Positions 1 through 64,000 of a stretch of DNA of 64,000 nucleotides are shown here, one piece after another. The stretch is from Antarctobacter sediminis (GTDB lineage Bacteria > Pseudomonadota > Alphaproteobacteria > Rhodobacterales > Rhodobacteraceae). The stretch lies in assembly GCF_019218285.1 (NCBI RefSeq), contig NZ_JAHUZG010000002.1, forward strand, positions 868,001 through 932,000, read 5' to 3'. Each line of letters begins with the position of its first letter. The stretch's first letter is position 1. The position numbers were made by a program, and so were the translations under genes. The notes beneath the pieces were generated by a model. It was given only the letters and a program-made list of their open reading frames with translations. It made no database searches and was not told the origin of the DNA.

Positions 1-279
1 CACTTCGCGCTGCTTGCGCTCGTAGCTTGCCAGCAAGGTCTGGGCTTCTTCACGCAGTTTGCGCGCTTCGTCCAGTTCGTCCTGAATGCCTTCGGCGCGC
101 TTGTCCAGCAGGCCTGCCAGCATGCCGGGCACTTTGAAGTAAACCAGCACCGCGATGAACAGCAGGAAGCCCAGCGTCACCACGAAGTCGGTATTGTGCA
201 GCGAGAAGAACGGGCCGGAAGCGGCGGCAGCAGGGGTCGCGGCCAAGGCGGCGACGGCGGGAAGGATGATCTTTTTCAT
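1..279 (-). CDS. atpF: ATP synthase F0 subunit b (5' part only)
   Basis: Subunit b of the F0 sector, part of the peripheral stalk that holds the F1 head of ATP synthase at the inner membrane. Only the first 93 codons lie in the window; the gene runs off the left edge. An Ala-rich hydrophobic N-terminus is followed by a membrane span at about residues 33-50 and then a charged, coiled-coil-forming helix rich in Glu, Arg and Lys. The start codon lies 4 nt after the stop of atpF', so it is last in the visible F0 operon. The order I-B-E-F'-F is the usual alphaproteobacterial one. Confidence 0.93.
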
Positions 280-283
280 TACC

Positions 284-835
284 TTACCCTTTCAGCTGCG
301 CGTCGACCGCGGCTGCGATCTTGGCATCGTCTGCGGACCCGCCCAGCGCGGCCACGATGGCCCCTGCGGTGTCCTTGGCAACGGTTTCGACATGCGCCAT
401 TGCGCTGTCCCGGATCTCGGCAATTGCCTTTTCCGATTCAGCGGCCTTTGCGGCGATTTCCGCGTCGGCCTTGGCAAGGGCGTCATCAAGACCGGCCTTG
501 ATTTCGTCACGCGCTTTCTGTGCGATGGTCTGGGCCTCGGCCCGGGCATCGGCAAGCGCCTTGTCATAAGCGGCTTCGGCCTCTTCGGCTTTGCGCTTGA
601 GATCTTCGGCAGCGGCGATATCGTTCGTGATCGTCCCCTGGCGTTCCGCCAGAACCGCCGCAATGCGCGGCAGGGCGATGCGGGCCAGCACGAAGTAGAT
701 CACGACCAGCGTGATCACCAGCCAGAAGACCTGGTTGCCGATCCAGTCACCACAAAGCTGCGGCATCCCGACGGCAGAGCCGTGCGAGTCCACGCAGGTG
801 CTGACGGCTTCGGCCCCGTGAGTTTCGGTCGCCAT
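284..835 (-). CDS. atpF': ATP synthase F0 subunit b' (b-prime)
   Basis: Second, diverged copy of subunit b, found in photosynthetic and many alphaproteobacterial ATP synthases, where one b and one b' make the heterodimeric stator. The protein has 183 residues: a hydrophilic N-terminus of about 32 residues, one membrane span near 33-52, then a long Ala/Glu/Lys helix expected to form a coiled coil with b. It sits between atpE and atpF. Its first nine residues, MATETHGAE, are identical to those of subunit a (atpB), although the codons differ. The N-terminus also carries two Cys (about 14 and 28), which is not typical of b subunits I know. Confidence 0.92.
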
Positions 836-866
836 GTTGTCCTCCGTCGGAACTTGTCTCTACATC

Positions 867-892
867 GGGCGGTCAGGCGTGCCTGACCGCCC
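867..892 (-). other. Perfect intergenic hairpin between atpE and atpF'
   Basis: Two 12-nt arms, 867-878 and 881-892, are exact reverse complements with only two bases between them; a real RNA loop would be four bases closed by an 11-bp GC-rich stem. No T-run follows on the minus strand, so it does not look like a full terminator. In the mRNA it lies downstream of atpE and upstream of atpF'. It could act as a partial attenuator or as a 3' stabiliser of the atpE transcript, helping make more subunit c than b'. The function is inference. Confidence 0.6.
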
Positions 893-920
893 GCGCGTAA
901 GGATCGTTAAGTTCCGTGGA

Positions 921-1142
921 TTAGACGGCGAACATCAGCAGCAGCGAAACGAGGAAGGCGAAGATGCCCAGCGCTTCCGCGAATGCGATGCCGATGAAGA
1001 GGGTTGCGGTCTGGCCGGCGGCTGCCGACGGGTTGCGCAGGGCGCCTGCCAGGAAGTTGCCGGCAACGTTGCCCACACCGATGGCGGCTGCGCCCGAACC
1101 GATTGCTGCGAGACCGGCGCCGATGAAGTTGAGACCTTCCAT
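921..1142 (-). CDS. atpE: ATP synthase F0 subunit c
   Basis: Proteolipid that forms the proton-driven c-ring of ATP synthase in the inner membrane. The 73-residue protein has two hydrophobic helices joined by the polar loop ALRNPSA (about residues 34-40). The proton-carrying carboxylate is Glu56, in the stretch [13 protein letters not shown]. The Gly-rich first helix matches the c-ring packing motif. A strong Shine-Dalgarno (AAGGAG) lies 7 nt before the ATG. Hairpins flank the gene on both sides in the operon mRNA, which fits its need for higher expression than its neighbours. Confidence 0.96.
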
Positions 1143-1192
1143 TGTGTATCTCCTTACGATTGGAAGTTTCTGTATTAGGTGTTCTTTGCGGA

Positions 1193-1215
1193 GGGCCGGG
1201 CAATCAGCCCGGCTC
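1193..1215 (-). other. Intergenic hairpin between atpB and atpE
   Basis: GCCGGGC (1195-1201) and GCCCGGC (1207-1213) pair perfectly around a 5-nt loop, and flanking bases extend the stem by a GU and a GC pair. It starts 5 nt past the atpB stop. No T-run follows on the minus strand, so I read it as a processing or stabilising hairpin ahead of atpE rather than a terminator. Confidence 0.5.
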
Positions 1216-1220
1216 CGACA

Positions 1221-1991
1221 TTAGTGATGCGGATGCAATGCGTCCTTGAGGTAGACGCAGGTCAGGATCGTGAAGACGTAGGCCTGAATGAAGGCCACGA
1301 GGATCTCCAGACCGTACATCGCGGTGATCGCCAGAACCGAGATCGGCGAGATGGCCGCGATGGCTGCGAAGCCGGCGAAAACCTTGATCACCGCGTGGCC
1401 GGCCATGATGTTGCCGGCAAGACGGATGGAGTGGCTGACCGGACGCACGAAGTAGGAAATCAGTTCGATCACAGCGAGGATCGGGCGCAGCGGCAGCGGC
1501 GCGCTCGACACCCAGAAGAGGCTGAGGAAGCCTGCGCCGTTCTTGACAAAGCCCAGCACGGTTACGGTGATGAACACAGCAAAGGCCAGAACGACGGTCA
1601 CGGCAAAATGCGACGTAGTGGTAAAGCTCTTGGGCAGCAGGCCCAGGAAGTTTGCCGACACGATGAACAGGAACAGCGTCATGATATAGGGGAAGAACTT
1701 CAGACCGTCCTTGCCGGTCACGTCCTCGACCATCTTGTAGACAAAGCCGTAAGCCAGTTCCGCGATCGACTGCGACCGCGACGGGACAATCGCCCGCTTG
1801 GAGGTGCCGACCACCATCAACAGCACGATGGCCACGATGGCCAGAAACAGCCAAAGGGTCACGTTGGTGATGGTGAACATGCCAACTTCGCCATGGCCGA
1901 ACAGCGGCTTGACGATGAACTGGTCCATCGGGTGGAACACCAGGCCGCCGCTCTCTGCTACGGGTTCTGCGCCGTGCGTCTCAGTCGCCAT
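1221..1991 (-). CDS. atpB: ATP synthase F0 subunit a
   Basis: Subunit a provides the two half-channels for protons beside the c-ring. The 256-residue polytopic protein contains the essential arginine at about Arg190 in [12 protein letters not shown], the hallmark of the family. I chose the ATG at 1991 rather than a start 26 codons upstream. It has a clear GAGGGG ribosome site 6 nt before it, the upstream extension is hydrophilic and unlike the family, and this start overlaps the end of atpI by 11 nt, a normal coupling in this operon. Its first nine residues match those of AtpF'. Confidence 0.95.
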
Positions 1992-2403
1992 CTTTTTTCC
2001 CCTCGTCCGCGCCGGTGCCCCGGGCGCTTGCTTCGTTACCCCCGTCGGGGCCTGTATTCGCGCCCCCAAGGGAGGCCTGTTTCGCCTGGACCTCTTTCGC
2101 CGTCCGCAACATCACGTTGATGCCCGCGGCGATGCCCAGCAATGCGAACACCACCATCAGCAACGGAGTGGTGCCTAGCAGGATATCCAGCCCATAGCCG
2201 ATCCCGAAACCGATCCCCAGACCGGCCACCATTTCCGTCACCATCCGCCAGGCGATGTTCGCCTGAGAGTAGTGCTCTTCCTGATGGGCCTTTTCTCGTT
2301 TCTGGCTGGCCTTGTAGGCGGTCAGCCTGGCGTCCAGGTCGTCCAGCTTGCGCTTGGGGTCAGGGTCGCTCACGAAGGAAAAGGCTCCGGTCAGGTTCGC
2401 CAT
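1981..2403 (-). CDS. atpI: ATP synthase assembly protein I
   Basis: Small membrane protein encoded first in F0 operons; in other bacteria AtpI assists c-ring assembly or Mg2+ supply. A charged N-terminal region ([16 protein letters not shown]) is followed by two hydrophobic helices separated by [12 protein letters not shown], the conserved Gly-rich turn. The C-terminus is a charged Gly/Glu/Lys tail. The start is uncertain: the ATG at 2403 gives 140 residues, one at 2436 gives 151, and neither has a strong ribosome site. The stop overlaps the atpB start. Confidence 0.85.
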
Positions 2404-2626
2404 GGTGCTATGCCGGGCCGCGCCACGAGTCAACATGGCAGAAACCGGTCGTCCGGCCCCGTCAGCATGCTGATTTTAAATGATTTTCCAAAAGATATTG
2501 CGGGCATGGTCATTCCGCCGCAGGGCTTGTTGGCGCTGACAATGCCACAAATGCAAATTCAACTTTTCGGTTGAGTTTTCCCGGACACCCGCTCAAACCC
2601 GGCGGAAAGCCTTACAGGAGCGACCG

Positions 2627-3565
2627 ATGCGCCACGCCCTTGCCCTTGCCTTTTCCGCCGTCTTGGCTGCTGGCCCGCTGGCTGCCGAGGAGCTTTCGGT
2701 TGACGCCGGTGACGCGCGACTTTCCGGCAGTTTCCTTTCCGCCGAACCGCCCAAGGCGCTCGCAGTGATCCTGCCCGGATCCGGACCAACAGACCGCAAT
2801 GGAAACTCTCCCGCAGGGCTGCGCACTGACGCCTATCGCCTGCTGGCTGAGGCATTGGCCGATCAGGGGATTGCCAGCCTGCGCGCCGACAAACGTGGTG
2901 TCGGGGCCAGCACCGGGGACGGCAATGCGGTGACGCTGGACCTCTACGCCAAGGATGCGGGTCTTTGGATCGATCTTGCTCGTGACAAGACCGGCCTGCC
3001 GTGTGTCTGGCTGATCGGCCATTCCGAAGGTGGCCTGGTGGCCATGCAGACCGCCGAAATTCGCAATGACATCTGCGGCCTGATCCTGCTGGCCGCGCCC
3101 GGACGACCGGTCAGCCAGATCCTGCTGGAGCAACTGCGCGGCGTCCCGGCGTTGCAACCGCATATGGAGGCTCTGCAAAAGGCAATGATCTCGCTGGTGG
3201 CGGGGCACCCCGTGCCGCCCGAAGACCTGCCCGGCCCGCTGATCGGCATCTTTGCGCCGCCGGTGCAACCGTTCCTGATGGATCTGTTCGCCTTCGCCCC
3301 CGCCGAACGCGCGGCCGCGATCGACCTTCCGGTTCTGGTGGTGCAAGGCAGCGCGGACCTGCAAATCAACCCCGATGACGCCGAGCTTTTGGCCACGGCC
3401 CTGCCAAACGGCAGCCTTTTCAGGGTCAACGGCATGACCCATGTGCTGAAGACAGCGCAGGATGAAACCCGCTCCGCTAACCTCGCCACCTACGCCGATC
3501 CGTCCCTGCCTTTGGCCGACGGGCTGGTCGGGGCCATTTCCGACTTCATCCTGACGCCGCGATGA
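2627..3565 (+). CDS. Secreted alpha/beta hydrolase
   Basis: Serine hydrolase of the alpha/beta-hydrolase fold, probably periplasmic. Residues 1-20 form a typical Sec signal peptide ending in an Ala-x-Ala-type site. The nucleophile elbow is GHSEGG (131-136, Ser133). An acid in VVQGSADLQINPDD and a late His in NGMTHVLK complete a plausible triad. LPGSGPTDRNGN (about 49-60) is the oxyanion-hole region seen in the prolyl-oligopeptidase-like S9/BAAT group. The substrate cannot be told. The final codons overlap the start of the downstream ArsR gene by 4 nt, so the two are co-expressed. Confidence 0.85.
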   Translation: MRHALALAFSAVLAAGPLAAEELSVDAGDARLSGSFLSAEPPKALAVILPGSGPTDRNGNSPAGLRTDAYRLLAEALADQGIASLRADKRGVGASTGDGNAVTLDLYAKDAGLWIDLARDKTGLPCVWLIGHSEGGLVAMQTAEIRNDICGLILLAAPGRPVSQILLEQLRGVPALQPHMEALQKAMISLVAGHPVPPEDLPGPLIGIFAPPVQPFLMDLFAFAPAERAAAIDLPVLVVQGSADLQINPDDAELLATALPNGSLFRVNGMTHVLKTAQDETRSANLATYADPSLPLADGLVGAISDFILTPR

Positions 3566-3933
3566 CAGCCCGCCTCGACACCGTTTTTGCCGCACTTGCG
3601 GACCCGACCCGCCGCCGCATCCTGTCGATGCTGCTTGAGGACGACATGGCGGTGACCGACGTGGCCGAACCTTTCGAAATGTCGCTGGCCGCCATCTCGA
3701 AGCATCTTACCGTGCTCTCCTCGGCCGGTCTGATCAGCCAGGAAAAGCGTGGGCGCGTGAAATGGTGCAAGCTCGAGCCGGACGCCCTGCGCGAGGCCAG
3801 CATCTGGATGCAGGCCTTTGGCCAGTTCGACCAGTTCGACCTAGACGGGTTCGAACGTTTTCTGGAACAGGAACTCGCCGATCCGCATGAGGGCGAAGAC
3901 ACACCGCCCCCGGACGACCACGCGCCGACTTGA
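3562..3933 (+). CDS. ArsR-family winged-helix regulator
   Basis: DNA-binding repressor-type protein of 123 residues. ALADPTRRRILSML opens the winged helix, and the recognition region is MSLAAISKHLTVLSSAGL (about 40-57), followed by the wing (KRGRVKWCKL). There is no CVC-type metal box, and only one Cys is present, so a classical metal sensor is unlikely. It resembles the SdpR/YczG-type non-metal ArsR group. The start overlaps the hydrolase stop as ATGA, so it may control the hydrolase operon or answer to its product. Confidence 0.85.
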   Translation: MTARLDTVFAALADPTRRRILSMLLEDDMAVTDVAEPFEMSLAAISKHLTVLSSAGLISQEKRGRVKWCKLEPDALREASIWMQAFGQFDQFDLDGFERFLEQELADPHEGEDTPPPDDHAPT

Positions 3934-3948
3934 CGACCTTGCGCCCCT

Positions 3949-4860
3949 TTAGCCCTTCGTGCCGACGGGTACGGGCGCTTTTTCCTCGTCCTTCAACAGC
4001 AACAGCAAAGACAGCGCCGTCAGCGCCACCCCCGGCAGCACCAGCGCCGTCGGCACGCCGCGGCCCAGCGCCAGTTCCCACAGGATCACGCAGGACGGCA
4101 CGATATAAGTGTAGGCCATGACCTTGGCCGCTGGCAGCCGCAGCGTCGCATAGCGCAGGATCACGAAGGTCACGCCCGTCGCCGCCAGCGCCACATAAAG
4201 GATGGTCCACCAGACGATCGCCGGCAGGGCCGCCCAGTCCATCGCCACCAGGTCCGGACCCGCCCAGACGCACAGGATGATCGCTCCGGCGCTGAGAATG
4301 CCCGCGTTGAAGGCGATGCCGGATTCCCCCCGGCTCAGCTTGCGCAGCATCGGCGCATAAAGCGCATGGGCCACGCAGCCCCAGAAATAGACCGCCTCGC
4401 CCTGCCCGACCTCGAAGCGCATCAGCGCCGCAAGATCCGCGTCAAAGATCACCCACAGCGCACCAACCATGCCGACCGCGATGGCCAACGCCATGCGCGG
4501 CGTTGTTACCTGTCGCACAACGACATAGCCAAAGACCGCCGTCAGCGCCGGGTTCAGCGTAAAAACCGCCGCCATGCTGACTGGCGCCGCCGTCTTTAAT
4601 CCCTCGAACATCGTGACGAAATAGATCGCGAAAAGCCCGGCCAGCACAAAATAGCGCCAAGGCGCGGCAAAGACCGCGCGCGTCACCTTGCCCGTGGCCA
4701 GCGCCCAGCCCCAGAGCACCGCCGCCGCCAGCAGGAACCGCACCGCGTTCAGCACGTCCGGTTCGATATGAGGCGCCGCAAGCGCACCCAGCGAAAACGA
4801 CCCCGAGACCAGCATGGCAAAGCCCAGCATGGCAAGATGGCCGCGCCCGGCCTCGCTCAT
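3949..4860 (-). CDS. DMT-superfamily (EamA) transporter
   Basis: Inner-membrane exporter of metabolites or amino acids with two EamA repeats and about ten hydrophobic helices over 303 residues. The first helix follows MSEAGRGHLAMLGFAMLVSG. I chose the start at 4860 because its ATGA overlaps the stop of the LysR gene upstream; a longer reading begins inside that gene and adds non-family sequence. The coupling with the LysR regulator suggests the two are made together. The substrate is unknown. Confidence 0.85.
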   Translation of the reverse strand: MSEAGRGHLAMLGFAMLVSGSFSLGALAAPHIEPDVLNAVRFLLAAAVLWGWALATGKVTRAVFAAPWRYFVLAGLFAIYFVTMFEGLKTAAPVSMAAVFTLNPALTAVFGYVVVRQVTTPRMALAIAVGMVGALWVIFDADLAALMRFEVGQGEAVYFWGCVAHALYAPMLRKLSRGESGIAFNAGILSAGAIILCVWAGPDLVAMDWAALPAIVWWTILYVALAATGVTFVILRYATLRLPAAKVMAYTYIVPSCVILWELALGRGVPTALVLPGVALTALSLLLLLKDEEKAPVPVGTKG

Positions 4861-5738
4861 CGCACGGACCCTTCGGAACAGAGCGACTTGAGGTGGCTGA
4901 GGAAGGCCTGAACCTTGGCGGTGCGATGCAGGTCCACATGCGTGACCAGCCACAGGGGCGAGGTCCATTCGTCCCTTGGTGCCATGACCTGCACCAGTTC
5001 TGGATGCAGCGCCGCCTCTCGCGTGCCCATGAAGCCGATCCCGGCGCCCTCGATCACGGCAGCCTCCAAGACCCGCGTGTCCGTGCTGCGGAACACCACC
5101 CGGTCAAAAGGCACATGAGAAGTCAGCCAGCGCTGGAATGGCGCGCGACTGTCGGGATCGTCATGGGCGACAAACCAATGCTCCTTGAGCGCCGCCTCAT
5201 CCTCGGGCATGCCGTTGGCCTCGATATAGTCGCGATGTGCGTAAAGCCCGATATCCTGCCGGGCAAAGGGCTGCACCACGTTGTCCGGCTCTTGCGGCGC
5301 GGGCCCGGCGCGCAGGGCCACATGCGCTTCGCCATATTCAAGGCGAAAGACCCGGTCATCGGTCAGGAACCGGACAACCACATCCGGGTACTGCGCCCGG
5401 AAACTGCTGAGCGCGGTGACAAGGATCGGTGCCAGCGACACCAGCGACGTCACCAGCAACTCGCCCGCCACTTCGTTGCCACGCCCGCGAATGCGGCCTT
5501 CCAGCTGTTGCAGCTGGTCGGCGGTGGTCTGCGCCACGCGCATCAGGTCGGACCCGGCCTCGGTCGCGGTATAGCCGCGCGCGTGACGCTGGAACAGCTT
5601 GACCCCCAGCCGCCCCTCCAGAGCGTCGATATGGCGGATCACCGTAGCATGGTGGACGCCCAGAACCTCGGCCGCGCCGCTGACCGTGCCCAGACGCGCC
5701 ACCTGATAGGCGGTGCGCACCTCGTCCCAATTGTCCAT
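4857..5738 (-). CDS. LysR-family transcriptional regulator
   Basis: LTTR with an N-terminal helix-turn-helix (about 1-62; GTVSGAAEVLGVHHATVIRH) and a C-terminal periplasmic-binding-like effector domain, 293 residues. The start at 5738 has a GGAG site 7 nt upstream; an upstream in-frame start lacks one. It is divergent from the azoreductase gene (start 5858), the classic layout in which an LTTR controls both itself and its neighbour. It is also coupled to the DMT permease by a 4-nt overlap, so azoreductase, permease or both may be targets. The effector is unknown. Confidence 0.88.
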   Translation of the reverse strand: MDNWDEVRTAYQVARLGTVSGAAEVLGVHHATVIRHIDALEGRLGVKLFQRHARGYTATEAGSDLMRVAQTTADQLQQLEGRIRGRGNEVAGELLVTSLVSLAPILVTALSSFRAQYPDVVVRFLTDDRVFRLEYGEAHVALRAGPAPQEPDNVVQPFARQDIGLYAHRDYIEANGMPEDEAALKEHWFVAHDDPDSRAPFQRWLTSHVPFDRVVFRSTDTRVLEAAVIEGAGIGFMGTREAALHPELVQVMAPRDEWTSPLWLVTHVDLHRTAKVQAFLSHLKSLCSEGSVR

Positions 5739-5765
5739 TGCCAACTCCGAATATGTGCATTTCCT

Positions 5766-5808
5766 CACAGACCCTGTGATTTTTGCGCAATTGTGTTCGC
5801 CAGCGCAA
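5766..5808. promoter_or_regulatory. Candidate LysR operator region
   Basis: The divergent intergenic space between the LysR and azoreductase genes holds two inverted repeats. CACAG-ACC-CTGTG (5766-5778) is perfect. TTGCGC-N14-GCGCAA (5783-5808) is a longer dyad. LTTR sites are usually interrupted dyads of about this span, so these are the natural candidates. The assignment is inferred from position and symmetry only. Confidence 0.4.
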
Positions 5809-5857
5809 GGGGCAATTTATGGGCCACAGACAACGCATCCTGACAAGGACCCCGAAA

Positions 5858-6439
5858 ATGACCAACACTGTTCTGCGCATCGACGCATCCGCCCGCACCG
5901 AAGGTTCGGTAAGCCGTGAACTGGCCGACAAGGTGATCGAACGCCTCGCGCCCGAAAAACTCATCAGCCGCGACCTCGTGGACACCGTGCCCCAGATCGA
6001 CGGCGACTGGCTGGGCGCGAACTTTACCCCGGCAGACCAGCGCACCGCGGCCCAATCCGCCAAGCTGGCCCTGTCCGACGCGCTGATCGAGGAAGTCAAA
6101 GCCGCCGATACGCTGGTGATCGCACTGCCGATCTACAACTTTGGCGTACCCTCCAGCCTCAAGGCATGGGTCGACATGATCGCCCGCGCCGGCATCACCT
6201 TCAACTACACCGAAAACGGCCCCGTCGGCCTGCTGGAAGGCAAGCGCGCGATCTTTACCATCGCCTCGGGCGGCACCGAAGTTGACGGTCCGATCGACTT
6301 TGCCACCCCGTGGCTGCGCCACGTGATGAGCTTTATCGGCATCACCGACGTACAGATGGTCCGTTCGGACCGCCAGATGGTCGACGCCGAAGCCTCGAAA
6401 GCCCGCGCGGAAGAAGACCTGGCGCATCTGGCCGCCTGA
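5858..6439 (+). CDS. azoR: FMN-dependent NADH-azoreductase
   Basis: Flavodoxin-fold quinone/azo reductase that uses NADH to reduce quinones or azo dyes by two-electron transfer. The 193-residue length fits AzoR. FMN phosphate-binding SARTEGSVSREL follows the first strand, and LPIYNFGVPSSLKAWVDM with AGITF is the family signature. The ATG at 5858 follows AAGGA; longer readings lack family sequence. It diverges from a LysR-type regulator, which often controls such genes in response to quinones or electrophiles. Confidence 0.9.
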   Translation: MTNTVLRIDASARTEGSVSRELADKVIERLAPEKLISRDLVDTVPQIDGDWLGANFTPADQRTAAQSAKLALSDALIEEVKAADTLVIALPIYNFGVPSSLKAWVDMIARAGITFNYTENGPVGLLEGKRAIFTIASGGTEVDGPIDFATPWLRHVMSFIGITDVQMVRSDRQMVDAEASKARAEEDLAHLAA

Positions 6440-6521
6440 ACCTCGGCTTCCCCCCGGGCCGGGGTGCCCTCCAGAAGTCCCGGCATTTGACGCCCGTGCG
6501 CCCGGCGCATAGCCTGACCGC

Positions 6522-7004
6522 ATGGGCGTCATTCACAATACCGACACAACGTTCGAGGCCAGCATCCGATCCTATCTGACCGGGGTGATCCTGCTGGTGC
6601 TTGGCCTGGCTTTTTCGGCCATCGGCATTGCCGCCCTTGGCGAAGGCGAACCGCAAGGTGGCATCTTCGTCGCCGTCGGACTGGGCCTGACCGGACTGGC
6701 CGTGTGGATCCTGTCTCGGCGCACGCGGTTGCGACTGGACAAGACCGAGAACTCTGCGCAGATCACGGTTTCCAGCCTGCTGGGCAGCACCCTGATAGAC
6801 CTGCCGTTGACATCCGTCACCCGCGCCCGCGTTCTTAAACGCCGAAGCTCGGGCAAGCGGCAATACATGCTGGTGCTGCAAGTGGACGAGGGCGAACACG
6901 CGGGCAACTATTCCCTGACCGGCGGCTACAGTTCCGGCGGATGGCCCAAGGGGCGCATGGCGCGCGCCATCAACGGCTGGCTGGGCGTGGACGACCCCGA
7001 CTGA
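6522..7004 (+). CDS. Unknown small membrane protein
   Basis: 160 residues that I do not recognise. Two hydrophobic segments (about 17-40 and 47-66) are joined by a short GEGEPQGG loop. The C-terminal hundred residues are soluble, with a beta-rich look (LRLDKTENSAQITVSSLLG) and a Gly/Ser-rich loop near NYSLTGGYSSGGW. The layout resembles small bacterial PH-like membrane-anchored proteins, but this is only a guess. It follows azoR on the same strand after 82 nt, and its ribosome site is weak. Confidence 0.6.
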   Translation: MGVIHNTDTTFEASIRSYLTGVILLVLGLAFSAIGIAALGEGEPQGGIFVAVGLGLTGLAVWILSRRTRLRLDKTENSAQITVSSLLGSTLIDLPLTSVTRARVLKRRSSGKRQYMLVLQVDEGEHAGNYSLTGGYSSGGWPKGRMARAINGWLGVDDPD

Positions 7005-7020
7005 TCCCGACAGGCCCGGA

Positions 7021-7464
7021 CTACCCCGAAACAGACCCGATCCCCACGCTGCCCAAAAGGCTTCGCACCTCTGGGTCACGCGGATCAAGCTCTGCGTAGA
7101 CCAGCGCCGATTCCGGGTCCCGGAACACGTCTAGCGGATAGGGCATCCGTGCCCGGACGGTATCTCTGTATAGCTTGCAGATCCCGAAGTTCACCTTGCC
7201 CGGAGCAAAGATCGAGGTCCGCGCCCGCGGGTCTCGCGCCTCGTGGTAGGCCGTCAGCCGTTGGGCAATGCGCCCCATCTCGGCAAAAAAGTTCTCGGGA
7301 AACCGGCAATCCATCACATCCAGAAGGATATGCTGCCCGCCATCGAACAGCGGGTCCTCCCTGTAACGGGTCAGGGTTTCAACGTTCTGGTCCACGGTGA
7401 TATCGCCGCGGAACAGGACAAGAACGATGTTGAGATGCGGATAGATGCGATAGCTGGCTGGCAT
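7021..7464 (-). CDS. Unknown protein, possibly STAS/SpoIIAA-like
   Basis: 147-residue soluble protein. The pattern of an opening strand (YRIYPHLNIVLVLFRGDI), then a helix, then GGQHILLDVMDCRF resembles the single-domain SpoIIAA-like proteins common in roseobacters. I infer that from the secondary-structure pattern rather than any motif. The start is uncertain: the ATG at 7464 begins just before the first strand, and an upstream start at 7530 would add 22 residues. It is convergent with the preceding gene. Confidence 0.55.
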   Translation of the reverse strand: MPASYRIYPHLNIVLVLFRGDITVDQNVETLTRYREDPLFDGGQHILLDVMDCRFPENFFAEMGRIAQRLTAYHEARDPRARTSIFAPGKVNFGICKLYRDTVRARMPYPLDVFRDPESALVYAELDPRDPEVRSLLGSVGIGSVSG

Positions 7465-7579
7465 GGCGTCACCGGGCGCTGATGAATACTCGTGAACGTC
7501 ACTCCCCCATGACATAAACCACGTTGACAAGGCAACTTGTCCAGACGACGCAGCAATCGGCGCGTAACACCCGCGCCGC

Positions 7580-7608
7580 TTGACTCAGGCGCCCCCTTCC
7601 CCTAACAG
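7580..7608 (+). promoter_or_regulatory. Possible promoter upstream of ffh
   Basis: TTGACT (7580-7585), a 17-nt spacer and TAACAG (7603-7608) resemble a sigma70-type promoter with a good -35 and a poor -10. It would give a leader of about 180 nt before ffh. That leader contains a 7-bp perfect hairpin at 7619-7642 (CCGGAAG / CTTCCGG). No other strong candidate is visible between 7531 and 7792. Confidence 0.35.
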
Positions 7609-7792
7609 CCAACCATCTCCGGAAGCCGTCTGAGTCTTCCGGTCCCTTGGGCTATGCCCGGGATCGCCCTCCGTCAGCGCGTTGCGCCCACGGGGGCTCT
7701 CGTGCATTGGCCCGCCGATTGTGATGCCGGTCCCGCGCCCTTACCTTTGGGAGCAGACCAGAGGAAGAAGAGAAAAGGAGGCCAGGCGCCCC

Positions 7793-9295
7793 ATGTTCGA
7801 AAATCTCTCCGAACGCCTTGGCGGCGTTTTCGACCGGCTGACCAAGCAAGGCGCCCTGTCCGAGGATGACGTCCGCACCGCCCTGCGCGAAGTACGCGTC
7901 GCCCTGCTGGAGGCCGACGTGTCGCTGCCCGTGGCACGCCAGTTCATCAAGGCGGTCGAGAAAAAAGCCACCGGCGCCGCCGTGACGAAATCTGTCACCC
8001 CCGGCCAACAGGTCGTCAAGATCGTCCATGACGAACTGATCGGCGTTCTGGCAGGCGAAGACGGCGACCCCGGCAAGCTCAAGATCGACAACCCGCCCGC
8101 GCCGATCCTCATGGTCGGCCTGCAAGGCGGCGGCAAGACGACAACCACTGCCAAGCTGGCCAAACGGCTGAAAGAGCGCGACGGCAAAAAGGTCCTGATG
8201 GCCTCGCTGGACGTCAACCGCCCCGCCGCCATGGAACAGCTGGCCATCCTTGGCCAGCAGATCGGCGTCGACACGCTGCCCATCGTCAAGGGCGAAGACC
8301 CGGTGGCCATCGCCAAGCGTGCGAAAACACAGGCGGGCCTTGGTGGCTACGACGTCTACATGCTGGACACCGCCGGTCGCCTGTCCATCGACGAAGAACT
8401 GATGGCGCAGGTCGAAGCCGTCCGTGACGTCGCCAACCCGCGCGAAACCATCCTCGTGGTCGACGGCCTGACCGGACAGGACGCCGTTCACACGGCTGAA
8501 AACTTCGACAATCGCATCGGCATTTCCGGCGTCGTGCTGACCCGGATGGACGGCGACGGACGCGGCGGCGCGGCCTTGTCCATGCGCGCCGTCACAGGCA
8601 AGCCGATCAAGTTCGTCGGCCTTGGCGAAAAGATGGACGCGCTCGAAACCTTCGAGCCGGACCGCATCGCGGGCCGCATCCTTGGCATGGGCGACATCGT
8701 GGCCCTGGTTGAGAAGGCGCAACAGACGCTCGAGGCCGAACAGGCCGAACGCATGATGAAGCGCTTCCAGAAGGGTCAGTTCAACATGAACGACCTCAAG
8801 ATGCAGCTGGAACAGATGATCAAGATGGGCGGCATGGAAGGCATGATGTCCATGATGCCCGGCATGGGCAAACTGTCCAAACAAGCCGCCGAGGCGGGCA
8901 TGGACGACAAGGTTCTGAAACAGCAGATCGCCCTGATCAACTCGATGACCAAGAAGGAGCGCGCCAACCCGCAGATCCTTCAGGCAAGCCGCAAGAAACG
9001 CATCGCCGCTGGTGCCGGGATGGAGGTCGCGGACCTCAACAAGCTGCTCAAGATGCAGCGCCAGATGTCCGACATGATGAAAAAAATGGGCAAGATGGGC
9101 AAAGGCGGCATGCTGAAACAGGCCATGCGCGGCATGTTTGGCGGCAAGGGCGGCCTGCCCCCGGAAATGGCGCAGGGCATGGACCCCAAGGCGCTCGAAG
9201 CCGCGGCCAAGCAGATGGGGGCCAAAGGCGGCCTGCCCGGCCTTGGCGGCGCGGCGCTGCCCCCCGGCCTCTCCGGCTTCGGCAAAAAGAAGTAA
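7793..9295 (+). CDS. ffh: Signal recognition particle protein Ffh (SRP54)
   Basis: GTPase that binds signal sequences of nascent membrane proteins and, with SRP RNA, docks to FtsY. 500 residues: N domain (1-about 95), G domain with P-loop GLQGGGKTTT (109-118), DTAGR and TRMDGDGRGG, and a Met-rich M domain from about 305 that ends in a Gly/Met/Lys-rich tail. The start MFENLSERLG is the family N-terminus, preceded by a purine-rich AAAAGGAGG site. It heads the block that leads to rpsP, rimM, trmD and rplS. Confidence 0.97.
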   Translation: MFENLSERLGGVFDRLTKQGALSEDDVRTALREVRVALLEADVSLPVARQFIKAVEKKATGAAVTKSVTPGQQVVKIVHDELIGVLAGEDGDPGKLKIDNPPAPILMVGLQGGGKTTTTAKLAKRLKERDGKKVLMASLDVNRPAAMEQLAILGQQIGVDTLPIVKGEDPVAIAKRAKTQAGLGGYDVYMLDTAGRLSIDEELMAQVEAVRDVANPRETILVVDGLTGQDAVHTAENFDNRIGISGVVLTRMDGDGRGGAALSMRAVTGKPIKFVGLGEKMDALETFEPDRIAGRILGMGDIVALVEKAQQTLEAEQAERMMKRFQKGQFNMNDLKMQLEQMIKMGGMEGMMSMMPGMGKLSKQAAEAGMDDKVLKQQIALINSMTKKERANPQILQASRKKRIAAGAGMEVADLNKLLKMQRQMSDMMKKMGKMGKGGMLKQAMRGMFGGKGGLPPEMAQGMDPKALEAAAKQMGAKGGLPGLGGAALPPGLSGFGKKK

Positions 9296-9320
9296 CGCAA
9301 AAGGAAAACCCGACCGGCTG

Positions 9321-9358
9321 TTTCTTCTTGGTCCAAATACCTCCCGCCGGAGGCATCC
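9321..9358 (+). repeat. 3'-end repeat, copy 1 (after ffh)
   Basis: Starts 25 nt after the ffh stop. It contains TTTCTTCTTGG, an AT-rich AAATAC, then the small hairpin CCTCC-CGCC-GGAGG (9340-9353). Two related copies lie at 32791-32843 (minus) and 43396-43454 (plus), each downstream of and in the same orientation as a gene. I associate this short repeat type with Rhodobacterales intergenic DNA; the role (3' processing, termination) is inference. Confidence 0.6.
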
Positions 9359-9396
9359 AACCGCCCCGCAAGAGACACCGCCTGATCTGACACACC

Positions 9397-9933
9397 ATGC
9401 CCGCCCCCACGCTGCATACCCCGCGCCTGACGCTGCGCCCCCATGTCCTCGCCGACATGGAACCGTTCTGGGAATTCTACCAGAGCGACCGCGCCGCCTA
9501 TATCAGCGGGCCGCGGGACCGCGGTCATTTCTGGTACGGTTTCACCTCCGAAGTCGGAACCTGGGACCTTTGCGGCTATGGCGGCTGGGCGGTTGATCTC
9601 AAGGGTGGCGGCTTTGTCGGGCAGGTTGCGATCATCCAGCCACCGGCCTACCCGGAGCTGGAAATTGGCTGGATTCTCTTCGACGGGCACGAAGGCAAAG
9701 GCTATGCCGCCGAAGCGGTGACAGCGGCCCTGCACTGGGCATGGGAAAACCTGTCGATCGACACGCTGGTCAGCTACATCGACCCCGCCAATACGCGGTC
9801 CCGCGCATTGGCCGAACGCCTGGGCGCGGTGCAGGACCCGGCGGCGGCGCTGCCTCAGGGCGACACCGCCGAAGATACGCTCGTCTACCGCCACAGCCCC
9901 GACGCGGACGGCAGCCCGGAGGCCTACGCATGA
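9397..9933 (+). CDS. GNAT acetyltransferase 1 of tandem array
   Basis: RimJ/RimL-type N-acetyltransferase (Acetyltransf_3), 178 residues, first of five adjacent paralogues. TPRLTLRPHVLADMEPF is the family opening. The acetyl-CoA-binding motif A is in GHEGKGYAAEAV (about 91-102), and ISYIDPANTRSRALAERLGA-like sequence forms motif B. The stop overlaps the next start as ATGA. The target (protein N-terminus, amino sugar, small amine) cannot be deduced. Confidence 0.85.
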   Translation: MPAPTLHTPRLTLRPHVLADMEPFWEFYQSDRAAYISGPRDRGHFWYGFTSEVGTWDLCGYGGWAVDLKGGGFVGQVAIIQPPAYPELEIGWILFDGHEGKGYAAEAVTAALHWAWENLSIDTLVSYIDPANTRSRALAERLGAVQDPAAALPQGDTAEDTLVYRHSPDADGSPEAYA

Positions 9934-10457
9934 GCCTGACCAACGCCCCCCGCCTGGAAACCGAACGCCTGATCCTGCGCGGCCCCGAACCGCAGGACGC
10001 CGAACCGCTGATCGCCTTCCTGATGGATCAGGACCGCGCCGCCGGTTTCGGAGCCTATGACAACCGAGGAGATGCCTGGCGCTGGTACGCGCTCAACATC
10101 GGTCACTGGCACATCCACGGCTACGGGTACTTCACCATCGAAGTAAAAGGCGAAGGCAAGCCCGCCGGAATCTGCGGCATCTGGAACCCCGAAGGCTGGC
10201 CCGAACCCGAGGTCGGCTGGGTCGTCTTTGATGGCTACGAGGGACGCGGCATTGCCCGCGAGGCTGCGGAACGTGCGCGCCGCTGGGCCTATGAGGATCT
10301 GGGCTTTACCACGTTGACCTCGAACATCGTGCCGGGCAATGCGCGGTCCGCCGCGCTTGCCTCGCGGCTGGGGGCGACCTACGAACGCACCTATCACAAT
10401 GAAAACATGGGTGAAGACGAACTCTGGCGCCACCCGGGACCGGAGGCGCTGAGATGA
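9930..10457 (+). CDS. GNAT acetyltransferase 2 of tandem array
   Basis: 175-residue RimJ/RimL-type acetyltransferase. It opens with LETERLILRGPEPQDAEPL and carries motif A as GYEGRGIAREA and a C-terminal NARSAALASRLGA segment. The start at 9930 is fixed by the 4-nt overlap with the gene before it, and its own stop overlaps the next start in the same way. A shared WYALNIGHWHIHGYGYFTIE-type central segment links it to members 1, 3 and 5, so the array arose by duplication. Confidence 0.85.
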   Translation: MSLTNAPRLETERLILRGPEPQDAEPLIAFLMDQDRAAGFGAYDNRGDAWRWYALNIGHWHIHGYGYFTIEVKGEGKPAGICGIWNPEGWPEPEVGWVVFDGYEGRGIAREAAERARRWAYEDLGFTTLTSNIVPGNARSAALASRLGATYERTYHNENMGEDELWRHPGPEALR

Positions 10458-10960
10458 TCCCCACCATCACCCTGACCACCAATCGCCTGACCCTGCGCAC
10501 CCCGCAGGAAGAGGATTTTGCCGCGGTCGCCGCCTTCATGGCCTCCGCCCGGTCCCGCTTTGTCGGTGGCCCGGTCGGCGACAGCTTTGACCAGTGGCGC
10601 GGGTTCCTGTCCGGGATCGGCCATTGGTGTATGCGCGGCTACGGGTTCTTCACCGTTCTGCACGACGGAGAAAAGGTCGGCCGCGTGGGCCTGATCAACC
10701 ACGTGATGTGGGACGAACCGGAACTGGGCTGGCACATTTTCGACGGCCACGAAGGCAAGGGCTATGCCACCGAGGCGGCCGCCTGCGCCCGCGACTGGGC
10801 GGCGCGGGAACTGGGCCTTGGGCCGTTGATTTCCTATATTCACCCGGACAACACGCCCTCCCGCCGTGTGGCCGAACGGCTTGGCGCGCATCTGGAAAGC
10901 GAAAAATCCCTGTTGGGGCACCCCGCGCAGGTCTGGCGTCACCAGAAGGTGGACACATGA
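10454..10960 (+). CDS. GNAT acetyltransferase 3 of tandem array
   Basis: 168-residue RimJ/RimL-type acetyltransferase. LTTNRLTLRTPQEEDF is the opening strand and helix, GHEGKGYATEAA the acetyl-CoA loop, and YIHPDNTPSRRVAERLGA the C-terminal motif. It overlaps its neighbours by 4 nt on both sides, so translation of the array is coupled from one gene to the next. Confidence 0.85.
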   Translation: MIPTITLTTNRLTLRTPQEEDFAAVAAFMASARSRFVGGPVGDSFDQWRGFLSGIGHWCMRGYGFFTVLHDGEKVGRVGLINHVMWDEPELGWHIFDGHEGKGYATEAAACARDWAARELGLGPLISYIHPDNTPSRRVAERLGAHLESEKSLLGHPAQVWRHQKVDT

Positions 10961-11526
10961 CCGCGCCCTGCGAACGCCATACGCCGGGTCCCGCCGCCCG
11001 CGCCGCCGCCCGTCTGGGCGGACGGCTGCCCGTGCTGGACACGCGCCGCCTGCAACTGCGCGGGCCGCGGATCTATGATTTCGATGCCTACGCCGGGATC
11101 TTCTGTTCCCAACGCGCCGTCCATATGGGGGGCCCGTTCAGCCGCGAGGCCGCTTGGGGCGATTTCACCAATTACTGCGCTTGCTGGTTGCTGCACGGCT
11201 TTGGCCTTTGGACCATCGACGCAAGCACGACCCCTTCGGCAGGCTTTGCCCTGCTGGGGTATGAATACAGCGATCCCGAACCCGAACTGGGCATCTTCCT
11301 GACGTCCGAGGCCGAGGGCGAGGGTTATGCCGCAGAGGCGTTGGAGGCCGTGCGCGCCCATGCCTTCGAAACCCTTGGCTGGGACAGCGTCGCCTCATTC
11401 GTCGATCCGGACAACACGCGCTGCATCTCGCTCATGACACGGCTGGGCGCCCGTCGCGACGCCGAGGCAGAGGCAAAGCTGACCGACGACACCCTTGTTT
11501 TTCGCCATGTCAAAGAGGCCGCCTGA
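10957..11526 (+). CDS. GNAT acetyltransferase 4 of tandem array
   Basis: 189-residue acetyltransferase with a longer, Ala/Arg-rich N-terminus (about 30 residues) before LDTRRLQLRGPRIYDFDAY. The acetyl-CoA loop reads EAEGEGYAAEAL, lacking the basic residue of the usual Q/RxxGxG/A loop, and the C-terminal motif is FVDPDNTRCISLMTRLGA. It is the most divergent member. The start follows the previous gene by ATGA overlap; its stop shares one base with the next start. Confidence 0.82.
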   Translation: MTAPCERHTPGPAARAAARLGGRLPVLDTRRLQLRGPRIYDFDAYAGIFCSQRAVHMGGPFSREAAWGDFTNYCACWLLHGFGLWTIDASTTPSAGFALLGYEYSDPEPELGIFLTSEAEGEGYAAEALEAVRAHAFETLGWDSVASFVDPDNTRCISLMTRLGARRDAEAEAKLTDDTLVFRHVKEAA

Positions 11527-12128
11527 TGGGACATCGCGACATTCCCGTGCTTGAAACCAAGCGGCTGATCCTGCGCGGCCCCGAGCCAGGCGATTATCCG
11601 GACTTCAAGGCCACTTTCGCCTCGTATCGCTCGCGCTTTATGGGCGGACCGCTGAATGCCTATGAAACATGGATGCTGTACGCGGCTGAAATCGGTCACT
11701 GGGAAATCCGCGGTTTTGGCATGTGGATGGTCCACCTGCGTGACAGCGATGAAACCGTCGGCATGGCGGGCGCCTGGTTCCCGGCCAAATGGCCGGAGCG
11801 GGAAATCGCATGGATCATCTGGCCGGACAAGGCGGGCAAAGGCTATGCACTGGAAGCGACCGACCGCGTGCGCCGCCACCTGTACGAGGATCGCGGCTGG
11901 GACCGGGCGGTGAGCTACATCGACCCCAAGAACCTCGAAGCGATCCGACTGGCCGAGCGGCTGGGCTGTACCAAGGACCATGACGCGCCCTCCATTGATG
12001 GCAGCGACGCCGTCTATCGCCACCCAAGCCTTGCCGACCTGCAAGGTCAGGTCGGCCACGGGGTCGCCATGGAAATCGCCCACTACCAGGATCCGCTTTT
12101 CAAACCGAAAGGCTGGGCCGTTGACTGA
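11526..12128 (+). CDS. GNAT acetyltransferase 5 of tandem array
   Basis: 200-residue RimJ/RimL-type acetyltransferase. It opens LETKRLILRGPEPGDY, nearly the same as member 2, has the loop KAGKGYALEAT and the C-terminal YIDPKNLEAIRLAERLGC, then a 45-residue tail beyond the GNAT fold. Its start is 1 nt inside the previous stop (TGATG). The chorismate mutase gene follows after 31 nt. Confidence 0.85.
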   Translation: MGHRDIPVLETKRLILRGPEPGDYPDFKATFASYRSRFMGGPLNAYETWMLYAAEIGHWEIRGFGMWMVHLRDSDETVGMAGAWFPAKWPEREIAWIIWPDKAGKGYALEATDRVRRHLYEDRGWDRAVSYIDPKNLEAIRLAERLGCTKDHDAPSIDGSDAVYRHPSLADLQGQVGHGVAMEIAHYQDPLFKPKGWAVD

Positions 12129-12159
12129 TACCCGCCAACCGACCGCAAAGGACCGACGC

Positions 12160-12456
12160 ATGACCGATGATGTCACCCGCGCCGCAGAGCTGCTGAAAGA
12201 ACACCGCAACAGCATCGACCGGCTGGACGCGATCCTTGTGTTCACGCTGGCCGAGCGGTTCAAGCACACTCAGGCCGTGGGAGTCCTCAAGGCGCAGCAC
12301 GAGCTTCCCCCATCCGACCCCGCGCGAGAGGAAAAACAGATCGCGCGGTTGCAGGATCTGGCACTCCAGGCCGATCTGGACCCGGAGTTTGCCAAGAAAT
12401 TCCTGAACTTCGTCATTCAGGAAGTCATCCAGCACCATAAACAGCACCAATCCTGA
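12160..12456 (+). CDS. Chorismate mutase (AroQ class)
   Basis: All-helical AroQ-type enzyme converting chorismate to prephenate for Phe/Tyr synthesis. The 98-residue protein shows the family pattern: [19 protein letters not shown] in helix 1 with the conserved Arg and Asp, [17 protein letters not shown] around the active-site loop, and a C-terminal helix ending in [14 protein letters not shown]. The start at 12160 gives the normal length. It lies 44 nt before rpsP, a position common in Rhodobacterales. Confidence 0.9.
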
Positions 12457-12500
12457 CGGAACGATCCGTCAGTCAAGCCATTCGACAAAGGAGAAAACAA

Positions 12501-12869
12501 ATGGCAGTCAAGATTCGTCTCGCCCGTGGCGGCTCGAAAAAGCGTCCCTTCTACCGCATCGTGGCAGCCGACAGCCGCATGCCGCGCGACGGCCGCTTTA
12601 TCGAAAAGCTGGGCACCTACAACCCGCTCCTGCCCAAGGACAGCGAAGACCGCGTCAAGATGGACATCGAGCGCATCCAGTACTGGCTGGGTCAGGGCGC
12701 ACAGGTCACCGACCGCGTGTCGCGCTTCCTCGAAGCCGCCGAGGTGATCGAGAAGAAAGAGCGCTCGAACCCCAAGAAAGGCACCCCGGGCAAGAAAGCC
12801 CAGGAGCGCGCCGAAGAGAAAGCTGAAAAAGCAGCAGCAGCCGCCGAAGCCGCTGCCGACGCTGAATAA
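12501..12869 (+). CDS. rpsP: 30S ribosomal protein S16
   Basis: Ribosomal protein S16, which stabilises the 5' domain of 16S rRNA. Residues 1-80 carry the family signature ([20 protein letters not shown], then GTYNPLLP). The protein is 122 residues because of a Lys/Ala/Glu-rich tail from about residue 85, a common alphaproteobacterial extension. An AAAGGAG site precedes the ATG. It opens the rpsP-rimM-trmD-rplS series. Confidence 0.97.
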
Positions 12870-12922
12870 GCATCGTTACGGGGGCGGCGGGCCATGCCTG
12901 CCGTCCTCTTTCCCGGATTTCC

Positions 12923-13066
12923 ATGTTCCGCCTGTTTCGCAGCCTGTTCCTTTTGCTCATCGCCTTTCTTGCGGGGTTTCTCTATTCCGAGATGACGTGG
13001 CATGATCGCTGCGTCGAAAAAGGGGGCGAGGCCCGAGGGGGCCTGTGTTTCGGGGTGTCGCGATGA
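12923..13066 (+). CDS. Small single-span membrane protein between rpsP and rimM
   Basis: A 47-codon ORF: basic start MFRLFRS, one hydrophobic helix (about 7-21), then a short tail with two Cys in [17 protein letters not shown]. Its stop overlaps the rimM start as ATGA, which strongly suggests it is translated. The two Cys and the GG between them look conserved by design, perhaps as a periplasmic disulfide, but I know no function. It is easily missed because of its length. Confidence 0.65.
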
Positions 13067-13569
13067 CTGAAATGATCTGTGTCGGTGCGATTGCGGGCGC
13101 CTTTGGCGTTCACGGTGAGGTCCGGCTGAAAAGCTTTACCTCGGATCCGCTGGCCGTCGTGGATTACGCGCCTCTGTCGACCGAAGATCAAAAGCGCCAT
13201 TTCGACATCGAGATCACGCGAGAGATCAAGAACGGCTTTGCCGCCCGCCTGTCAGGCGTGGCCACCAAGGAAGAGGCCGATGCGCTGAAAGGCGTCCGCC
13301 TGTTTGCGCCGCGCGATCGCCTGCCAAACCTTCCCGACGATGAATACTATCACGCCGACCTGATTGGCCTTGCCGTCTTTGACACCGGCGGCGCGCCACT
13401 GGGCAAGGTCAAGGCCGTGCACAACCACGGCGCCACCGACCTGCTGGAGCTTCAGCTTCCCGGCCAGTCCCGTACCGTTCTGATGCCCTTCACCATGGCC
13501 GCCGTGCCGACCGTCGACCTGACCGCCGGGCGCATCGTGGCCGACCCTCCCGACGGCTTGCTGGACTAG
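13063..13569 (+). CDS. rimM: 16S rRNA processing protein RimM
   Basis: Ribosome maturation factor that binds S19 and helps assemble the 30S head. 168 residues: the N-terminal RimM barrel ([21 protein letters not shown]) and a C-terminal PRC-barrel domain from about residue 95 ([16 protein letters not shown]), with [10 protein letters not shown] and [15 protein letters not shown] typical of the family. The start at 13063 is fixed by overlap with the small membrane ORF upstream. Confidence 0.96.
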
Positions 13570-13835
13570 GCAAAATACGCCACATAGTTGTGAAACATGC
13601 GCCGCTGGCAACTGCTGGCCGTGACTCGGTCTTGCCGAAAATTGACGGGATTTCCCCTTATTCACGATCCACGACCTGGCTACTCCGCCCTTGTTCGGAG
13701 ACAGATATCGGCCCAGCCCGTCACTGTCCCGAATGGGGAAACGTGAGGCAGTGAATCCGCACCCGGACCGCCACGATCAGGCCTCAATTTTCGTCCAATT
13801 TTAGCCGCAATCGAATTGGTTTTGAGGGGGTTGTC

Positions 13836-14927
13836 GTGGACGCACTGGTGTATCGACTGGCACTGGCCAGCGTGGCAATCGGGCCTGCCCTTGTTGCGAC
13901 GACGCTGCCGGTTTCATGGATCGGCCTGCCTATTGGCGTGGCCATCGGCGGCGCGGGCGGCGTCTATGCCCTTTTGGCTGCGCTGAAGGGCGGCAAGGAC
14001 CAACCACGCCGGCGCGGCCCCGTCCTGTTGCGGCGCGCCACCCTACGCCAGCGGCACGCCGATCTGCCCTCGGACGACGCGCAGAAACTCGCGCTGGCAG
14101 AGGCGCTTGCCGCCGCCGTGGACCTGCGCGCGGAACCCGAGGCCCCGCCAAGTCGCGCCACCGCGGTCGCCCGCATCTTGTCCCGCATCATGGACAGCTG
14201 GAACGCATCGGACATGGCCGCGCTGCCGCGCGACATGACGCTGACGCTCACGCTACTGGAACGGCTGCTGAACGCAGAGCCGGGAGAGGCGGGCCGGATC
14301 GCGCAGATGTTCCGGCGTCCGGACGTTGTGTTGGGCCTGCGACAGGAAATCGACACCATCGCAAAAGCCCGCGCCGCCTATGACCGGGCCTTCGCGGCCT
14401 TTCAGGCAACTCGGCTGATGAACGCGGCGGATCCCAAGCCTCGAACCCTGATGCAGGCGCTGCACAGCCTTGGTACGCCGGACACAGACCTTTGGCACCG
14501 GATCGTCCGCGACTATGACCCCACGGATCCTGACCAGCGGAACGCCGCCCTGTGGTGCGTCGGCCGGCCCGAATGTGACCGCGCCACAGTTGCGACCTTC
14601 CTGTCCCGCCTGCCTGAGGGCGCGCAGTTACAGAACGCATGGCTGGACGGCGACGACGCGTTCTTGCAGCACGTCCGTCAGGTGATCGGCAATTGTAACG
14701 ACGGGCTGTACCGTCAGCAGGAAATCGGTTTTGATCCCGAACCGCTGGCGGCCGAGGCCTTGGCAAAGGAACTGGATGCGCTGGCCACGCTCAGCGGCAA
14801 GGCCCGCTGGCCGGACGCGCAATGCGCCATCGTCGCGCTGGACGGGCGCGCCCCGCGCCCGCGCCCGGCTTGGGATATCAAAGCCGGTCAACTTGCGGCC
14901 CCGCCCGCCCGCGCCGACTATCTCTAG
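13836..14927 (+). CDS. Unknown protein with N-terminal membrane hairpin
   Basis: 363 residues, GTG start with GAGGGGG 6 nt upstream. Residues 5-50 contain two hydrophobic segments split by a short loop, so the protein is membrane-anchored with a mainly soluble, Ala/Arg/Asp-rich, helical C-terminal part (about 75-345). I recognise no domain. It sits between rimM and trmD with 266 nt of upstream and 87 nt of downstream spacing, so it is probably an insertion with its own promoter in the ribosome-maturation block. Codon use is like its neighbours. Confidence 0.7.
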   Translation: MDALVYRLALASVAIGPALVATTLPVSWIGLPIGVAIGGAGGVYALLAALKGGKDQPRRRGPVLLRRATLRQRHADLPSDDAQKLALAEALAAAVDLRAEPEAPPSRATAVARILSRIMDSWNASDMAALPRDMTLTLTLLERLLNAEPGEAGRIAQMFRRPDVVLGLRQEIDTIAKARAAYDRAFAAFQATRLMNAADPKPRTLMQALHSLGTPDTDLWHRIVRDYDPTDPDQRNAALWCVGRPECDRATVATFLSRLPEGAQLQNAWLDGDDAFLQHVRQVIGNCNDGLYRQQEIGFDPEPLAAEALAKELDALATLSGKARWPDAQCAIVALDGRAPRPRPAWDIKAGQLAAPPARADYL

Positions 14928-15014
14928 GCTGGAATTTGGCATCCTTTGGGGCCAAAGCTTGCCCCGCCCCCCGGGCTCGGGCTAAACGGCGCCCCAAAGC
15001 AGGACGCCAGCCCG

Positions 15015-15818
15015 ATGTCAGACCAGTCTCCCCCCAACCGCTCTCATGGTCGCAAGTCGATCCGCCCGACGCTGAAACCGCGCGATCTGATGGAGCCGGA
15101 CCCGGAAATCGCGCGCGCATGGCGGGCGCAGGTCATTACCCTTTTCCCCGAGGCATTCCCCGGGACTCTGGGCCTTTCGCTGACCGGCAAGGCGCTGAAA
15201 GAACGGCGCTGGCAGCTAAGCCCGATCCCCCTGCGCAGCTTTGGCGAAGGCAAGCACCGCAACGTCGATGACACCCCTGCCGGAGGCGGGGCCGGCATGG
15301 TCCTGCGGCCCGACGTCATGGGCGCCGCCATCGACGCCGCCCGCGAAGAGCAACACGCCGGTGCGCCGCTGATCTATCTTTCACCGCGTGGTCGCCCCTT
15401 TTCGCAGGCCATGGCCCGCGATCTGGCCACCCGGCCGGGTGTGACGCTGATCTGCGGCCGGTTCGAAGGGCTCGATCAGCGTGTGATCGACCACTACAAC
15501 ATCATCGAGGTTTCGATTGGCGACTATGTCCTGACCGGCGGCGAAATCGCCGCGCAGGTCATGCTGGACGCCATCGTGCGCCTGTTGCCCGGCGTTTTGG
15601 GCAATGCGGCTTCGACCGAAGAAGAAAGCTTTTCCGACGGGCTGCTTGAACATCCGCAATACACCCGCCCCGCCGAATGGCAGGGGCGTGCTATTCCGCC
15701 GGTTCTGTTGTCGGGCGATCATGGTGCAGTCGCCCGCTGGCGCCGCGACCAGAGCGAGGCATTGACCCGGGAACGCCGCCCCGACCTGTGGCAAATCCTC
15801 AAGGAGCAAGAGGAATGA
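15015..15818 (+). CDS. trmD: tRNA (guanine-37-N1)-methyltransferase
   Basis: SPOUT methyltransferase that makes m1G37 and prevents +1 frameshifting. 267 residues. The core begins at AQVITLFPEAFPG (about residue 38); GGGAGMVLRPDVM, YLSPRGRPF, CGRFEGLDQRVIDHY and EVSIGDYVLTGGE form the trefoil-knot SAM site. About 37 residues, including SHGRKSIRPTLKPRDLM, precede the core; most TrmDs start directly at the strand. The chosen ATG at 15015 keeps this extension; a shorter start at a later Met is possible. The stop overlaps the following GNAT gene. Confidence 0.94.
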   Translation: MSDQSPPNRSHGRKSIRPTLKPRDLMEPDPEIARAWRAQVITLFPEAFPGTLGLSLTGKALKERRWQLSPIPLRSFGEGKHRNVDDTPAGGGAGMVLRPDVMGAAIDAAREEQHAGAPLIYLSPRGRPFSQAMARDLATRPGVTLICGRFEGLDQRVIDHYNIIEVSIGDYVLTGGEIAAQVMLDAIVRLLPGVLGNAASTEEESFSDGLLEHPQYTRPAEWQGRAIPPVLLSGDHGAVARWRRDQSEALTRERRPDLWQILKEQEE

Positions 15819-16267
15819 TGCACCTGCGCCGCGCCACAGAGGCCGATCTGCCCGCCATCGTTGCACTCCTGGCGGATGACCCTCTGGGGGCCACGCGCGA
15901 AGATGCCTCGCTGCCCCTTGATCGCGCCTATGCCAAGGCATTCGCGGCCATCGACGCCGACCCGAACCAGTTGCTGGCCGTGGCCGATGCAGACGGGCAG
16001 ATCCTTGGCTGCCTTCAGATTACTTTTCTGCCCGGACTGTCCCGCAAGGGCGCGTGGCGGGGCCAGATCGAATCCGTCAGAGTGGCTCAGTCCGCGCGGG
16101 GTATCGGGCTGGGCAAGACGATCTTTGAATGGGCCATAGAAACCTGCCGTGCCCAAGGATGCAGCCTTGTTCAACTGACTTCGGACACAGGCCGCCCGGA
16201 TGCGCACCGGTTCTACGAAGCCTTGGGCTTTGTCGGCAGCCACACAGGGTTCAAGCTGGCGCTCTGA
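15815..16267 (+). CDS. GNAT N-acetyltransferase
   Basis: 150-residue GNAT of the Acetyltransf_1 type, separate from the tandem RimJ/RimL-like array. LRRATEADLPAIVALLADD is the first strand and helix, the acetyl-CoA loop is SARGIGLGKTIFEW (about 95-108), and YEALGFVGSHTGFKL closes the domain. It starts ATGATG inside the trmD stop (4-nt overlap), so it is coupled to trmD. The substrate is unknown. Confidence 0.85.
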   Translation: MMHLRRATEADLPAIVALLADDPLGATREDASLPLDRAYAKAFAAIDADPNQLLAVADADGQILGCLQITFLPGLSRKGAWRGQIESVRVAQSARGIGLGKTIFEWAIETCRAQGCSLVQLTSDTGRPDAHRFYEALGFVGSHTGFKLAL

Positions 16268-16322
16268 CGGCTTTACCCATGGTGCGGCCCCGTGCCACCC
16301 TGTCCCGAAAATGGAGGTGCCC

Positions 16323-16655
16323 ATGATCAGAACCGCCGCCTTTGCACTGTTCCTGGCCACGCCTGTTCTGGCTTGGGAACATACTGTGGAATGGCGCTTT
16401 TCAGGCGATGAAATCCGGTCATTCTCGGTCACGGAACCGGCGTTTGACGAAGACCCGGTCGTGCTGGAGGTTGAACTGGCGCATGAGTCCTCGGGCACGA
16501 CGCGGATCATGATCGAGGCTGACAACGGCATCGGCGACTGCGCGGATCTTCTGCGGTTTGCACAGGGCAATCCCTTCGAGATCATCGTGCTGACCGCCAA
16601 CCTGAATGCGCAGACGATCAACGGGGTGACGCTGGCCCAGTGTTCGACGCGTTAG
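16323..16655 (+). CDS. Small exported protein of unknown function
   Basis: 110 residues. A short signal peptide (MIRTAAFALFLATPVLAW) precedes a compact domain with two Cys (in GDCADLL and LAQCSTR), likely a disulfide in the periplasm. It has acidic and beta-rich character. I do not recognise the family. A GGAGG site 6 nt before the ATG supports the start. It lies between the GNAT gene and the rplS promoter. Confidence 0.65.
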   Translation: MIRTAAFALFLATPVLAWEHTVEWRFSGDEIRSFSVTEPAFDEDPVVLEVELAHESSGTTRIMIEADNGIGDCADLLRFAQGNPFEIIVLTANLNAQTINGVTLAQCSTR

Positions 16656-16679
16656 AGCCGCTGACCGGGGCCTTTTGCC

Positions 16680-16708
16680 TTGATCCAAAGGCCCGCCGCT
16701 TCTATACA
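16680..16708 (+). promoter_or_regulatory. Promoter of rplS-rpmE
   Basis: TTGATC (16680-16685), a 17-nt spacer and TATACA (16703-16708) make a good sigma70-type promoter. Transcription from about 16715 would give a leader of roughly 160 nt before rplS. The leader contains several GC-rich pairings but no ribosomal-protein leader motif that I can name. Confidence 0.6.
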
Positions 16709-16877
16709 CGCGCATCTTTCGGCGTCGGGGCGACTCGGCGCCGTTGGGTTTCGTGAGCCGGTCCGTCGGCGCACGAAGGAGCAAAGAAAAGCTGGCGCAT
16801 CCCTGTTTCCCTTTTGGATCAAGGCACTGGCCAGACATCTCCGCGGGCAAACCGCGACGAACATAGGAGAAGGTCAG

Positions 16878-17273
16878 ATGGATCTGATCGCACAGCTCGA
16901 GGCAGAACAAATTGCCTCGCTCGGGAAAGAGATTCCCGATTTCAAGCCCGGCGACACCGTTCGCGTCGGCTATAAGGTGACCGAAGGCACCCGTACCCGT
17001 GTGCAGAACTACGAAGGCGTCTGCATCAGCCGCAAAAACGGCAAGGGCATCGCGGGTTCGTTCACCGTTCGCAAGATTTCCTTCGGTGAAGGCGTGGAAC
17101 GTGTGTTCCCTCTGTATTCGACCAACATCGAAACCATCGAAGTTGTCCGCCGTGGCCGCGTCCGCCGCGCCAAGATGTATTACCTCCGTTCGCGCCGCGG
17201 CAAGTCGGCACGGATCAAGGAGGACACCACCTACAAGCCGCTCAAGTCCAAGAGCGCTGGCGCCGACGCGTAA
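16878..17273 (+). CDS. rplS: 50S ribosomal protein L19
   Basis: Ribosomal protein L19, at the 30S-50S interface. 131 residues. [24 protein letters not shown] and the basic [25 protein letters not shown] are diagnostic. The start [11 protein letters not shown] follows GGAGAAGG. It is trailed by rpmE after 12 nt with one terminator for both, so rplS and rpmE are a bicistronic unit with their own promoter. Confidence 0.97.
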
Positions 17274-17285
17274 GGAGCTCAGACG

Positions 17286-17507
17286 ATGAAAAAGAATCTG
17301 CACCCCGATTACCACCTGATCACCGTCAAGATGACCGACGGGACCGAGTATCAGACCCGTTCGACCTGGGGCAAAGAGGGCGACACGCTTGTTCTCGACA
17401 TCGACCCCACCGTGCACCCCGCATGGACCGGCGGCACCTCGCGCCTGATGGACCAGGGCGGCCGCGTGTCGAAGTTCAAGAAGAAATACGAAGGCCTGGG
17501 CTTCTAA
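17286..17507 (+). CDS. rpmE: 50S ribosomal protein L31
   Basis: Ribosomal protein L31, 73 residues ([19 protein letters not shown]). The CxxC zinc ligands of the zinc-binding type are absent, so this is the Cys-free (C-minus) alphaproteobacterial form. It is followed 23 nt later by a strong intrinsic terminator. Confidence 0.96.
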
Positions 17508-17530
17508 GCCTTTCTGCCTTTCGAAACGAA

Positions 17531-17560
17531 ACGCCGCCCCTTGTTCGGGCGGCGTTTTTT
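17531..17560 (+). terminator. Intrinsic terminator after rpmE
   Basis: ACGCCGCCC (17531-17539) pairs perfectly with GGGCGGCGT (17547-17555) across a 7-nt loop, and the T-run continues to 17560. It ends the rplS-rpmE transcript. Confidence 0.9.
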
Positions 17561-17714
17561 GTTGGCAAAGGCCAGTGTCCGACCCGATTTGCCTGTTCGA
17601 CCTTGCGGGTGATCTGCCCCCTGCGCCGGTCCACCGCCCCGTCCGTGGTCTCTGCCTCTGGACACTTCGCCGTGCCGCTGCCAATTCGGGCAAAACCCGC
17701 GATGGAGACACGCC

Positions 17715-19064
17715 ATGAAGGACGAGAACTTTCTCAAGGAGAACAACGCCCGCCAGCTTTGGCACCCGATGGGCCATCCCGGCGACGCCCAGACCACCCC
17801 GCCGCGCATCATCAAAGGCGCAACCGGCAGCACGATCACCGACATCGACGGTCACAGCGCTGTGGACGCGGTTGGCGGCTTGTGGTGCGTGAACCTTGGC
17901 TATTCGAACGACAAGGTGAAACAGGCCATCGCGAACCAGCTTTTCGAGCTGCCCTACTACTCGGCCTTCGCGGGCACCTCGAACCCGCCCGCCATCGAAG
18001 CCGCTTATGCCGTGCAAGAGTTCTTTGCCGAGGACGGGATCGAGCGCGTCTTTTTCACCTCGGGCGGGTCGGATTCCGTGGAAACCTGCCTGCGGCTTGC
18101 GCGGCAGTATCACGGTCTGCGGGGCGAGCCCACGCGGACCAAGTTCCTCAGCCTGAAAAAAGGCTACCACGGCACGCATTTCGGCGGTGCGTCGGTCAAT
18201 GGCAACAATCGTTTCCGCATCAACTATGAACCGCTGCTGCCGGGATGTTTCCACCTGCCCGCGCCGTACAGCTACCGCAATCCATTCAATGAAACCGATC
18301 CGGCCCGGCTGGCGCAACTGATCGCGCAGGCCATGGAAGACGAGATCGCCTTTCAGGGCGCGAACACCATCGCCGCCTTCATCATGGAACCGATCCAGGG
18401 GGCGGGCGGCGTAATCGTGCCGCATGAAACCTTCATGCCGCTGATGCGCGAGATTTGCGACCGGCATGGCATCTTGCTGATCTCAGACGAGGTGATCACC
18501 GGGTTTGGCCGCACCGGCGATTGGTCCGGCGCGCGTCACTGGGGCGTGAAACCGGACATGATGAGCACGGCCAAGGGCATCACCTCCGGGTATTTCCCGG
18601 TCGGTGCGGCGCTGATGTCTGGCAAGGTGGCGGAGGTTTTCGAAACATCCGGCGCCGATGGCGGCATCTATCATGGCTACACCTATTCGGCCCATCCGGT
18701 CGGGGCTGCGGCGGTGATAGCCTGCCTTGAGGAAACGCTGCGTTTGAACACAAAGGCAAACGCAGCCGTTCGGGGCCAACAGCTTTATGATGGCGTGCTC
18801 AAACTGGCCGAGAAGTATTCGATTGTCGGCGACGTGCGCGGCGGCCACGGGTTGATGACAGGCATCGAGCTGGTCAGTGACCGCGCCGCGAAAACGCCCA
18901 TGGACAACGAGACCATGCAGCGGATTCACCGCACTGCCTATGAGGCCGGGGCCATGGTGCGGCTGGGAATGCATAACATCCTGATGTCGCCGCCGCTGAC
19001 CATCACCGAGAGTGAGGTGAACACCATTCTGGCCGCTCTGGACAAGGGCTTTGCCGCCGCCTGA
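17715..19064 (+). CDS. Class III (omega) aminotransferase
   Basis: PLP-dependent aminotransferase of the acetylornithine/omega family, 449 residues. PLP phosphate is held by SGGSDSVE (116-123), Asp258 in ISDEVITGFGRTG binds the pyridine nitrogen, and Lys287 in STAKGITSGYFPVGA is the Schiff-base lysine. The family includes beta-alanine/taurine/polyamine:pyruvate transaminases, but the substrate is not fixed by sequence alone. It stands alone between two terminators, so it is probably monocistronic. Confidence 0.88.
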   Translation: MKDENFLKENNARQLWHPMGHPGDAQTTPPRIIKGATGSTITDIDGHSAVDAVGGLWCVNLGYSNDKVKQAIANQLFELPYYSAFAGTSNPPAIEAAYAVQEFFAEDGIERVFFTSGGSDSVETCLRLARQYHGLRGEPTRTKFLSLKKGYHGTHFGGASVNGNNRFRINYEPLLPGCFHLPAPYSYRNPFNETDPARLAQLIAQAMEDEIAFQGANTIAAFIMEPIQGAGGVIVPHETFMPLMREICDRHGILLISDEVITGFGRTGDWSGARHWGVKPDMMSTAKGITSGYFPVGAALMSGKVAEVFETSGADGGIYHGYTYSAHPVGAAAVIACLEETLRLNTKANAAVRGQQLYDGVLKLAEKYSIVGDVRGGHGLMTGIELVSDRAAKTPMDNETMQRIHRTAYEAGAMVRLGMHNILMSPPLTITESEVNTILAALDKGFAAA

Positions 19065-19090
19065 GCATCGGACATACCGGAACGACAAAA

Positions 19091-19113
19091 GGGGCCGCAA
19101 TCGCGGCCCCTTT
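19091..19113 (+). terminator. Intrinsic terminator after the class III aminotransferase
   Basis: GGGGCCGC-AATC-GCGGCCCC (19091-19110) followed by TTTCCTGTTT. The 8-bp stem is perfect and the T-run is modest. It lies between convergent genes and could act in both directions; the minus-side A-run (CAAAA before the stem) would serve the AGCS symporter gene. Confidence 0.75.
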
Positions 19114-19135
19114 CCTGTTTGCGGCAAGGCGTTTG

Positions 19136-20689
19136 TCAGTGCTTGAACTTGCGGATCTCACCCGATTTCAAGCGCGACAGATAGCTGTCGACCTCGCGCT
19201 TGACGATCGGCATCAGGAAGTACAGGCCAAAGACGTTTACGACTGCCATGGCAAAGATCGCCGCATCCGAGAAGTCGATCACCGGGCCAAGGTTGGCCGA
19301 GGCACCGATCACAACGAAGATGCAGAAGATCACCTTGAACACCAGTTCCTTGGTCTTTCCTTCGCCGAACAGGAAGGTCCAGGCCTTCAGTCCGTAGTAG
19401 GACCAGCTGATCATGGTCGAGAAGGCAAAGAGGATCACGGCAATCGCGAGGATCGTCGGGAACCAGCTGAAGGCGCTGCCAAAGGCGGCGGCGGTCAGGC
19501 TGACACCCGTGTTGCCGTCGACGGTGGCGATGGCGCTGCCTGCCTCGTTCAGGATGTAATTGCCCGTCGCCTCATCGATCAGCAGTTGCTGCGTGATGAT
19601 GATGACCAGCGCGGTCATGGTGCAGATGACCACCGTGTCGATGAACGGCTCCAGCAAGGAAACGAAACCTTCGGTGATCGGCTCCTTCGTCCGCACGGCA
19701 GAGTGCGCGATGGCCGCCGAACCGACGCCCGCCTCGTTGGAAAAAGCCGCCCGTTTGAAGCCCTGGATCAGCGCGCCGACCATGCCGCCCGCGACGCCCA
19801 GCCCGGTGAATGCACCGGCAAAGATCTGGCCAAAAGCCCAGCCGATCATGTCCGCGTTCATGATGAGGATGACCAGAGCCGCGCCGACATAGATCACCGC
19901 CATGAAGGGCACGACCTTTTCCGTGACCGATGCGATGGATTTCAGACCGCCGATGATCACGACAAAGACAATCGCGGCAAAGACCAGCCCGGTGATGAAC
20001 CCCGGGTAATCACCGACCACACCGGCAATCGCCTGGTGCGCCTGGTTGGCCTGAAACATGTTACCGCCACCCAGCGAGCCGAGGATACAGAAGATCGAGA
20101 ACAGCACCGCAAGGATGCCGCCACCCGGCAGGCCGCGTTCGGCAAACCCTTTTGTCAGATAGTACATCGGACCGCCCGAAACATGGCCGTCCTCGAATTC
20201 GTTGCGGTATTTCACGCCCAGCGTACATTCGGTGAATTTCGATGCCATGCCCATCAGGCCGGCAAGGATCATCCAAAAGGTCGCCCCCGGTCCGCCGATG
20301 CCCACGGCCACCGCGACACCCGCGATATTGCCCAAACCCACGGTGCCAGAAAGCGCCGTCGCCAAGGCTTGGAAATGGCTGACCTCGCCCGCGTCATCCG
20401 GATCGGAGTAGTCACCTTTGACCAGCGCGATGGAATGGCCAAAGGCGCGGAACTGGATAAAGCCGAAGTAGAGGGTAAAGACCGTGGCCGCAATCACCAG
20501 CCAAGCCACGATCCAAGGGAAATTCGTGCCCGGAAAGGGGCTAAAAATGAAGGCCACGAACCAGCCGGTCGCCCCGGCAAAGGCATCGTTCACCATCTGA
20601 TCGACGTTTTTTTCCTGCGCGCTGGCGGAACCGGCCAGCAGAATCAGGCTCATCGCGGCCAAGGCCGCTTGTTGTGTCACTCTTTGCAT
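19136..20689 (-). CDS. Sodium:alanine/glycine symporter (AGCS family)
   Basis: Na+-coupled amino-acid carrier (SSS/APC fold) of 517 residues with about ten membrane spans. ALSGTVGLGNIAGVAVAVGIGGPGA is near the substrate and sodium site, and GGPMYYLTKGF and NEAGVGSAAIAHS are family signatures. The N-terminus carries an extra signal-peptide-like segment (about 1-24, ending SASAQ) before the usual core, seen in many marine alphaproteobacterial homologues. The universal stress protein gene lies 27 nt upstream on the same strand. Confidence 0.9.
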   Translation of the reverse strand: MQRVTQQAALAAMSLILLAGSASAQEKNVDQMVNDAFAGATGWFVAFIFSPFPGTNFPWIVAWLVIAATVFTLYFGFIQFRAFGHSIALVKGDYSDPDDAGEVSHFQALATALSGTVGLGNIAGVAVAVGIGGPGATFWMILAGLMGMASKFTECTLGVKYRNEFEDGHVSGGPMYYLTKGFAERGLPGGGILAVLFSIFCILGSLGGGNMFQANQAHQAIAGVVGDYPGFITGLVFAAIVFVVIIGGLKSIASVTEKVVPFMAVIYVGAALVILIMNADMIGWAFGQIFAGAFTGLGVAGGMVGALIQGFKRAAFSNEAGVGSAAIAHSAVRTKEPITEGFVSLLEPFIDTVVICTMTALVIIITQQLLIDEATGNYILNEAGSAIATVDGNTGVSLTAAAFGSAFSWFPTILAIAVILFAFSTMISWSYYGLKAWTFLFGEGKTKELVFKVIFCIFVVIGASANLGPVIDFSDAAIFAMAVVNVFGLYFLMPIVKREVDSYLSRLKSGEIRKFKH

Positions 20690-20716
20690 GTTGGGTGTCC
20701 TGTTTTCCGGGCGCGC

Positions 20717-21151
20717 TTAGGGAACGATGGTGCAGGGCACCGGGGCGGTCTGGACCAGCGATCCGGCGACAGAGCCAAAGACCCGGCTGCCAAAAGTCGA
20801 ATGCCCGTTGCGACCGATGAACAATTGCGCTGCCTTCTGTTTCTCGGCGATGTCGCAAAGCGTTTCGGCAATGTGGCCATAACGCAGGGCTGTTTCGATC
20901 GGCACACCGCGTCCTTCGACCGAGGCTTTGGCCGGCGTGATGATCGAGGCCTCGGCCCGCGCCAGTTCTTCTTTGCGCCGGGTGTGACGCTCTTCCAGTT
21001 CCGTTGGCGTCAGGAAGGAATAGGGCGACCATTCCAGCACATGGGCTATCAGGACTGTCGCCCCCTGCGCCGTGGCGCGTTCCATGGCGAAGTCCAGCGC
21101 CCGCCGCGCCGCCTCGCTGCCGTCGAATCCGACGACGAATTTATCTGTCAT
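20717..21151 (-). CDS. Universal stress protein (UspA family)
   Basis: 144-residue single Usp domain. FVVGFDGSEAARRALDFA is the opening strand and loop. GRNGHSTFGSRVFGSVAGSL fits the ATP-binding G-x2-G-x9-G-S/T motif, so it is of the nucleotide-binding class. It is placed directly before the AGCS symporter gene, a frequent pairing in which the Usp is thought to tune the transporter. Confidence 0.88.
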   Translation of the reverse strand: MTDKFVVGFDGSEAARRALDFAMERATAQGATVLIAHVLEWSPYSFLTPTELEERHTRRKEELARAEASIITPAKASVEGRGVPIETALRYGHIAETLCDIAEKQKAAQLFIGRNGHSTFGSRVFGSVAGSLVQTAPVPCTIVP

Positions 21152-21368
21152 CTAAAGTGTCCCCTGTTGTTGTTATTCGCCTTTCGGCTGAGTGAAGTGT
21201 AACAACCGCGTGACAGGGGATTTTCCCGAAAACAGGGTTTACCTGCGCTGATTTGACCGAAAAGCGCCGCTTTTCAGGCGCAGTTCGAAACATCTCCCTC
21301 ATATTCAGCCGCTTTGGAACGGATATTGCAGGCGGCGCGCGCTGCTGCGACGGTTTCGCCCATCACGC

Positions 21369-21391
21369 ATTCACGCATGCGAATGTATATA
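21369..21391 (+). promoter_or_regulatory. SqrR/BigR-like operator upstream of the sulfide oxidoreductase gene
   Basis: ATTC-N8-GAAT occurs at 21369-21384, followed directly by GTATATA (21385-21391). ATTC-N8-GAAT is what I recall as the half-site arrangement bound by SqrR, the persulfide-sensing ArsR-type repressor that controls sqr in Rhodobacter. TATATA could be the -10 element, so a bound repressor would block the promoter. The same layout recurs at 23171-23193 before the SulP gene. Binding is inferred. Confidence 0.6.
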
Positions 21392-21430
21392 GCAGCATAC
21401 ACAGAGTCGCGACGGCCGGAGGAGCGCGCC

Positions 21431-23104
21431 ATGGAATTCCGCAAGATCACCGACGACATCACGGTGTCCCCGCAGATCACCGCAGACCACCTGCAAGAGA
21501 TCGCAGATGCGGGCTATCGCGCCATCATCTGCAACCGTCCTGATGGCGAAGGTGCCGATCAGCCAACCTTTGACGAGATCGCCACCGCCGCGCGGACTAT
21601 TGGGCTAGAGGCGCGTTATCTGCCCATCGTCAGCGGAAAGGTCACGGATCCGGATGCCGATGCATTTGGCCAGTTGATGCGCGAACTGCCCGGGCCGGTC
21701 TTTGCCTATTGCCGCACCGGCACCCGTTCGGCAACGCTCTGGTCGCTCAGTCAGGCCGCCGCGTTGGAACCCGCGACGATCCTCGCCGCCACCAAGCAGG
21801 CGGGATATGACATGGCAGGCGTCGTGCGCCGCATCGTCAACGGCGGCAAGACCCCGACGGACGAAGGCGATGCCAAATTCGACGTGGTCGTGGTGGGCGG
21901 CGGCGCAGCGGGGATCGCCGTGTCCTCCAGCCTCAAGGCGCGCAAGCCGGATCTGAACATCGCCATCCTCGACCCGGCGGATGTGCATTATTATCAACCC
22001 GGTTGGACGATGGTCGGCGGCGGCGTCTTCGAAGCTGCGACCACCGCCCGCACAATGGGCAGCCTGATCCCGCAGGGCGTCCACTGGATCAAAGCCGCCG
22101 TCGCCGCTTTTGAACCGCAGAACAATGCCGTGATCCTCGATGGCTGCCGCGTGGTGAAATACGACCGGCTGATCGTCTGCCCCGGGCTGAAGCTGAACTG
22201 GCACGCCGTCGAAGGGCTGGTCGACACGCTGGGCAAGAACGGCGTGACCTCCAACTATCGCTATGACCTTGCGCCCTACACATGGGAACTGGTCAGCAAG
22301 ATGGTTGAAGGGCGCGCGATCTTTACCCAGCCGCCGATGCCGATCAAATGCGCCGGAGCCCCGCAAAAGGCCATGTATCTTTCTGGTGACCACTGGTTCC
22401 GCACCGGCCGCCTGAAAGACATCGACATCCAGTTCATGAACGCCGGGGGCGTGCTCTTTGGCGTCAAGGACTACGTTCCGGCACTGATGGACTACGTTCA
22501 GAAATACGATGCCTCGCTGAACTTCTTCCACAACCTCGTGGCCGTGGACGGCCCCGCGAAGAAAGCCACGTTCAAGGTCGCCAAACCCGATGAAGATCCG
22601 ACCGAAGTCACCGTCGACTTTGACATGATGCACGTCTGCCCGCCGCAGACCGCGCCGGATTTCATCCGGGTTTCGCCCCTGGCCGACGCGGCGGGATGGG
22701 TCGACGTCGATCAGGCCACGCTGCGGCACAAGACCTATGACAACATCTGGTCGCTTGGGGACGTGATGAACGCGCCCAACGCCAAGACGGCCGCCGCCGC
22801 GCGGATGCAGGCGCCCGTGGTGGCCGAAAACCTGGTCTCCGACATGCGCGGCCTCAGCCCCCATGCGGTCTACAACGGCTACGGCTCCTGCCCGCTGACC
22901 GTCGAGAAGGGCAAGATCGTGCTGGCCGAGTTTGGCTATGGCGGTGCCCTGCTGCCGTCTTTCCCCAAATGGCTGCTGGACGGGACCAAGCCGACGCGGG
23001 CCGCTTGGCTGCTCAAGGAACAGATCCTGCCGCCGGTCTATTGGAAGGCCATGCTGCGCGGCAAGGAATGGATGGCAAAACCGGAAAGCGTTTCGGCGGG
23101 ATGA
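21431..23104 (+). CDS. TIGR01244-domain / sulfide:quinone-oxidoreductase-like fusion
   Basis: Two-domain protein of 557 residues. Residues 1-about 140 are a TIGR01244 sulfurtransferase/phosphatase-like domain (as in Blh) with active-site AYCRTGTRS and Cys94. From 150 a FAD-dependent oxidoreductase begins with VVVGGGAAG. Cys250, Cys307 and Cys403, plus YGSCPLT near 487, match the SQOR-type SQR layout, so it probably oxidises sulfide to persulfide and may pass it to the rhodanese-like domain. The start at 21431 has GGAGG; upstream in-frame sequence covers the operator and is rejected. It is followed by a SulP transporter gene. Confidence 0.85.
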   Translation: MEFRKITDDITVSPQITADHLQEIADAGYRAIICNRPDGEGADQPTFDEIATAARTIGLEARYLPIVSGKVTDPDADAFGQLMRELPGPVFAYCRTGTRSATLWSLSQAAALEPATILAATKQAGYDMAGVVRRIVNGGKTPTDEGDAKFDVVVVGGGAAGIAVSSSLKARKPDLNIAILDPADVHYYQPGWTMVGGGVFEAATTARTMGSLIPQGVHWIKAAVAAFEPQNNAVILDGCRVVKYDRLIVCPGLKLNWHAVEGLVDTLGKNGVTSNYRYDLAPYTWELVSKMVEGRAIFTQPPMPIKCAGAPQKAMYLSGDHWFRTGRLKDIDIQFMNAGGVLFGVKDYVPALMDYVQKYDASLNFFHNLVAVDGPAKKATFKVAKPDEDPTEVTVDFDMMHVCPPQTAPDFIRVSPLADAAGWVDVDQATLRHKTYDNIWSLGDVMNAPNAKTAAAARMQAPVVAENLVSDMRGLSPHAVYNGYGSCPLTVEKGKIVLAEFGYGGALLPSFPKWLLDGTKPTRAAWLLKEQILPPVYWKAMLRGKEWMAKPESVSAG

Positions 23105-23170
23105 TACTGTGCCGGCCGGGCCTTGGACAGGCCCGGTCCCATTCGGGAAAATTGCGTCGGCCTCTTTTAA

Positions 23171-23193
23171 ATTCCATTTTATGAATGTATATA
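23171..23193 (+). promoter_or_regulatory. SqrR/BigR-like operator upstream of the SulP gene
   Basis: ATTC-N8-GAAT at 23171-23186 followed by GTATATA (23187-23193), an exact parallel to 21369-21391. The N8 sequences differ, so conservation of the half-sites and the trailing GTATATA is not just local duplication. It lies in the 139-nt gap after the SQR-like gene, so the SulP gene probably has its own regulated promoter. Confidence 0.6.
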
Positions 23194-23243
23194 CTCAAGG
23201 AACGCGACTCGGGTCCGATCCCGAACCGACAGCAGGATTCGCC

Positions 23244-25010
23244 ATGACCCTCCCTTGCCAAGTGACCCGCTACCTGCCGATCCTCGACTGGGGGCGCAGC
23301 TACAACCGCGAAACCGCCTCTGCCGACATGCTGGCCGCGGTGATCGTGACGATCATGCTGATCCCGCAGTCGCTGGCCTATGCGCTGTTGGCGGGGCTGC
23401 CCGCGGAGATGGGGCTTTATGCCTCGATCCTGCCGCTGGTGGCCTACGCCATTTTCGGCACCAGCCGTGCGCTGGCTGTCGGCCCTGTGGCTGTCGTTTC
23501 TCTCATGACCGCCGCCGCCATCGGCAACCTTGGTCTGACCGATCCCGTCGAAATCGCCGTTGCAGCCGGGACACTGGCCTTCATTTCGGGGGTGATGCTG
23601 TCACTACTCGGGCTTCTTCGGCTCGGCTTCCTCGCCAACTTTCTGTCGCATCCGGTTATCGCAGGTTTCATCACCGCGTCGGGCGTGCTGATCGCGGCTT
23701 CGCAGCTAAAGCACATCCTTGGCATCGACATGCACGGTCACACGCTGGTCGAACTGATCCGCACGATGTTCAGCCACATTGGCGAAACCAATGTCTTTAC
23801 CGTCGTGCTTGGCCTTGCGGCGCTGGCCTTTCTTTTCTGGGTTCGCAAGGGGCTGAAACCGCTCTTGTTGAAAAAGGGCGTGCCGCCGAAACTGGCCGAT
23901 GTCCTGACCAAGGCGGGCCCCGTCGCCGCCGTTGTCGTCACCACACTGGTTACTTGGATCTTTGGCCTGTCCGGCGTCGGTGTCCGTATCGTCGGCGAGA
24001 TCCCGATGGGCCTGCCGCCGCTTACGGCACCCAGCTTTTCACCGTCGCTGTGGAATGACCTGTTCATGTCGGCCTTGCTGATCTCGATCATCGGGTTTGT
24101 CGAATCCGTCTCGGTGGCGCAAACGCTGGCCGCCAAACGCCGCCAACGCATCTCGCCGGACCAAGAGCTGATCGGGCTTGGCACCTCGAACATCGCATCG
24201 GCGGTGTCGGGCGGTTTCCCGGTCACCGGCGGCTTTTCCCGCTCGGTGGTGAATTTCGACGCGGGTGCTGCCACCCCCGCTGCCGGGGCCTATACGGCCG
24301 TTGGCATCGCCATCGCGACGCTGTTGCTGACCCCGCTGCTGTACTTTCTGCCCAAGGCCACGCTGGCCGCGACCATCATTGTCGCCGTGCTGAGCCTTGT
24401 CGATTTCTCGATCCTCAAGAAAAGCTGGGGTTATTCCAAGGTCGATTTCGCTGCTGTCTTTGCCACGATCGTTCTGACGCTGGGGTTTGGCGTGGAACTG
24501 GGCGTTTCGGCCGGTGTTCTGATCTCGATCGGGCTGCACCTGTACAAGACCTCGCGCCCCCATGTGGCCGAGGTGGGGCTTGTCCCCGGCACCCAGCATT
24601 TCCGCAACATCAAGCGCCACAAGGTCGACACCAGGCCGCATCTGGTCAGCCTGCGGGTCGACGAAAGCCTGTATTTCGCCAACGCCCGTTTCCTTGAGGA
24701 CTACGTTCTGGCCCGTGTCACCTGTGACCAGCCGCTGGAACACGTGGTCCTGATGTTCCCCGCCGTGAACGAGGTCGACATGAGCGCGCTGGAAACACTG
24801 GAGGAACTGAACCGCCGCCTGTCGGAAATGGGCATCAAGATGCACCTCTCCGAGGTCAAAGGCCCGGTGATGGACCGGCTGCGACGGTCGCATTTCCTCG
24901 ACGACCTGACTGGCACGGTTTTTCTGTCCCAGTACGACGCATGGCAGGCCTTGGGGGAACCCGCGCCCAAAGCCGAAAGAGGCTCACCCTCCGAGGTGGA
25001 CGCGGCCTGA
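23244..25010 (+). CDS. SulP-family anion transporter with STAS domain
   Basis: Sulfate/bicarbonate-type SLC26/SulP permease of 588 residues. A long membrane domain (about 30-430) opens with the family signature MLIPQSLAYALLAGLPAEMGLY and has the Pro-rich GFPVTGGFSRS segment. A C-terminal STAS domain (about 450-560; VLMFPAVNEVDMSALETLEEL) follows. The ATG at 23244 was chosen because longer readings start inside the operator. Next to an SQR-like enzyme it may export sulfate or sulfite from sulfide oxidation, or import sulfate; direction is not seen in sequence. Confidence 0.88.
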   Translation: MTLPCQVTRYLPILDWGRSYNRETASADMLAAVIVTIMLIPQSLAYALLAGLPAEMGLYASILPLVAYAIFGTSRALAVGPVAVVSLMTAAAIGNLGLTDPVEIAVAAGTLAFISGVMLSLLGLLRLGFLANFLSHPVIAGFITASGVLIAASQLKHILGIDMHGHTLVELIRTMFSHIGETNVFTVVLGLAALAFLFWVRKGLKPLLLKKGVPPKLADVLTKAGPVAAVVVTTLVTWIFGLSGVGVRIVGEIPMGLPPLTAPSFSPSLWNDLFMSALLISIIGFVESVSVAQTLAAKRRQRISPDQELIGLGTSNIASAVSGGFPVTGGFSRSVVNFDAGAATPAAGAYTAVGIAIATLLLTPLLYFLPKATLAATIIVAVLSLVDFSILKKSWGYSKVDFAAVFATIVLTLGFGVELGVSAGVLISIGLHLYKTSRPHVAEVGLVPGTQHFRNIKRHKVDTRPHLVSLRVDESLYFANARFLEDYVLARVTCDQPLEHVVLMFPAVNEVDMSALETLEELNRRLSEMGIKMHLSEVKGPVMDRLRRSHFLDDLTGTVFLSQYDAWQALGEPAPKAERGSPSEVDAA

Positions 25011-25718
25011 CGGTTCAAGACTGAAGATCGCGCCACTGTCTTCCAGCACAGCCACGGTGGGCGGGCGCCCATAGCCCGCCCCGGTATCAAGGTTAAGCCG
25101 GTTCGAATGCAATTCCGGCGCTTTGACCGGCGTGTGGCCATGCACGATCAGCGCACCGTGATCGCGCGGGTCATCGTGAAACTCCTGCCGGATCCACAGC
25201 AGGTCTTCCTCGTCCTGCTGATCCAGCGGCACACCGGGGCGAATGCCCGCGTGAACAAAGAACTTGCCCGCCTCGCGGTGCGACAGCTTGAGGTTCCGCA
25301 GGAAATCAAGATGCGCCTCCGGCACCGCCGCGCGAAACTCTGCCGCCATATCCTTTTGCCGGATGCGGTCGGGCACGTCGACGCCATACGAGGCCGCCGT
25401 CTCGCGGCCACCGATGCGTTCGTGGAACCAGTCGTAACCCAGCATCAGGTAGGGATCGTTGCGCGGCGCGGGCGGCGCGATGAACCATTCAAACAGGCGG
25501 TCATGGTTGCCTTTCAGGCAGACCCAGTTGCGCCCTTCCGCAAGCCCGCGACTGAGGCGTTCGATCACCCCGCAAGACTCCGGCCCGCGATCGACGTAAT
25601 CGCCAAGAAAGATCACACGCGCCTCCGGCCCGCCGTCCGCCTCGATTCGGTCCAGCGCGGTGTCCAGCATGGCCAACTGGCCGTGAATGTCGCCTATGGC
25701 GTAGATCGTCTTGGTCAT
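24984..25718 (-). CDS. Calcineurin-like serine/threonine protein phosphatase
   Basis: PPP-type metallophosphoesterase of 244 residues. The metal-binding motifs are in order: GDIHGQ (about 8-13), GDYVDRG (about 40-46) and GNHD (about 72-75), with a late VHGHTPV His pair. It is similar in length to bacterial PrpA/PrpE or ApaH-like phosphatases. Its 3' end overlaps the SulP gene by 27 nt in convergent orientation. Confidence 0.88.
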   Translation of the reverse strand: MTKTIYAIGDIHGQLAMLDTALDRIEADGGPEARVIFLGDYVDRGPESCGVIERLSRGLAEGRNWVCLKGNHDRLFEWFIAPPAPRNDPYLMLGYDWFHERIGGRETAASYGVDVPDRIRQKDMAAEFRAAVPEAHLDFLRNLKLSHREAGKFFVHAGIRPGVPLDQQDEEDLLWIRQEFHDDPRDHGALIVHGHTPVKAPELHSNRLNLDTGAGYGRPPTVAVLEDSGAIFSLEPSGRVHLGG

Positions 25719-25841
25719 ATGCGCCGCCTACCATGTTCCCCGCCCGCCAACCAGTCAGCGCCGGTTTGCGCCTGTCGCATGGCGCTGGTCGTGCCGCGGC
25801 AATCGCCTTAGTGTCGCGGCATTGACCAAAAGGAATACAGG

Positions 25842-26297
25842 ATGCCGACACCCCCCTTGCCCCTCAACGGGTCGTGCCGCTGTGGCCGGACCCATATCCG
25901 GATCACGAAACCGCCGCTGATGACCGCCGCCTGCCATTGCCGGGGGTGTCAGAAAATGTCCTCCAGCGCCTATTCCCTGACGGTTCTGGTACCGCTTGAC
26001 GGGTTCGAGGTGACACAGGGCGAACCGGTGGAATGCGGCACCCACGGCCCCGATCAGGACCACATGGCCTGCCCCCATTGCATGAGCTGGATGTTCACGC
26101 GGATCACCGGCGTCGATGCCTTTCTGAACGTCCGCCCGACCATGTTCGACGAAACCTCGTGGTTTGTACCTTACATCGAGACGATGACCAGCGCCAAGCT
26201 GCCTTGGGTCACAACCCCGGCCCGCCACAGTTATTCGGAATGGCCACCGATGGACCGGTTCGAAGAGCTGATGGCCGAATACATGGCACAGGCCTGA
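25842..26297 (+). CDS. GFA-family (Gfa-like, Mss4 fold) protein
   Basis: 151-residue member of the glutathione-dependent formaldehyde-activating enzyme family (zinc beta-tent fold). Zinc-type Cys are in NGSCRCG (about 11-17), ACHCRGCQ (about 31-38) and ACPHCMSW (about 75-82). The family name is broader than its enzymology; I would not claim formaldehyde metabolism. It stands alone, divergent from the phosphatase gene. Confidence 0.85.
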   Translation: MPTPPLPLNGSCRCGRTHIRITKPPLMTAACHCRGCQKMSSSAYSLTVLVPLDGFEVTQGEPVECGTHGPDQDHMACPHCMSWMFTRITGVDAFLNVRPTMFDETSWFVPYIETMTSAKLPWVTTPARHSYSEWPPMDRFEELMAEYMAQA

Positions 26298-26305
26298 CCC
26301 AGCCA

Positions 26306-26340
26306 AGAAAAAAACCCTCTCCCGCGGCGCGGGAGAGGGG
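26306..26340 (-). terminator. Intrinsic terminator of serA
   Basis: CCCTCTCCCGC (26315-26325) pairs perfectly with GCGGGAGAGGG (26329-26339) around a 3-nt loop. On the minus strand an eight-residue T-run follows (the A-run at 26307-26314). It lies 28 nt past the serA stop and ends the serC-serA transcript. Confidence 0.9.
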
Positions 26341-26367
26341 CATAATCTCAGGACCGTCCAGTTGTGG

Positions 26368-27969
26368 TCAGGCCACGTCGAATTGCAGCGGCTTGATCTG
26401 GTTGAACAGGCCGGTTTCCGCCAGCTTGGCGCGGGCCTCGGCGGGCACGGGTTCGTCGACGTAGAGCAGCGCGATAGCCTCGCCACCCGCGTCTTTGCGG
26501 CCAAGGGTAAAGTTCGCGATGTTCACACCCATCGCCCCCATGGTCTGACCCAGCGCACCGATGATGCCCGGCTCGTCCTTGTTGGTGGTGTACAGCATAT
26601 GCGCGCCCACCTCGGCGTCGATGTTGATGCCCTTGATCTGGATAAACCGCGGCTTGCCGTCGCTGAACACCGTCCCGGCCACCGAACGTTCGCGCTTTTC
26701 GGTCACGACGGTTACCTTGATATAGCCTTCGAAAGCGCCCGACTGGCTTTGGTTGGTGGTCGAGATCTTGACCCCGCGCTCTTTCGCGACCATCGGCGCC
26801 GAAACCATGTTCACCTCCGGGTTCACCGATTTCATGATCCCGGCGATCAGCGCACAGTTCAGCGCCTCCAGGTTCATGGTCGCGGCTTCGCCGTCATAGA
26901 GGATGTTGATCGCCTTGATCGCCTCGTCGGTCATCTGGCCGATAAAGCTGCCAAGGTGGTCGGCCAGCTTGATCCACGGCCCCATGACCTTGGCCTCTTC
27001 GGCGGTCACGCTGGGCATGTTCAGCGCGTTCTGCACCGCGCCGGTCAGCAGGTAGTCGGCCATCTGCTCGGCCACCTGCAACGCGACGTTTTCCTGCGCT
27101 TCCGAGGTCGACGCGCCAAGGTGCGGCGTGCAGACCACGTTCGGCAGGTTGAACAGCGGGTTTTCCTTGGCCGGTTCCTCGGCAAAGACGTCAAAAGCCG
27201 CGCCAGCCACATGGCCGGACTTGATCAGTTCCGCCAGTGCCGCTTCGTCCACAAGGCCGCCACGGGCACAGTTGATGATCCGAACACCCTTCTTGGTCTT
27301 GGCAAGGTTTTCCTTGGACAGGATGTTGCGGGTCTGGTCGGTCAGCGGCACGTGCAGCGTGATGAAATCGGCGCGCTTTAGCAGGTCGTCCAGATCCTCG
27401 ATCTTCTCGACCTGCATTTTGTCCGCCTTCTCTTCCGACAGGAAGGGGTCATAGGCGATGACTTTCATCTTCAGGCCACGCGCGCGGTCACAGACAATGC
27501 CGCCGATGTTGCCCGCGCCGATCACGCCCAGCGTCTTGCCGGTCAGCTCAACGCCCATGAACTTGGACTTTTCCCACTTGCCCGCATGGGTCGAGGCGCT
27601 GGCCTCGGGGATCTGGCGCGCCACGGCGAACATCATCGCGATGGCGTGCTCGGCGGTGGTGATCATGTTGCCGAAGGGCGTGTTCATGACGATCACGCCT
27701 TTCTTGGAGGCCGCTTCCTTGTCGACGTTGTCGGTGCCGATCCCGGCCCGGCCAACCACCTTGAGCTTGGTGGCATGTTCAAGGATCGACGGCGTCACCT
27801 TGGTGGCCGACCGGATCGCAAGGCCGTCATACTGGCCGATGATCTCGGCCAGTTTCTCCTTGTCCTTGCCCACGTCGGGCAGGAAATCCACGTCGATGCC
27901 GCGATCGCGAAAAATCTGAACGGCGGTTTCGGAAAGCTTGTCGGAAACGAGAACCTTGGGTGCAGTCAT
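26368..27969 (-). CDS. serA: D-3-phosphoglycerate dehydrogenase
   Basis: First enzyme of serine synthesis: NAD-dependent oxidation of 3-phosphoglycerate. 533 residues, the long form. NAD-binding GVIGAGNIGGIVCDRA (about 145-160), catalytic Arg in NCARGGLVDE and His in PHLGAST. After about residue 320 comes the intervening (ASB) domain, then a C-terminal ACT domain (about 455-530) that usually senses serine. I take the ATG at 27969 rather than a GTG 3 codons upstream. It follows serC by 92 nt that contain two dyad repeats. Confidence 0.95.
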   Translation of the reverse strand: MTAPKVLVSDKLSETAVQIFRDRGIDVDFLPDVGKDKEKLAEIIGQYDGLAIRSATKVTPSILEHATKLKVVGRAGIGTDNVDKEAASKKGVIVMNTPFGNMITTAEHAIAMMFAVARQIPEASASTHAGKWEKSKFMGVELTGKTLGVIGAGNIGGIVCDRARGLKMKVIAYDPFLSEEKADKMQVEKIEDLDDLLKRADFITLHVPLTDQTRNILSKENLAKTKKGVRIINCARGGLVDEAALAELIKSGHVAGAAFDVFAEEPAKENPLFNLPNVVCTPHLGASTSEAQENVALQVAEQMADYLLTGAVQNALNMPSVTAEEAKVMGPWIKLADHLGSFIGQMTDEAIKAINILYDGEAATMNLEALNCALIAGIMKSVNPEVNMVSAPMVAKERGVKISTTNQSQSGAFEGYIKVTVVTEKRERSVAGTVFSDGKPRFIQIKGINIDAEVGAHMLYTTNKDEPGIIGALGQTMGAMGVNIANFTLGRKDAGGEAIALLYVDEPVPAEARAKLAETGLFNQIKPLQFDVA

Positions 27970-27979
27970 GGTATCCACG

Positions 27980-28051
27980 CCCCGGACGAGATCCGGGGCC
28001 TCCTGTCAAAAGGATGAAATCGGGGGAAAGGCCCCGGGGCAAGCCCGGGGC
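27980..28051 (-). repeat. Pair of GC-rich palindromic repeats between serC and serA
   Basis: CCCCGGA-CGAGA-TCCGGGG (27980-27998) and a second palindrome at 28031-28051 built on GCCCCGG / CCGGGGC. Both have the GCCCCGGA...TCCGGGGC character of scattered intergenic palindromes in alphaproteobacterial genomes. In the serC-serA mRNA each would form a stable hairpin; no T-run follows, so read-through to serA is likely. Confidence 0.55.
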
Positions 28052-28061
28052 GGGTGTTGTC

Positions 28062-29216
28062 TCAGGCGGCCTGTGCCTGCGCGGCAATCTCGGCCTCGAA
28101 GGCATATTCCAGCCAGGGCATCAGCGCCTCAAGGTCCGCGGTTTCCACCGTGGCCCCGCACCAGATGCGCAGCCCCGCCGGGGCGTCGCGATAGGCACCG
28201 ATGTCCAGCGCCACGCCTTCGGCCTCCAGCCGCTTGGCGACGGCCTTGGCAAAGGCAGCGCCGTCCTGAATGCGCGCATCGGTGAACTTCAGGCAAACCG
28301 AGGTGTTCGACCGCGTGGCCGCATCCTCTGCCAGGTTCGCAATCCAGTCATGGCTGTCGCAGAAATCCCAGATCACCTTGGCATTGGCGTCGGCGCGGGC
28401 CATCAGCGCGGTCAGCCCGCCGATCTCACGCGCCCAGTCCAGCGCCACAAGGTAATCCTCGACCGCCAGCATCGACGGCGTGTTGATCGTTGCACCGGTA
28501 AAGATCCCGTCGATCAGCTTGCCGCCCTTGGTCAGGCGAAAGATCTTGGGCAGCGGCCATGCGGGCGTATAGCTTTCCAGCCGCTCGACGGCGCGCGGGC
28601 TGAGGATCAGCATCCCGTGCGCAGCTTCGCCACCCATGACTTTCTGCCAGGAGAAGGTGGTCACATCCAGTTTGTCCCAGGGCAGGTCCTGCGCAAAGGC
28701 CGCCGAGGTGGCGTCACAGATCGTCAGACCTTCGCGGTCCGCCGGGATCATGTCGCCATTGGGCATCCGCACGCCCGAGGTCGTGCCGTTCCAGGTAAAG
28801 ACGACATCGGTGTTGTAATCGACCTTGGCCATGTCGACGATCTCGCCATAGCCGGCTTCCAGCACCTCGGCGTCGATCTTCAACTGCTTCACGACATCGG
28901 ACACCCAGCCCGAGCCAAAGCTTTCCCAGGCCACCATGGTCGCCTTGCGGGCGCCCAGCATGGACCACATGGCCATTTCAACCGCGCCGGTGTCAGACGC
29001 GGGAACGATGCCAATCTTGTAGTCCGCGGGAATACCCAGAACCTCGCGCGTGCCTTCGATGGCCGCCAGCAGCTTGTCCTTGCCAACCTTGGCACGGTGC
29101 GACCGGCCAAGGGCCGCGTCGGAAAGCTTGTCGAGGGTGAATGTGGGGATCTTGGCACAGGGGCCAGAGGAAAAACGCGGGTTTGCCGGCCGCGATGCCG
29201 GTGCTTGGGGTGCCAT
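28062..29216 (-). CDS. serC: Phosphoserine aminotransferase
   Basis: PLP-dependent enzyme making 3-phosphoserine from 3-phosphohydroxypyruvate and glutamate. 384 residues. [11 protein letters not shown] opens the family, and the PLP lysine is in [15 protein letters not shown]. The start at 29216 is chosen because an upstream ATG (29276) falls inside the structured leader. It is the first gene of serC-serA, giving two consecutive steps of serine synthesis. Confidence 0.95.
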
Positions 29217-29310
29217 AGCTGAGCTAACCTTCCAGATAGATGCCCCTCGTTGGGGAGGGGTGTCCCAAGACCGCATCTACGGCACGCCCCTCGACTCGGC
29301 AAGTCGCTTT
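29217..29310 (-). ncRNA. Structured serC leader (serC-motif-like)
   Basis: On the minus strand, just before serC, a 6-bp stem TAGATG/CATCTA (arms at 29274-29279 and 29237-29242) encloses a hairpin CCCCT/AGGGG (29256-29260 with 29243-29247). Further 5' an AGGGG segment (plus-strand CCCCT, 29287-29291) could pair with the same CCCCT, giving two exclusive folds, and CGACT-tgccg-AGTCG forms another hairpin. A conserved serC leader motif is known in alphaproteobacteria (Rfam serC); I propose this is a member. The match to the consensus was not tested. Confidence 0.5.
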
Positions 29311-29514
29311 CTTTCGCCAAAAGGTCGGAATTCAAGGTTTCGGATCGCCGGGCGACGCCAATCGGAAACAAAAAGCCGCGTCGCGCCCCTTCGGCCAGAG
29401 TGGGCATGAAAAAGGCGCCAAAGGCGCGTTCAGGGGATGGTGGGCGGGGCGATGTTGCGGCCCGAATGGGCTGCGACGAGCGTCCGTCCCACCATCTTTC
29501 GCCAGATTTCCGGC
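29311..29514. other. Intergenic region between paaK and serC leader
   Basis: No gene seen. It should contain the serC promoter, read to the left, but I find no clear boxes. A long dyad is present: GATGGTGGG (29436-29444) and CCCACCATC (29488-29496), with an imperfect inner stem GCGGCCC-GAAT-GGGCTGC. It lacks a T-run for the minus strand; it may still limit read-through from serC's upstream side or end antisense transcripts. Confidence 0.4.
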
Positions 29515-30819
29515 TCAGGTCTTGGGGCGGTTATCCACGATCCGGACCGCCTTGCCCTGACTGCGCTCGACTCCGCCGGGCCCGCTGACATCGACCTTGA
29601 TCGACACGCCCACGACCTGTTTGACCTTCGCCGCCAGCTCGCGCCCGGCCTGATCGCCCAGTTCCACCGTGTCGGCCAGCGTTTCGACCTTTACCCGCAT
29701 CTCGTCCTTGTGGTCGACACGGTTCAGCTCCAGCTGGAAATGCGGCGCCAAGGACTTCACCGTCATCAACTGCTCTTCGATCTGTGTCGGAAAGACATTG
29801 ACGCCGCGCAGGATAATCATGTCATCGCTGCGCCCCGTGACCTTTTCCATCCGCCGCATGGACCGCGCCGTTCCGGGCAACAACCGGGTCAAGTCGCGCG
29901 TGCGATAGCGGATCACCGGGAACGCTTCCTTGGTCAGCGAGGTAAAGACCAGTTCGCCCAGTTCGCCATCCGGCAGCACCTCACCGGTTTCCGGGTCGAT
30001 GATCTCGGGGTAGAAATGGTCCTCCCAGATGTGCAGGCCATCCTTGGTCTCGACGCATTCATTCGCGACACCCGGTCCCATGACCTCGGACAGGCCATAG
30101 ATGTCGACCGCATGCATGTCGAAAGCCTCTTCGATCTCCAGCCGCATGGCATTTGTCCATGGTTCGGCCCCGAAGATCCCGACTTTCAGCGGTGACTTGC
30201 GCGGATCGCGCCCCTGCGCGGCATATTCGTCGATGATCGACAGCGCGTAGGACGGCGTGACCGTGATGCCGGTGGCTCGGAAATCCTCGATCAGCCGCAC
30301 TTGGCGTTGGGTCATCCCGCCCGAGATCGGCACCGTCGACAGGCCAAGCTTGTCCGCACCAAGGTGGATGCCCAGACCGCCGGTGAACAACCCATAGCCA
30401 TAGGCATTGTGCAGCACGTCCCCCGGTTTCAGCCCCGCCGCCCGCAGTGACCGCGCCACGACTGTTCCCCATGCATCCAGATCATTGTCGGTATATCCCA
30501 CAACAGTCGGCTGGCCCGTGGTGCCAGAGGAGGCATGGATACGGCGCACCTGCTCTCGCGGCACGGCGAACATGCCGAAGGGGTAGTTGTCCCGCAGATC
30601 GGTCTTTACGGTAAAGGGGAACTTTGCCAGATCGGCCAGCGAGGTCAGGTCGTCCGGGTGCACGCCCGCCGCATCAAAACTTTGCTTGTAGAAAGGCACG
30701 TTGTCATAGGCGTGGCGCAGCGACCATTTCATCCGCTGCAATTGCAGGGCCGAGATTTCGTCACGCGACGCGATCTCGATCGGATCGAGGCTGTCCTTGG
30801 ACGGGGTCAGGTCTTCCAT
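29515..30819 (-). CDS. paaK: Phenylacetate-CoA ligase
   Basis: AMP-forming ligase that activates phenylacetate to phenylacetyl-CoA, the first step of aerobic phenylacetate breakdown. 434 residues, the standard length. The P-loop is SSGTTGQPTVVGYT (about 96-109), with IYGLSEVMGPGVANEC and the C-terminal domain linker RSDDMIILRGVNVFPTQIEE. It lies downstream of paaI on the same strand. The paaABCDE oxygenase genes are not in the window. Confidence 0.93.
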   Translation of the reverse strand: MEDLTPSKDSLDPIEIASRDEISALQLQRMKWSLRHAYDNVPFYKQSFDAAGVHPDDLTSLADLAKFPFTVKTDLRDNYPFGMFAVPREQVRRIHASSGTTGQPTVVGYTDNDLDAWGTVVARSLRAAGLKPGDVLHNAYGYGLFTGGLGIHLGADKLGLSTVPISGGMTQRQVRLIEDFRATGITVTPSYALSIIDEYAAQGRDPRKSPLKVGIFGAEPWTNAMRLEIEEAFDMHAVDIYGLSEVMGPGVANECVETKDGLHIWEDHFYPEIIDPETGEVLPDGELGELVFTSLTKEAFPVIRYRTRDLTRLLPGTARSMRRMEKVTGRSDDMIILRGVNVFPTQIEEQLMTVKSLAPHFQLELNRVDHKDEMRVKVETLADTVELGDQAGRELAAKVKQVVGVSIKVDVSGPGGVERSQGKAVRIVDNRPKT

Positions 30820-30847
30820 CGGGTCTCCTCCGGGAACGTCGGGCGCG

Positions 30848-31297
30848 TCAGGCGCCGCTTGCTTGTGTCTCTTCTTCGGGGAAATGCTGCCCCTTTACGG
30901 TGCGCGACAGGCCCCGCATCAGGGCCACCTTGCGCCCGTCGGCTCCGGTCACCGTGATGTCATAGACGCCGGACCGCCCTGCCAGCGCCTGTTCCTGTGC
31001 CGAGGCCGTCAACCGTTCCCCCAACTGTCCGGGCGCCAGAAAGGTGATCTGGTTTTCCTGCGCCACGGTCAGGCGGTTGTAGCTGTTACAGGCAAAGGCA
31101 AAGGCACTGTCGGCCAGGGTAAAGATGAAACCGCCGTGACAGATCTTGTGTCCGTTCAGGTGATGGGGCTGCACCTCCATCGACAGGACGGCCCGCCCCG
31201 GCGCGATCTCGTCCAGCCGCATGCCCATCTGCTGGCTGGCCTGATCATTGGCCCACATGGCCCGGGCCGCGCGTTCGGCGCGTTCTTGCGGTGTCAT
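30848..31297 (-). CDS. paaI: Hydroxyphenylacetyl-CoA thioesterase PaaI
   Basis: Hot-dog-fold thioesterase, 149 residues, that clears dead-end hydroxylated CoA esters in the phenylacetate pathway. The signature HHLNGHKICHGGFIFTLADSAFA (about 44-66) carries the catalytic Asp in LADSA and the HGG loop. A GGAGGAG site supports the start at 31297. It is first in a two-gene paaI-paaK unit with a strong palindrome upstream. Confidence 0.92.
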   Translation of the reverse strand: MTPQERAERAARAMWANDQASQQMGMRLDEIAPGRAVLSMEVQPHHLNGHKICHGGFIFTLADSAFAFACNSYNRLTVAQENQITFLAPGQLGERLTASAQEQALAGRSGVYDITVTGADGRKVALMRGLSRTVKGQHFPEEETQASGA

Positions 31298-31334
31298 CGG
31301 CTCCTCCCTCGATGGGCAGACCCTGCCCAAAACC

Positions 31335-31346
31335 GACCGTCCGGTC
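31335..31346. promoter_or_regulatory. Palindrome upstream of paaI, candidate TetR/PaaR-type operator
   Basis: GACCG-TC-CGGTC is a perfect dyad, 38 nt before the paaI start. The flank (AACC before, AAGT after) gives an extended ACCGACCGTCCGGT core, which resembles sites of TetR-type paa regulators as I remember them. No regulator gene is nearby. Assignment is by resemblance only. Confidence 0.4.
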
Positions 31347-31410
31347 AAGTAATTTTTGAACGCACCGCAACCCCCTTGATTTATGGGCGGAAGAACGCAA
31401 ATCTGATGAC

Positions 31411-31752
31411 ATGAACAGCTTGACGCCCTTCCCCGGCCAGGGGTCCGCGCATGAGGTGGTCGCCTTTCAGCGGCCCGAGCTCAACATCATCCTATCGCTT
31501 TACGGGCGCATGGTCGCCGCCGGAGAATGGCGCGACTACGGCATTTCCAGCCTGCGCGAGGTGGCCGTTTTCTCGGTCTTTCGGCGCACCGCGGAACATC
31601 CGCTCTACCGGATCGAAAAGCGCCCCAAGCTGCGCGGTCGGCAGGGGGAATACACGGTTTTTGGCATGGAGGGGCAGGTGCTCAAGCGCGGGCACGACCT
31701 GAAGACCGTGCTGCGCGTTCTGGAACGCAAACTGATCCGCCCGGTCGACTGA
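31411..31752 (+). CDS. DUF2794 protein
   Basis: 113-residue protein of the alphaproteobacterial DUF2794 family. Conserved landmarks are ELNIILSLYGRMVAAGEWRDYGI, VAVFSVFRRTAEHPLYRIEKRP and VLKRGHDLKTVLRVLERKL. It has no signal peptide or membrane span and is basic at the C-terminus. It is divergent from paaI with 113 nt between. Function unknown. Confidence 0.85.
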   Translation: MNSLTPFPGQGSAHEVVAFQRPELNIILSLYGRMVAAGEWRDYGISSLREVAVFSVFRRTAEHPLYRIEKRPKLRGRQGEYTVFGMEGQVLKRGHDLKTVLRVLERKLIRPVD

Positions 31753-31786
31753 ACGGGCGCGCCCTCACTGCGGGTGCAACCAGGAT

Positions 31787-32749
31787 TCAGGCTACAGGCT
31801 TGCTCAGCATGGCACACAAAAGTTCAAACATGATCGACACGCCCAGAAAGGCCGTACCGCCCGCCTGATCGAAGGGGGGCGAGACCTCGACCAGATCGGC
31901 CCCGGCGATGTTCAACCCCGCCAGTTCACGGCAGACCTGCAAGGCCTGATAGCTGTTCGGACCGCCAACCTCGGGCGTGCCCGTGCCGGGGGCAAAGGTC
32001 GGATCGACGAAATCAATGTCATAGCTGACATAGCAGGGCGCCTGCCCGGCAATCTCCCGCGCCTCTTGCATCACGTCCTCGACCCCGCGGGCAAAGAACT
32101 CTTCGATCGGGACGATCCGAATGCCGTTCGCGGCGGCAAAATCCCGATCCTCGGCATCATACATAGTGCCCCTGATCCCGATCTGGATCACCCGTTTGGG
32201 ATCAAGCAGCCCCTCTTCGACCGCGCGCCGGAAGGGCGTGCCGTGGGTGTACATGGTCCCACCGAAGTAGCTGTGGAACAGGTCGGTGTGGCTGTCGAAA
32301 TGCACCATGCCCAGCGGCCCATCCTTGGCAAGCGCGCGCAACACCGGCAACGAGGTCAGGTGATCTCCTCCCGCGGTCAGGGGCCGGATGCCCGATGCTG
32401 TCAGTTGGGCGTAGAAACTCGTGATCCGCGCCATGCTATCGGGAATATCCGCCGGGTTTGGCCCCACATCACCAAGGTCCGCGCAATTGGCGGCCTCGAA
32501 AGGGCGGACCCCGGTCGAGGCATGTTGCGCCCGGATCATGGTCGATGCATCGCGCAACTGGCGCGGCCCGTGGCGCGGGCCGGGGCGGTTGGTTGTCCCG
32601 CTGTCCCACGGCACGCCGACAAGCCCGATCTCGACCTCGGCGAAACGCGGGTGATCCGGGGTCAGATGCGGCAGGCGCATAAAGGTCGGGACACCGGCAA
32701 AACGGGGCAGATCAAAGCCCGAGACCGGGTGAAAGAAGGGATCGGACAT
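31787..32749 (-). CDS. speB: Agmatinase-like ureohydrolase (arginase family)
   Basis: Binuclear Mn2+ enzyme of the arginase/agmatinase family, 320 residues, releasing urea from a guanidino compound. Metal-ligand motifs are GGDHLT (about 145-150), HFDSHTDLF (about 165-173) and SYDIDFVDPTFAPGTGTP (about 248-265). The N-terminus RFAGVPTFMRLPH is like guanidinobutyrase/guanidinopropionase members too, so agmatine is the default but not certain substrate. The start at 32749 gives the family length; a longer reading adds nonconserved sequence. Confidence 0.85.
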   Translation of the reverse strand: MSDPFFHPVSGFDLPRFAGVPTFMRLPHLTPDHPRFAEVEIGLVGVPWDSGTTNRPGPRHGPRQLRDASTMIRAQHASTGVRPFEAANCADLGDVGPNPADIPDSMARITSFYAQLTASGIRPLTAGGDHLTSLPVLRALAKDGPLGMVHFDSHTDLFHSYFGGTMYTHGTPFRRAVEEGLLDPKRVIQIGIRGTMYDAEDRDFAAANGIRIVPIEEFFARGVEDVMQEAREIAGQAPCYVSYDIDFVDPTFAPGTGTPEVGGPNSYQALQVCRELAGLNIAGADLVEVSPPFDQAGGTAFLGVSIMFELLCAMLSKPVA

Positions 32750-32790
32750 GGCGTGCTCCTGCAAGTTGGGCGGCTTGGTGTGGCACCGGG

Positions 32791-32843
32791 GCGAGGGGCC
32801 AGCCCCTCGCGCTCCCCGGAGTATTTTCACCAAGAAGAAGACA
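32791..32843 (-). repeat. 3'-end repeat, copy 2 (after NlpC/P60 gene)
   Basis: On the minus strand it begins 9 nt after the NlpC/P60 stop with TCTTCTTCTTGGTG, then AAAATACTCCGGGG, then the perfect hairpin GCGAGGGGC-CA/TG-GCCCCTCGC (32791-32810). It matches copy 1 at the TTCTTCTTGGT core and the AAATAC segment. See copies at 9321-9358 and 43396-43454. Confidence 0.6.
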
Positions 32844-32851
32844 GGGCCCGA

Positions 32852-33712
32852 TCAGGGCGTCAAGCGAGCGTGTCGCGTGACCGCGCCATCACCCTGAGCT
32901 TTGATCCGGGCGATGGCGCTTTTGATGGGCTCATAGGCGACAGCCATGTGAAACGCATTGGCGTGGATCAGGGTTTCAGAGTCCGCGACCCAAGCCACGT
33001 GGCCTTTCCAGAACATCAGATCGCCGCGTTCCGGTGCCGTGCCGGGTGGCAGAGCCTGCCCCATCGCTTCTTGCATGTCGCTGTCGCCGGGACAGTCCCG
33101 CCCGCAGGCGTGCAGCGCGATCTGGACCAGGCCCGAACAGTCGATGCCCTGGCTGCTGTTGCCGCCCCAGAGGTAAGGAGTGCCAAGCAGGCGTTCCGCG
33201 ACGGTGACGGGATCGGTTTCCGGCTGATCGACCGGCGCGAGGTGCTGTGCCGGAACGTAGAGATCACGCGGGACAAGACCGCGCAACCAGGCGACGCGCG
33301 ACCAGCCGTCCATTTCTTCGAGAACGGCCAGCCGGGTGCCCAGCGACAGCGGCGTAATCTGCCCCATTGGCTTGAGGCCCGGTGTAGATTTGCCATAGCT
33401 CCGAGCGCTGGCGATGCGGTGAGTCTCGGCGTCCTTGGGCATCCCGACGAGATCGACGGCATCAATCCAGCCCACATAGCCGTCCCGGGCGGCGAAACCG
33501 TAGAGCCAGTTCTCATGCAAATCCAAGACCTGAAAAACCGCTCCGCGCAGCAATTGCCTGTCGCGGGCGCCTTTGGGCTTGGTCAGCAGATCCGCGATGG
33601 GGCGCGCGACCCGGTGGCTTTCCCCTTCGACAAAGCGTTCCGCCTCGACCTGACCTTTCAGGGACACATGTGCGACCCGGCCGTTGAATGGCGTCAGCCG
33701 GCGATCGGTCAC
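32852..33712 (-). CDS. NlpC/P60 (C40) cell-wall endopeptidase
   Basis: 286 residues. Two N-terminal SH3-like segments (about 40-150; LLRGAVFQVLDLHENWLYGFA, LGTRLAVLEEMDGWSRVAWL) precede a C-terminal NlpC/P60 domain (about 165-275). The catalytic Cys is in GIDCSGLVQ, the His in GHVAWVA and a third polar residue in LIHANAF. It likely cuts D-Glu-mDAP bonds of peptide fragments; no signal peptide is present, so cytoplasmic muropeptide recycling is possible. It overlaps the aminopeptidase gene by 4 nt. Confidence 0.9.
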   Translation of the reverse strand: MTDRRLTPFNGRVAHVSLKGQVEAERFVEGESHRVARPIADLLTKPKGARDRQLLRGAVFQVLDLHENWLYGFAARDGYVGWIDAVDLVGMPKDAETHRIASARSYGKSTPGLKPMGQITPLSLGTRLAVLEEMDGWSRVAWLRGLVPRDLYVPAQHLAPVDQPETDPVTVAERLLGTPYLWGGNSSQGIDCSGLVQIALHACGRDCPGDSDMQEAMGQALPPGTAPERGDLMFWKGHVAWVADSETLIHANAFHMAVAYEPIKSAIARIKAQGDGAVTRHARLTP

Positions 33713-35100
33713 AGGCCCAGCACCTGCGGGAGCGCGTAAAGGATGGCGCGCGGCCCTTGCATCAATCCGCCTTTGGCGCGGCCCGGTTCAGGTTTCGGCT
33801 GCCATGCGTAGATGTCGAAATGCGCGTACCGCGCGGCCTGTTCGGTGAACCGACGCAGGAAAAGCGCCGCGGTGATCGAGCCGGCAAATCCGCCCGCCGG
33901 CGCATTGTCCAGATCGGCGATCCCCGGTTCGATCATCGCCTCGTAGGGCGCATGGAATGGCATCCGCCAGACCGGATCGGCAGCGCCGGGGGCGGCCGCC
34001 GTCAGGGCAGCGGCGAAATCCTCGGCATCGGTGTAGAACGGCGCGAGGTCAGGGCCGACGGCGACCCGCGCCGCGCCTGTCAGCGTGGCCATCGAGAGCA
34101 TCAGGTCGGGCTTTTCCTCGTCGCCGTAAGCCAGCGCATCGGCCAGAACAAGGCGTCCCTCGGCGTCGGTGTTATTGATCTCGACCGTCAGCCCCTTGCG
34201 CGAGGTCAGAATGTCACCAGGGCGAAAGCTGTTTCCGGCCACGCTGTTTTCCACCGCCGGCACCAGAAGACGCAGGCGCACGGGCAGGTTCAACGCCATG
34301 ATGGCCCGGGCAAGGCCGATTGTGTTGGCGGCTCCGCCCATGTCCTTTTTCATCAGCCCCATGGACGCGCCCGGTTTCAGGTTCAACCCGCCGGTGTCGA
34401 AACAAACCCCCTTGCCGACAAGCGTCAGCAAGGGGCCGCTTTGGCCCCAGCGCAGGTCCATCAGGCGAGGCGCCTGCTCTGCCGCGCGTCCGACCGCGTG
34501 AATCATCGGAAAGGGATTGTCCGCGCGCAGCAGGTCATCGCCGGCGATGGTCACGATGCCCGCGCCAAATTCCTCGGCCAGACGGCGCATTTCGGCTTCC
34601 AGCGCCTCGGGTCCCATGTCCGACGCAGGCGTGTTCACGAGGTCGCGTGTCAGCGCCTCTGCCTCGGCCAGAACAGTGAGGCGCGAGGCGTCGACGCCCT
34701 CGGGCGCGGCCAGACGCCGTTCGGCCCCGCCACCGTCGCGATAGCGGTTAAAGCTGTAGCCTGCCAGCAGCCAACCCAGCGACTCGATCCCGGCGCGTTC
34801 GGCCGGAAGGCCGGAGGCGATACGATAGCTGCCCGGCGCGAGGGCAGGAATAGCCCCGGCCAAGGGAAACCGCTGGCGTGCCCGTTGTGCGGCGGTTCCA
34901 TAGCCCGCAAGTGCTGCGACCGGTGTGCCGTCCGGGCCGGGCAGCATCAGGGCCGTCCCCAAGGCTCCGGCAAAACCGCTGGCCGTGACCCAGGCGCAGG
35001 TTCGGTCGTCCTGCCCCTCTAGCCAAGACGACAACACGTCTGCTTCGATCAGGTGCAGGGGAAGGGTGGCGGCATCGGGCGCGGCGAAAGAGGCGGGCAT
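33709..35100 (-). CDS. Leucyl aminopeptidase (M17 family)
   Basis: Two-metal aminopeptidase of the PepA/M17 family, 463 residues. LVGKGVCFDTGGLNLKPGASM and MKKDMGGAANTIG hold the first metal ligands and catalytic Lys; NTDAEGRLVLADAL is the family signature. The start at 35100 has CAGGAG. The ATGA overlap with the downstream NlpC/P60 gene suggests they work together, for example in peptide recycling from cell-wall fragments. Confidence 0.92.
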   Translation of the reverse strand: MPASFAAPDAATLPLHLIEADVLSSWLEGQDDRTCAWVTASGFAGALGTALMLPGPDGTPVAALAGYGTAAQRARQRFPLAGAIPALAPGSYRIASGLPAERAGIESLGWLLAGYSFNRYRDGGGAERRLAAPEGVDASRLTVLAEAEALTRDLVNTPASDMGPEALEAEMRRLAEEFGAGIVTIAGDDLLRADNPFPMIHAVGRAAEQAPRLMDLRWGQSGPLLTLVGKGVCFDTGGLNLKPGASMGLMKKDMGGAANTIGLARAIMALNLPVRLRLLVPAVENSVAGNSFRPGDILTSRKGLTVEINNTDAEGRLVLADALAYGDEEKPDLMLSMATLTGAARVAVGPDLAPFYTDAEDFAAALTAAAPGAADPVWRMPFHAPYEAMIEPGIADLDNAPAGGFAGSITAALFLRRFTEQAARYAHFDIYAWQPKPEPGRAKGGLMQGPRAILYALPQVLGL

Positions 35101-35184
35101 GGAGGCTCCTGTAACAAGTTGCCGCCAGCGTATTGCCTGCATCGCGGGCCGCAAGCGGATTTCACCGCCTGCGCCCGGCCCCGG

Positions 35185-35565
35185 TCAGACCGAAAACTCA
35201 TTGATGTCCCAAAGCGCCGTCAACGACCGTTCGCCGACCCGAGCAAGGCGCGCCATGGTTGCTGCCTCGGCCACGGCGTCGCCGAGTTCGATACAGGCCA
35301 TGACGTCATGCGCCACCCGGCTGAGGGAACACAGGCCGATCTGATCGGCAATCGCGGCAAGCGCGCGCAACCCCTTGTGCATCTCTTCGCGCGGACCGGA
35401 CAGAGCCTGATTTTGCAGGGTGCACATCCTTTGTGCCACCTCTTCCATCGCGCGGCAGACCACGTCCTCTGCCGCCGGGCGGCCAAGATCTCCGCGCAGC
35501 GTTTCGATCTGCGCCGGATCCATCGTCGGACGTTCCGCCGGTGCCAGATAGGTTACCTCTTTCAC
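35185..35565 (-). CDS. Unknown small soluble protein
   Basis: 126 residues, all-helical by composition, no signal or membrane span, three Cys. Helical segments such as AAEDVVCRAMEEVAQRM and GLCSLSRVAHDVMACIELGD give a four-helix-bundle impression, loosely like histidine phosphotransfer domains, but no HxxKG-type His is evident. A GGTGAG site precedes the ATG. I do not recognise the family. It is upstream of the aminopeptidase gene on the same strand. Confidence 0.6.
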   Translation of the reverse strand: MKEVTYLAPAERPTMDPAQIETLRGDLGRPAAEDVVCRAMEEVAQRMCTLQNQALSGPREEMHKGLRALAAIADQIGLCSLSRVAHDVMACIELGDAVAEAATMARLARVGERSLTALWDINEFSV

Positions 35566-35710
35566 ATCTCACCCCATTCAAGTGCCCACACAGGCGGCAA
35601 CATGGACGCGATGGGGTTCCCAAAAGGTTATCCCAGAGATGTGTTTTCGCTCGAATTTCCCGTGAATTCATCGTAGTTGAACGTCGCCAATTCGACGACC
35701 GGAGGCTCAA

Positions 35711-36352
35711 ATGGAATTCGCACGTCCCCTGCCCGGCTTTCTCATGCAGCGCTATCATGGCTGGAAAGCCACGACGCATGCAGAGAACAGCGCGTGGTAC
35801 CGCCGCCTTGCCGACGAGGGCCAGCGCCCCCGAGCCATGGTGATTTCCTGCTGCGATTCGCGGGTCCACGTGACGTCGATCTTCGGCGCGGACCAGGGTG
35901 AATTCTTTATTCACCGTAATATCGCAAACCTTGTGCCTGTCTACGAACCGGACGGTCAGCATCACGGCACCTCGGCTGCGGTGGAATACGCCGTGACGGC
36001 GCTGAAGGTGGCGCATCTGATCGTGCTGGGCCATTCCAACTGCGGCGGCGTTCAGGGCTGTCTGGACATGTGCGAAGGCCGCGCGCCGGAACTGGAAGAA
36101 ACCGCCAGCTTCGTTGGACGCTGGATGGACATCCTGCGCCCCGGTTACGAGGCGGTGAAAGGTCACCCCGACATGCCGCATGCTTTGGAAAAAGAGGCCG
36201 TGGCCGTATCGCTGCGCAACCTGATGACCTTCCCCTTTGTGCGCGAGGCGGTCGAGGCCGGCAAGCTGGGCCTGCACGGCCTGTGGGTTGATATCGGCGA
36301 AGGTGGCTTGGAAAATCTCGACGGCAAGACCGGCAAATTCGTGCCCGTCTGA
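35711..36352 (+). CDS. Beta-class carbonic anhydrase
   Basis: Zinc enzyme interconverting CO2 and bicarbonate, 213 residues. Zinc ligands are Cys48 (in CCDSR, with the Asp49-Arg51 dyad), His108 and Cys111 (GHSNCGG). The GGAGG site 7 nt before the ATG supports the start. Monocistronic, with a terminator about 25 nt after the stop. Confidence 0.93.
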   Translation: MEFARPLPGFLMQRYHGWKATTHAENSAWYRRLADEGQRPRAMVISCCDSRVHVTSIFGADQGEFFIHRNIANLVPVYEPDGQHHGTSAAVEYAVTALKVAHLIVLGHSNCGGVQGCLDMCEGRAPELEETASFVGRWMDILRPGYEAVKGHPDMPHALEKEAVAVSLRNLMTFPFVREAVEAGKLGLHGLWVDIGEGGLENLDGKTGKFVPV

Positions 36353-36377
36353 CGGCAGCGTCATTCGCGTTTTTCAG

Positions 36378-36413
36378 CGGCCCGAATGCAGATGGCGTTC
36401 GGGCCGTTTGCGT
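36378..36413 (+). terminator. Intrinsic terminator after carbonic anhydrase gene
   Basis: CGGCCCGAA (36378-36386) pairs perfectly with TTCGGGCCG (36398-36406), loop of 11, followed by TTTGCGTTT. The minus side also has a short T-run (from AAAA of the complement of TTTTC), so it may serve the convergent small gene at 36423-36788 as well. Confidence 0.75.
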
Positions 36414-36422
36414 TTGCCGGCC

Positions 36423-36788
36423 TTAGGCGCGGCCCTCGGACGGCTGCGCCTGTATGGCAAGCTCGCCCGCTTCGCCGGTCCGGCTTGCACAGACGCGCGG
36501 ACGGCCAAGTCGTTTGGCCAATCGTGCCAAGGGCATCCCCAAATCACTGCCGGTGCACAGAGCCTCGCCGCCGTCATTCAGAATGACGAAACGGCCTTGT
36601 CTGAATGTCAGGGTAAAGCCCTTTGCGCGCAGACCTTCGGAAAGATCGTACCAGCTGCGTGCTCGTTCCAGGATCGGTGTCAGAAACAGCCTGAGAAGCG
36701 ACAGCGCCTCGCTGTCCAGCGGCCTTGGCAGTCCGGTTGTCCTTGGGGCTTGGGGCCAATTGGCCCGGTGTATGGCAGTATGAAGCAT
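36423..36788 (-). CDS. Unknown small protein
   Basis: 121 residues, basic, no membrane span. The middle (LSEGLRAKGFTLTFRQGRFVILNDGGEALCTGSDLG, cited here in part) reads as a small alpha/beta domain, and the C-terminus as PLARLAKRLGRPRVCASR. An AAGGAG site 6 nt upstream of the ATG and the terminator just past its 3' end support a real gene. I cannot name a family; a distant link to DNA-mobilisation-type proteins is only a vague resemblance. Confidence 0.55.
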   Translation of the reverse strand: MLHTAIHRANWPQAPRTTGLPRPLDSEALSLLRLFLTPILERARSWYDLSEGLRAKGFTLTFRQGRFVILNDGGEALCTGSDLGMPLARLAKRLGRPRVCASRTGEAGELAIQAQPSEGRA

Positions 36789-37035
36789 CTCTGTCTCCTT
36801 GCCTGTCCAATCACGCTGGCACGCGATTACGGCGGAAGTTGGGCGGTCGCCCGGGGTCTGCCTAGGGTTTGTTGCAATCCAGTAACGCAGTCTTAACCAC
36901 CCGTGCGGACTGTTTACGGTTGGGCACAGATGCGCTTCGAGGGGCGTTCAACCGTGGGGTGAACGCGTTGCATTGTCGGTATTTTCGCGAGGTTTGGGCA
37001 CATCTGTTCCGGGCCGTGGCAGGCATCCCAAAATA
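36789..37035. other. Intergenic region without a recognised gene
   Basis: No coding signal on either strand. It should hold the promoter of the minus-strand gene ending at 36423. Short AT-rich bits occur (TTGTTGCAATCCAGTAACG near 36869, TTGTCGGTATTTTCG near 36973), but no convincing promoter pair is seen. Confidence 0.4.
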
Positions 37036-37063
37036 GAAAAACCCGCGCCAATCGGCACGGGTT
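37036..37063 (-). terminator. Probable terminator of asd
   Basis: AACCCGCGCC (37040-37049) and GGCACGGGTT (37054-37063) form a 10-bp stem with one GU pair and a 4-nt loop. On the minus strand a T-run follows (A-run 37036-37039, then TAAAA). It lies about 150 nt beyond the asd stop, after the direct repeats. Confidence 0.7.
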
Positions 37064-37090
37064 CTCTGGTATTGGCGACTTTGGGGTTTG

Positions 37091-37216
37091 CCCCCGGAGG
37101 TTTGGCCCGCGCGATGCGCGGGTCAGTCAATTGCCTTTCGGCCCGGGGCTCCGCCCGTGAACTGACCCAAACCTCCCCCGGAGGTTTGGCCCGCGCGATG
37201 CGCGGGTCCGTCAATT
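37091..37216. repeat. Two 42-nt direct repeats with an inverted partner
   Basis: The unit at 37091-37132 recurs at 37175-37216 with one mismatch. Each contains a hairpin, CCCGCGC-GAT-GCGCGGG-like, and GGAGGTTTGG. Between them (about 37153-37174) lies an inverted version of the flanks: ACTGACC and CCAAACCTCC, complementary to GGTCAGT and GGAGGTTTGG. The second copy runs into the last codon of asd. It looks like a small repetitive intergenic element. Confidence 0.65.
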
Positions 37217-38238
37217 CACCCCTTCTTCAGGGCTTTCTGGCCCAGCACTTCGGCGATCTGCACCGCGTTCAGCGCTGCGCCCTTGCGCAGGTTGTCGGAC
37301 ACACACCACAGGTTCAGACCGTTATCGATGGTCGAGTCCTGGCGGATCCGGCTGATGAAGGTGGCGAAATCGCCAACGCATTCCTTCGGCGTGACGTAGC
37401 CGCCGTCCTCGCGCTTGTCGATCACCATGATGCCCGGCGCCTCGCGCAGGATGTCGCGCGCTTCGTCCTCGTCGAGGTAATCTTCGAATTCCAGGTTGAT
37501 CGCCTCGGAATGGCCGACAAAGACCGGCACGCGCACGCAGGTCGCGGTGACCTTGATCGCCGGATCGACGATCTTCTTGGTTTCGGCCACCATCTTCCAC
37601 TCTTCCTTGGTGGAACCGTCTTCCATAAAGACGTCGATGTGCGGGATCACGTTGAACGCGATTTCCTTGGTGAACTTGGACGGCGCCACGTCCGAGGTCG
37701 GGTTGTAGACCGCCTTGGTCTGATCCCACAACTCGTCCATGCCCTCTTTGCCCGCGCCAGACACCGACTGGTAGGTCGACACGACAACGCGCTTGATCTT
37801 GGCGCGGTCGTGCAGCGGCTTCAGCGCGACAACCATCTGCGCGGTCGAACAGTTCGGGTTCGCGATGATGTTCTTCTTGGTATACCCCATGACCGCATCG
37901 GCGTTCACCTCGGGGACGATCAACGGCACATCCGGATCATAGCGGTAAAGCGACGAGTTATCGATCACCACACAGCCCGCCGCAGCGGCCTTGGGCGCAA
38001 ATTCCTTCGTCGGGCCCGAGCCAATCGCAAACAGCGCGATGTCCCAGCCAGTGAAATCGAATGTGGCGAGGTCCTGGGTCTTGAGGGTCTTGTCGCCAAA
38101 GCTCACCTCTGTGCCCAGCGATTTTCGCGAAGCAAGTACGGCGATCTCGTCGACGGGGAATGCCCGCTCGGCGAGGATGTTCAGCATTTCACGGCCCACG
38201 TTACCCGTGGCGCCCGCAACGACAATACGGTAGCCCAT
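37216..38238 (-). CDS. asd: Aspartate-semialdehyde dehydrogenase
   Basis: NADP-dependent enzyme of the aspartate pathway (Lys, Thr, Met, DAP), 340 residues. NADP-binding VVAGATGNVGREML (about 6-19), catalytic Cys in ANPNCSTAQMV, and RVPVFVGHSEAINLEF with the substrate-binding region are clear. An AAAGGAGG site fixes the start at 38238. Together with dapD and dapE in this window it feeds diaminopimelate synthesis. Confidence 0.95.
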   Translation of the reverse strand: MGYRIVVAGATGNVGREMLNILAERAFPVDEIAVLASRKSLGTEVSFGDKTLKTQDLATFDFTGWDIALFAIGSGPTKEFAPKAAAAGCVVIDNSSLYRYDPDVPLIVPEVNADAVMGYTKKNIIANPNCSTAQMVVALKPLHDRAKIKRVVVSTYQSVSGAGKEGMDELWDQTKAVYNPTSDVAPSKFTKEIAFNVIPHIDVFMEDGSTKEEWKMVAETKKIVDPAIKVTATCVRVPVFVGHSEAINLEFEDYLDEDEARDILREAPGIMVIDKREDGGYVTPKECVGDFATFISRIRQDSTIDNGLNLWCVSDNLRKGAALNAVQIAEVLGQKALKKG

Positions 38239-38605
38239 CTGGCCCTCCTTTGAATACGCCGCCGCCCACACGCGGATCGCGCGGGCGGCGGACTGGCGCG
38301 GTTCATATCGCAGCCGCAGCATGGGCGAAAGCCCTCATTCGTTGCAGGTACGCCGCCACAACAAGCAGTCAATGCCCGGATCATGAGAGTTCTGCACATT
38401 CTTTTGGCAAGATGCCCGGTAATTTTCCGCCGGAACTCGCAACCGCAGAAACAAGCCGCTTGCCTGTTCACACTCGTGTAACCTAAGAGATAGAAAAGCG
38501 GAGCACCCGCAGCAGGCGAATTGACCGGGCCAAATTGCCGGCCCGGAACGTGCAAGACGCCCGCCGGACAAGCTCCCGAAGGCCACCTGCGAGGGACCAG
38601 GCAGA
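38239..38605. other. Divergent intergenic region between asd and the capD-like gene
   Basis: 367 nt with no supported gene. It should carry both promoters. A small dyad, ACAC-TC-GTGT flanked by TT and AA, lies near 38470-38484. The region is less GC-rich than the flanking genes around 38380-38505. I see no convincing -35/-10 pair. Confidence 0.4.
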
Positions 38606-40474
38606 ATGTTTTACAGCATCGTGACGGCGTTGTCCCGGGCGCAGAAGCAAGCGCTTTTCATCCTGATGGATGCCATCGTCGTCCCGCTGGCCCTGATTGC
38701 CGCTCTCGCGCTCGAAGCGACAGTGACCGCCGACAGCACCATGTTGACCATGCTGCTGCCGATGCTGGCAATCCTGAACACCGCCGCCGTGGCGCTTGGC
38801 TGGTGGCTGGGGCTGACCCGGATTACCCTGAACGCCTATGAAATGCGGGGCGTCATGCGGACGGCGACCTATTCCGCCGTGCTGGGTGGTCTGGGGCTGG
38901 CGCTGAACTTTGCCCTTGGCACCGGCCTGCCCATGGGCGCTTTCGTGATCTTTGCGCTGCTGCTGCTGGTCATGTCCGCCACGTGGCGGATCGCGCTGCG
39001 GCAGTTTACTCTGTACGTCTATCGCCATGGCAAAGACCGGATGCGCGTGCTGATCTACGGGGCGGGCCAGACCGGGCAACAACTGGTCGCAGCCCTGCGC
39101 CACGACGATTCCATCCTTCCGGTCGCCTTCATCGACGACAACCCCACGTTGCAAAGCCTGATGGTCTCGGGGCTGCGCGTTCATGCGCCTTCCAACCTCA
39201 AGAAGCTGGTTCTGGACCGTGACATCGACCGGGTCGTGCTGGCCATGCCGTCGATCAGCCAGCCCGCGCTGGCACGGATCGCGCACAAGGTGCGCCACAT
39301 CGGGTGCGAAGTGCACGCCCTGCCCTCTTTCGCGGCGCTTGTCGGCGAAGGCGAGATCCGCAAAAAGGTGGCCCCGGTGTCGATTCAGGACCTGCTGGGC
39401 CGAAACCGTCTGGAAAGCGAACTGCCCGGTGTCAGCCATGTCTATTCGGGCCGCCGCATCCTTGTGTCGGGGGCCGGCGGGTCAATCGGATCCGAACTGT
39501 GCCGCCAGTTGATCGCCTGCAAACCGGCCTGCGTCGTTCTGGTCGAACATTCGGAACTGGCGCTTTATAACATTGACAAGGAACTGCGAGACATCGGCGA
39601 CGGGCTGCATATCGTGCCCGTGCTTGGCTCTGTTCTGGATGACAAGTTGATGCGCGACACGCTGGTCGAATACGACATCGACGTTGTTTTGCACGCTGCC
39701 GCCTACAAGCACCTGCCGCTGGTCGAAAAGAACGTGATGGCGGGTCTGCGCAACAACGTGCTGGGCACCAAAATCCTGGCCGAAGCCGCCCGCGCCGCCG
39801 GCGTTGACCGGTTCATCCTTGTTTCGACCGACAAGGCGGTACGCCCGACCAACGTGATGGGCGCATCCAAGCGGCTTGCAGAACTGGTGGTGCAGGACCT
39901 TGCCGCCCGGACCCCGGGCACCCGCTATTCCATGGTGCGCTTTGGCAATGTTCTGGGGTCTTCCGGCTCTGTCATTCCTCTGTTCGAGGAACAGATCGCC
40001 CGCGGCGGTCCGGTCACGCTGACCGATCCGCAGGTGACGCGCTATTTCATGACAATTTCCGAAGCCGCGCGCCTTGTTTTGCTGGCCGGATCCTTTGCCC
40101 GCGGCGGCGATGTGTTTGTTCTGGACATGGGCGACCCGGTGCCGATCCGCAAACTGGCGCGCCAGATGATCGAAGGCGCAGGTTTCAGCGTTCGCGACGA
40201 CAAGAACCCTAGCGGCGACATCGAGATCGAGATCACCGGCCTGCGTCCTGGCGAAAAGCTGCACGAGGAACTGCTGATCTCGCCAGACATGCTGACAACG
40301 CCGCACAACAAGATTCTGCGCGCTCAGGAAAGCTTTTTGTCTGAATTCGAAATGGCTACCGCCCTGAAGGATCTGCGCCTTGCCATCGACGCCTATGACG
40401 AGGGCGCGGCCCGCGCCGTCATCTCGCGCTGGGTCGAACAGGCCGTGTTGGACGAAGCCGCCCAATCGAACTGA
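38606..40474 (+). CDS. FlaA1/CapD-type nucleotide-sugar 4,6-dehydratase, membrane-bound
   Basis: 622 residues. Four membrane helices (about 15-125) are followed by a CoA-binding-like Rossmann domain (VLIYGAGQTGQQL, 149-161) and an SDR domain starting ILVSGAGGSIGSELC (285-299). TDKAVRPTNVMGASKR holds the catalytic Thr-Asp-Lys and the Met-x3-Lys seen in place of Tyr-x3-Lys in WbpM/CapD long-form dehydratases. It likely makes UDP-4-keto-6-deoxy sugars for surface polysaccharide or glycans. No other glycan genes are adjacent. Confidence 0.9.
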   Translation: MFYSIVTALSRAQKQALFILMDAIVVPLALIAALALEATVTADSTMLTMLLPMLAILNTAAVALGWWLGLTRITLNAYEMRGVMRTATYSAVLGGLGLALNFALGTGLPMGAFVIFALLLLVMSATWRIALRQFTLYVYRHGKDRMRVLIYGAGQTGQQLVAALRHDDSILPVAFIDDNPTLQSLMVSGLRVHAPSNLKKLVLDRDIDRVVLAMPSISQPALARIAHKVRHIGCEVHALPSFAALVGEGEIRKKVAPVSIQDLLGRNRLESELPGVSHVYSGRRILVSGAGGSIGSELCRQLIACKPACVVLVEHSELALYNIDKELRDIGDGLHIVPVLGSVLDDKLMRDTLVEYDIDVVLHAAAYKHLPLVEKNVMAGLRNNVLGTKILAEAARAAGVDRFILVSTDKAVRPTNVMGASKRLAELVVQDLAARTPGTRYSMVRFGNVLGSSGSVIPLFEEQIARGGPVTLTDPQVTRYFMTISEAARLVLLAGSFARGGDVFVLDMGDPVPIRKLARQMIEGAGFSVRDDKNPSGDIEIEITGLRPGEKLHEELLISPDMLTTPHNKILRAQESFLSEFEMATALKDLRLAIDAYDEGAARAVISRWVEQAVLDEAAQSN

Positions 40475-40499
40475 GGCGGGCCTTTCGTCAAAGCCCGCC
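40475..40499. terminator. Hairpin between convergent capD-like and LOG genes
   Basis: GGCGGGC (40475-40481) and GCCCGCC (40493-40499) form a 7-bp stem. There is no T-run on either side, so an intrinsic terminator is only possible. Position between convergent genes favours a role in ending both transcripts. Confidence 0.4.
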
Positions 40500-40509
40500 C
40501 CTGCCCTTA

Positions 40510-41352
40510 TTACCGATCCGGAATATCCGTCCGGGCCTCTGCCGGGCCCCAGTTCTCGACGATCTCGACAGCCTCGGCAGCGTTCTCGACATAGCGGAAC
40601 AGTTCCAGATCCTGCGCGCTGATCGTGCCCGCATCGGCAAGTGCGTCCCAGTTGACGATCTTTTCCCAGAACCCGCGCCCGAACAACAGCACCGGAACCC
40701 GCTGCATACGGCCCGTCTGAATCAGGGTCAGCGTCTCGAACAATTCGTCCAGCGTGCCGAAACCGCCAGGGAAGACGCAGATCGCCTTGGCCCGCATCAG
40801 AAAGTGCATCTTACGAATGGCGAAATAGTGAAAGTTAAAGGCCAGCTCCGGTGTCACATAGGGGTTCGGTGCCTGTTCATGCGGCAGCACGATGTTCAGC
40901 CCGACCGAAACGCCGCCTTCTTCATGCGCGCCGCGGTTGCCCGCCTCCATCACGCCGGGGCCACCGCCGGTCACAACCACATAGTCGCGGTTGCCGGTTT
41001 CCTTCGACTTGCGCGTCATCAGGCGGGCGAACTCCTGCGCCTCGTCGTAAAAACGCGACAGCTCGGCCAGCGTCTGCGTCCGCGCCTTGTCCTTGTCGGC
41101 GGGGGACGGGATGCGCGCGCCACCGAACAGCACCACGGTCGAGTCGATCTGGTACTGGTCCATCAGCATTTCGAACTTCAACAATTCGAGTTGCAGGCGC
41201 ACCGGACGCAGGGCCTCCTGCCCCAGGAAATCCACGTCCGCAAAGGCCAGCCGATAGCTGGGGGATTCCGTCTGCGGGGTCTGCGGCACCTGCTGCGCAG
41301 TGTTTCGGTCGAGGTTCGCATCGCGCAGTGGGCTGCGGCGGTCGTCTTTCAT
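40510..41352 (-). CDS. LOG-family Rossmann protein (TIGR00730)
   Basis: 280-residue protein of the LOG family (cytokinin-activating / nucleotide 5'-monophosphate nucleosidase type). GGGPGVMEAGNRGA (about 121-134) and PGGFGTLDELFE (about 190-201) are the two hallmark motifs. About 60 N-terminal residues, polar and Gln/Arg-rich, precede the domain. An AAGGAG site supports the ATG at 41352. Many bacterial LOGs act as PpnN-like nucleosidases; hormone activity should not be assumed. Confidence 0.88.
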   Translation of the reverse strand: MKDDRRSPLRDANLDRNTAQQVPQTPQTESPSYRLAFADVDFLGQEALRPVRLQLELLKFEMLMDQYQIDSTVVLFGGARIPSPADKDKARTQTLAELSRFYDEAQEFARLMTRKSKETGNRDYVVVTGGGPGVMEAGNRGAHEEGGVSVGLNIVLPHEQAPNPYVTPELAFNFHYFAIRKMHFLMRAKAICVFPGGFGTLDELFETLTLIQTGRMQRVPVLLFGRGFWEKIVNWDALADAGTISAQDLELFRYVENAAEAVEIVENWGPAEARTDIPDR

Positions 41353-41461
41353 GTCGCGGCTCCTTGTTCGCCTCTTCACAGGACTATAGCGTGCCGCTCC
41401 AAAGCGCCAGTTGCCGCGTGCCGCCACAGGCCGCCATGGCGCCCTGACAGAAGGACCGCCC

Positions 41462-42379
41462 ATGGACTGGACATCCCAGATCGAAAGCGCCGCAAGCCGC
41501 ATCGCCGGCTACACCGTTGAAACCCCGGTGATGCAAAGCGATGCGCTTTGGGATCACCCGATCGAGCTCAAGCTGGAACAGTGCCAGCATACAGGCAGCT
41601 TCAAGGCCCGCGGTGCCTTCAACACCCTGCGCGCCAGCGATATGCCCGCAGGGGGCGTCGTCGCGGCCTCTGGCGGCAACCATGGCGCGGCGGTGGCCTA
41701 TGCCGCGCACAAGCTTGGCCATCCGGCACAGATCTTTGTCCCGGAAATCGCCGGCCCGGCCAAGATCGCCCTGATCGAACGCACCGGTGCCAATCTGACC
41801 GTGGTGCCCGGCGAATATGCCGACGCACTGGACATGGCAAAACGCTACGAAGACGCGCGCGGCGCAATGCAGGTCCATGCCTATGACGCCCCGCTGACCG
41901 TTGCGGGTCAGGGCACGCTGATGCGCGAATGGGACCGGCAAGGCCTGCAAGCCGACACCGTGCTGATCGCCGTGGGCGGCGGCGGCCTGATCGCCGGGGC
42001 CTTGGCCTGGACCCAGGGCGCGCGCAAGATCGTCGCCGTCGAACCGGCCTCCTGCAACGCGCTTCAGGCCGGAATGCAGGCAGGCGAACCTGTCGACGTC
42101 CCGGTCTCCGGCGTGGCCGCCAATGCGCTTGGCGCACGGCGGATCGGCAGCATCTGCCTTGATCTCGCCCGGGCGCAGGGCACCGCGGTCGTCACCGTCA
42201 CCGACGAGGCCATAACCGAGGCCCAGCACGCGCTCTGGCAAACCCACCGCCTGCTGGTCGAACCTGCCGGCGCCACCGCCCTTGCCGCCCTGCGCTCGGG
42301 CGCTTATCGCCCCGCACCGGGCGAACGGGTCGCCGTGCTGCTCTGCGGCGGCAACATCGCGCCAGACCCGCTGGGCTAG
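41462..42379 (+). CDS. Threonine/serine dehydratase-like PLP enzyme
   Basis: Fold-type II PLP enzyme, 305 residues. HTGSFKARGAFN holds the Schiff-base Lys, SGGNHG binds the carboxylate, and GGGGLIAG holds the PLP phosphate. It lacks the C-terminal ACT domain of biosynthetic IlvA, so it resembles catabolic threonine dehydratase or the hydroxyaspartate/serine dehydratases. It precedes dapD by 75 nt on the same strand. Confidence 0.85.
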   Translation: MDWTSQIESAASRIAGYTVETPVMQSDALWDHPIELKLEQCQHTGSFKARGAFNTLRASDMPAGGVVAASGGNHGAAVAYAAHKLGHPAQIFVPEIAGPAKIALIERTGANLTVVPGEYADALDMAKRYEDARGAMQVHAYDAPLTVAGQGTLMREWDRQGLQADTVLIAVGGGGLIAGALAWTQGARKIVAVEPASCNALQAGMQAGEPVDVPVSGVAANALGARRIGSICLDLARAQGTAVVTVTDEAITEAQHALWQTHRLLVEPAGATALAALRSGAYRPAPGERVAVLLCGGNIAPDPLG

Positions 42380-42454
42380 GGCTCGCGCGCCAAGGATTGT
42401 TCCGGTCAGACAGGACCGCTATAGGGCATCAACCGCATTCGAGGGAGAGGACAC

Positions 42455-43282
42455 ATGTCCAACGCACAGCTTGAGACCGCCATCGAGGCCGCCTGGGAGG
42501 TCCGCGATACCATCACGCCCGAAACCAAGGGCGAAACCCGCGACGCCATCGAAGCCACGCTGAACGCGCTGGATACCGGCAGCCTCCGCGTTGCCGAACG
42601 TCAGGACAGCGGCGACTGGCACGTGAACCAATGGGCCAAGAAGGCCGTGCTGCTGGGCTTCCGCCTGAAGGACATGGAAAAACAGTCCGGCGGCCCGCAG
42701 GGCGGCGATTGGTGGGACAAGGTCGACAGCAAGTTCGCCGACTGGAAAAAGAAGGACTGGAAAGAGGCCGGCTTCCGCGCCGTCCCCAACTGCATCGTCC
42801 GCAAATCCGCCTATATTGCCCCCGGCGTGGTGCTGATGCCCTCCTTCGTGAACCTCGGCGCCTATGTCGACAGCGGCACCATGGTTGACACCTGGGCCAC
42901 CGTCGGCTCCTGCGCGCAGATCGGCAAGAACGTGCACCTGTCGGGCGGCGTTGGCATTGGCGGCGTCCTTGAACCCATGCAGGCCGGGCCGACCATCATC
43001 GAGGACAACTGCTTCATCGGCGCCCGTTCCGAAGTTGTCGAAGGCTGCATCGTGCGCGAAGGCTCGGTCCTCGGCATGGGCGTTTTCATCGGCAAGTCGA
43101 CCAAGATCGTCGACCGCGAAACCGGCGAAGTCACCTATGGCGAAGTGCCGCCCTACTCGGTTGTTGTCGCAGGCTCCATGCCCTCCAAGAACGGCATCAA
43201 CCTTTACTGCGCCGTGATCGTGAAACGCGTCGACGAGCAGACCCGGTCCAAGACCGGCATCAACGAACTGCTGCGCGACTGA
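42455..43282 (+). CDS. dapD: Tetrahydrodipicolinate N-succinyltransferase
   Basis: Succinyl-CoA-dependent step of lysine/DAP synthesis. 275 residues, normal length. An N-terminal helical domain (about 1-100) is followed by a left-handed beta-helix of hexapeptide repeats (about 110-235; [39 protein letters not shown]). The partner dapE is 4.4 kb downstream rather than adjacent, with four unrelated genes between. Confidence 0.96.
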
Positions 43283-43395
43283 CCGCGCCCCTGATGGCCG
43301 CCCATGCCGGACAAACACGCCGGCATGGGCACCCTCCCCCAAACACACGAAACCAACACCGGGCGACCGGGCCAGAAATCGCCGCCGCCTCCGTG

Positions 43396-43454
43396 TTTCT
43401 TCTGTCCTGAAATATCCTGGGGGAGTCGCCTCTGGCGACGGGGGCAAAGCCCCC
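43396..43454 (+). repeat. 3'-end repeat, copy 3 (after dapD)
   Basis: Begins 113 nt after the dapD stop with TTTCTTCTGTCC, then GAAATATCCTGGGGG, then two hairpins: GTCGCC-TCT-GGCGAC (43425-43439) and GGGGGC-AAA-GCCCCC (43440-43454). It matches the other copies in the T/C-rich opening, the AAATA segment and the following GC hairpin, and it again lies in the same orientation as the upstream gene. Confidence 0.6.
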
Positions 43455-43485
43455 AAATGCACGGACGCCTGCGATCAGACCGCCG

Positions 43486-44535
43486 TCACCCTTCGTCGAA
43501 CCAACTGTCGACCAGCGCGTCGTATTCGCCTGTTTCGCGCAGCTTGAGCAGAGCTTGGTTGATCGGCTCGCGCAACGGGCTGCCGCTGGGCAGGGCGATG
43601 CCATAATCCTCGGCTCGAAACACCCGTTGCAGCAGGTAGGCATCGCTCTGCGGGTTGCGTTGCAGATAATATTGCAGCAGCGGTCCATCATATACCAGCG
43701 CCTCGACCTCTCCCTCTTCGAAGGCTTCGATCATCTCGGCAAACCCGGGATAGGCGGCGTGACGGACCTCGCGCGCCTGCAAGAACAGCGATGCCGTCGA
43801 CCCGTCGACGCTGCCCACCCGCCGACGGTCAAGATCATTGATCGAGTCGATGGTGCTGGTCAGGGCGGTGACCGTCATGGCGGCGGTGATCCGCGCGACA
43901 AAGATCGACACAAAGAACAGGCTGGCCACAACCAGCAACACCCCCAACACGCGGCCAAACGGCGACCGCGGCATGCGCTCCTCAAACCCGCCGTTCACCA
44001 CCAGGTTCAGCGCCCACCAGAAGTTCGGAAACATGGATTCCTTCAAGGGGCGCTCGAAATAGGGCTGCATGCGGCGTTCGAAAACCCACATCAGCATCCC
44101 GCCGGCGAACAACAGGCCAAAAGCCAACAGGACATAGGCCGCAACCTCCAGCGTCAGGATCTGTTGCCACAGCGAAACCTGCGCCGTTCCCGCCACCATG
44201 ATCTGCAAGCCGCTCTGAAAAATCGGCTGGGTGAAGTCGAGCACGATCTCGCGCTCCGAGGTGATCGAGATATTTGCGATGGCCCCATCGGTCTCGCCGC
44301 TGCGCACCTTGGCCAGCATCTCGGCAAAACTGGGGGCGGTTTCAAAACGCACGTCTCGCCCGATCTGTTCGCCAATCATGCGCATCAGGTCGATGCTGAA
44401 ACCCTGATGCTCTGGCGTGCTCATCGCAAAGGGCGGGCGATCGACGGTGGAAAAGACCAGCGTCTGCGCCGCCGCCCCTAGGGGCATGAGAACGATCAGA
44501 AAGAAAAGGGCCAAGAAACGGAAACGGGGGATCAT
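43486..44535 (-). CDS. Bacterial ionotropic-glutamate-receptor-like channel (GluR0 type)
   Basis: 349 residues. A signal peptide (1-23) precedes a type-3 solute-binding lobe S1 (about 25-118; the ligand-binding Arg is in ITSEREIVLDF), then a membrane helix (131-150), a pore-loop region (about 168-186; FWWALNLVVNGGF), a second helix (195-220), then lobe S2 (about 225-345; VYDGPLLQYY). This is the S1-M1-P-M2-S2 layout of GluR0. The K+ filter GYG is absent, so ion selectivity is open. The ATG at 44535 has GGAGAAG; a TTG 5 codons earlier is less likely. An AT-rich patch near 44631-44645 may hold its promoter. Confidence 0.82.
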   Translation of the reverse strand: MIPRFRFLALFFLIVLMPLGAAAQTLVFSTVDRPPFAMSTPEHQGFSIDLMRMIGEQIGRDVRFETAPSFAEMLAKVRSGETDGAIANISITSEREIVLDFTQPIFQSGLQIMVAGTAQVSLWQQILTLEVAAYVLLAFGLLFAGGMLMWVFERRMQPYFERPLKESMFPNFWWALNLVVNGGFEERMPRSPFGRVLGVLLVVASLFFVSIFVARITAAMTVTALTSTIDSINDLDRRRVGSVDGSTASLFLQAREVRHAAYPGFAEMIEAFEEGEVEALVYDGPLLQYYLQRNPQSDAYLLQRVFRAEDYGIALPSGSPLREPINQALLKLRETGEYDALVDSWFDEG

Positions 44536-44686
44536 GTCTTCTCCGGACAATTTGCGCCGTCGGTGGCAGCCGCGCGCGCTTCTGGCACGCTCTCGTCAGT
44601 CTACGCAATCATTCCTGATCCGATATATAAAAACAGTGTCCCAACGGCCATGATGGGCAAATCCGGGCAATTCGTGGCCGCCGAGA

Positions 44687-45979
44687 TCACTCGGCGGCCA
44701 CGGCGGGCGCACTTTCGGGCAACAGGCCCGTGGCACGCGCAGCGGCCTGCGGGTCCGTCGCATGTTGCAGCAGCCAGCCCTGAAGCGCCGCCGGGGCGAT
44801 GCGTGCCTCGCCCAGCCTTGAGGCAAAGCCCTGCGCCAGCGCCTCTTCGCCGGGAAAGAAGCGGCGAAACAGATCTGCCGCGACCGTGGCGGGAACCGGC
44901 CCAAGTTCCACGTGCAGATCTGCACGCCCCGGACGGGTCAGTGCCGGGTCCAGCCGTTCGGGGTGGTTGGTGGTCATCACCACTACCCGGCCTTCCTGTG
45001 CCGCGACACCATCGATGGCGTTCAACAGGCCGGAAAAGCTGACCCCGCTGCGCTGTTCTCCCTGGGTTCGCCCGGCAAAGGCCGCGTCGATGTCTTCCAG
45101 TACAAGGAAGGCCCCCTTGGGCGCGCAGGCCATACCGCTGCGCAGATCCTCGTCATTGCAGCCCGGACTGGCAAGGCTGATGCTCGCCAGATCCTTGCCA
45201 AGATCGCTGGCGAGGGCGCGGATGACGCTGGACTTGCCGGTGCCTGGCGGTCCGTACAACAGGTACCCGCGGCGCCACGGCACGCCGCGGTCCCGATACC
45301 AGCCTTCGTTGTCATAAAACCACGCCATGTCGTCCCGCAGCCTGTCGATCCGGTCGTCTTCGGCAAGGATCGTGTCCAGCGCCCGGCGCGGCAGAGCGCA
45401 GACATGGTCCCACCAATCGCCACGCAACACATGCAGATCCGGCGGACGCTCTTCCTCGGTTGCACAGATGGCAGCGCCTTCGTCAATCCAGTTGCGCAGC
45501 GTCGCGGTGGACCCGAACAGCATGGTGACCGTCAGCACCTCCATCGGGCCGCCATCACCGGCGACGCGGGTCTTTTCACGCAGCGTTCTTTCAAAGGAAC
45601 ACAGACACCCACCATGCAGGAACCAATGCCGCCCCTCGGCAGGGGCAAAGATTTCCGCCGCACCGGTCCGCACCCCGGTGGCCTGCACCTGCCGGATGCG
45701 CCGCAGCGCGCCCTTTCGATCGAGCCAGACATAGAGGTGGCGATAGGCGTCGGACCGATTGTCGACGGTCAGCGAAACCGCCCAGCGCCGCCGCGCCTGT
45801 GCCCGCGCCATGAACCAGACCATCCGGACCAGCCCGATCAGCGTGCCAAAAGCGCCCAGCGCCAGGCCGCCGGCAAAGAAATCGCTGCCCACCGCACGGG
45901 TGAGCATGTCACTGAAAAACGTATCCATGAGATCACCGGCGCGATCCAGCGCCGCCTTCGGAAACTCTGCCCCCGTCAT
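44687..45979 (-). CDS. BCS1-like AAA ATPase
   Basis: 430 residues. One membrane helix (about 34-57) precedes a BCS1-N-like region (about 60-200, WFLHGGCLCSFERTL, LTVTMLFGSTATLRNWIDEG), then the AAA module: RRGYLLYGPPGTGKSSVI (Walker A 243-250), FLVLEDIDAAF (Walker B), TTNHPERLDPALTRPGRAD (sensor 1 and Arg fingers). It strongly resembles mitochondrial Bcs1, which moves folded Rieske proteins across membranes. A later ATG at 45928 is an alternative start. A 14-codon ORF ends 18 nt upstream. Confidence 0.85.
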   Translation of the reverse strand: MTGAEFPKAALDRAGDLMDTFFSDMLTRAVGSDFFAGGLALGAFGTLIGLVRMVWFMARAQARRRWAVSLTVDNRSDAYRHLYVWLDRKGALRRIRQVQATGVRTGAAEIFAPAEGRHWFLHGGCLCSFERTLREKTRVAGDGGPMEVLTVTMLFGSTATLRNWIDEGAAICATEEERPPDLHVLRGDWWDHVCALPRRALDTILAEDDRIDRLRDDMAWFYDNEGWYRDRGVPWRRGYLLYGPPGTGKSSVIRALASDLGKDLASISLASPGCNDEDLRSGMACAPKGAFLVLEDIDAAFAGRTQGEQRSGVSFSGLLNAIDGVAAQEGRVVVMTTNHPERLDPALTRPGRADLHVELGPVPATVAADLFRRFFPGEEALAQGFASRLGEARIAPAALQGWLLQHATDPQAAARATGLLPESAPAVAAE

Positions 45980-45997
45980 CCGGGGGCCTTGGGAAAT

Positions 45998-46042
45998 CTA
46001 CGGCTGCGCCGCGAGGGCGCGTAGCAAATCATCGTTCATCAT
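45998..46042 (-). CDS. Possible 14-codon leader ORF before the BCS1-like gene
   Basis: MMNDDLLRALAAQP, with a perfect AAGGAGG 7 nt before its ATG, a much stronger ribosome site than that of the BCS1-like gene. The stop is 18 nt before the BCS1-like start at 45979. It may be a leader peptide giving translational coupling. No regulatory codon run (such as repeated Trp or His) is present. Confidence 0.4.
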   Translation of the reverse strand: MMNDDLLRALAAQP

Positions 46043-46230
46043 GGGCGCCCTCCTTTCCTGATTGTTGCCTCGGGTAGGGCGACTTATCGCCACGGCGCGA
46101 TTCGGACCAAGTGGGGTTTTCCCGACGCTTGTGCCAACCGTGACGCAAATGCCACGGCGCGCGGCTTGACTCCGCGCGCCCAAAGGCACATCGGGGACGC
46201 CAATCTGGGAACCCGGTCACGGAGGCACTT

Positions 46231-46551
46231 ATGGCAGGCAAGAAGCCGCAACAGGTCTATACGCTGCTGGTCGAGGTCGGGCGCAAATCCGGCGACGGCC
46301 TGCCGGACAAGGCAACCGGCGCTGCGCTGATGTGCTATGCCTCCGGCGTGGACGAGGCCGAGGCCGTGCGCGAAACCGTGGCGATCCTGAAACAGGCCGA
46401 CATGGCCCCGCTGGACGTGACAGGCTATGGCACGCGCGAGGAGCGTGAGGCGCAGGGCCACGAGATCGACGCGGCCGAGGCCGATCTGATGGACCGCGCG
46501 CTGGCCGAAAACGCGGTGATCGTGGCGCAGGTCACGCCGTTCCTCGACTAG
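46231..46551 (+). CDS. Unknown small soluble protein
   Basis: 106 residues, acidic, no signal or membrane span. The pattern VYTLLVEVGRKSGDGLPDKATG, a helix with EAEAVRETVAILKQADMAPLDVTGYG, and a late AENAVIVAQVTPF suggests a small alpha/beta (ferredoxin-like) domain. A GGAGG site supports the start. It is divergent from the leader ORF/BCS1-like gene and convergent with the Hint gene, with which it overlaps by 4 nt. I do not recognise the family. Confidence 0.6.
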   Translation: MAGKKPQQVYTLLVEVGRKSGDGLPDKATGAALMCYASGVDEAEAVRETVAILKQADMAPLDVTGYGTREEREAQGHEIDAAEADLMDRALAENAVIVAQVTPFLD

Positions 46552-47588
46552 GCCGCCCGCGCCTCTGCCAGCGTTATGGCCTCGTAAGGGGCCAGCAGCT
46601 TTAGCGCGGTGCCGCCATGTTCGGGCATCAATCCCGGCGGCACATCCGCCAGCAGCGTTTCACGCAACACCTCGCGACGGCGGCGCAACCGACCGACGTA
46701 GAGGCTCTCGATCCCGGCGCCATGCGCCACCATCGCCTCATGCCCCGGCAGCAGCAACTGGTGCCATGTGACCAGCGGGCCGCTGTCCTCGAACACTGCC
46801 GCACGACCGTTGACCAGCGCCGAGGCCGGGACCAACACCGCGTCACAGCCGAACAGATAGGCCACGTCGGCGCCAGAGACGACAAGGCTCTGACCCGGTG
46901 CCACCACCAGATCATCTGACAGGCCAAAGTAGGGCGCGCGCAGGCGCACCGGCCTGAACCCGCCCCGCGCGGGCACCGTCCGCGTCAGGCGCGCCAGCAC
47001 TGGCACCACCTGCCCGCCCTGTGTGCGCACCGTGTCGCCGCAGCGCAATTCGCTCAGCGCCCGCAGCCCTTGCGGCGTCTGGACCGGGGTCTCTGCTGCC
47101 AGCGTAGGCAGCGGCCCCAGCGGTTCAACCATTGTCGAGAGCGCGGCAAAGGTCAGCCCGTCACCCGCCAGCGCCCCGACATCCGCCGCCGTCAGCGGCG
47201 GCGGGGCCTCTACGCCGCGTTTCGCTAGAACCGTGCCATCCAGCCGCTCCACCGCGAAACGGCCCCACCGCGCCGGACTGTCCCATGCGAAACTGATCCG
47301 CTCCGAACCTTCGCGCCGGTCCAGATCCAGCGGCAAGACGGCCTGTGCCACCTGACCACCCTGTTCAACCACCAGAGCCACCCCCTGCCCCGGCAACAAG
47401 GTCAGCGACAGGCTGCCGGGCCACGGCGCAAGGCGATCCAGCGTCAGCAGACGTTCCGGTCGCGGACCGGCCCCAAGATCGGCCTCGACCATCAGCGTAC
47501 CGCGCGGCAGCAACCGCCCGGCGGGTGCCTCTGCCCAATCGGCGCACAGCCATCTTTCGCCCTCATCCGCGACCGCGATCCACCCCAT
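46548..47588 (-). CDS. Hint (hedgehog/intein) domain protein
   Basis: 346 residues. The N-terminal ~180 residues are beta-rich and unassigned ([20 protein letters not shown]). A Hint_2-type domain spans about 185-320: [41 protein letters not shown], then [18 protein letters not shown]. The nucleophilic Cys that normally opens the domain is not there (LAAETPVQT), so self-splicing is unlikely. Such Hint proteins are numerous in Rhodobacterales and mostly uncharacterised. The start MGWIAV at 47588 was chosen over a longer reading that runs into dapE's region. Confidence 0.8.
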
Positions 47589-47694
47589 GCGCCTGCCCTT
47601 TCTGCCCGGTCCCACAGGCTTATCACGGCAGCGCCATTTGCCAAGCACGGCAGAGCGCGCTAGCCCTTGTCCGAACGATCCAAGGAGACACCTG

Positions 47695-48834
47695 ATGACC
47701 GATCCGGTCGACCTGACCGCCCGCCTTGTGCAATGCCCCTCTGTCACGCCAGAGGAAGGCGGCGCGCTGGTCCTGCTGCAAGAGCTTTTGGAAGGTGCGG
47801 GCTTTGCCTGTACCCGCGTCGACCGGGGCGGCGTGTCCAACCTCTTTGCCCGCTGGGGGGATAAACGCCACAGCAGGACTTTCGGCTTTAACGGTCACAC
47901 CGATGTTGTGCCGATCGGCAATGCCGACGATTGGCAATTCCCGCCCTTCGGCGCCCGGATCGAAGACGGCTTTATGTACGGGCGCGGCACAACCGACATG
48001 AAATCCGGTGTTGCCGCCTTTGCCGCCGCGGCGGTGGATTTCGTCACCGAAACGCCCCCGGACGGCGCGGTGGTCCTTGCCATCACCGGCGATGAAGAGG
48101 GCGACGCCGACCATGGCACCACCGCCCTTCTGGACTGGATGGCCGAAACCGACGAACAGATGAACGTCTGCCTTGTCGGAGAGCCCACCAGCCCCGACCA
48201 CATGGGCCAGATGATGAAGATCGGGCGACGCGGCTCTTTGACGGCATGGTTCACCGTCACCGGCAAACAGGGGCATTCCGCCTATCCGCACCGCGCGCTG
48301 AACCCGATGCCCGCCATGGCGCGGTTGATGGACTGCCTGTCCAGCCACGTGCTGGACGAGGGCACGCCGCATTTCGATCCCTCGACGCTGGCGGTTGTCA
48401 CCATCGACACCGGCAATGCCGCCACCAACGTCATTCCGGCACAGACGCGGGCCACCGTGAACATCCGTTTCAACGACCTGCACACCGGCGCGGGTCTGTC
48501 TGACTGGCTGCGCCAGGAGTCGGCCAGCGTCGACGCCGAGTTCGGCACCACGACCGAGGTCAAGATCAAGATCTCGGGCGAAAGCTTTCTGACCCCGCCG
48601 GGGCCGCTGTCCGATCTTGTGGCCAAGGCCGTCGAGGCGGAAACAGGCGTCACGCCAGAGCTTTCGACCACGGGCGGCACCTCGGACGCGCGTTTCGTCA
48701 AGGATCACTGCCCGGTGGTGGAATTCGGCCTTGTGGGCAAGACCATGCACGCGGTCGACGAACGGGTCGAGGTGGCCCAGATCCACCAGTTGAAGGGCAT
48801 CTATACCCGCATCCTGCGCGATTACTTCGCATGA
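47695..48834 (+). CDS. dapE: Succinyl-diaminopimelate desuccinylase
   Basis: Zinc hydrolase releasing LL-diaminopimelate in the succinylase route. 379 residues. [13 protein letters not shown] and [11 protein letters not shown] hold metal ligands, [11 protein letters not shown] the catalytic Glu, and the dimerisation domain spans about 180-295. TGGTSDARF and [16 protein letters not shown] complete the second metal site. The stop overlaps the following GNAT gene by 4 nt. Confidence 0.95.
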
Positions 48835-49250
48835 GCCGGGTCGAGGTCACAGAGGATCTGGCGGCCTGCCACGCGCTGCGGCGGGCCGTTTTCATCGACG
48901 AACAGGGCATCTCCGAAGCCGAGGAATGGGACGATCTGGACGATCAGGCCACCCATCTGCTGATCCGCGACGGCACCCGGCCCGTGGCCACCGCCCGCCT
49001 GTTGCGGGACGGTGCCACAGGCAAGATCGGGCGGATCTGCGTGCTGTCCGATTTTCGCGGCCACGGTTACGGCAAGGATTTGGTCCGCTACGGGATCGGG
49101 GTCTTTTCCACCGATGTGGCGATCTCCAAGGTCCGCCTCAGTGCGCAGGAACATGCCCTGCCCTTCTATGCGGCGCTTGGCTTTGTGGCCGAGGGCGACA
49201 GCTATGACGACGCGGGCATTCCGCACCGCGACATGGTCCGCGACGTATGA
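48831..49250 (+). CDS. GNAT acetyltransferase
   Basis: 139-residue GNAT of the ElaA/YjcF type. [22 protein letters not shown] is the signature opening of that group, [21 protein letters not shown] the closing part, and the acetyl-CoA loop is [14 protein letters not shown]. It is coupled to dapE and to the next gene by ATGA overlaps, so the three form one translational unit. Substrate unknown. Confidence 0.87.
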
Positions 49251-49825
49251 CCCGCACCCTGATCGTCATGGTCAAGGAACCGCGCCCCGGTCGGGTCAAG
49301 ACCCGGCTGGCGCGCGACATCGGGACGGTGGCCGCCGCATGGTGGTTTCGCCGCCAATGCACGCGACTGCTGCGGCGTCTGAGGGACCCTCGCTGGCAGA
49401 TCGTTCTTGCGGTTTCGCCTGACCGCGAAGGGCTGACCAGCCGTATCTGGCCCGCCGACCTGCCCCGCCTGCCGCAAGGCTCCGGTGATCTGGGCGCGCG
49501 CATGGCCCGCGCCATGCGCAGCGCGCCGCCCGGCCCGGTCTGTGTGATCGGCGCCGACATTCCCGGCATCACCCGCCCCGCGATCTGGCGCGCCTTCCGG
49601 GCGCTGGGGGCGGCTGATGTTGTTTTTGGCCCGGCCGAGGACGGTGGCTATTGGTTGGTGGGCCTGCACAACGCCGCGCAGGTGCCGCACGGGCTGTTCG
49701 GGGATGTGCGCTGGTCCACCGAACACGCGCTGGCCGATACAATCGGTTCGGTTCCGGGCGCGCGCATCGCCCTTGTCGATCAATTGCGCGACGTGGACAC
49801 CGTCGAGGACCTGCGCAGCCTCTGA
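49247..49825 (+). CDS. DUF2064 / TIGR04282-type glycosyltransferase
   Basis: 192-residue nucleotide-diphospho-sugar-transferase-like protein (GT-A fold, related to MobA/CofC). VMVKEPRPGRVKTRLARDIG is the nucleotide-binding opening, IGADIPGITRPAIWRAF supplies the Asp that binds metal, and GPAEDGGYWLVGL is the family signature. Homologues named for arsenosugar synthesis exist, but no arsenic genes are here, so I do not assign that role. Overlaps the GNAT gene by 4 nt. Confidence 0.83.
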   Translation: MTRTLIVMVKEPRPGRVKTRLARDIGTVAAAWWFRRQCTRLLRRLRDPRWQIVLAVSPDREGLTSRIWPADLPRLPQGSGDLGARMARAMRSAPPGPVCVIGADIPGITRPAIWRAFRALGAADVVFGPAEDGGYWLVGLHNAAQVPHGLFGDVRWSTEHALADTIGSVPGARIALVDQLRDVDTVEDLRSL

Positions 49826-49873
49826 GCGTGGAATCGACATGACGCCGCCATATGCCCGTGCTACCTGATCCTC

Positions 49874-52168
49874 ATGAGCAAGCTGCCCACCAAGGCAGAG
49901 GTCCTCGACTGGATCTCCGCCAACCCGACCCTCACCTCGAAACGCGACATCGCCAAGGCCTTTGGCATCAAGGGTGCTGACCGGATCGACCTGAAACGCA
50001 TCCTGCGAGAGCTTGAGGACGAGGGGCACCTCGAAAAGCGCCACAAGACCTATCGCGACCCTGACCGCCTGCCGCCGGTTTCGGTGCTTCAGGTCAAAGC
50101 GCCGGACGACAACGGCGACCTTTTTGCCCGCCCGCTGGAATGGCATGGCGAAGGCGTAGAGCCGACGGTGCTGATCATCGCCCGCGCCACCGACCCCGCG
50201 CTTGGCGAAGGCGACCGCATCCTTGCCCGGCTCCAGGTGGTGCACCACGCCGACCACAACTACGAGGCACGCCTGATCCGCCGCATCGGCACGTCGCCCC
50301 GCAAGGTGGTGGGCATCTTCCGCAAAGGGGCCGAGGGCGGCCGCATCCTCCCCATCGACAAGGGGTCGGACAAGGAATGGTCGGTCTCGCCCGACGCCAC
50401 CGGCGGCGCGCAAGAGGGTGAACTGGTCGAGGCGGAACAGGCCGGCCCCGCACGCGGCCGCATGGGTCTGCCCAAGGCGCGTATCACGCTGCGTCTGGGC
50501 GATCCGACCGCGCCGCGCGCCGTGTCGCTGATCGCGATCCACCAGCACGGCATCCCCGACGATTTCCCCGAAGACGTTCTGGCCGAAGCTGACCGCATGA
50601 AACCGGCAGGACTGAAAGGCCGCACGGACCTGCGCGACCTGCCGTTGATCACCATCGATCCATACGACGCGCGCGACCATGACGACGCCGTCTTTGCCGA
50701 ACCCGATGAGGATCCGCAGAACGAAGGCGGGCATGTGCTCTGGGTCGCCATCGCGGATGTGGCCCATTACGTCACCCCCGGCTCGGCGCTGGACCGCGAG
50801 GCAAAGACCCGCGGCAACTCCTCGTATTTTCCTGATCGCGTGGTGCCCATGCTGCCCGACCGGCTGTCTGGCGACCTGTGTTCGCTGCACGAAGGTGTGC
50901 CCCGCGCCTGTATCGCCGTGCGGATGCGGATCGACGCCGAGGGCAACAAGCTGGGTCAGAAGTTCTATCGCGCCCTGATGCGATCGCCTGCCTCGCTCAG
51001 CTATCAAGAGGTGCAAGAAGCCATCGACGGCACCCCGAACGGCAAATGTGGCCCGCTTCTGGAACCGGTTCTGAAACCGCTTTACGCCGCTTATGCCGCC
51101 CTGCGTGCCGCGCGGGAACGGCGCCAGCCGCTGGACCTTGACCTGCCAGAACGCAAGATCAAGCTGGACGACGAGGGCAAGGTGACCTCTGTCGATTTCG
51201 CTGACCGGTTGGATGCGCACAAGCTGATCGAAGAATTCATGGTTCTGGCCAATGTCGCCGCCGCCGAAACCCTGATCGCCAAGGACACACCGCTTTTGTT
51301 CCGGGTCCATGAGGAACCGCCGCAGGACAAGCTGGAATCGCTGCGCGACACGGCGCAGGCCGCCGGCCTGACCTTGGCCAAGGGTCAGGTGCTGAAAACA
51401 CGCCACCTGAACCAGTTACTGCATCAGGCCGCCAAGACCGGCGAGGCCGAGCTGATCAACCTGGCTACGCTGCGGTCCATGACGCAGGCCTATTACAGCC
51501 CCAAGAACTTTGGCCACTTTGGCCTTGCGCTGCAAAACTATGCGCATTTCACCTCGCCCATCCGGCGCTATTCCGACCTCATCGTGCATCGCGCGCTGAT
51601 CTCGGCCCACAAGTGGGACGACGACGGGTTGAGCGTGCAGGACATCGAACGGCTGGACGCCACGGCACAGCACATCAGCGATACAGAGCGCCGTTCGATG
51701 ATGGCCGAGCGTGACACGACGGACCGTTACCTTGCGGCCTATCTGTCCGACCGGCTGGGGGCCGAGTTCACCGGCCGCGTGTCCGGCATCGCCAAGTTCG
51801 GCATCTTCGTCAAACTGGATGAAACCGGGGCCGACGGGCTGGTGCCGATCGGGACGCTGGGCAACGAATATTTCCACTTTGACCGCGACTCGGGCACGCT
51901 CATGGGCGGCAGCACGGGGCGGATCATCGCCCTTGGCATGCGCGCGCGGGTCAAGCTGGTCGAGGCGGCGCCCGTGACCGGCGGCATCGCCTTTGAACTG
52001 CTGGAACTGGACGACGAGGAATACGAAAGCCGTTCCAGCGGGCGCATGGGACGGGGGCGCGGATCGCGCAAACCGGGGCCGAACCCTCGCCGCAAACTGA
52101 CCAAGGCCAAGGCCAAGGATGCCAAGACCAAGCGCAAGGTGACGCGCCAGAAACGCGCTAAGCGCTGA
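49874..52168 (+). CDS. rnr: Ribonuclease R
   Basis: 3'-to-5' exoribonuclease able to degrade structured RNA, 764 residues. N-terminal winged helix (about 1-65), cold-shock domains (about 80-230), RNB catalytic domain (about 240-580; ITIDPYDARDHDDAV holds the metal-binding Asp residues), S1 domain (about 625-705), and a basic tail from about 720 rich in Lys/Arg (KAKDAKTKRKVTRQKRAKR). The 3' end overlaps the convergent GST gene by 11 nt. Confidence 0.95.
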   Translation: MSKLPTKAEVLDWISANPTLTSKRDIAKAFGIKGADRIDLKRILRELEDEGHLEKRHKTYRDPDRLPPVSVLQVKAPDDNGDLFARPLEWHGEGVEPTVLIIARATDPALGEGDRILARLQVVHHADHNYEARLIRRIGTSPRKVVGIFRKGAEGGRILPIDKGSDKEWSVSPDATGGAQEGELVEAEQAGPARGRMGLPKARITLRLGDPTAPRAVSLIAIHQHGIPDDFPEDVLAEADRMKPAGLKGRTDLRDLPLITIDPYDARDHDDAVFAEPDEDPQNEGGHVLWVAIADVAHYVTPGSALDREAKTRGNSSYFPDRVVPMLPDRLSGDLCSLHEGVPRACIAVRMRIDAEGNKLGQKFYRALMRSPASLSYQEVQEAIDGTPNGKCGPLLEPVLKPLYAAYAALRAARERRQPLDLDLPERKIKLDDEGKVTSVDFADRLDAHKLIEEFMVLANVAAAETLIAKDTPLLFRVHEEPPQDKLESLRDTAQAAGLTLAKGQVLKTRHLNQLLHQAAKTGEAELINLATLRSMTQAYYSPKNFGHFGLALQNYAHFTSPIRRYSDLIVHRALISAHKWDDDGLSVQDIERLDATAQHISDTERRSMMAERDTTDRYLAAYLSDRLGAEFTGRVSGIAKFGIFVKLDETGADGLVPIGTLGNEYFHFDRDSGTLMGGSTGRIIALGMRARVKLVEAAPVTGGIAFELLELDDEEYESRSSGRMGRGRGSRKPGPNPRRKLTKAKAKDAKTKRKVTRQKRAKR

Positions 52169-52871
52169 CCGGCAGCCCGGCGTACAGCCGGGCGCGCCCC
52201 CGCGCCACATAGTCCATCAGGTTGCCGCGCGCCCGCAGGTTGGCCTGCAAACCCGTCTGTACTGGCAGCCGGTCGATCATACTGAGCACCGGCAGGGTCG
52301 TGGCATCCGCAGCCGTGGGCCGATCCCCGAACAGCCACTCGCCTTCGCCCAGCTGCACTGTCAGCGCGTCCAGATCTGCCCCCAGCAAGGTCAGGCGGTC
52401 TGCTTCGGAAAACCGGGCGATGCCCTGTGTCTTCAGCCCCTGCACCACCTGCCGCCGCATGATGTCCGAAACGACCACGCGAAACGGTGCCGGAACCGAG
52501 GCGAAAAAGGCGAATTTCATCGTAGCCCAACAATCGTCCCGCGCCCAGCGATCATGGGTCAGCCCATGGCGCAGGCTGTCCTCGACCATCCGCATCAGCA
52601 TATGCGCCTGTACCCTCTCCTCCAGCCCCAGCCCGGGAAACAGGTCCGCCCCCTGCCCGGTCAGCCAGCGCAGGATCAAACCACTGTCGGGAACGATCCC
52701 TTCGGGCGTGCGCAGCGCGGGCAGCTTGCGCAGGGGCGCCTTGCGCGGATCCGCCTGCCAATCGGGTGCCCAGCTCTGACCGGCCATGTTCAGCAGGATC
52801 ATCGCCTTGACACAGAACGGACTGAGGCTGGGTTCCTGCATCCCCGGCGGAAAGCTCATCAATTTCAACAT
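52158..52871 (-). CDS. Glutathione S-transferase family protein
   Basis: 237 residues. An N-terminal thioredoxin-like part (MLKLMSFPPGMQEPSLSPFCVKAM, with the Ser/Cys around residue 17-21, cited here in part) and an all-helical C-terminal domain (about 85-230; LFGDRPTAADATTLPVLSMID) mark a GST. Substrate unknown. The start at 52871 has AGGTGG. It is convergent with rnr and divergent from the transglycosylase gene. Confidence 0.85.
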   Translation of the reverse strand: MLKLMSFPPGMQEPSLSPFCVKAMILLNMAGQSWAPDWQADPRKAPLRKLPALRTPEGIVPDSGLILRWLTGQGADLFPGLGLEERVQAHMLMRMVEDSLRHGLTHDRWARDDCWATMKFAFFASVPAPFRVVVSDIMRRQVVQGLKTQGIARFSEADRLTLLGADLDALTVQLGEGEWLFGDRPTAADATTLPVLSMIDRLPVQTGLQANLRARGNLMDYVARGRARLYAGLPVSA

Positions 52872-53037
52872 CGCCCACCTGCTCACCGTCCATCCCGGGC
52901 GCAGGAAACACCCCATTGCCCGGAAAAGCGAGCGGCAATCACGGCAGGAAATCGCAAGCCCGCCCCGCGGCACCTTCGCAAGCGGGGTAGTCCGCGTTAG
53001 TCTTTGGCAAAAGATAACGAGCAGCAGGATTGTTTTG

Positions 53038-54507
53038 ATGACGTGTCGCGCCATTCCCGGGCTGATCGCCCTTGCCCTGACCGCCACCGTGGCCGTGGCG
53101 GATCAGGTCGATTCGTCCGTCCGTCCGGTGGCCCGTGGCGAATTGAAGGCCCGGATCACGGCACAGGCGATCAAGGATTCGCCCCGGCCCATCGGGCGCG
53201 GCGAGGCGCCCGAGGTCGAGGATCTTCCGCTGATCGTCGATGGCATTCCCGAAGACGAACTGGAAATCGTCAGCCGCGCCGCCACGCTGACACCAACCTT
53301 GCTGGCACCGTCGGGATCCCTGCGCCCGATGTTGCGCCCCGCGGTGGTCGAAGCATTTGCCGCGCATTCCGCCCGCATCACCGGAACGCAGGCCGGGTTC
53401 CGCGACTGGGTGCGCGATTTCCGCCCGCGCGCGCTGGAACAGGGGATCAAGCCCGAGGTTTTTGACCGCGCCTTCAAAGGGGCCGAATTCGACCGCAAGG
53501 TGGTGGAACGCGACCGCAACCAGTCCGAGTTCACCAAGACGATCTGGGTCTACCTTGACAGCGCCGCCTCTCCGACGCGGATCAGCAACGGCAAGGCCGC
53601 GCTGGCCAAACACCGCAAGCTGCTGGACGCCATCGAAAAGGAATACGGTGTCCAGAAAGAGATCGTATTGGCGATCTGGGGGCTGGAATCGGCTTATGGC
53701 ACCTTCAAGGGCACCACCCCGGTGATCGAGGCCATGGCCAGCCTTGCCTATGACGCCCGGCGGGCCGAGTTCTTTGAAGGGCAGTTGATCGACGCGCTGA
53801 AGATCCTTCAAGACGGGCATACCACGCAAAAGAACCTGCGCGGATCATGGGCCGGGGCGATGGGGCATACCCAGTTCATGCCCGGCTCTTTCCAGACGCT
53901 TGCCGTCGACCACGACGGCGATGGCAAGCGCGACATCTGGGGCGAAGACCCCGCCGACGCGCTGGCCTCGACCGCGAATTACCTCAAGGCCAACGGCTGG
54001 CAGACCGGCGTGCCCTGGGGCGTCGAGGTGCGCATTCCCAAAGGCTTCGACTATCTGCAAGCCAAGCGAGAAATCACGCGCCTGCCTTCTGAATGGGCGG
54101 AACTGGGCGTAACAGGCGTGGACGGCAAACCGGTCGAGGATTTCGGCCCGGCCTCTGTGCTGCTGCCTGCGGGGCACAGGGGGGCGGCTTTTCTTGTCTT
54201 CGCCAATTTCGAGGTGATCGAGACATATAACACCGCCGATGCCTATGTGATCGGGGTCGGCCACCTTGCCGACCGCGTTGCCGGGGGCAAGGCGATCCAG
54301 GGCAACTGGCCGCGCAAGGACCGTGCGCTGACCTTCGAGGAACGGATCGAATTGCAGCAACGGCTGACCGCGGCCGGGTTCGATACCGAAGGGATCGACG
54401 CCAAGATCGGGCCGCTGACGGTCGAAGCAGTGCGCCAATACCAGAAATCACAGGGGCTGGTGCCCGACGGATACGCCTCGCTCGACGTGCTGAAACGCCT
54501 GCGCTAG
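53038..54507 (+). CDS. MltB-type lytic murein transglycosylase with peptidoglycan-binding domain
   Basis: 489 residues, exported (signal peptide about 1-21). A catalytic SLT_2/MltB domain (about 115-400) holds the acid Glu in ILAIWGLESAYGTF (spelled here with family wording; sequence reads VLAIWGLESAYGTF), the GSWAGAMGHTQFMPGSF signature, and DGDGKRDIWGEDPADALAS. A C-terminal PG_binding_1 domain (about 425-489) ends in SLDVLKRLR. It cuts glycan strands leaving 1,6-anhydro ends. The ATG at 53038 was chosen for the signal peptide. Confidence 0.92.
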   Translation: MTCRAIPGLIALALTATVAVADQVDSSVRPVARGELKARITAQAIKDSPRPIGRGEAPEVEDLPLIVDGIPEDELEIVSRAATLTPTLLAPSGSLRPMLRPAVVEAFAAHSARITGTQAGFRDWVRDFRPRALEQGIKPEVFDRAFKGAEFDRKVVERDRNQSEFTKTIWVYLDSAASPTRISNGKAALAKHRKLLDAIEKEYGVQKEIVLAIWGLESAYGTFKGTTPVIEAMASLAYDARRAEFFEGQLIDALKILQDGHTTQKNLRGSWAGAMGHTQFMPGSFQTLAVDHDGDGKRDIWGEDPADALASTANYLKANGWQTGVPWGVEVRIPKGFDYLQAKREITRLPSEWAELGVTGVDGKPVEDFGPASVLLPAGHRGAAFLVFANFEVIETYNTADAYVIGVGHLADRVAGGKAIQGNWPRKDRALTFEERIELQQRLTAAGFDTEGIDAKIGPLTVEAVRQYQKSQGLVPDGYASLDVLKRLR

Positions 54508-54517
54508 GGCGCGCCGC

Positions 54518-55003
54518 TCAGAACTTGCGTTCCTCGCAGGGGCCGCCGGCGAAACAGGTCCGCACGCGGTCCAGATCGTATTTGCGCGGATTGAGATACA
54601 GCCAGCCGCCGCAGGGATCGGCGTGAATGATGCGCTTGCCGTTCTCATGCTTGATGAAGGCCAGATAGCGCCCGCCGCTTTTCGGTTCGGCACACCACGG
54701 GCCGAAACACAGGACCCGCAGCGTCACATTGGCCTGAAAAACCGTCTTGAACCCGTTCATGTCCAGCGAATGGCCAATGAACTGGGCGCGCAGATCGGTC
54801 TGCGGCGGCACTTCGTCCTGTCGGTCCCAATCCACCTGCGGCAAACGCTCGGCGTTGAAATCAAGTCGCCCGAGGGCGATGCCCCAACGATCCTGCGAGC
54901 TTTCGGCCTCTTTGAAATCGCGCACCGGATCCGGCGGAAGGCAGGACAGCGCGGTGGCGGGACCTGCTGCCATAACCCCCGCGACAAGTGCCAGCCAGCG
55001 CAT
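54518..55003 (-). CDS. Unknown exported Cys-rich protein
   Basis: 161 residues: signal peptide (about 1-19), then a domain with six Cys (in SCLPPD, VLCFGPWCAEP, DPCGG, TCFAGGPCEE), likely disulfide-bonded in the periplasm. The FIGHS and YLAFIKHENG segments suggest a beta-sandwich like TIMP-type or NTR domains, which I offer as a guess. Its ATG overlaps the stop of rppH by one base, so the two are co-translated. Confidence 0.65.
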   Translation of the reverse strand: MRWLALVAGVMAAGPATALSCLPPDPVRDFKEAESSQDRWGIALGRLDFNAERLPQVDWDRQDEVPPQTDLRAQFIGHSLDMNGFKTVFQANVTLRVLCFGPWCAEPKSGGRYLAFIKHENGKRIIHADPCGGWLYLNPRKYDLDRVRTCFAGGPCEERKF

Positions 55004-55506
55004 CACAGGTGGCCTCGGAAGGCTTCGACCACCTGTTCATAGACGGGCCGCTTGAAGGGAACGATCTGCGCCACGACGTCGTCAGCCGCCAACCAGCGCC
55101 ATTCCGAAAATTCCTGGTGGTCGTCCGCATCCAGCCGCACCTGATCGTCGGTGCCATGGAACCGCAGCAAAAACCATTTCTGTTCCTGCCCCTTGTAGCG
55201 GCCTTTCCAGATCCTCGGCACGATGTCATGCGGCAGATCATAGGCGATCCAGCCATCGGTTTCGGCCTCGACCGTCACAAGGTCACGGGTGACGCCGGTT
55301 TCCTCTTCCAACTCGCGCAGCGCGGCTTCGCGCGGGTCCTCGCCCTTGTCGATCCCGCCCTGCGGCATCTGCCATGCCGGTATCTCGCTGTCGATGCGCT
55401 GGCCGACAAAGGCATGGCCTTCGGCATTGACCAACATCACGCCGACATTGCGGCGGTAAGGAAGGGCGGCGATTTCGTCGGGGGTCATGGTCTTGTGCTT
55501 GGTCAT
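55003..55506 (-). CDS. rppH: RNA pyrophosphohydrolase (Nudix)
   Basis: Nudix hydrolase that removes pyrophosphate from triphosphorylated mRNA 5' ends to start decay. 167 residues. The Nudix box is complete: [22 protein letters not shown] (cited here as GGIDKGED...[13 protein letters not shown]), and [11 protein letters not shown] is the RppH N-terminal strand. AGAGG 8 nt before ATG 55506 supports the start. A terminator for ctpA lies upstream, so this pair likely has its own promoter. Confidence 0.92.
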
Positions 55507-55585
55507 GGCGGATCCTCTGTTGTCCCGGTTTAGCCGCGTGACCGCGACGGTGGCAAGCCGCCGGTCAGGCGCATGAACCGCGCGC

Positions 55586-55620
55586 AAAAAAAGATCCGGC
55601 AGCCGTCAGGCTGCCGGATC
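55586..55620 (-). terminator. Intrinsic terminator of the gpmI-envC-ctpA operon
   Basis: A perfect 12-bp stem (55593-55604 with 55609-55620) and a 4-nt loop GTCA. On the minus strand a run of seven T follows (A-run 55586-55592). It lies 25 nt past the ctpA stop. Confidence 0.93.
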
Positions 55621-55644
55621 TCCGAAACGCAAGGGCGTTCAATC

Positions 55645-56982
55645 TCAGTTCTTCGGACCCAGCGCCGACAGGCCCTTGAGGATGTCGATGGCATAGGCCA
55701 ACTGGTAATCCTCCTCGCGCAGCTTGGCTGCGGCCTCGGCCTTGGCACGGTCGCGTTCGATCTGTTCGATCTCTTCCGGCGTCAGCGAGTCATTGTCGAG
55801 GCTACCCCGCAGGTCCGCCTCGGACCGGGTGAAGGGGTTTGTCGGCTCGTCATTCTCATCCGCGTTCGGGTCGCGGCGCGGCTGGGCCACGATGATGTCG
55901 GGCGACACGCCCAGCGCCTGAATCGACCGGCCCGAAGGCGTGTAATAGCGCGAGGTGGTCAGGCGCATGGCCCCGTTGCCCCGCAGCGGCATGACCGTCT
56001 GAACCGAACCTTTGCCAAAGCTCTTGGTGCCGACAACGATGGCGCGGCGGTGGTCCTGCAAGGCACCTGCCACGATTTCGGATGCCGAGGCCGAGCCGCC
56101 GTTGATCAGCACGACGATCGGCTTGCCTTCGGCCAGATCGCCCGGTTCGGCGTTGTACCGATCTCCATCCGCCGGATCACGGCCACGGGTCGACACGATC
56201 TCTCCCTTGTCGAGGAAGGCATCGGCCACCATGATTGCCTGATTCAGCAGGCCACCGGGGTTGTTGCGCAGATCGACGACAAAGCCGTTGACCTTGTCCA
56301 TTCCGCCCGCTTCGGCCACCTGCTTGGCGATGCCATCGGCAAGGTTCGGGTAGGTCTGGTCGTTGAAGGTGGTGATCCGCAGCACCACGGTCTCGCCCTC
56401 GGTGCGCGAACGCACGGCGGTCAGCTTGATCGTGTCACGGATGATCGAAACGTCAAAGGGTTCGTCGACGCCCTCACGCACCACGGTGATGACGATTTCC
56501 GAGCCGACCGGCCCGCGCATCATGTCCACCGCTTCGTCCAGCGTCAGGCCCAGAACGGATTCGCCATCGACATGGGTGATGAAATCGCCAGCTTCGATCC
56601 CGGCCTCCATCGCGGGGGTGCCGTCGATCGGAGAGACCACTTTGACGAAGCCGTCCTCTTGCGTGACCTCGATGCCCAGACCGCCGAATTCGCCACGGGT
56701 CTGAACGCGCATGTCGGCGGCGTCATCGGGGGCCAGATAGCCCGAATGCGGGTCCAGCGAGGTGAGCATCCCGTTGATGGCTGCCTCGATCAGGTCCTTT
56801 TCGTCGACTTCCTCGACGTATTGGGCCCGGATGCGTTCAAAGATGTCGCCGAACAGGTCAAGCTGCTCATAGACACTTTCCGGCCGGCTGCCCTCCTGTG
56901 CCAGCAGCGGACCCACGAACTGGGTGGTCGCCACGACGGAGGCCAGCGCACCGCCGGCGGCGGCCATCAAGAATTTTCTCAT
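55645..56982 (-). CDS. ctpA: C-terminal processing protease CtpA (S41)
   Basis: Periplasmic/inner-membrane serine protease, 445 residues. N-terminal signal segment (about 1-29), a PDZ domain (about 90-160; GGLGIEVTQEDGFVKVVSP), and the S41 domain with Ser in GGSASASEIVAGALQD and Lys in TKSFGKGSVQT as the Ser-Lys dyad. It acts on exported proteins, including cell-wall hydrolases. The gene follows envC by 7 nt, a conserved order in alphaproteobacteria. Confidence 0.95.
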   Translation of the reverse strand: MRKFLMAAAGGALASVVATTQFVGPLLAQEGSRPESVYEQLDLFGDIFERIRAQYVEEVDEKDLIEAAINGMLTSLDPHSGYLAPDDAADMRVQTRGEFGGLGIEVTQEDGFVKVVSPIDGTPAMEAGIEAGDFITHVDGESVLGLTLDEAVDMMRGPVGSEIVITVVREGVDEPFDVSIIRDTIKLTAVRSRTEGETVVLRITTFNDQTYPNLADGIAKQVAEAGGMDKVNGFVVDLRNNPGGLLNQAIMVADAFLDKGEIVSTRGRDPADGDRYNAEPGDLAEGKPIVVLINGGSASASEIVAGALQDHRRAIVVGTKSFGKGSVQTVMPLRGNGAMRLTTSRYYTPSGRSIQALGVSPDIIVAQPRRDPNADENDEPTNPFTRSEADLRGSLDNDSLTPEEIEQIERDRAKAEAAAKLREEDYQLAYAIDILKGLSALGPKN

Positions 56983-56989
56983 ACCTCAT

Positions 56990-58102
56990 TCATCCCTTGT
57001 CGGTTGTGAACCACCGCAGTGGATCCTCGGGCACTTCGCCCTCTCTGACTTCTATATAGAGCGTTTCCGAACGACCTGCGCCAGCCCCCTCACCCGAAGG
57101 TGACATATTGTTGCCGGCGGTCCCGCCCATCAAGCCCACCGGCGACCCGGCAGGCACCACCTGCCCCGCCTCGCCAAAGGCCGTGTCCAGTCCCGCAAAG
57201 ACGAACATCAGGTCCGCTTGCGGTTCAAGGATCACAACCAGCCCATAGTCCAGCAACGGACCCGCATAACGGATCGTAGCGGCGGTGGGCGTGGTGACAA
57301 GCGCGCCGGGGCGCGTGGCAATCACCACACCGGGGCGCGTGACCCCGGCGGCATCGCGGTCGCCTGCTTCGTGCAGGACCACCCCGCGCACCGGCAAGGG
57401 CAGACTGCCCTTGCGGTCGGTGATAGACGGCAGCGGCGGCCCACTGTCCTCGTCGGAAATATCCGCCAGACCAGAGGCAAAGCCCTGCAAGGTTTCCGTC
57501 GCGCTGATGAGGATCGCCGTGCGGATCGGATCCTCGGTAAAGCGGCGCGGCAGATCGGTGCGGTCTGCGATGGCCTGACTCAGCGCCGTCCGCGCCTCTT
57601 GCACGCCGCTCAGGCCCTTTTGCAGAGTGTTGGCCGCGCTTTGCTGCAAGGCCCGCAGCGCCGTCACCTCTTCGAGATCCGCCCGCAGCGCTGCTGCCTG
57701 CGCCGCCAGCCCCGGCGTCAGAGAGGCAACCAGCATCCCCGACCGCGCAGCCCCCAAAGGCCCGTCCGGATGGATCAGGGTCCGCGGAGCGGCCCGGTCC
57801 CCCACCGCCATCAGCGCGCCCAGCAGGCGGGCCACCTCGGCCTCTTGCGCGGCCAGCTTGCGGCTCAGTTCGGTTTCGCGGATCGTCGCGGCGCGCAGGC
57901 CTTCGCGCATCGCGGCAAGCCCGTCCTCATAGGCACGCACCGTATCGGTCAGCGCTGCCACCCGATCCTGCGCATCCTCGGCCGTGTCCAGCAGGATCGA
58001 AGCGGCCTCCAGCGCCTCGGCCGCCACCCGTGCCTTTTCACCGGCGTCCTGCGCCGCCAAGGGCGCCGCGCACAAGGACAGGATCAGCGCCAGCCGCCTC
58101 AC
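56990..58102 (-). CDS. EnvC-like murein hydrolase activator (degenerate M23)
   Basis: 370 residues. Signal peptide (1-18; RRLALILSLCAAPLAAQ), a long coiled coil (about 20-215), then a LytM-like domain (about 250-370). The zinc ligands of active M23 peptidases (HxxxD and HxH) are missing, as in EnvC, which activates amidases instead of cutting itself. I chose a GTG at 58102: it overlaps the gpmI stop as GTGA and starts exactly at the signal peptide; longer readings run into gpmI. Confidence 0.88.
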   Translation of the reverse strand: MRRLALILSLCAAPLAAQDAGEKARVAAEALEAASILLDTAEDAQDRVAALTDTVRAYEDGLAAMREGLRAATIRETELSRKLAAQEAEVARLLGALMAVGDRAAPRTLIHPDGPLGAARSGMLVASLTPGLAAQAAALRADLEEVTALRALQQSAANTLQKGLSGVQEARTALSQAIADRTDLPRRFTEDPIRTAILISATETLQGFASGLADISDEDSGPPLPSITDRKGSLPLPVRGVVLHEAGDRDAAGVTRPGVVIATRPGALVTTPTAATIRYAGPLLDYGLVVILEPQADLMFVFAGLDTAFGEAGQVVPAGSPVGLMGGTAGNNMSPSGEGAGAGRSETLYIEVREGEVPEDPLRWFTTDKG

Positions 58103-59652
58103 GAGATCAGGCTCTCCCCGGTCATTTCCGCGGGTTTGGGCAGATCCATCAGATGCAACAGCGTCGGTGCCACATCCGCCAGCCGCCCATCGCGCAGGGC
58201 AGCGCCCGTGGGGCCGCCAAAAAGGATCACGGGTACCAGGTTGGTGGTATGCGCGGTATGCGGGCCGCCGGTTTCCGGGTCGACCATGGTTTCGCAATTG
58301 CCGTGATCGGCAATGACCAGCAGCGCGCCGCCTGTCTCTTCCAGCTTGGCAACGATCTGCCCCAGCCCGGCGTCCACCGCCTCGCAGGCCTTGATCGCCG
58401 CGTCCAGATCCCCGGTGTGTCCAACCATGTCGGGGTTGGCATAGTTCACCACGATCAGGTCATAACCATGGTCGATGGCTTCAAGGAATTTCTCGGTCAC
58501 CTCGCCCGCCGACATTTCCGGCTGAAGGTCATAGGTGGCCACCTTGGGGGACTTCGGCATGAAGCGGTCCTCATGCGGTTCCGGCACTTCCTTGCCGCCG
58601 TTGAGGAAGAAGGTCACATGCGGATATTTTTCGGTTTCCGCCAGACGGAACTGGGTCTTGCCCTGTTTGGCGACCCATTCGCCCAGCGTGTTGACGATCT
58701 CGCGCTTGGGGTAGGCAGTGGTCATATAGGCATTGTGGGCATCGGAGTATTCGACCATGCCCAGCAGCGCCGAAAGCTGCGGCTTCTCACGCTGGAACCC
58801 GTCGAAATCCGCTGCGCCAATGGCCGCAAGGATTTCACGCGCACGGTCCGCGCGGAAGTTCAGAAAGAACAGGCCGTCGCCCTCATCGAACCCCGCGTAT
58901 CCCTCGATCACCACGGGGGCGACGAATTCGTCCCCCTTGCCTTCGCGATCATAGAAGCCGGAAATCGCCTCTTCGGGCGTGGCGGCATACCCGCCCGAGA
59001 CGAAATCGCCGTGGTCGACCCCGGCATAGCCGGTCATGGCGCGATAGGCGCTTTCGACCCGTTCCCAACGGTTGTCCCGGTCCATCGCGTAATAGCGCCC
59101 GATAACCGTGGCGAAACGGATCGGGCCGCTGTTGTCCTTGGGCATATCCAACGCGCGGCGCAGGGTTTCGACATGTTCCAACGCACATTTCGGATCGGTA
59201 TCGCGGCCATCGGTCAGAACGTGCAGCCAGACCTGAAGCCCCTTGTCGCGCATCAGCTTGGCCGCGGCGACCATGTGGCTGACATGGGCATGCACCCCCC
59301 CGTCCGAAGTCAACCCGGCCAGATGCACCGCGCCACCCGCATCCTGTACCTTGTCCGCAAAGGCAAGAATGGCCTCGTTGTCGAAAAAGCTGCCGTCCTC
59401 GATCGCGAGGTCGATCTGGCCAAGGTCCATCGCCACCACGCGGCCAGCCCCGATGTTGGTGTGCCCCACCTCCGAGTTGCCCATCTGCCCGGTCGGCAGG
59501 CCCACATCGGGGCCATGGGTGATCAGGGTTGCATGCGGGCAGCTTTCGGTCAGCCGGTCGATGGTGGGGGTGCGGGCCAGCTTGGGGGCGTTGTTCGCCT
59601 CTTCCTCGCGCAGGCCCCAGCCGTCGAGGATGGTGAGGATGACCGGTTTCAT
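58099..59652 (-). CDS. gpmI: 2,3-Bisphosphoglycerate-independent phosphoglycerate mutase
   Basis: Mn2+-dependent glycolytic mutase of the alkaline-phosphatase superfamily, 517 residues. The first metal Asp is in LTILDGWGLRE, the nucleophile Ser in GNSEVGHTNIGAGR (about 60-65), and VTDGRDTDP plus NYANPDMVGHTGDL and ADHGNCE carry further ligands. It heads the gpmI-envC-ctpA operon, coupled to envC by a 4-nt overlap. AGAGGGA precedes the ATG. Confidence 0.96.
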   Translation of the reverse strand: MKPVILTILDGWGLREEEANNAPKLARTPTIDRLTESCPHATLITHGPDVGLPTGQMGNSEVGHTNIGAGRVVAMDLGQIDLAIEDGSFFDNEAILAFADKVQDAGGAVHLAGLTSDGGVHAHVSHMVAAAKLMRDKGLQVWLHVLTDGRDTDPKCALEHVETLRRALDMPKDNSGPIRFATVIGRYYAMDRDNRWERVESAYRAMTGYAGVDHGDFVSGGYAATPEEAISGFYDREGKGDEFVAPVVIEGYAGFDEGDGLFFLNFRADRAREILAAIGAADFDGFQREKPQLSALLGMVEYSDAHNAYMTTAYPKREIVNTLGEWVAKQGKTQFRLAETEKYPHVTFFLNGGKEVPEPHEDRFMPKSPKVATYDLQPEMSAGEVTEKFLEAIDHGYDLIVVNYANPDMVGHTGDLDAAIKACEAVDAGLGQIVAKLEETGGALLVIADHGNCETMVDPETGGPHTAHTTNLVPVILFGGPTGAALRDGRLADVAPTLLHLMDLPKPAEMTGESLIS

Positions 59653-59816
59653 GGAAAAATCCCTCTGGAAAGCGTTGAGAGCGGTTTAGCAGCGCAAACA
59701 AGGGATGTGGAGAGCGATTGCAGACATCGGCGGATCGCTGTTTGCCCTTGTTCGCAGCGCCGATGTGGTATCGCTTGGGGGCATCGACGCGGATGAAAAG
59801 GACCCGAAGAGGCAGG

Positions 59817-60548
59817 ATGGCAGGACGCAAACCGATACCGCTGATCGTTGCCGGGTTGCTGGCGCTGCTGTTCATTGTGCTGGCCGCCTTGATCTACAGC
59901 GCCTCGTCAAAGGCTGCGCGGTTTGATCGGGACGGAGTCGAAACCTCGGCGACCTTCCTGTCTGGCCGCACGGTACGCTATCAAAGCCAGCCCGAGAAAC
60001 CGGTGCGCTATCGCCACTATGCCACGGTCCGCTTCGAAGCCGGCGGCCAAGTTGTCACGGCAGAGGCCGAGGTCACAGGGGATTTCCTGCGCGCGCATGA
60101 TCCGGGCGCGCGGGTTCCGGTGACTTATCTGCCGGACGACCCGCAAACCGTGTTGGTGGACCCTCTGCACGAAAGCCGCGGACTGGCGCTGGCTTGGATG
60201 TTCCTGATCTTTTTTGCCGGTGCGCTGCTTTGGCCCCTTTGGCAGCGATGGCGCACGCGGGGTGCCCCGCCTCGTCCTTCGCCAGAACGCGCGCCGCGCC
60301 CCAAGGCCGGGCCGATGCCGCGCTGGGTGCGTTTGGTTTCGATTGTACTGATGCTCTGCGCGCTGGGGTCGTTTTTCACCCTGTCGGTCTGGCTGCGCTA
60401 CGCGGTCGAAGCCTGGGCCCTGCCGCATGTCGGCTGGGTCAGCCTTCCCTTGGGCATGGCGGCAATGCTGGTGCCGCCTGTGGGATTCGGCTTGGCGAAT
60501 TTGACGTTGATCTGGGGGGTGCAGAGGTTTGGGCGCGCGGCGGGGTAG
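59817..60548 (+). CDS. DUF3592-type membrane protein
   Basis: 243 residues with membrane helices at about 8-26, 123-142, 176-196 and 208-232. Between helices 1 and 2 lies a beta-rich extracytoplasmic domain (about 38-118; VRYRHYATVRFEAGGQVVTAEAEV, VPVTYLPDDPQTVLVDP) typical of DUF3592. Function unknown. The start at 59817 has AGAGG; an ATG 8 codons upstream (59793) is an alternative. It is divergent from gpmI with 164 nt between. Confidence 0.75.
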   Translation: MAGRKPIPLIVAGLLALLFIVLAALIYSASSKAARFDRDGVETSATFLSGRTVRYQSQPEKPVRYRHYATVRFEAGGQVVTAEAEVTGDFLRAHDPGARVPVTYLPDDPQTVLVDPLHESRGLALAWMFLIFFAGALLWPLWQRWRTRGAPPRPSPERAPRPKAGPMPRWVRLVSIVLMLCALGSFFTLSVWLRYAVEAWALPHVGWVSLPLGMAAMLVPPVGFGLANLTLIWGVQRFGRAAG

Positions 60549-60810
60549 AAACCCGGCCTACAGAGTGCGGAGCCGGGCGCGCGACTGACCGGCGGGGAGG
60601 CGCTGCGACGGATGTGGCTGGCAGTTTATCCCCACGTCTCCCGCGTAAGGATTGCGTGGAACAAAACGGCTGACAAAGCGCCTGCACGGTGGAGCCGGGC
60701 CATGCCGGAGGCACGCCTGTGGCGTGACCGCGCGCCCGGCGGGCCTGCGGCCCTTGTTTCCGGGCTTGAGGCAGATACGTCGGAGATGGGATGAAAGCGG
60801 TTGTCGGGCG
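60549..60810. other. Intergenic region between DUF3592 gene and the decayed gene
   Basis: No supported gene on either strand. A weak hairpin follows the DUF3592 stop (CCCGGC 60552-60557 with GCCGGG 60572-60577). Several open frames cross the region but have no ribosome sites or family resemblance. Confidence 0.4.
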
Positions 60811-61059
60811 CTATTCAGGGCTTCGCCACGTCCTGCCGCGTCGCACAAGGGTACGCAGCAAAACAAATGCAAACCCGACAAGAAGCCAAACAATTCCCTG
60901 GTCGATCACTTCTCCAGTGGTCTCTGCGCTTGCAAGGTAATGGCTGATCGCCATCATATAGGCAGCGCCTTCAAACGAAGCCGCTGCCTATACCGCCATG
61001 GCAACTCGAAGTCCGCCAAGGACTATGGCGACCCAACCAACGATTCGAGCATCCGACCC
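60811..61059 (-). pseudogene. Decayed small membrane-protein gene downstream of carB
   Basis: One reading frame encodes ARIVGWVAIVLGGLRVAMAV, then TAG (60988-60990), then AAASFEGAAY and 48 further codons including YLASAETTGEVIDQGIVWLLV (cited in part) and a normal stop at 60811. The two halves together look like small two-span membrane proteins common in Rhodobacterales. No start codon precedes the first half before an in-frame stop inside carB. The remaining intact ORF is 60957-60811 (48 codons, ATGATG). The TAG lies in a 10-bp inverted repeat, TATAGGCAGC / GCTGCCTATA. Confidence 0.55.
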
Positions 61060-61066
61060 AGACGAC

Positions 61067-64000
61067 TTACCCCTGAAGGCTCTTCACCACCAGTTCGCCC
61101 TCTTCCCGTGCTTTCATGGCCAGAGCGGCGGCATGGGCGCCCGCGGCGGTCGTGAAGTAGGGGATCTTGTCGTAAAGCGCGACCGAGCGGATCTCGCGGC
61201 TGTCCTCAACCGCGGCCGAACCTTCGGTGGTGTTCATCACCAGCTGGATGCCGCCGTCCTTCATCAGGTCGACGATGTTCGGTCGGCCTTCGTAGACCTT
61301 TTTCACCAGTTGGCAGGCGATGTCATGCGCGGCAAGGAAAGACGCCGTGCCCGAGGTCGCCACGATGGCAAAGCCCAGATCCACAAGGGTGCGCGCTGTT
61401 TCGACCAGCAGTTGCGTCTTGTCCTCGTCCTTGATCGAGAAAAAGACCGTGCCTTCGGTCGGCAGATGCGTGCCTGCGCCCAGCTGTGCCTTGAGGAAAG
61501 CGCGGGCAAAGGATTTGTCCCAGCCCATGACCTCGCCGGTGGAGCGCATTTCCGGGCCAAGGATCGTGTCCACGCCGGGGAAGCGCGCGAAGGGCAGGAC
61601 CGCCTCCTTGACCGAGAACCACGGCATGTTCGGATCCGCCAGCGTCATCATGTCGGCCATGGGCACATCGGTGTCATAATCGATGCTGGCGTCATAAGGC
61701 GCGCGTTTGGGGAAGTTGGACAGCGGCTCGCCCGCCATGACGCGGGCGGCAATCGACGCGATGGCGCTGTCGGTCGCCTTGGCGACGAAGGGCACCGTGC
61801 GGCTGGCGCGCGGGTTCACCTCGATCAGGTAAACCTCGCCGTTCTTGATCGCGAATTGAACGTTCATCAGGCCGACCACGTTCAGCGCCTTGGCCAGCGC
61901 GTGGGCCTGACGCTCGATCTCGGCCAGCACTTCGGCGTCCAGCGAATAGGGCGGCAGCGAACAGGCGCTGTCACCCGAGTGGACGCCGGCCTCTTCGATG
62001 TGCTGCATGATGCCCGCGACGTGAACGTCCTTGCCATCGCAGATCGCGTCCACATCCAGTTCCGTCGCACCGGAGAGATAGCTGTCCAACAGAACCGGAC
62101 TGTCGCCCGACACGACCACAGCCTCTTTGATGTAGCGTTTCAGTTGATCCATGTCGCGGACGATTTCCATCGCCCGGCCGCCCAGCACGTAGGAGGGGCG
62201 GATCACCAGCGGAAAGCCGATTTCTTCGGCGATTTCCAACGCCTGCGCATCCGTAGAGGCAATGCCGTTGCGAGGTTGCTTCAGACCCAGTTCGTTGACC
62301 AGCGCCTGAAAGCGTTCCCGGTCTTCGGCAAGGTCGATGGCGTCCGGAGTGGTGCCGAGGATCGGGATGCCCTCTGCCTCCAAAGCATTGGCGAGCTTCA
62401 GCGGTGTCTGGCCGCCGAACTGGACGATGACGCCGTGAAGGGTGCCGTTCTCCTGCTCTTTTGTCAGGATCTCCATCACATGTTCGAAGGTCAGCGGTTC
62501 AAAATACAGCCGGTCCGAGGTGTCGTAGTCGGTCGACACCGTTTCTGGGTTGCAGTTGATCATGATGGTTTCAAAGCCCGCTTCGGTCAGCGCGAAACAG
62601 GCGTGGCAGCAGCAATAATCGAACTCGATCCCCTGCCCGATCCGGTTCGGACCGCCGCCGAGGATGACCACTTTCTTGCGGTCGCTTGGGCGCGCCTCGC
62701 ATTCCACCTCGCCCATCATGGGCTCTTCGTAGGTGGAATACATGTAGGGGGTCTGGGCTTCGAACTCGGCCCCGCAGGTGTCGATCCGCTTGAACACGGC
62801 GGTAACGCCCTGCGCGTGGCGGCGCGTGCGCACGTCCTTTTCGGAGAAGCCGGTCAGCTTGGCGAGGCGGGCGTCCGTGAACCCCAGCATCTTGAGCGCG
62901 CGCATGCCCTCGGTATCCTGCGGCAGCCCGTTGGCGCGGATGTCGTTCTCGGCCTCGACGATCTCGCGGATGCGGGCAAGGAACCACGGGTCAAACATGG
63001 TGACACCGTGGATTTCATCATCCGACAGCCCGTGGCGCATAGCCTGCGCGATGGTGCGCATCCGGTCCGGGGTCTGTTCGCTGATCGCCTTGATGACGGC
63101 GGCCTTGTCGGGCGCTCCGGGGATTTCGACCTCGTCAAAGCCGGTCAGGCCGGATTCCATCGAGGCCAGCGCCTTTTGCAGCGATTCGTGGATGGTGCGG
63201 CCAATGGCCATCGCCTCGCCCACGGATTTCATCGCGGTGGTCAGATAGGGCTGCGAACCGGGGAATTTCTCGAAGGCGAATTTCGGGATCTTGGTGACGA
63301 CATAGTCGATGGTCGGCTCAAAGGACGCCGGGGTCACTTTCGTGATGTCGTTGTCCAATTCGTCGAGGGTGTAGCCCACCGCCAGCTTGGCCGCGATCTT
63401 GGCAATGGGGAATCCCGTCGCCTTGGAGGCCAGCGCCGAAGAGCGCGACACGCGCGGGTTCATCTCGATCACGACCATGCGGCCGTTTTCGGGGTTGATC
63501 GCCCATTGCACGTTGGACCCGCCGGTTTCGACGCCGATCTCGCGCAGGACGGCGATCGAGCCGTTGCGCATGATCTGGTATTCCTTGTCGGTCAGGGTCA
63601 GCGCCGGGGCCACGGTGATCGAATCGCCGGTGTGCACGCCCATCGGATCGACGTTCTCGATGGAACAGACGATGATCGCATTGTCCGCCTTGTCGCGGAC
63701 AACCTCCATTTCGTATTCCTTCCAGCCCAGCAGCGACTCGTCGACAAGGATCTGACCCACCGGCGAGGCATCCATGCCCGAACGGCAGAAGTGGATGTAA
63801 TCCTCGCGGTTGTAGGCCACACCGCCGCCCGTGCCGCCAAGGGTAAAGGCGGGGCGGATGATGGCGGGCAGACCGATTTCTTCCAGCGCGTCCAGCGCGA
63901 TCTGCACGCCTTCTTCGAGGTCGAACTTGCCCTTGGCATCCTTGGGCGCGGTGACGATGGTCGCCTTGGGGTTTTCCAGCCCGATGCGGTCCATCGCTTC
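61067..64000 (-). CDS. carB: Carbamoyl-phosphate synthase large subunit (3' part)
   Basis: Makes carbamoyl phosphate from ammonia (from CarA), bicarbonate and two ATP, for arginine and pyrimidines. The window holds the C-terminal 977 codons; the 5' end lies beyond the right edge. Visible parts: first ATP-grasp ([28 protein letters not shown]), the oligomerisation domain, [18 protein letters not shown] that opens the second synthetase half, second ATP-grasp ([26 protein letters not shown]) and the C-terminal allosteric MGS-like domain ([18 protein letters not shown]). Length and motifs show no disruption. Confidence 0.96.

Follow-up and report, generated by a model that had tools for sequence, protein, structure and literature searches.

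The element ATTC-N8-GAAT has been deduced as the binding site of SqrR (PMC9774250), a regulator that, in the consulted portions of the literature, controls sqr and a rhodanese gene and is freed by a polysulfide bridge between two cysteines (PMC9995734). For SoxR, too, such a bridge between two cysteines is described as the cause of its release (PMC10451225). An sqrR mutant of R. capsulatus shows trxC raised more than 20-fold, and the trxC primer printed in the same article carries ATTCCGCAACGCGAAT beside the trxC ATG (PMC10044876).

Two elements of this arrangement occur in the window, i.e. the whole stretch of 64 kb analysed here (C2:868001-932000 of a genome of 5.12 Mb in 21 contigs). One precedes a gene for a fusion of DUF442 with sulfide:quinone oxidoreductase (SQR) and the other a gene for a SulP transporter. 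We consider it very probable that both are operators nested in promoters, where a persulfide-sensing ArsR-family repressor of the SqrR/SoxR/BigR type, encoded in trans, would bind and from which induction would proceed. Judged by sequence, the predicted operators and with them SqrR-type control of SQR and SulP appear well supported. The initial annotation had ascribed the arrangement to SqrR, in agreement with the site deduced in PMC9774250.

Genes, sites and related loci

The first gene (21431..23104, forward strand) encodes a DUF442 (BLH_phosphatase, TIGR01244)-SQR fusion protein of 557 aa. Its N-terminal DUF442 domain matches PF04273 (5.4e-27) and, over the cut-off, TIGR01244, and residues 150-545 match human SQOR (1.7e-95), a homology that extends over the whole SQR domain. 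The best match among named genomes, from which records of the own genome were possibly excluded, is a protein of Mameliella alba with 93% identity. Human SQOR works with two redox cysteines, and the SQR part of the window protein does not have both. The cysteine of the KCAGAP motif is present in all 81 SQR orthologues, whereas the position of the GDC cysteine is occupied by valine in 78 of the 81 and by alanine in two (one could not be read). At the HVCPP motif, 51 of 81 orthologues have the cysteine, four a threonine and one a valine, and the pattern was not found in 25. A variant or shifted pair of redox cysteines is therefore possible in the window SQR. The second gene (23244..25010, forward strand) encodes a SulP family anion transporter of 588 aa with a STAS domain. 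The assignment follows from PF00916 (1.3e-102), PF01740 (STAS) and TIGR00815, the last with 433.6 bits against a cut-off of 380.45 bits.

Operator 1 (21369..21384, forward strand, by sequence match) ends 46 bp short of the start codon (ATG, 21431) of the DUF442-SQR gene and reads, together with its tail, ATTCACGCATGCGAAT+GTATATA (21369-21391). Operator 2 (23171..23186, forward strand, by sequence match) ends 57 bp before the SulP ATG at 23244 and reads ATTCCATTTTATGAAT+GTATATA (23171-23193). Both elements are present exactly where the initial annotation had located them, and they are the only occurrences of ATTC-N8-GAAT-GTATATA in the 64 kb. A Markov model of first order, derived from the whole window and disregarding the higher A+T content of intergenic DNA, predicts about 1.5e-6 copies of the full motif where two were observed. 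The count of the bare motif is weak by itself: ATTC-N8-GAAT has three matches in the 64 kb, shuffled sequences contained 0.80 on average, and at least three were found in 5 of 100 shuffles. The third match, at 60485, lies within a predicted gene and has no GTATATA tail, and was dropped. The N8 parts of the two sites share one of eight bases, in line with the earlier remark that they differ.

Related loci were defined as the best 80 of 586, and a SulP gene was found in 76 of these 80. Among the best 80 of 586 loci, a search for ATTC-Nk-GAAT with k from 0 to 24 gave 51 matches for a spacing of eight, whereas the 24 other spacings ranged from 0 to 16. The exact site occurs before SQR in 21 of the best 80 of 586 loci, starting 47-294 bp upstream, and at most 300 bp before SulP in 17 of the 76 SulP-bearing loci among them; the N8 part varies among the upstream sites of both genes in relatives. 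The comparison with relatives that the initial annotation had called for thus gave a divided answer: sites are kept before the orthologous genes, with drifting N8, chiefly in the near lineage, but are absent from many distant relatives that keep the genes and from one close relative (L109). An exact site in the 300 bp before SQR is missing from 59 of the best 80 of 586 loci, which counts against the reading as SqrR operators. The operator label changes three times on a quickly built SQR tree and is hence largely a lineage trait, which may have had a single origin. The site-bearing loci belong mostly to one lineage and therefore are not independent of each other.

The SulP transporter could serve to import an anion needed in sulfide oxidation (sulfate or bicarbonate) rather than to export a product, which is quite conceivable if somewhat doubtful. 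The name of TIGR00815, sulfate permease, agrees with import, as does the model of the bicarbonate transporter BicA, which matches the protein below its cut-off; the pairing with SQR in 76 of the 80 loci (best 80 of 586), mostly with a dioxygenase as well, fits an oxidation product better.

In 56 of the best 80 of 586 loci, the SQR gene follows a persulfide-dioxygenase gene, an arrangement that counts against a simple story. None of these 56 dioxygenase-SQR loci has the exact site within 300 bp of SQR; in six (L087, L095, L099, L101, L112 and L124) it is found farther upstream, at a distance of 1.7-2.4 kb from SQR and close to the first gene of YeeE or YgaP-like type. Tracing the loci to their operon heads, where nine of the 56 were dropped as no SQR frame was called and some others were cut by contig ends, located the site at 4 of 47 heads; this count is below the direct count of six because L087 and L101 were traced wrongly. 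A Crp/Fnr-type protein (two examples were scanned and matched cNMP_binding and HTH_Crp_2) is encoded in the fetched flank of 36 of the 56 dioxygenase-SQR loci against 1 of the 24 others. The latter locus, L117, has no operator, and consequently none of the 21 loci with the operator directly before SQR carries a Crp/Fnr-type gene. In L095, such a gene occurs together with the operator farther upstream. A run frequently seen in those of the loci L074-L136 that have a dioxygenase gene ahead of SQR (e.g. L134:3235-5073) comprises genes for a Crp/Fnr-type protein, a YgaP-like transmembrane protein, two YeeE-type proteins, persulfide dioxygenase, SQR and SulP. A common palindrome before the dioxygenase gene of 53 dioxygenase-SQR loci was rejected as a candidate, the search having returned just G+C-rich words in at most 10 of the 53.

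The dioxygenase homologue of the host genome is located on contig C4 and is preceded only by a one-mismatch version of the site. Among the 22 best dioxygenase matches (L228-L249, from 22 genomes) one has the exact site within 300 bp (L244) and several have a degenerate ATTC-N8-nnAT at the same place, and among the more distant paralogues (L250-L257) five of eight have the exact site; the dioxygenase starts in L228-L257 are guesses, a few of them evidently wrong. In L231 and many others of L228-L249, a conserved element, CTTGAAACAC-ATTCA-N-TTT...TATATG, lies about 42-49 bp before the dioxygenase start; it may be a single half-site or a degenerate operator in the corresponding place of the promoter.

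Sites across the genome and candidate repressors

The genome contains 39 bare ATTC-N8-GAAT sites; 20 were assigned to the interior of predicted genes, in one case wrongly. Genes near sites were called by a small finder based on codon usage, whose starts are rough (the SulP start of L172 is 470 bp off its site), and the site at C2:865437 was scored as inside solely since the start of the TsoY gene was called too early. Ten of the 20 sites outside genes adjoin sulfur genes or metallo-beta-lactamase genes, namely those for DUF442-SQR, SulP, TsoY (a tandem pair of sites), two metallo-beta-lactamase proteins (one just below the Pfam cut-off), a rhodanese, a sox-region cytochrome, SoxX and SoxC, the last two named by profiles over cut-off. 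The other ten are without evident sulfur link and include the sites at hemA and at a gene for a DUF302-like protein. When the tail was required as RTATA, in the kind of genome scan that the initial annotation had recommended, three sites were obtained in the 5.1 Mb, and their downstream genes are those of DUF442-SQR, SulP and a TsoY-family protein. A control with the reversed pattern (39 against 4 sites) was discarded as unfair because CTTA/TAAG and ATTC/GAAT differ in frequency; spacing controls (other values of k, and N7) were therefore used in its place.

Three of these neighbourhoods may be described individually. The gene of the TsoY-family membrane protein (L028:5413-6689, C2:865413) lies about 2.6 kb before the window and is preceded by two tandem SqrR-type operators. 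At C1:626655 (L030), ATTC-N8-GAAT lies 59 bp before hemA, the gene of 5-aminolevulinate synthase (profile over cut-off). DUF302-like proteins of secreted appearance, with profile scores below cut-off, adjoin the operator in two genera (L049:1858-2298, at C13:5040, and L273:1542-1976).

HTH_5 has eleven matches in the genome, and in two of these proteins both SqrR cysteines align. The initial annotation had suggested looking for a two-cysteine ArsR-type regulator outside the window, and the genome encodes two, one of them inside a sox cluster. This protein (L027:8741-9076) scores 122 bits to entries 6o8k-6o8o, listed as 'ArsR family', which we take to be R. capsulatus SqrR; the profiles of SoxX, SoxA, SoxB and SoxC are matched over their cut-offs around it. 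The second, a paralogue at C3:246788 with both cysteines, scores 110 bits. With 94.7 and 109.2 bits, the two proteins stay below the 155-bit cut-off of the BigR equivalog NF040642 (NCBIfam) and are hence called SqrR-type and not BigR. The statement that no SqrR gene is present in the window was right in substance: the lone ArsR-type protein encoded there (3562-3933) has one cysteine, passes just the general ArsR/SmtB model and is marginal with the BigR model (20.8 bits). Its gene overlaps the end of an alpha/beta-hydrolase-like gene and is not of SqrR type.

Regulation in trans by a single SqrR, as initially proposed, holds as far as the location of the repressor genes is concerned, but two proteins and not one could bind. 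A homologue of the sox-type repressor was found in 48 of 49 related genomes searched (from 50 of the 80 loci, with L112 left out); its presence was rejected as a separator of site-bearing from site-less genomes, because 48 of 49 have some SqrR homologue. The surroundings of the SqrR gene (1.5 kb) are free of exact sites in all 30 relatives examined, and thus autoregulation through ATTC-N8-GAAT was not seen. The regulator may be the paralogue at C3:246788 instead of the sox-cluster repressor, or the sites may be common to both, which we regard as unlikely yet worth keeping in view. The paralogue has both cysteines and an alignment score to R. capsulatus SqrR not far below that of the sox-cluster protein. 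The metagenome-assembled genome L059 carries both sites and shows only a repressor of this second kind (60% identity), which also counts against the simple story. In the consulted part of PMC12423496, two paralogues of Hyphomicrobium bind the same DNA fragments. The gene neighbours at C3:246788 are, however, without visible sulfur link, whereas the rival repressor belongs to the sox cluster, where soxX, soxC and the cytochrome gene are preceded by sites.

Promoter context and family-wide occurrence

Upstream regions of site-bearing related loci were aligned together with those of the window (22 SQR and 18 SulP regions). The half-sites are invariant in this alignment because the rows were chosen for having them. 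The N8 positions carry about 0.1-0.8 bits each, and positions +17 to +21 (G/A-T-A-T-A) carry 0.6-2.0 bits. The other flank is no mirror image: it reads CTTTACAA at -8 to -1 in the SulP set, with CTTTACA-like conservation at -8 to -2 in the 18 regions, and is weak in the SQR set. The tail is conserved on one side and unmirrored on the other, and was therefore taken as a -10 box, with the operator filling the promoter spacer. In the SQR promoter, the proposed -10 would be TATATA (21386..21391, forward strand), the trailing element of the initial annotation. For SulP, a promoter scan and conservation point to TTTAAA (23166..23171, forward strand) as a -35-like hexamer, which overlaps the start of operator 2 by a single base, and to TATATACT (23188..23195, forward strand) as the -10 region. 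The consensus promoter scan gave TTTAAA-18-TATACT over the SulP site (9 of 12) and called no promoter over the SQR site. The trailing GTATATA, which the initial annotation had treated as an element selected along with the half-sites, is indeed conserved with them, but as judged from the alignment is better read as a promoter -10 box than as a part of the operator.

The pattern ATTC-N8-GAAT-RTATA was also searched across the family to which the window belongs, with a single genome for each genus (149 in all), and gave 43 matches in 33 genomes, against 4 for the reversed pattern and 7 for ATTC-N7-GAAT-RTATA. Neighbours were examined for all 43 N8 matches (41 fetched loci and the two window sites), and 31 of the 43 adjoin sulfur genes identified by profile. 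These encode SulP (7), TsoY-family proteins (7), rhodaneses (5), DUF442-SQR (3), other SQR-like oxidoreductases (2, with the SQR model below cut-off), Blh/ETHE1-type dioxygenases (2, with the Blh model below its two-domain cut-off), YeeE-type sulfur transporters (2), DsrE (2) and thioredoxin-2 (1). The remaining 12 matches are not beside a gene counted as sulfur-linked and count against the reading as SqrR operators; four of them adjoin recurrent or related families that were not counted (HlyD, 2; DUF302, 1; metallo-beta-lactamase, 1), and eight are without visible link. The gene finder called no neighbour at three of the seven N7 loci (L258, L259 and L264), so that a tblastn comparison, free of gene calls, was added. 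With ten proteins of the sulfur set as queries, a homologue was detected in 30 of the 41 fetched N8 loci, eight of which had supplied a query, and in none of the seven N7 loci. HlyD-type membrane fusion proteins, possibly parts of efflux systems, adjoin the operator in L193:1555-2514 and L275:1693-2685, and in L275 a Trx2 homologue is encoded on the other side of the operator.

The motif might represent a class of promoters with an extended -10 and an AT-rich spacer and no repressor site. The likeness of the tail to a -10 box and the conserved -35-like hexamer of the SulP set are what such a class would show, but the drop from 43 to 7 matches upon changing N8 to N7 and the lack of sulfur-set homologues in all seven N7 loci make it very improbable; to our knowledge, a strict spacing of eight bases between ATTC and GAAT is not a feature of promoters. 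Chance or recent copying of the sites has a negligible probability, for although the bare motif is frequent (39 in the genome, 20 of them scored within genes), the full motif is hardly expected in the window, the N8 parts agree at one of eight bases, relatives carry sites at both places, and the spacing count and the genome and family scans contradict it.

Proposed control and comparison with known systems

In the mechanism proposed for the SqrR-type operators, each promoter would have its 16-bp operator placed between a -35-like hexamer and the TATA -10 box, taking up the spacer, and from this position a bound repressor would exclude RNA polymerase. Sulfide would raise the cellular level of persulfide and polysulfide, a polysulfide bridge would form between the two sensor cysteines, and the repressor would be released. 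DUF442-SQR and SulP would then be made, along with products of genes elsewhere in the genome (sox genes, rhodanese, metallo-beta-lactamase proteins and TsoY). SQR is expected to oxidize sulfide to persulfide, the DUF442 domain to move sulfane sulfur and persulfide dioxygenase to yield sulfite. The oxyanion formed in this way, be it sulfite, thiosulfate or sulfate, would most likely be transported through the membrane by SulP, whose putative substrate and direction are suggested by its gene context.

Tentatively, and with nearly an even chance in our estimation, a dioxygenase-SQR-SulP operon, often accompanied by a Crp/Fnr-type regulator, was split in one Roseobacter lineage. SQR and SulP would each have gained an SqrR operator nested in the promoter spacer and thereby joined a trans regulon that includes the TsoY membrane protein; TsoY and SulP (7 each of 43) would then be core SqrR targets throughout the family. 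Regulators would thus have been exchanged on one enzyme-transporter pair, a Crp/Fnr-type protein encoded nearby against SqrR in trans. An operator nested between -35 and -10 might serve as a signature by which sulfide- or persulfide-responsive genes are read in roseobacter genomes, and would link both SulP and the TsoY family with the sensing of persulfide.

Operator, type of repressor and SQR-SulP gene pair are all known already, the last together with a dioxygenase in the part of PMC6548844 consulted. SulP and TsoY as targets of an SqrR-type repressor may be new: SqrR and SulP were not found together as whole words in a literature word search, and words for motif, binding site and transporter were not found in the searched part of PMC9143464.

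The Methylophaga mto clusters similarly have dioxygenase, SQR and SulP genes side by side, whereby the consulted part of PMC6548844 leaves co-regulation open; in our case, the dioxygenase homologue is encoded on a different contig. The SoxR proteins of sox clusters in Hyphomicrobium, Pseudaminobacter and Paracoccus share the ArsR type, the action on sox clusters and the release by a sulfur bridge between two cysteines, and neither a site sequence nor control of SQR-SulP was found in the part of PMC10451225 consulted. With the BigR operon of Xylella and Agrobacterium, as described in the consulted part of PMC5823870, the locus has in common a BigR-type repressor and a DUF442 sulfurtransferase domain linked to sulfide oxidation. 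There, however, DUF442 is fused to a dioxygenase (Blh), the transporter is TauE-related and the repressor is encoded within the operon, whereas the present locus combines DUF442 with SQR in one protein, has SulP as its transporter and would be repressed in trans. The SqrR regulon of R. capsulatus, with its ATTC-N8-GAAT operator, two-cysteine repressor and the targets SQR, rhodanese and trxC (consulted parts of PMC9774250, PMC9995734 and PMC10044876), resembles the present system in operator and repressor. In contrast to it, the putative targets here are the DUF442-SQR fusion, SulP and TsoY, the nearest repressor is encoded within a sox cluster, and the two window genes have separate operators.
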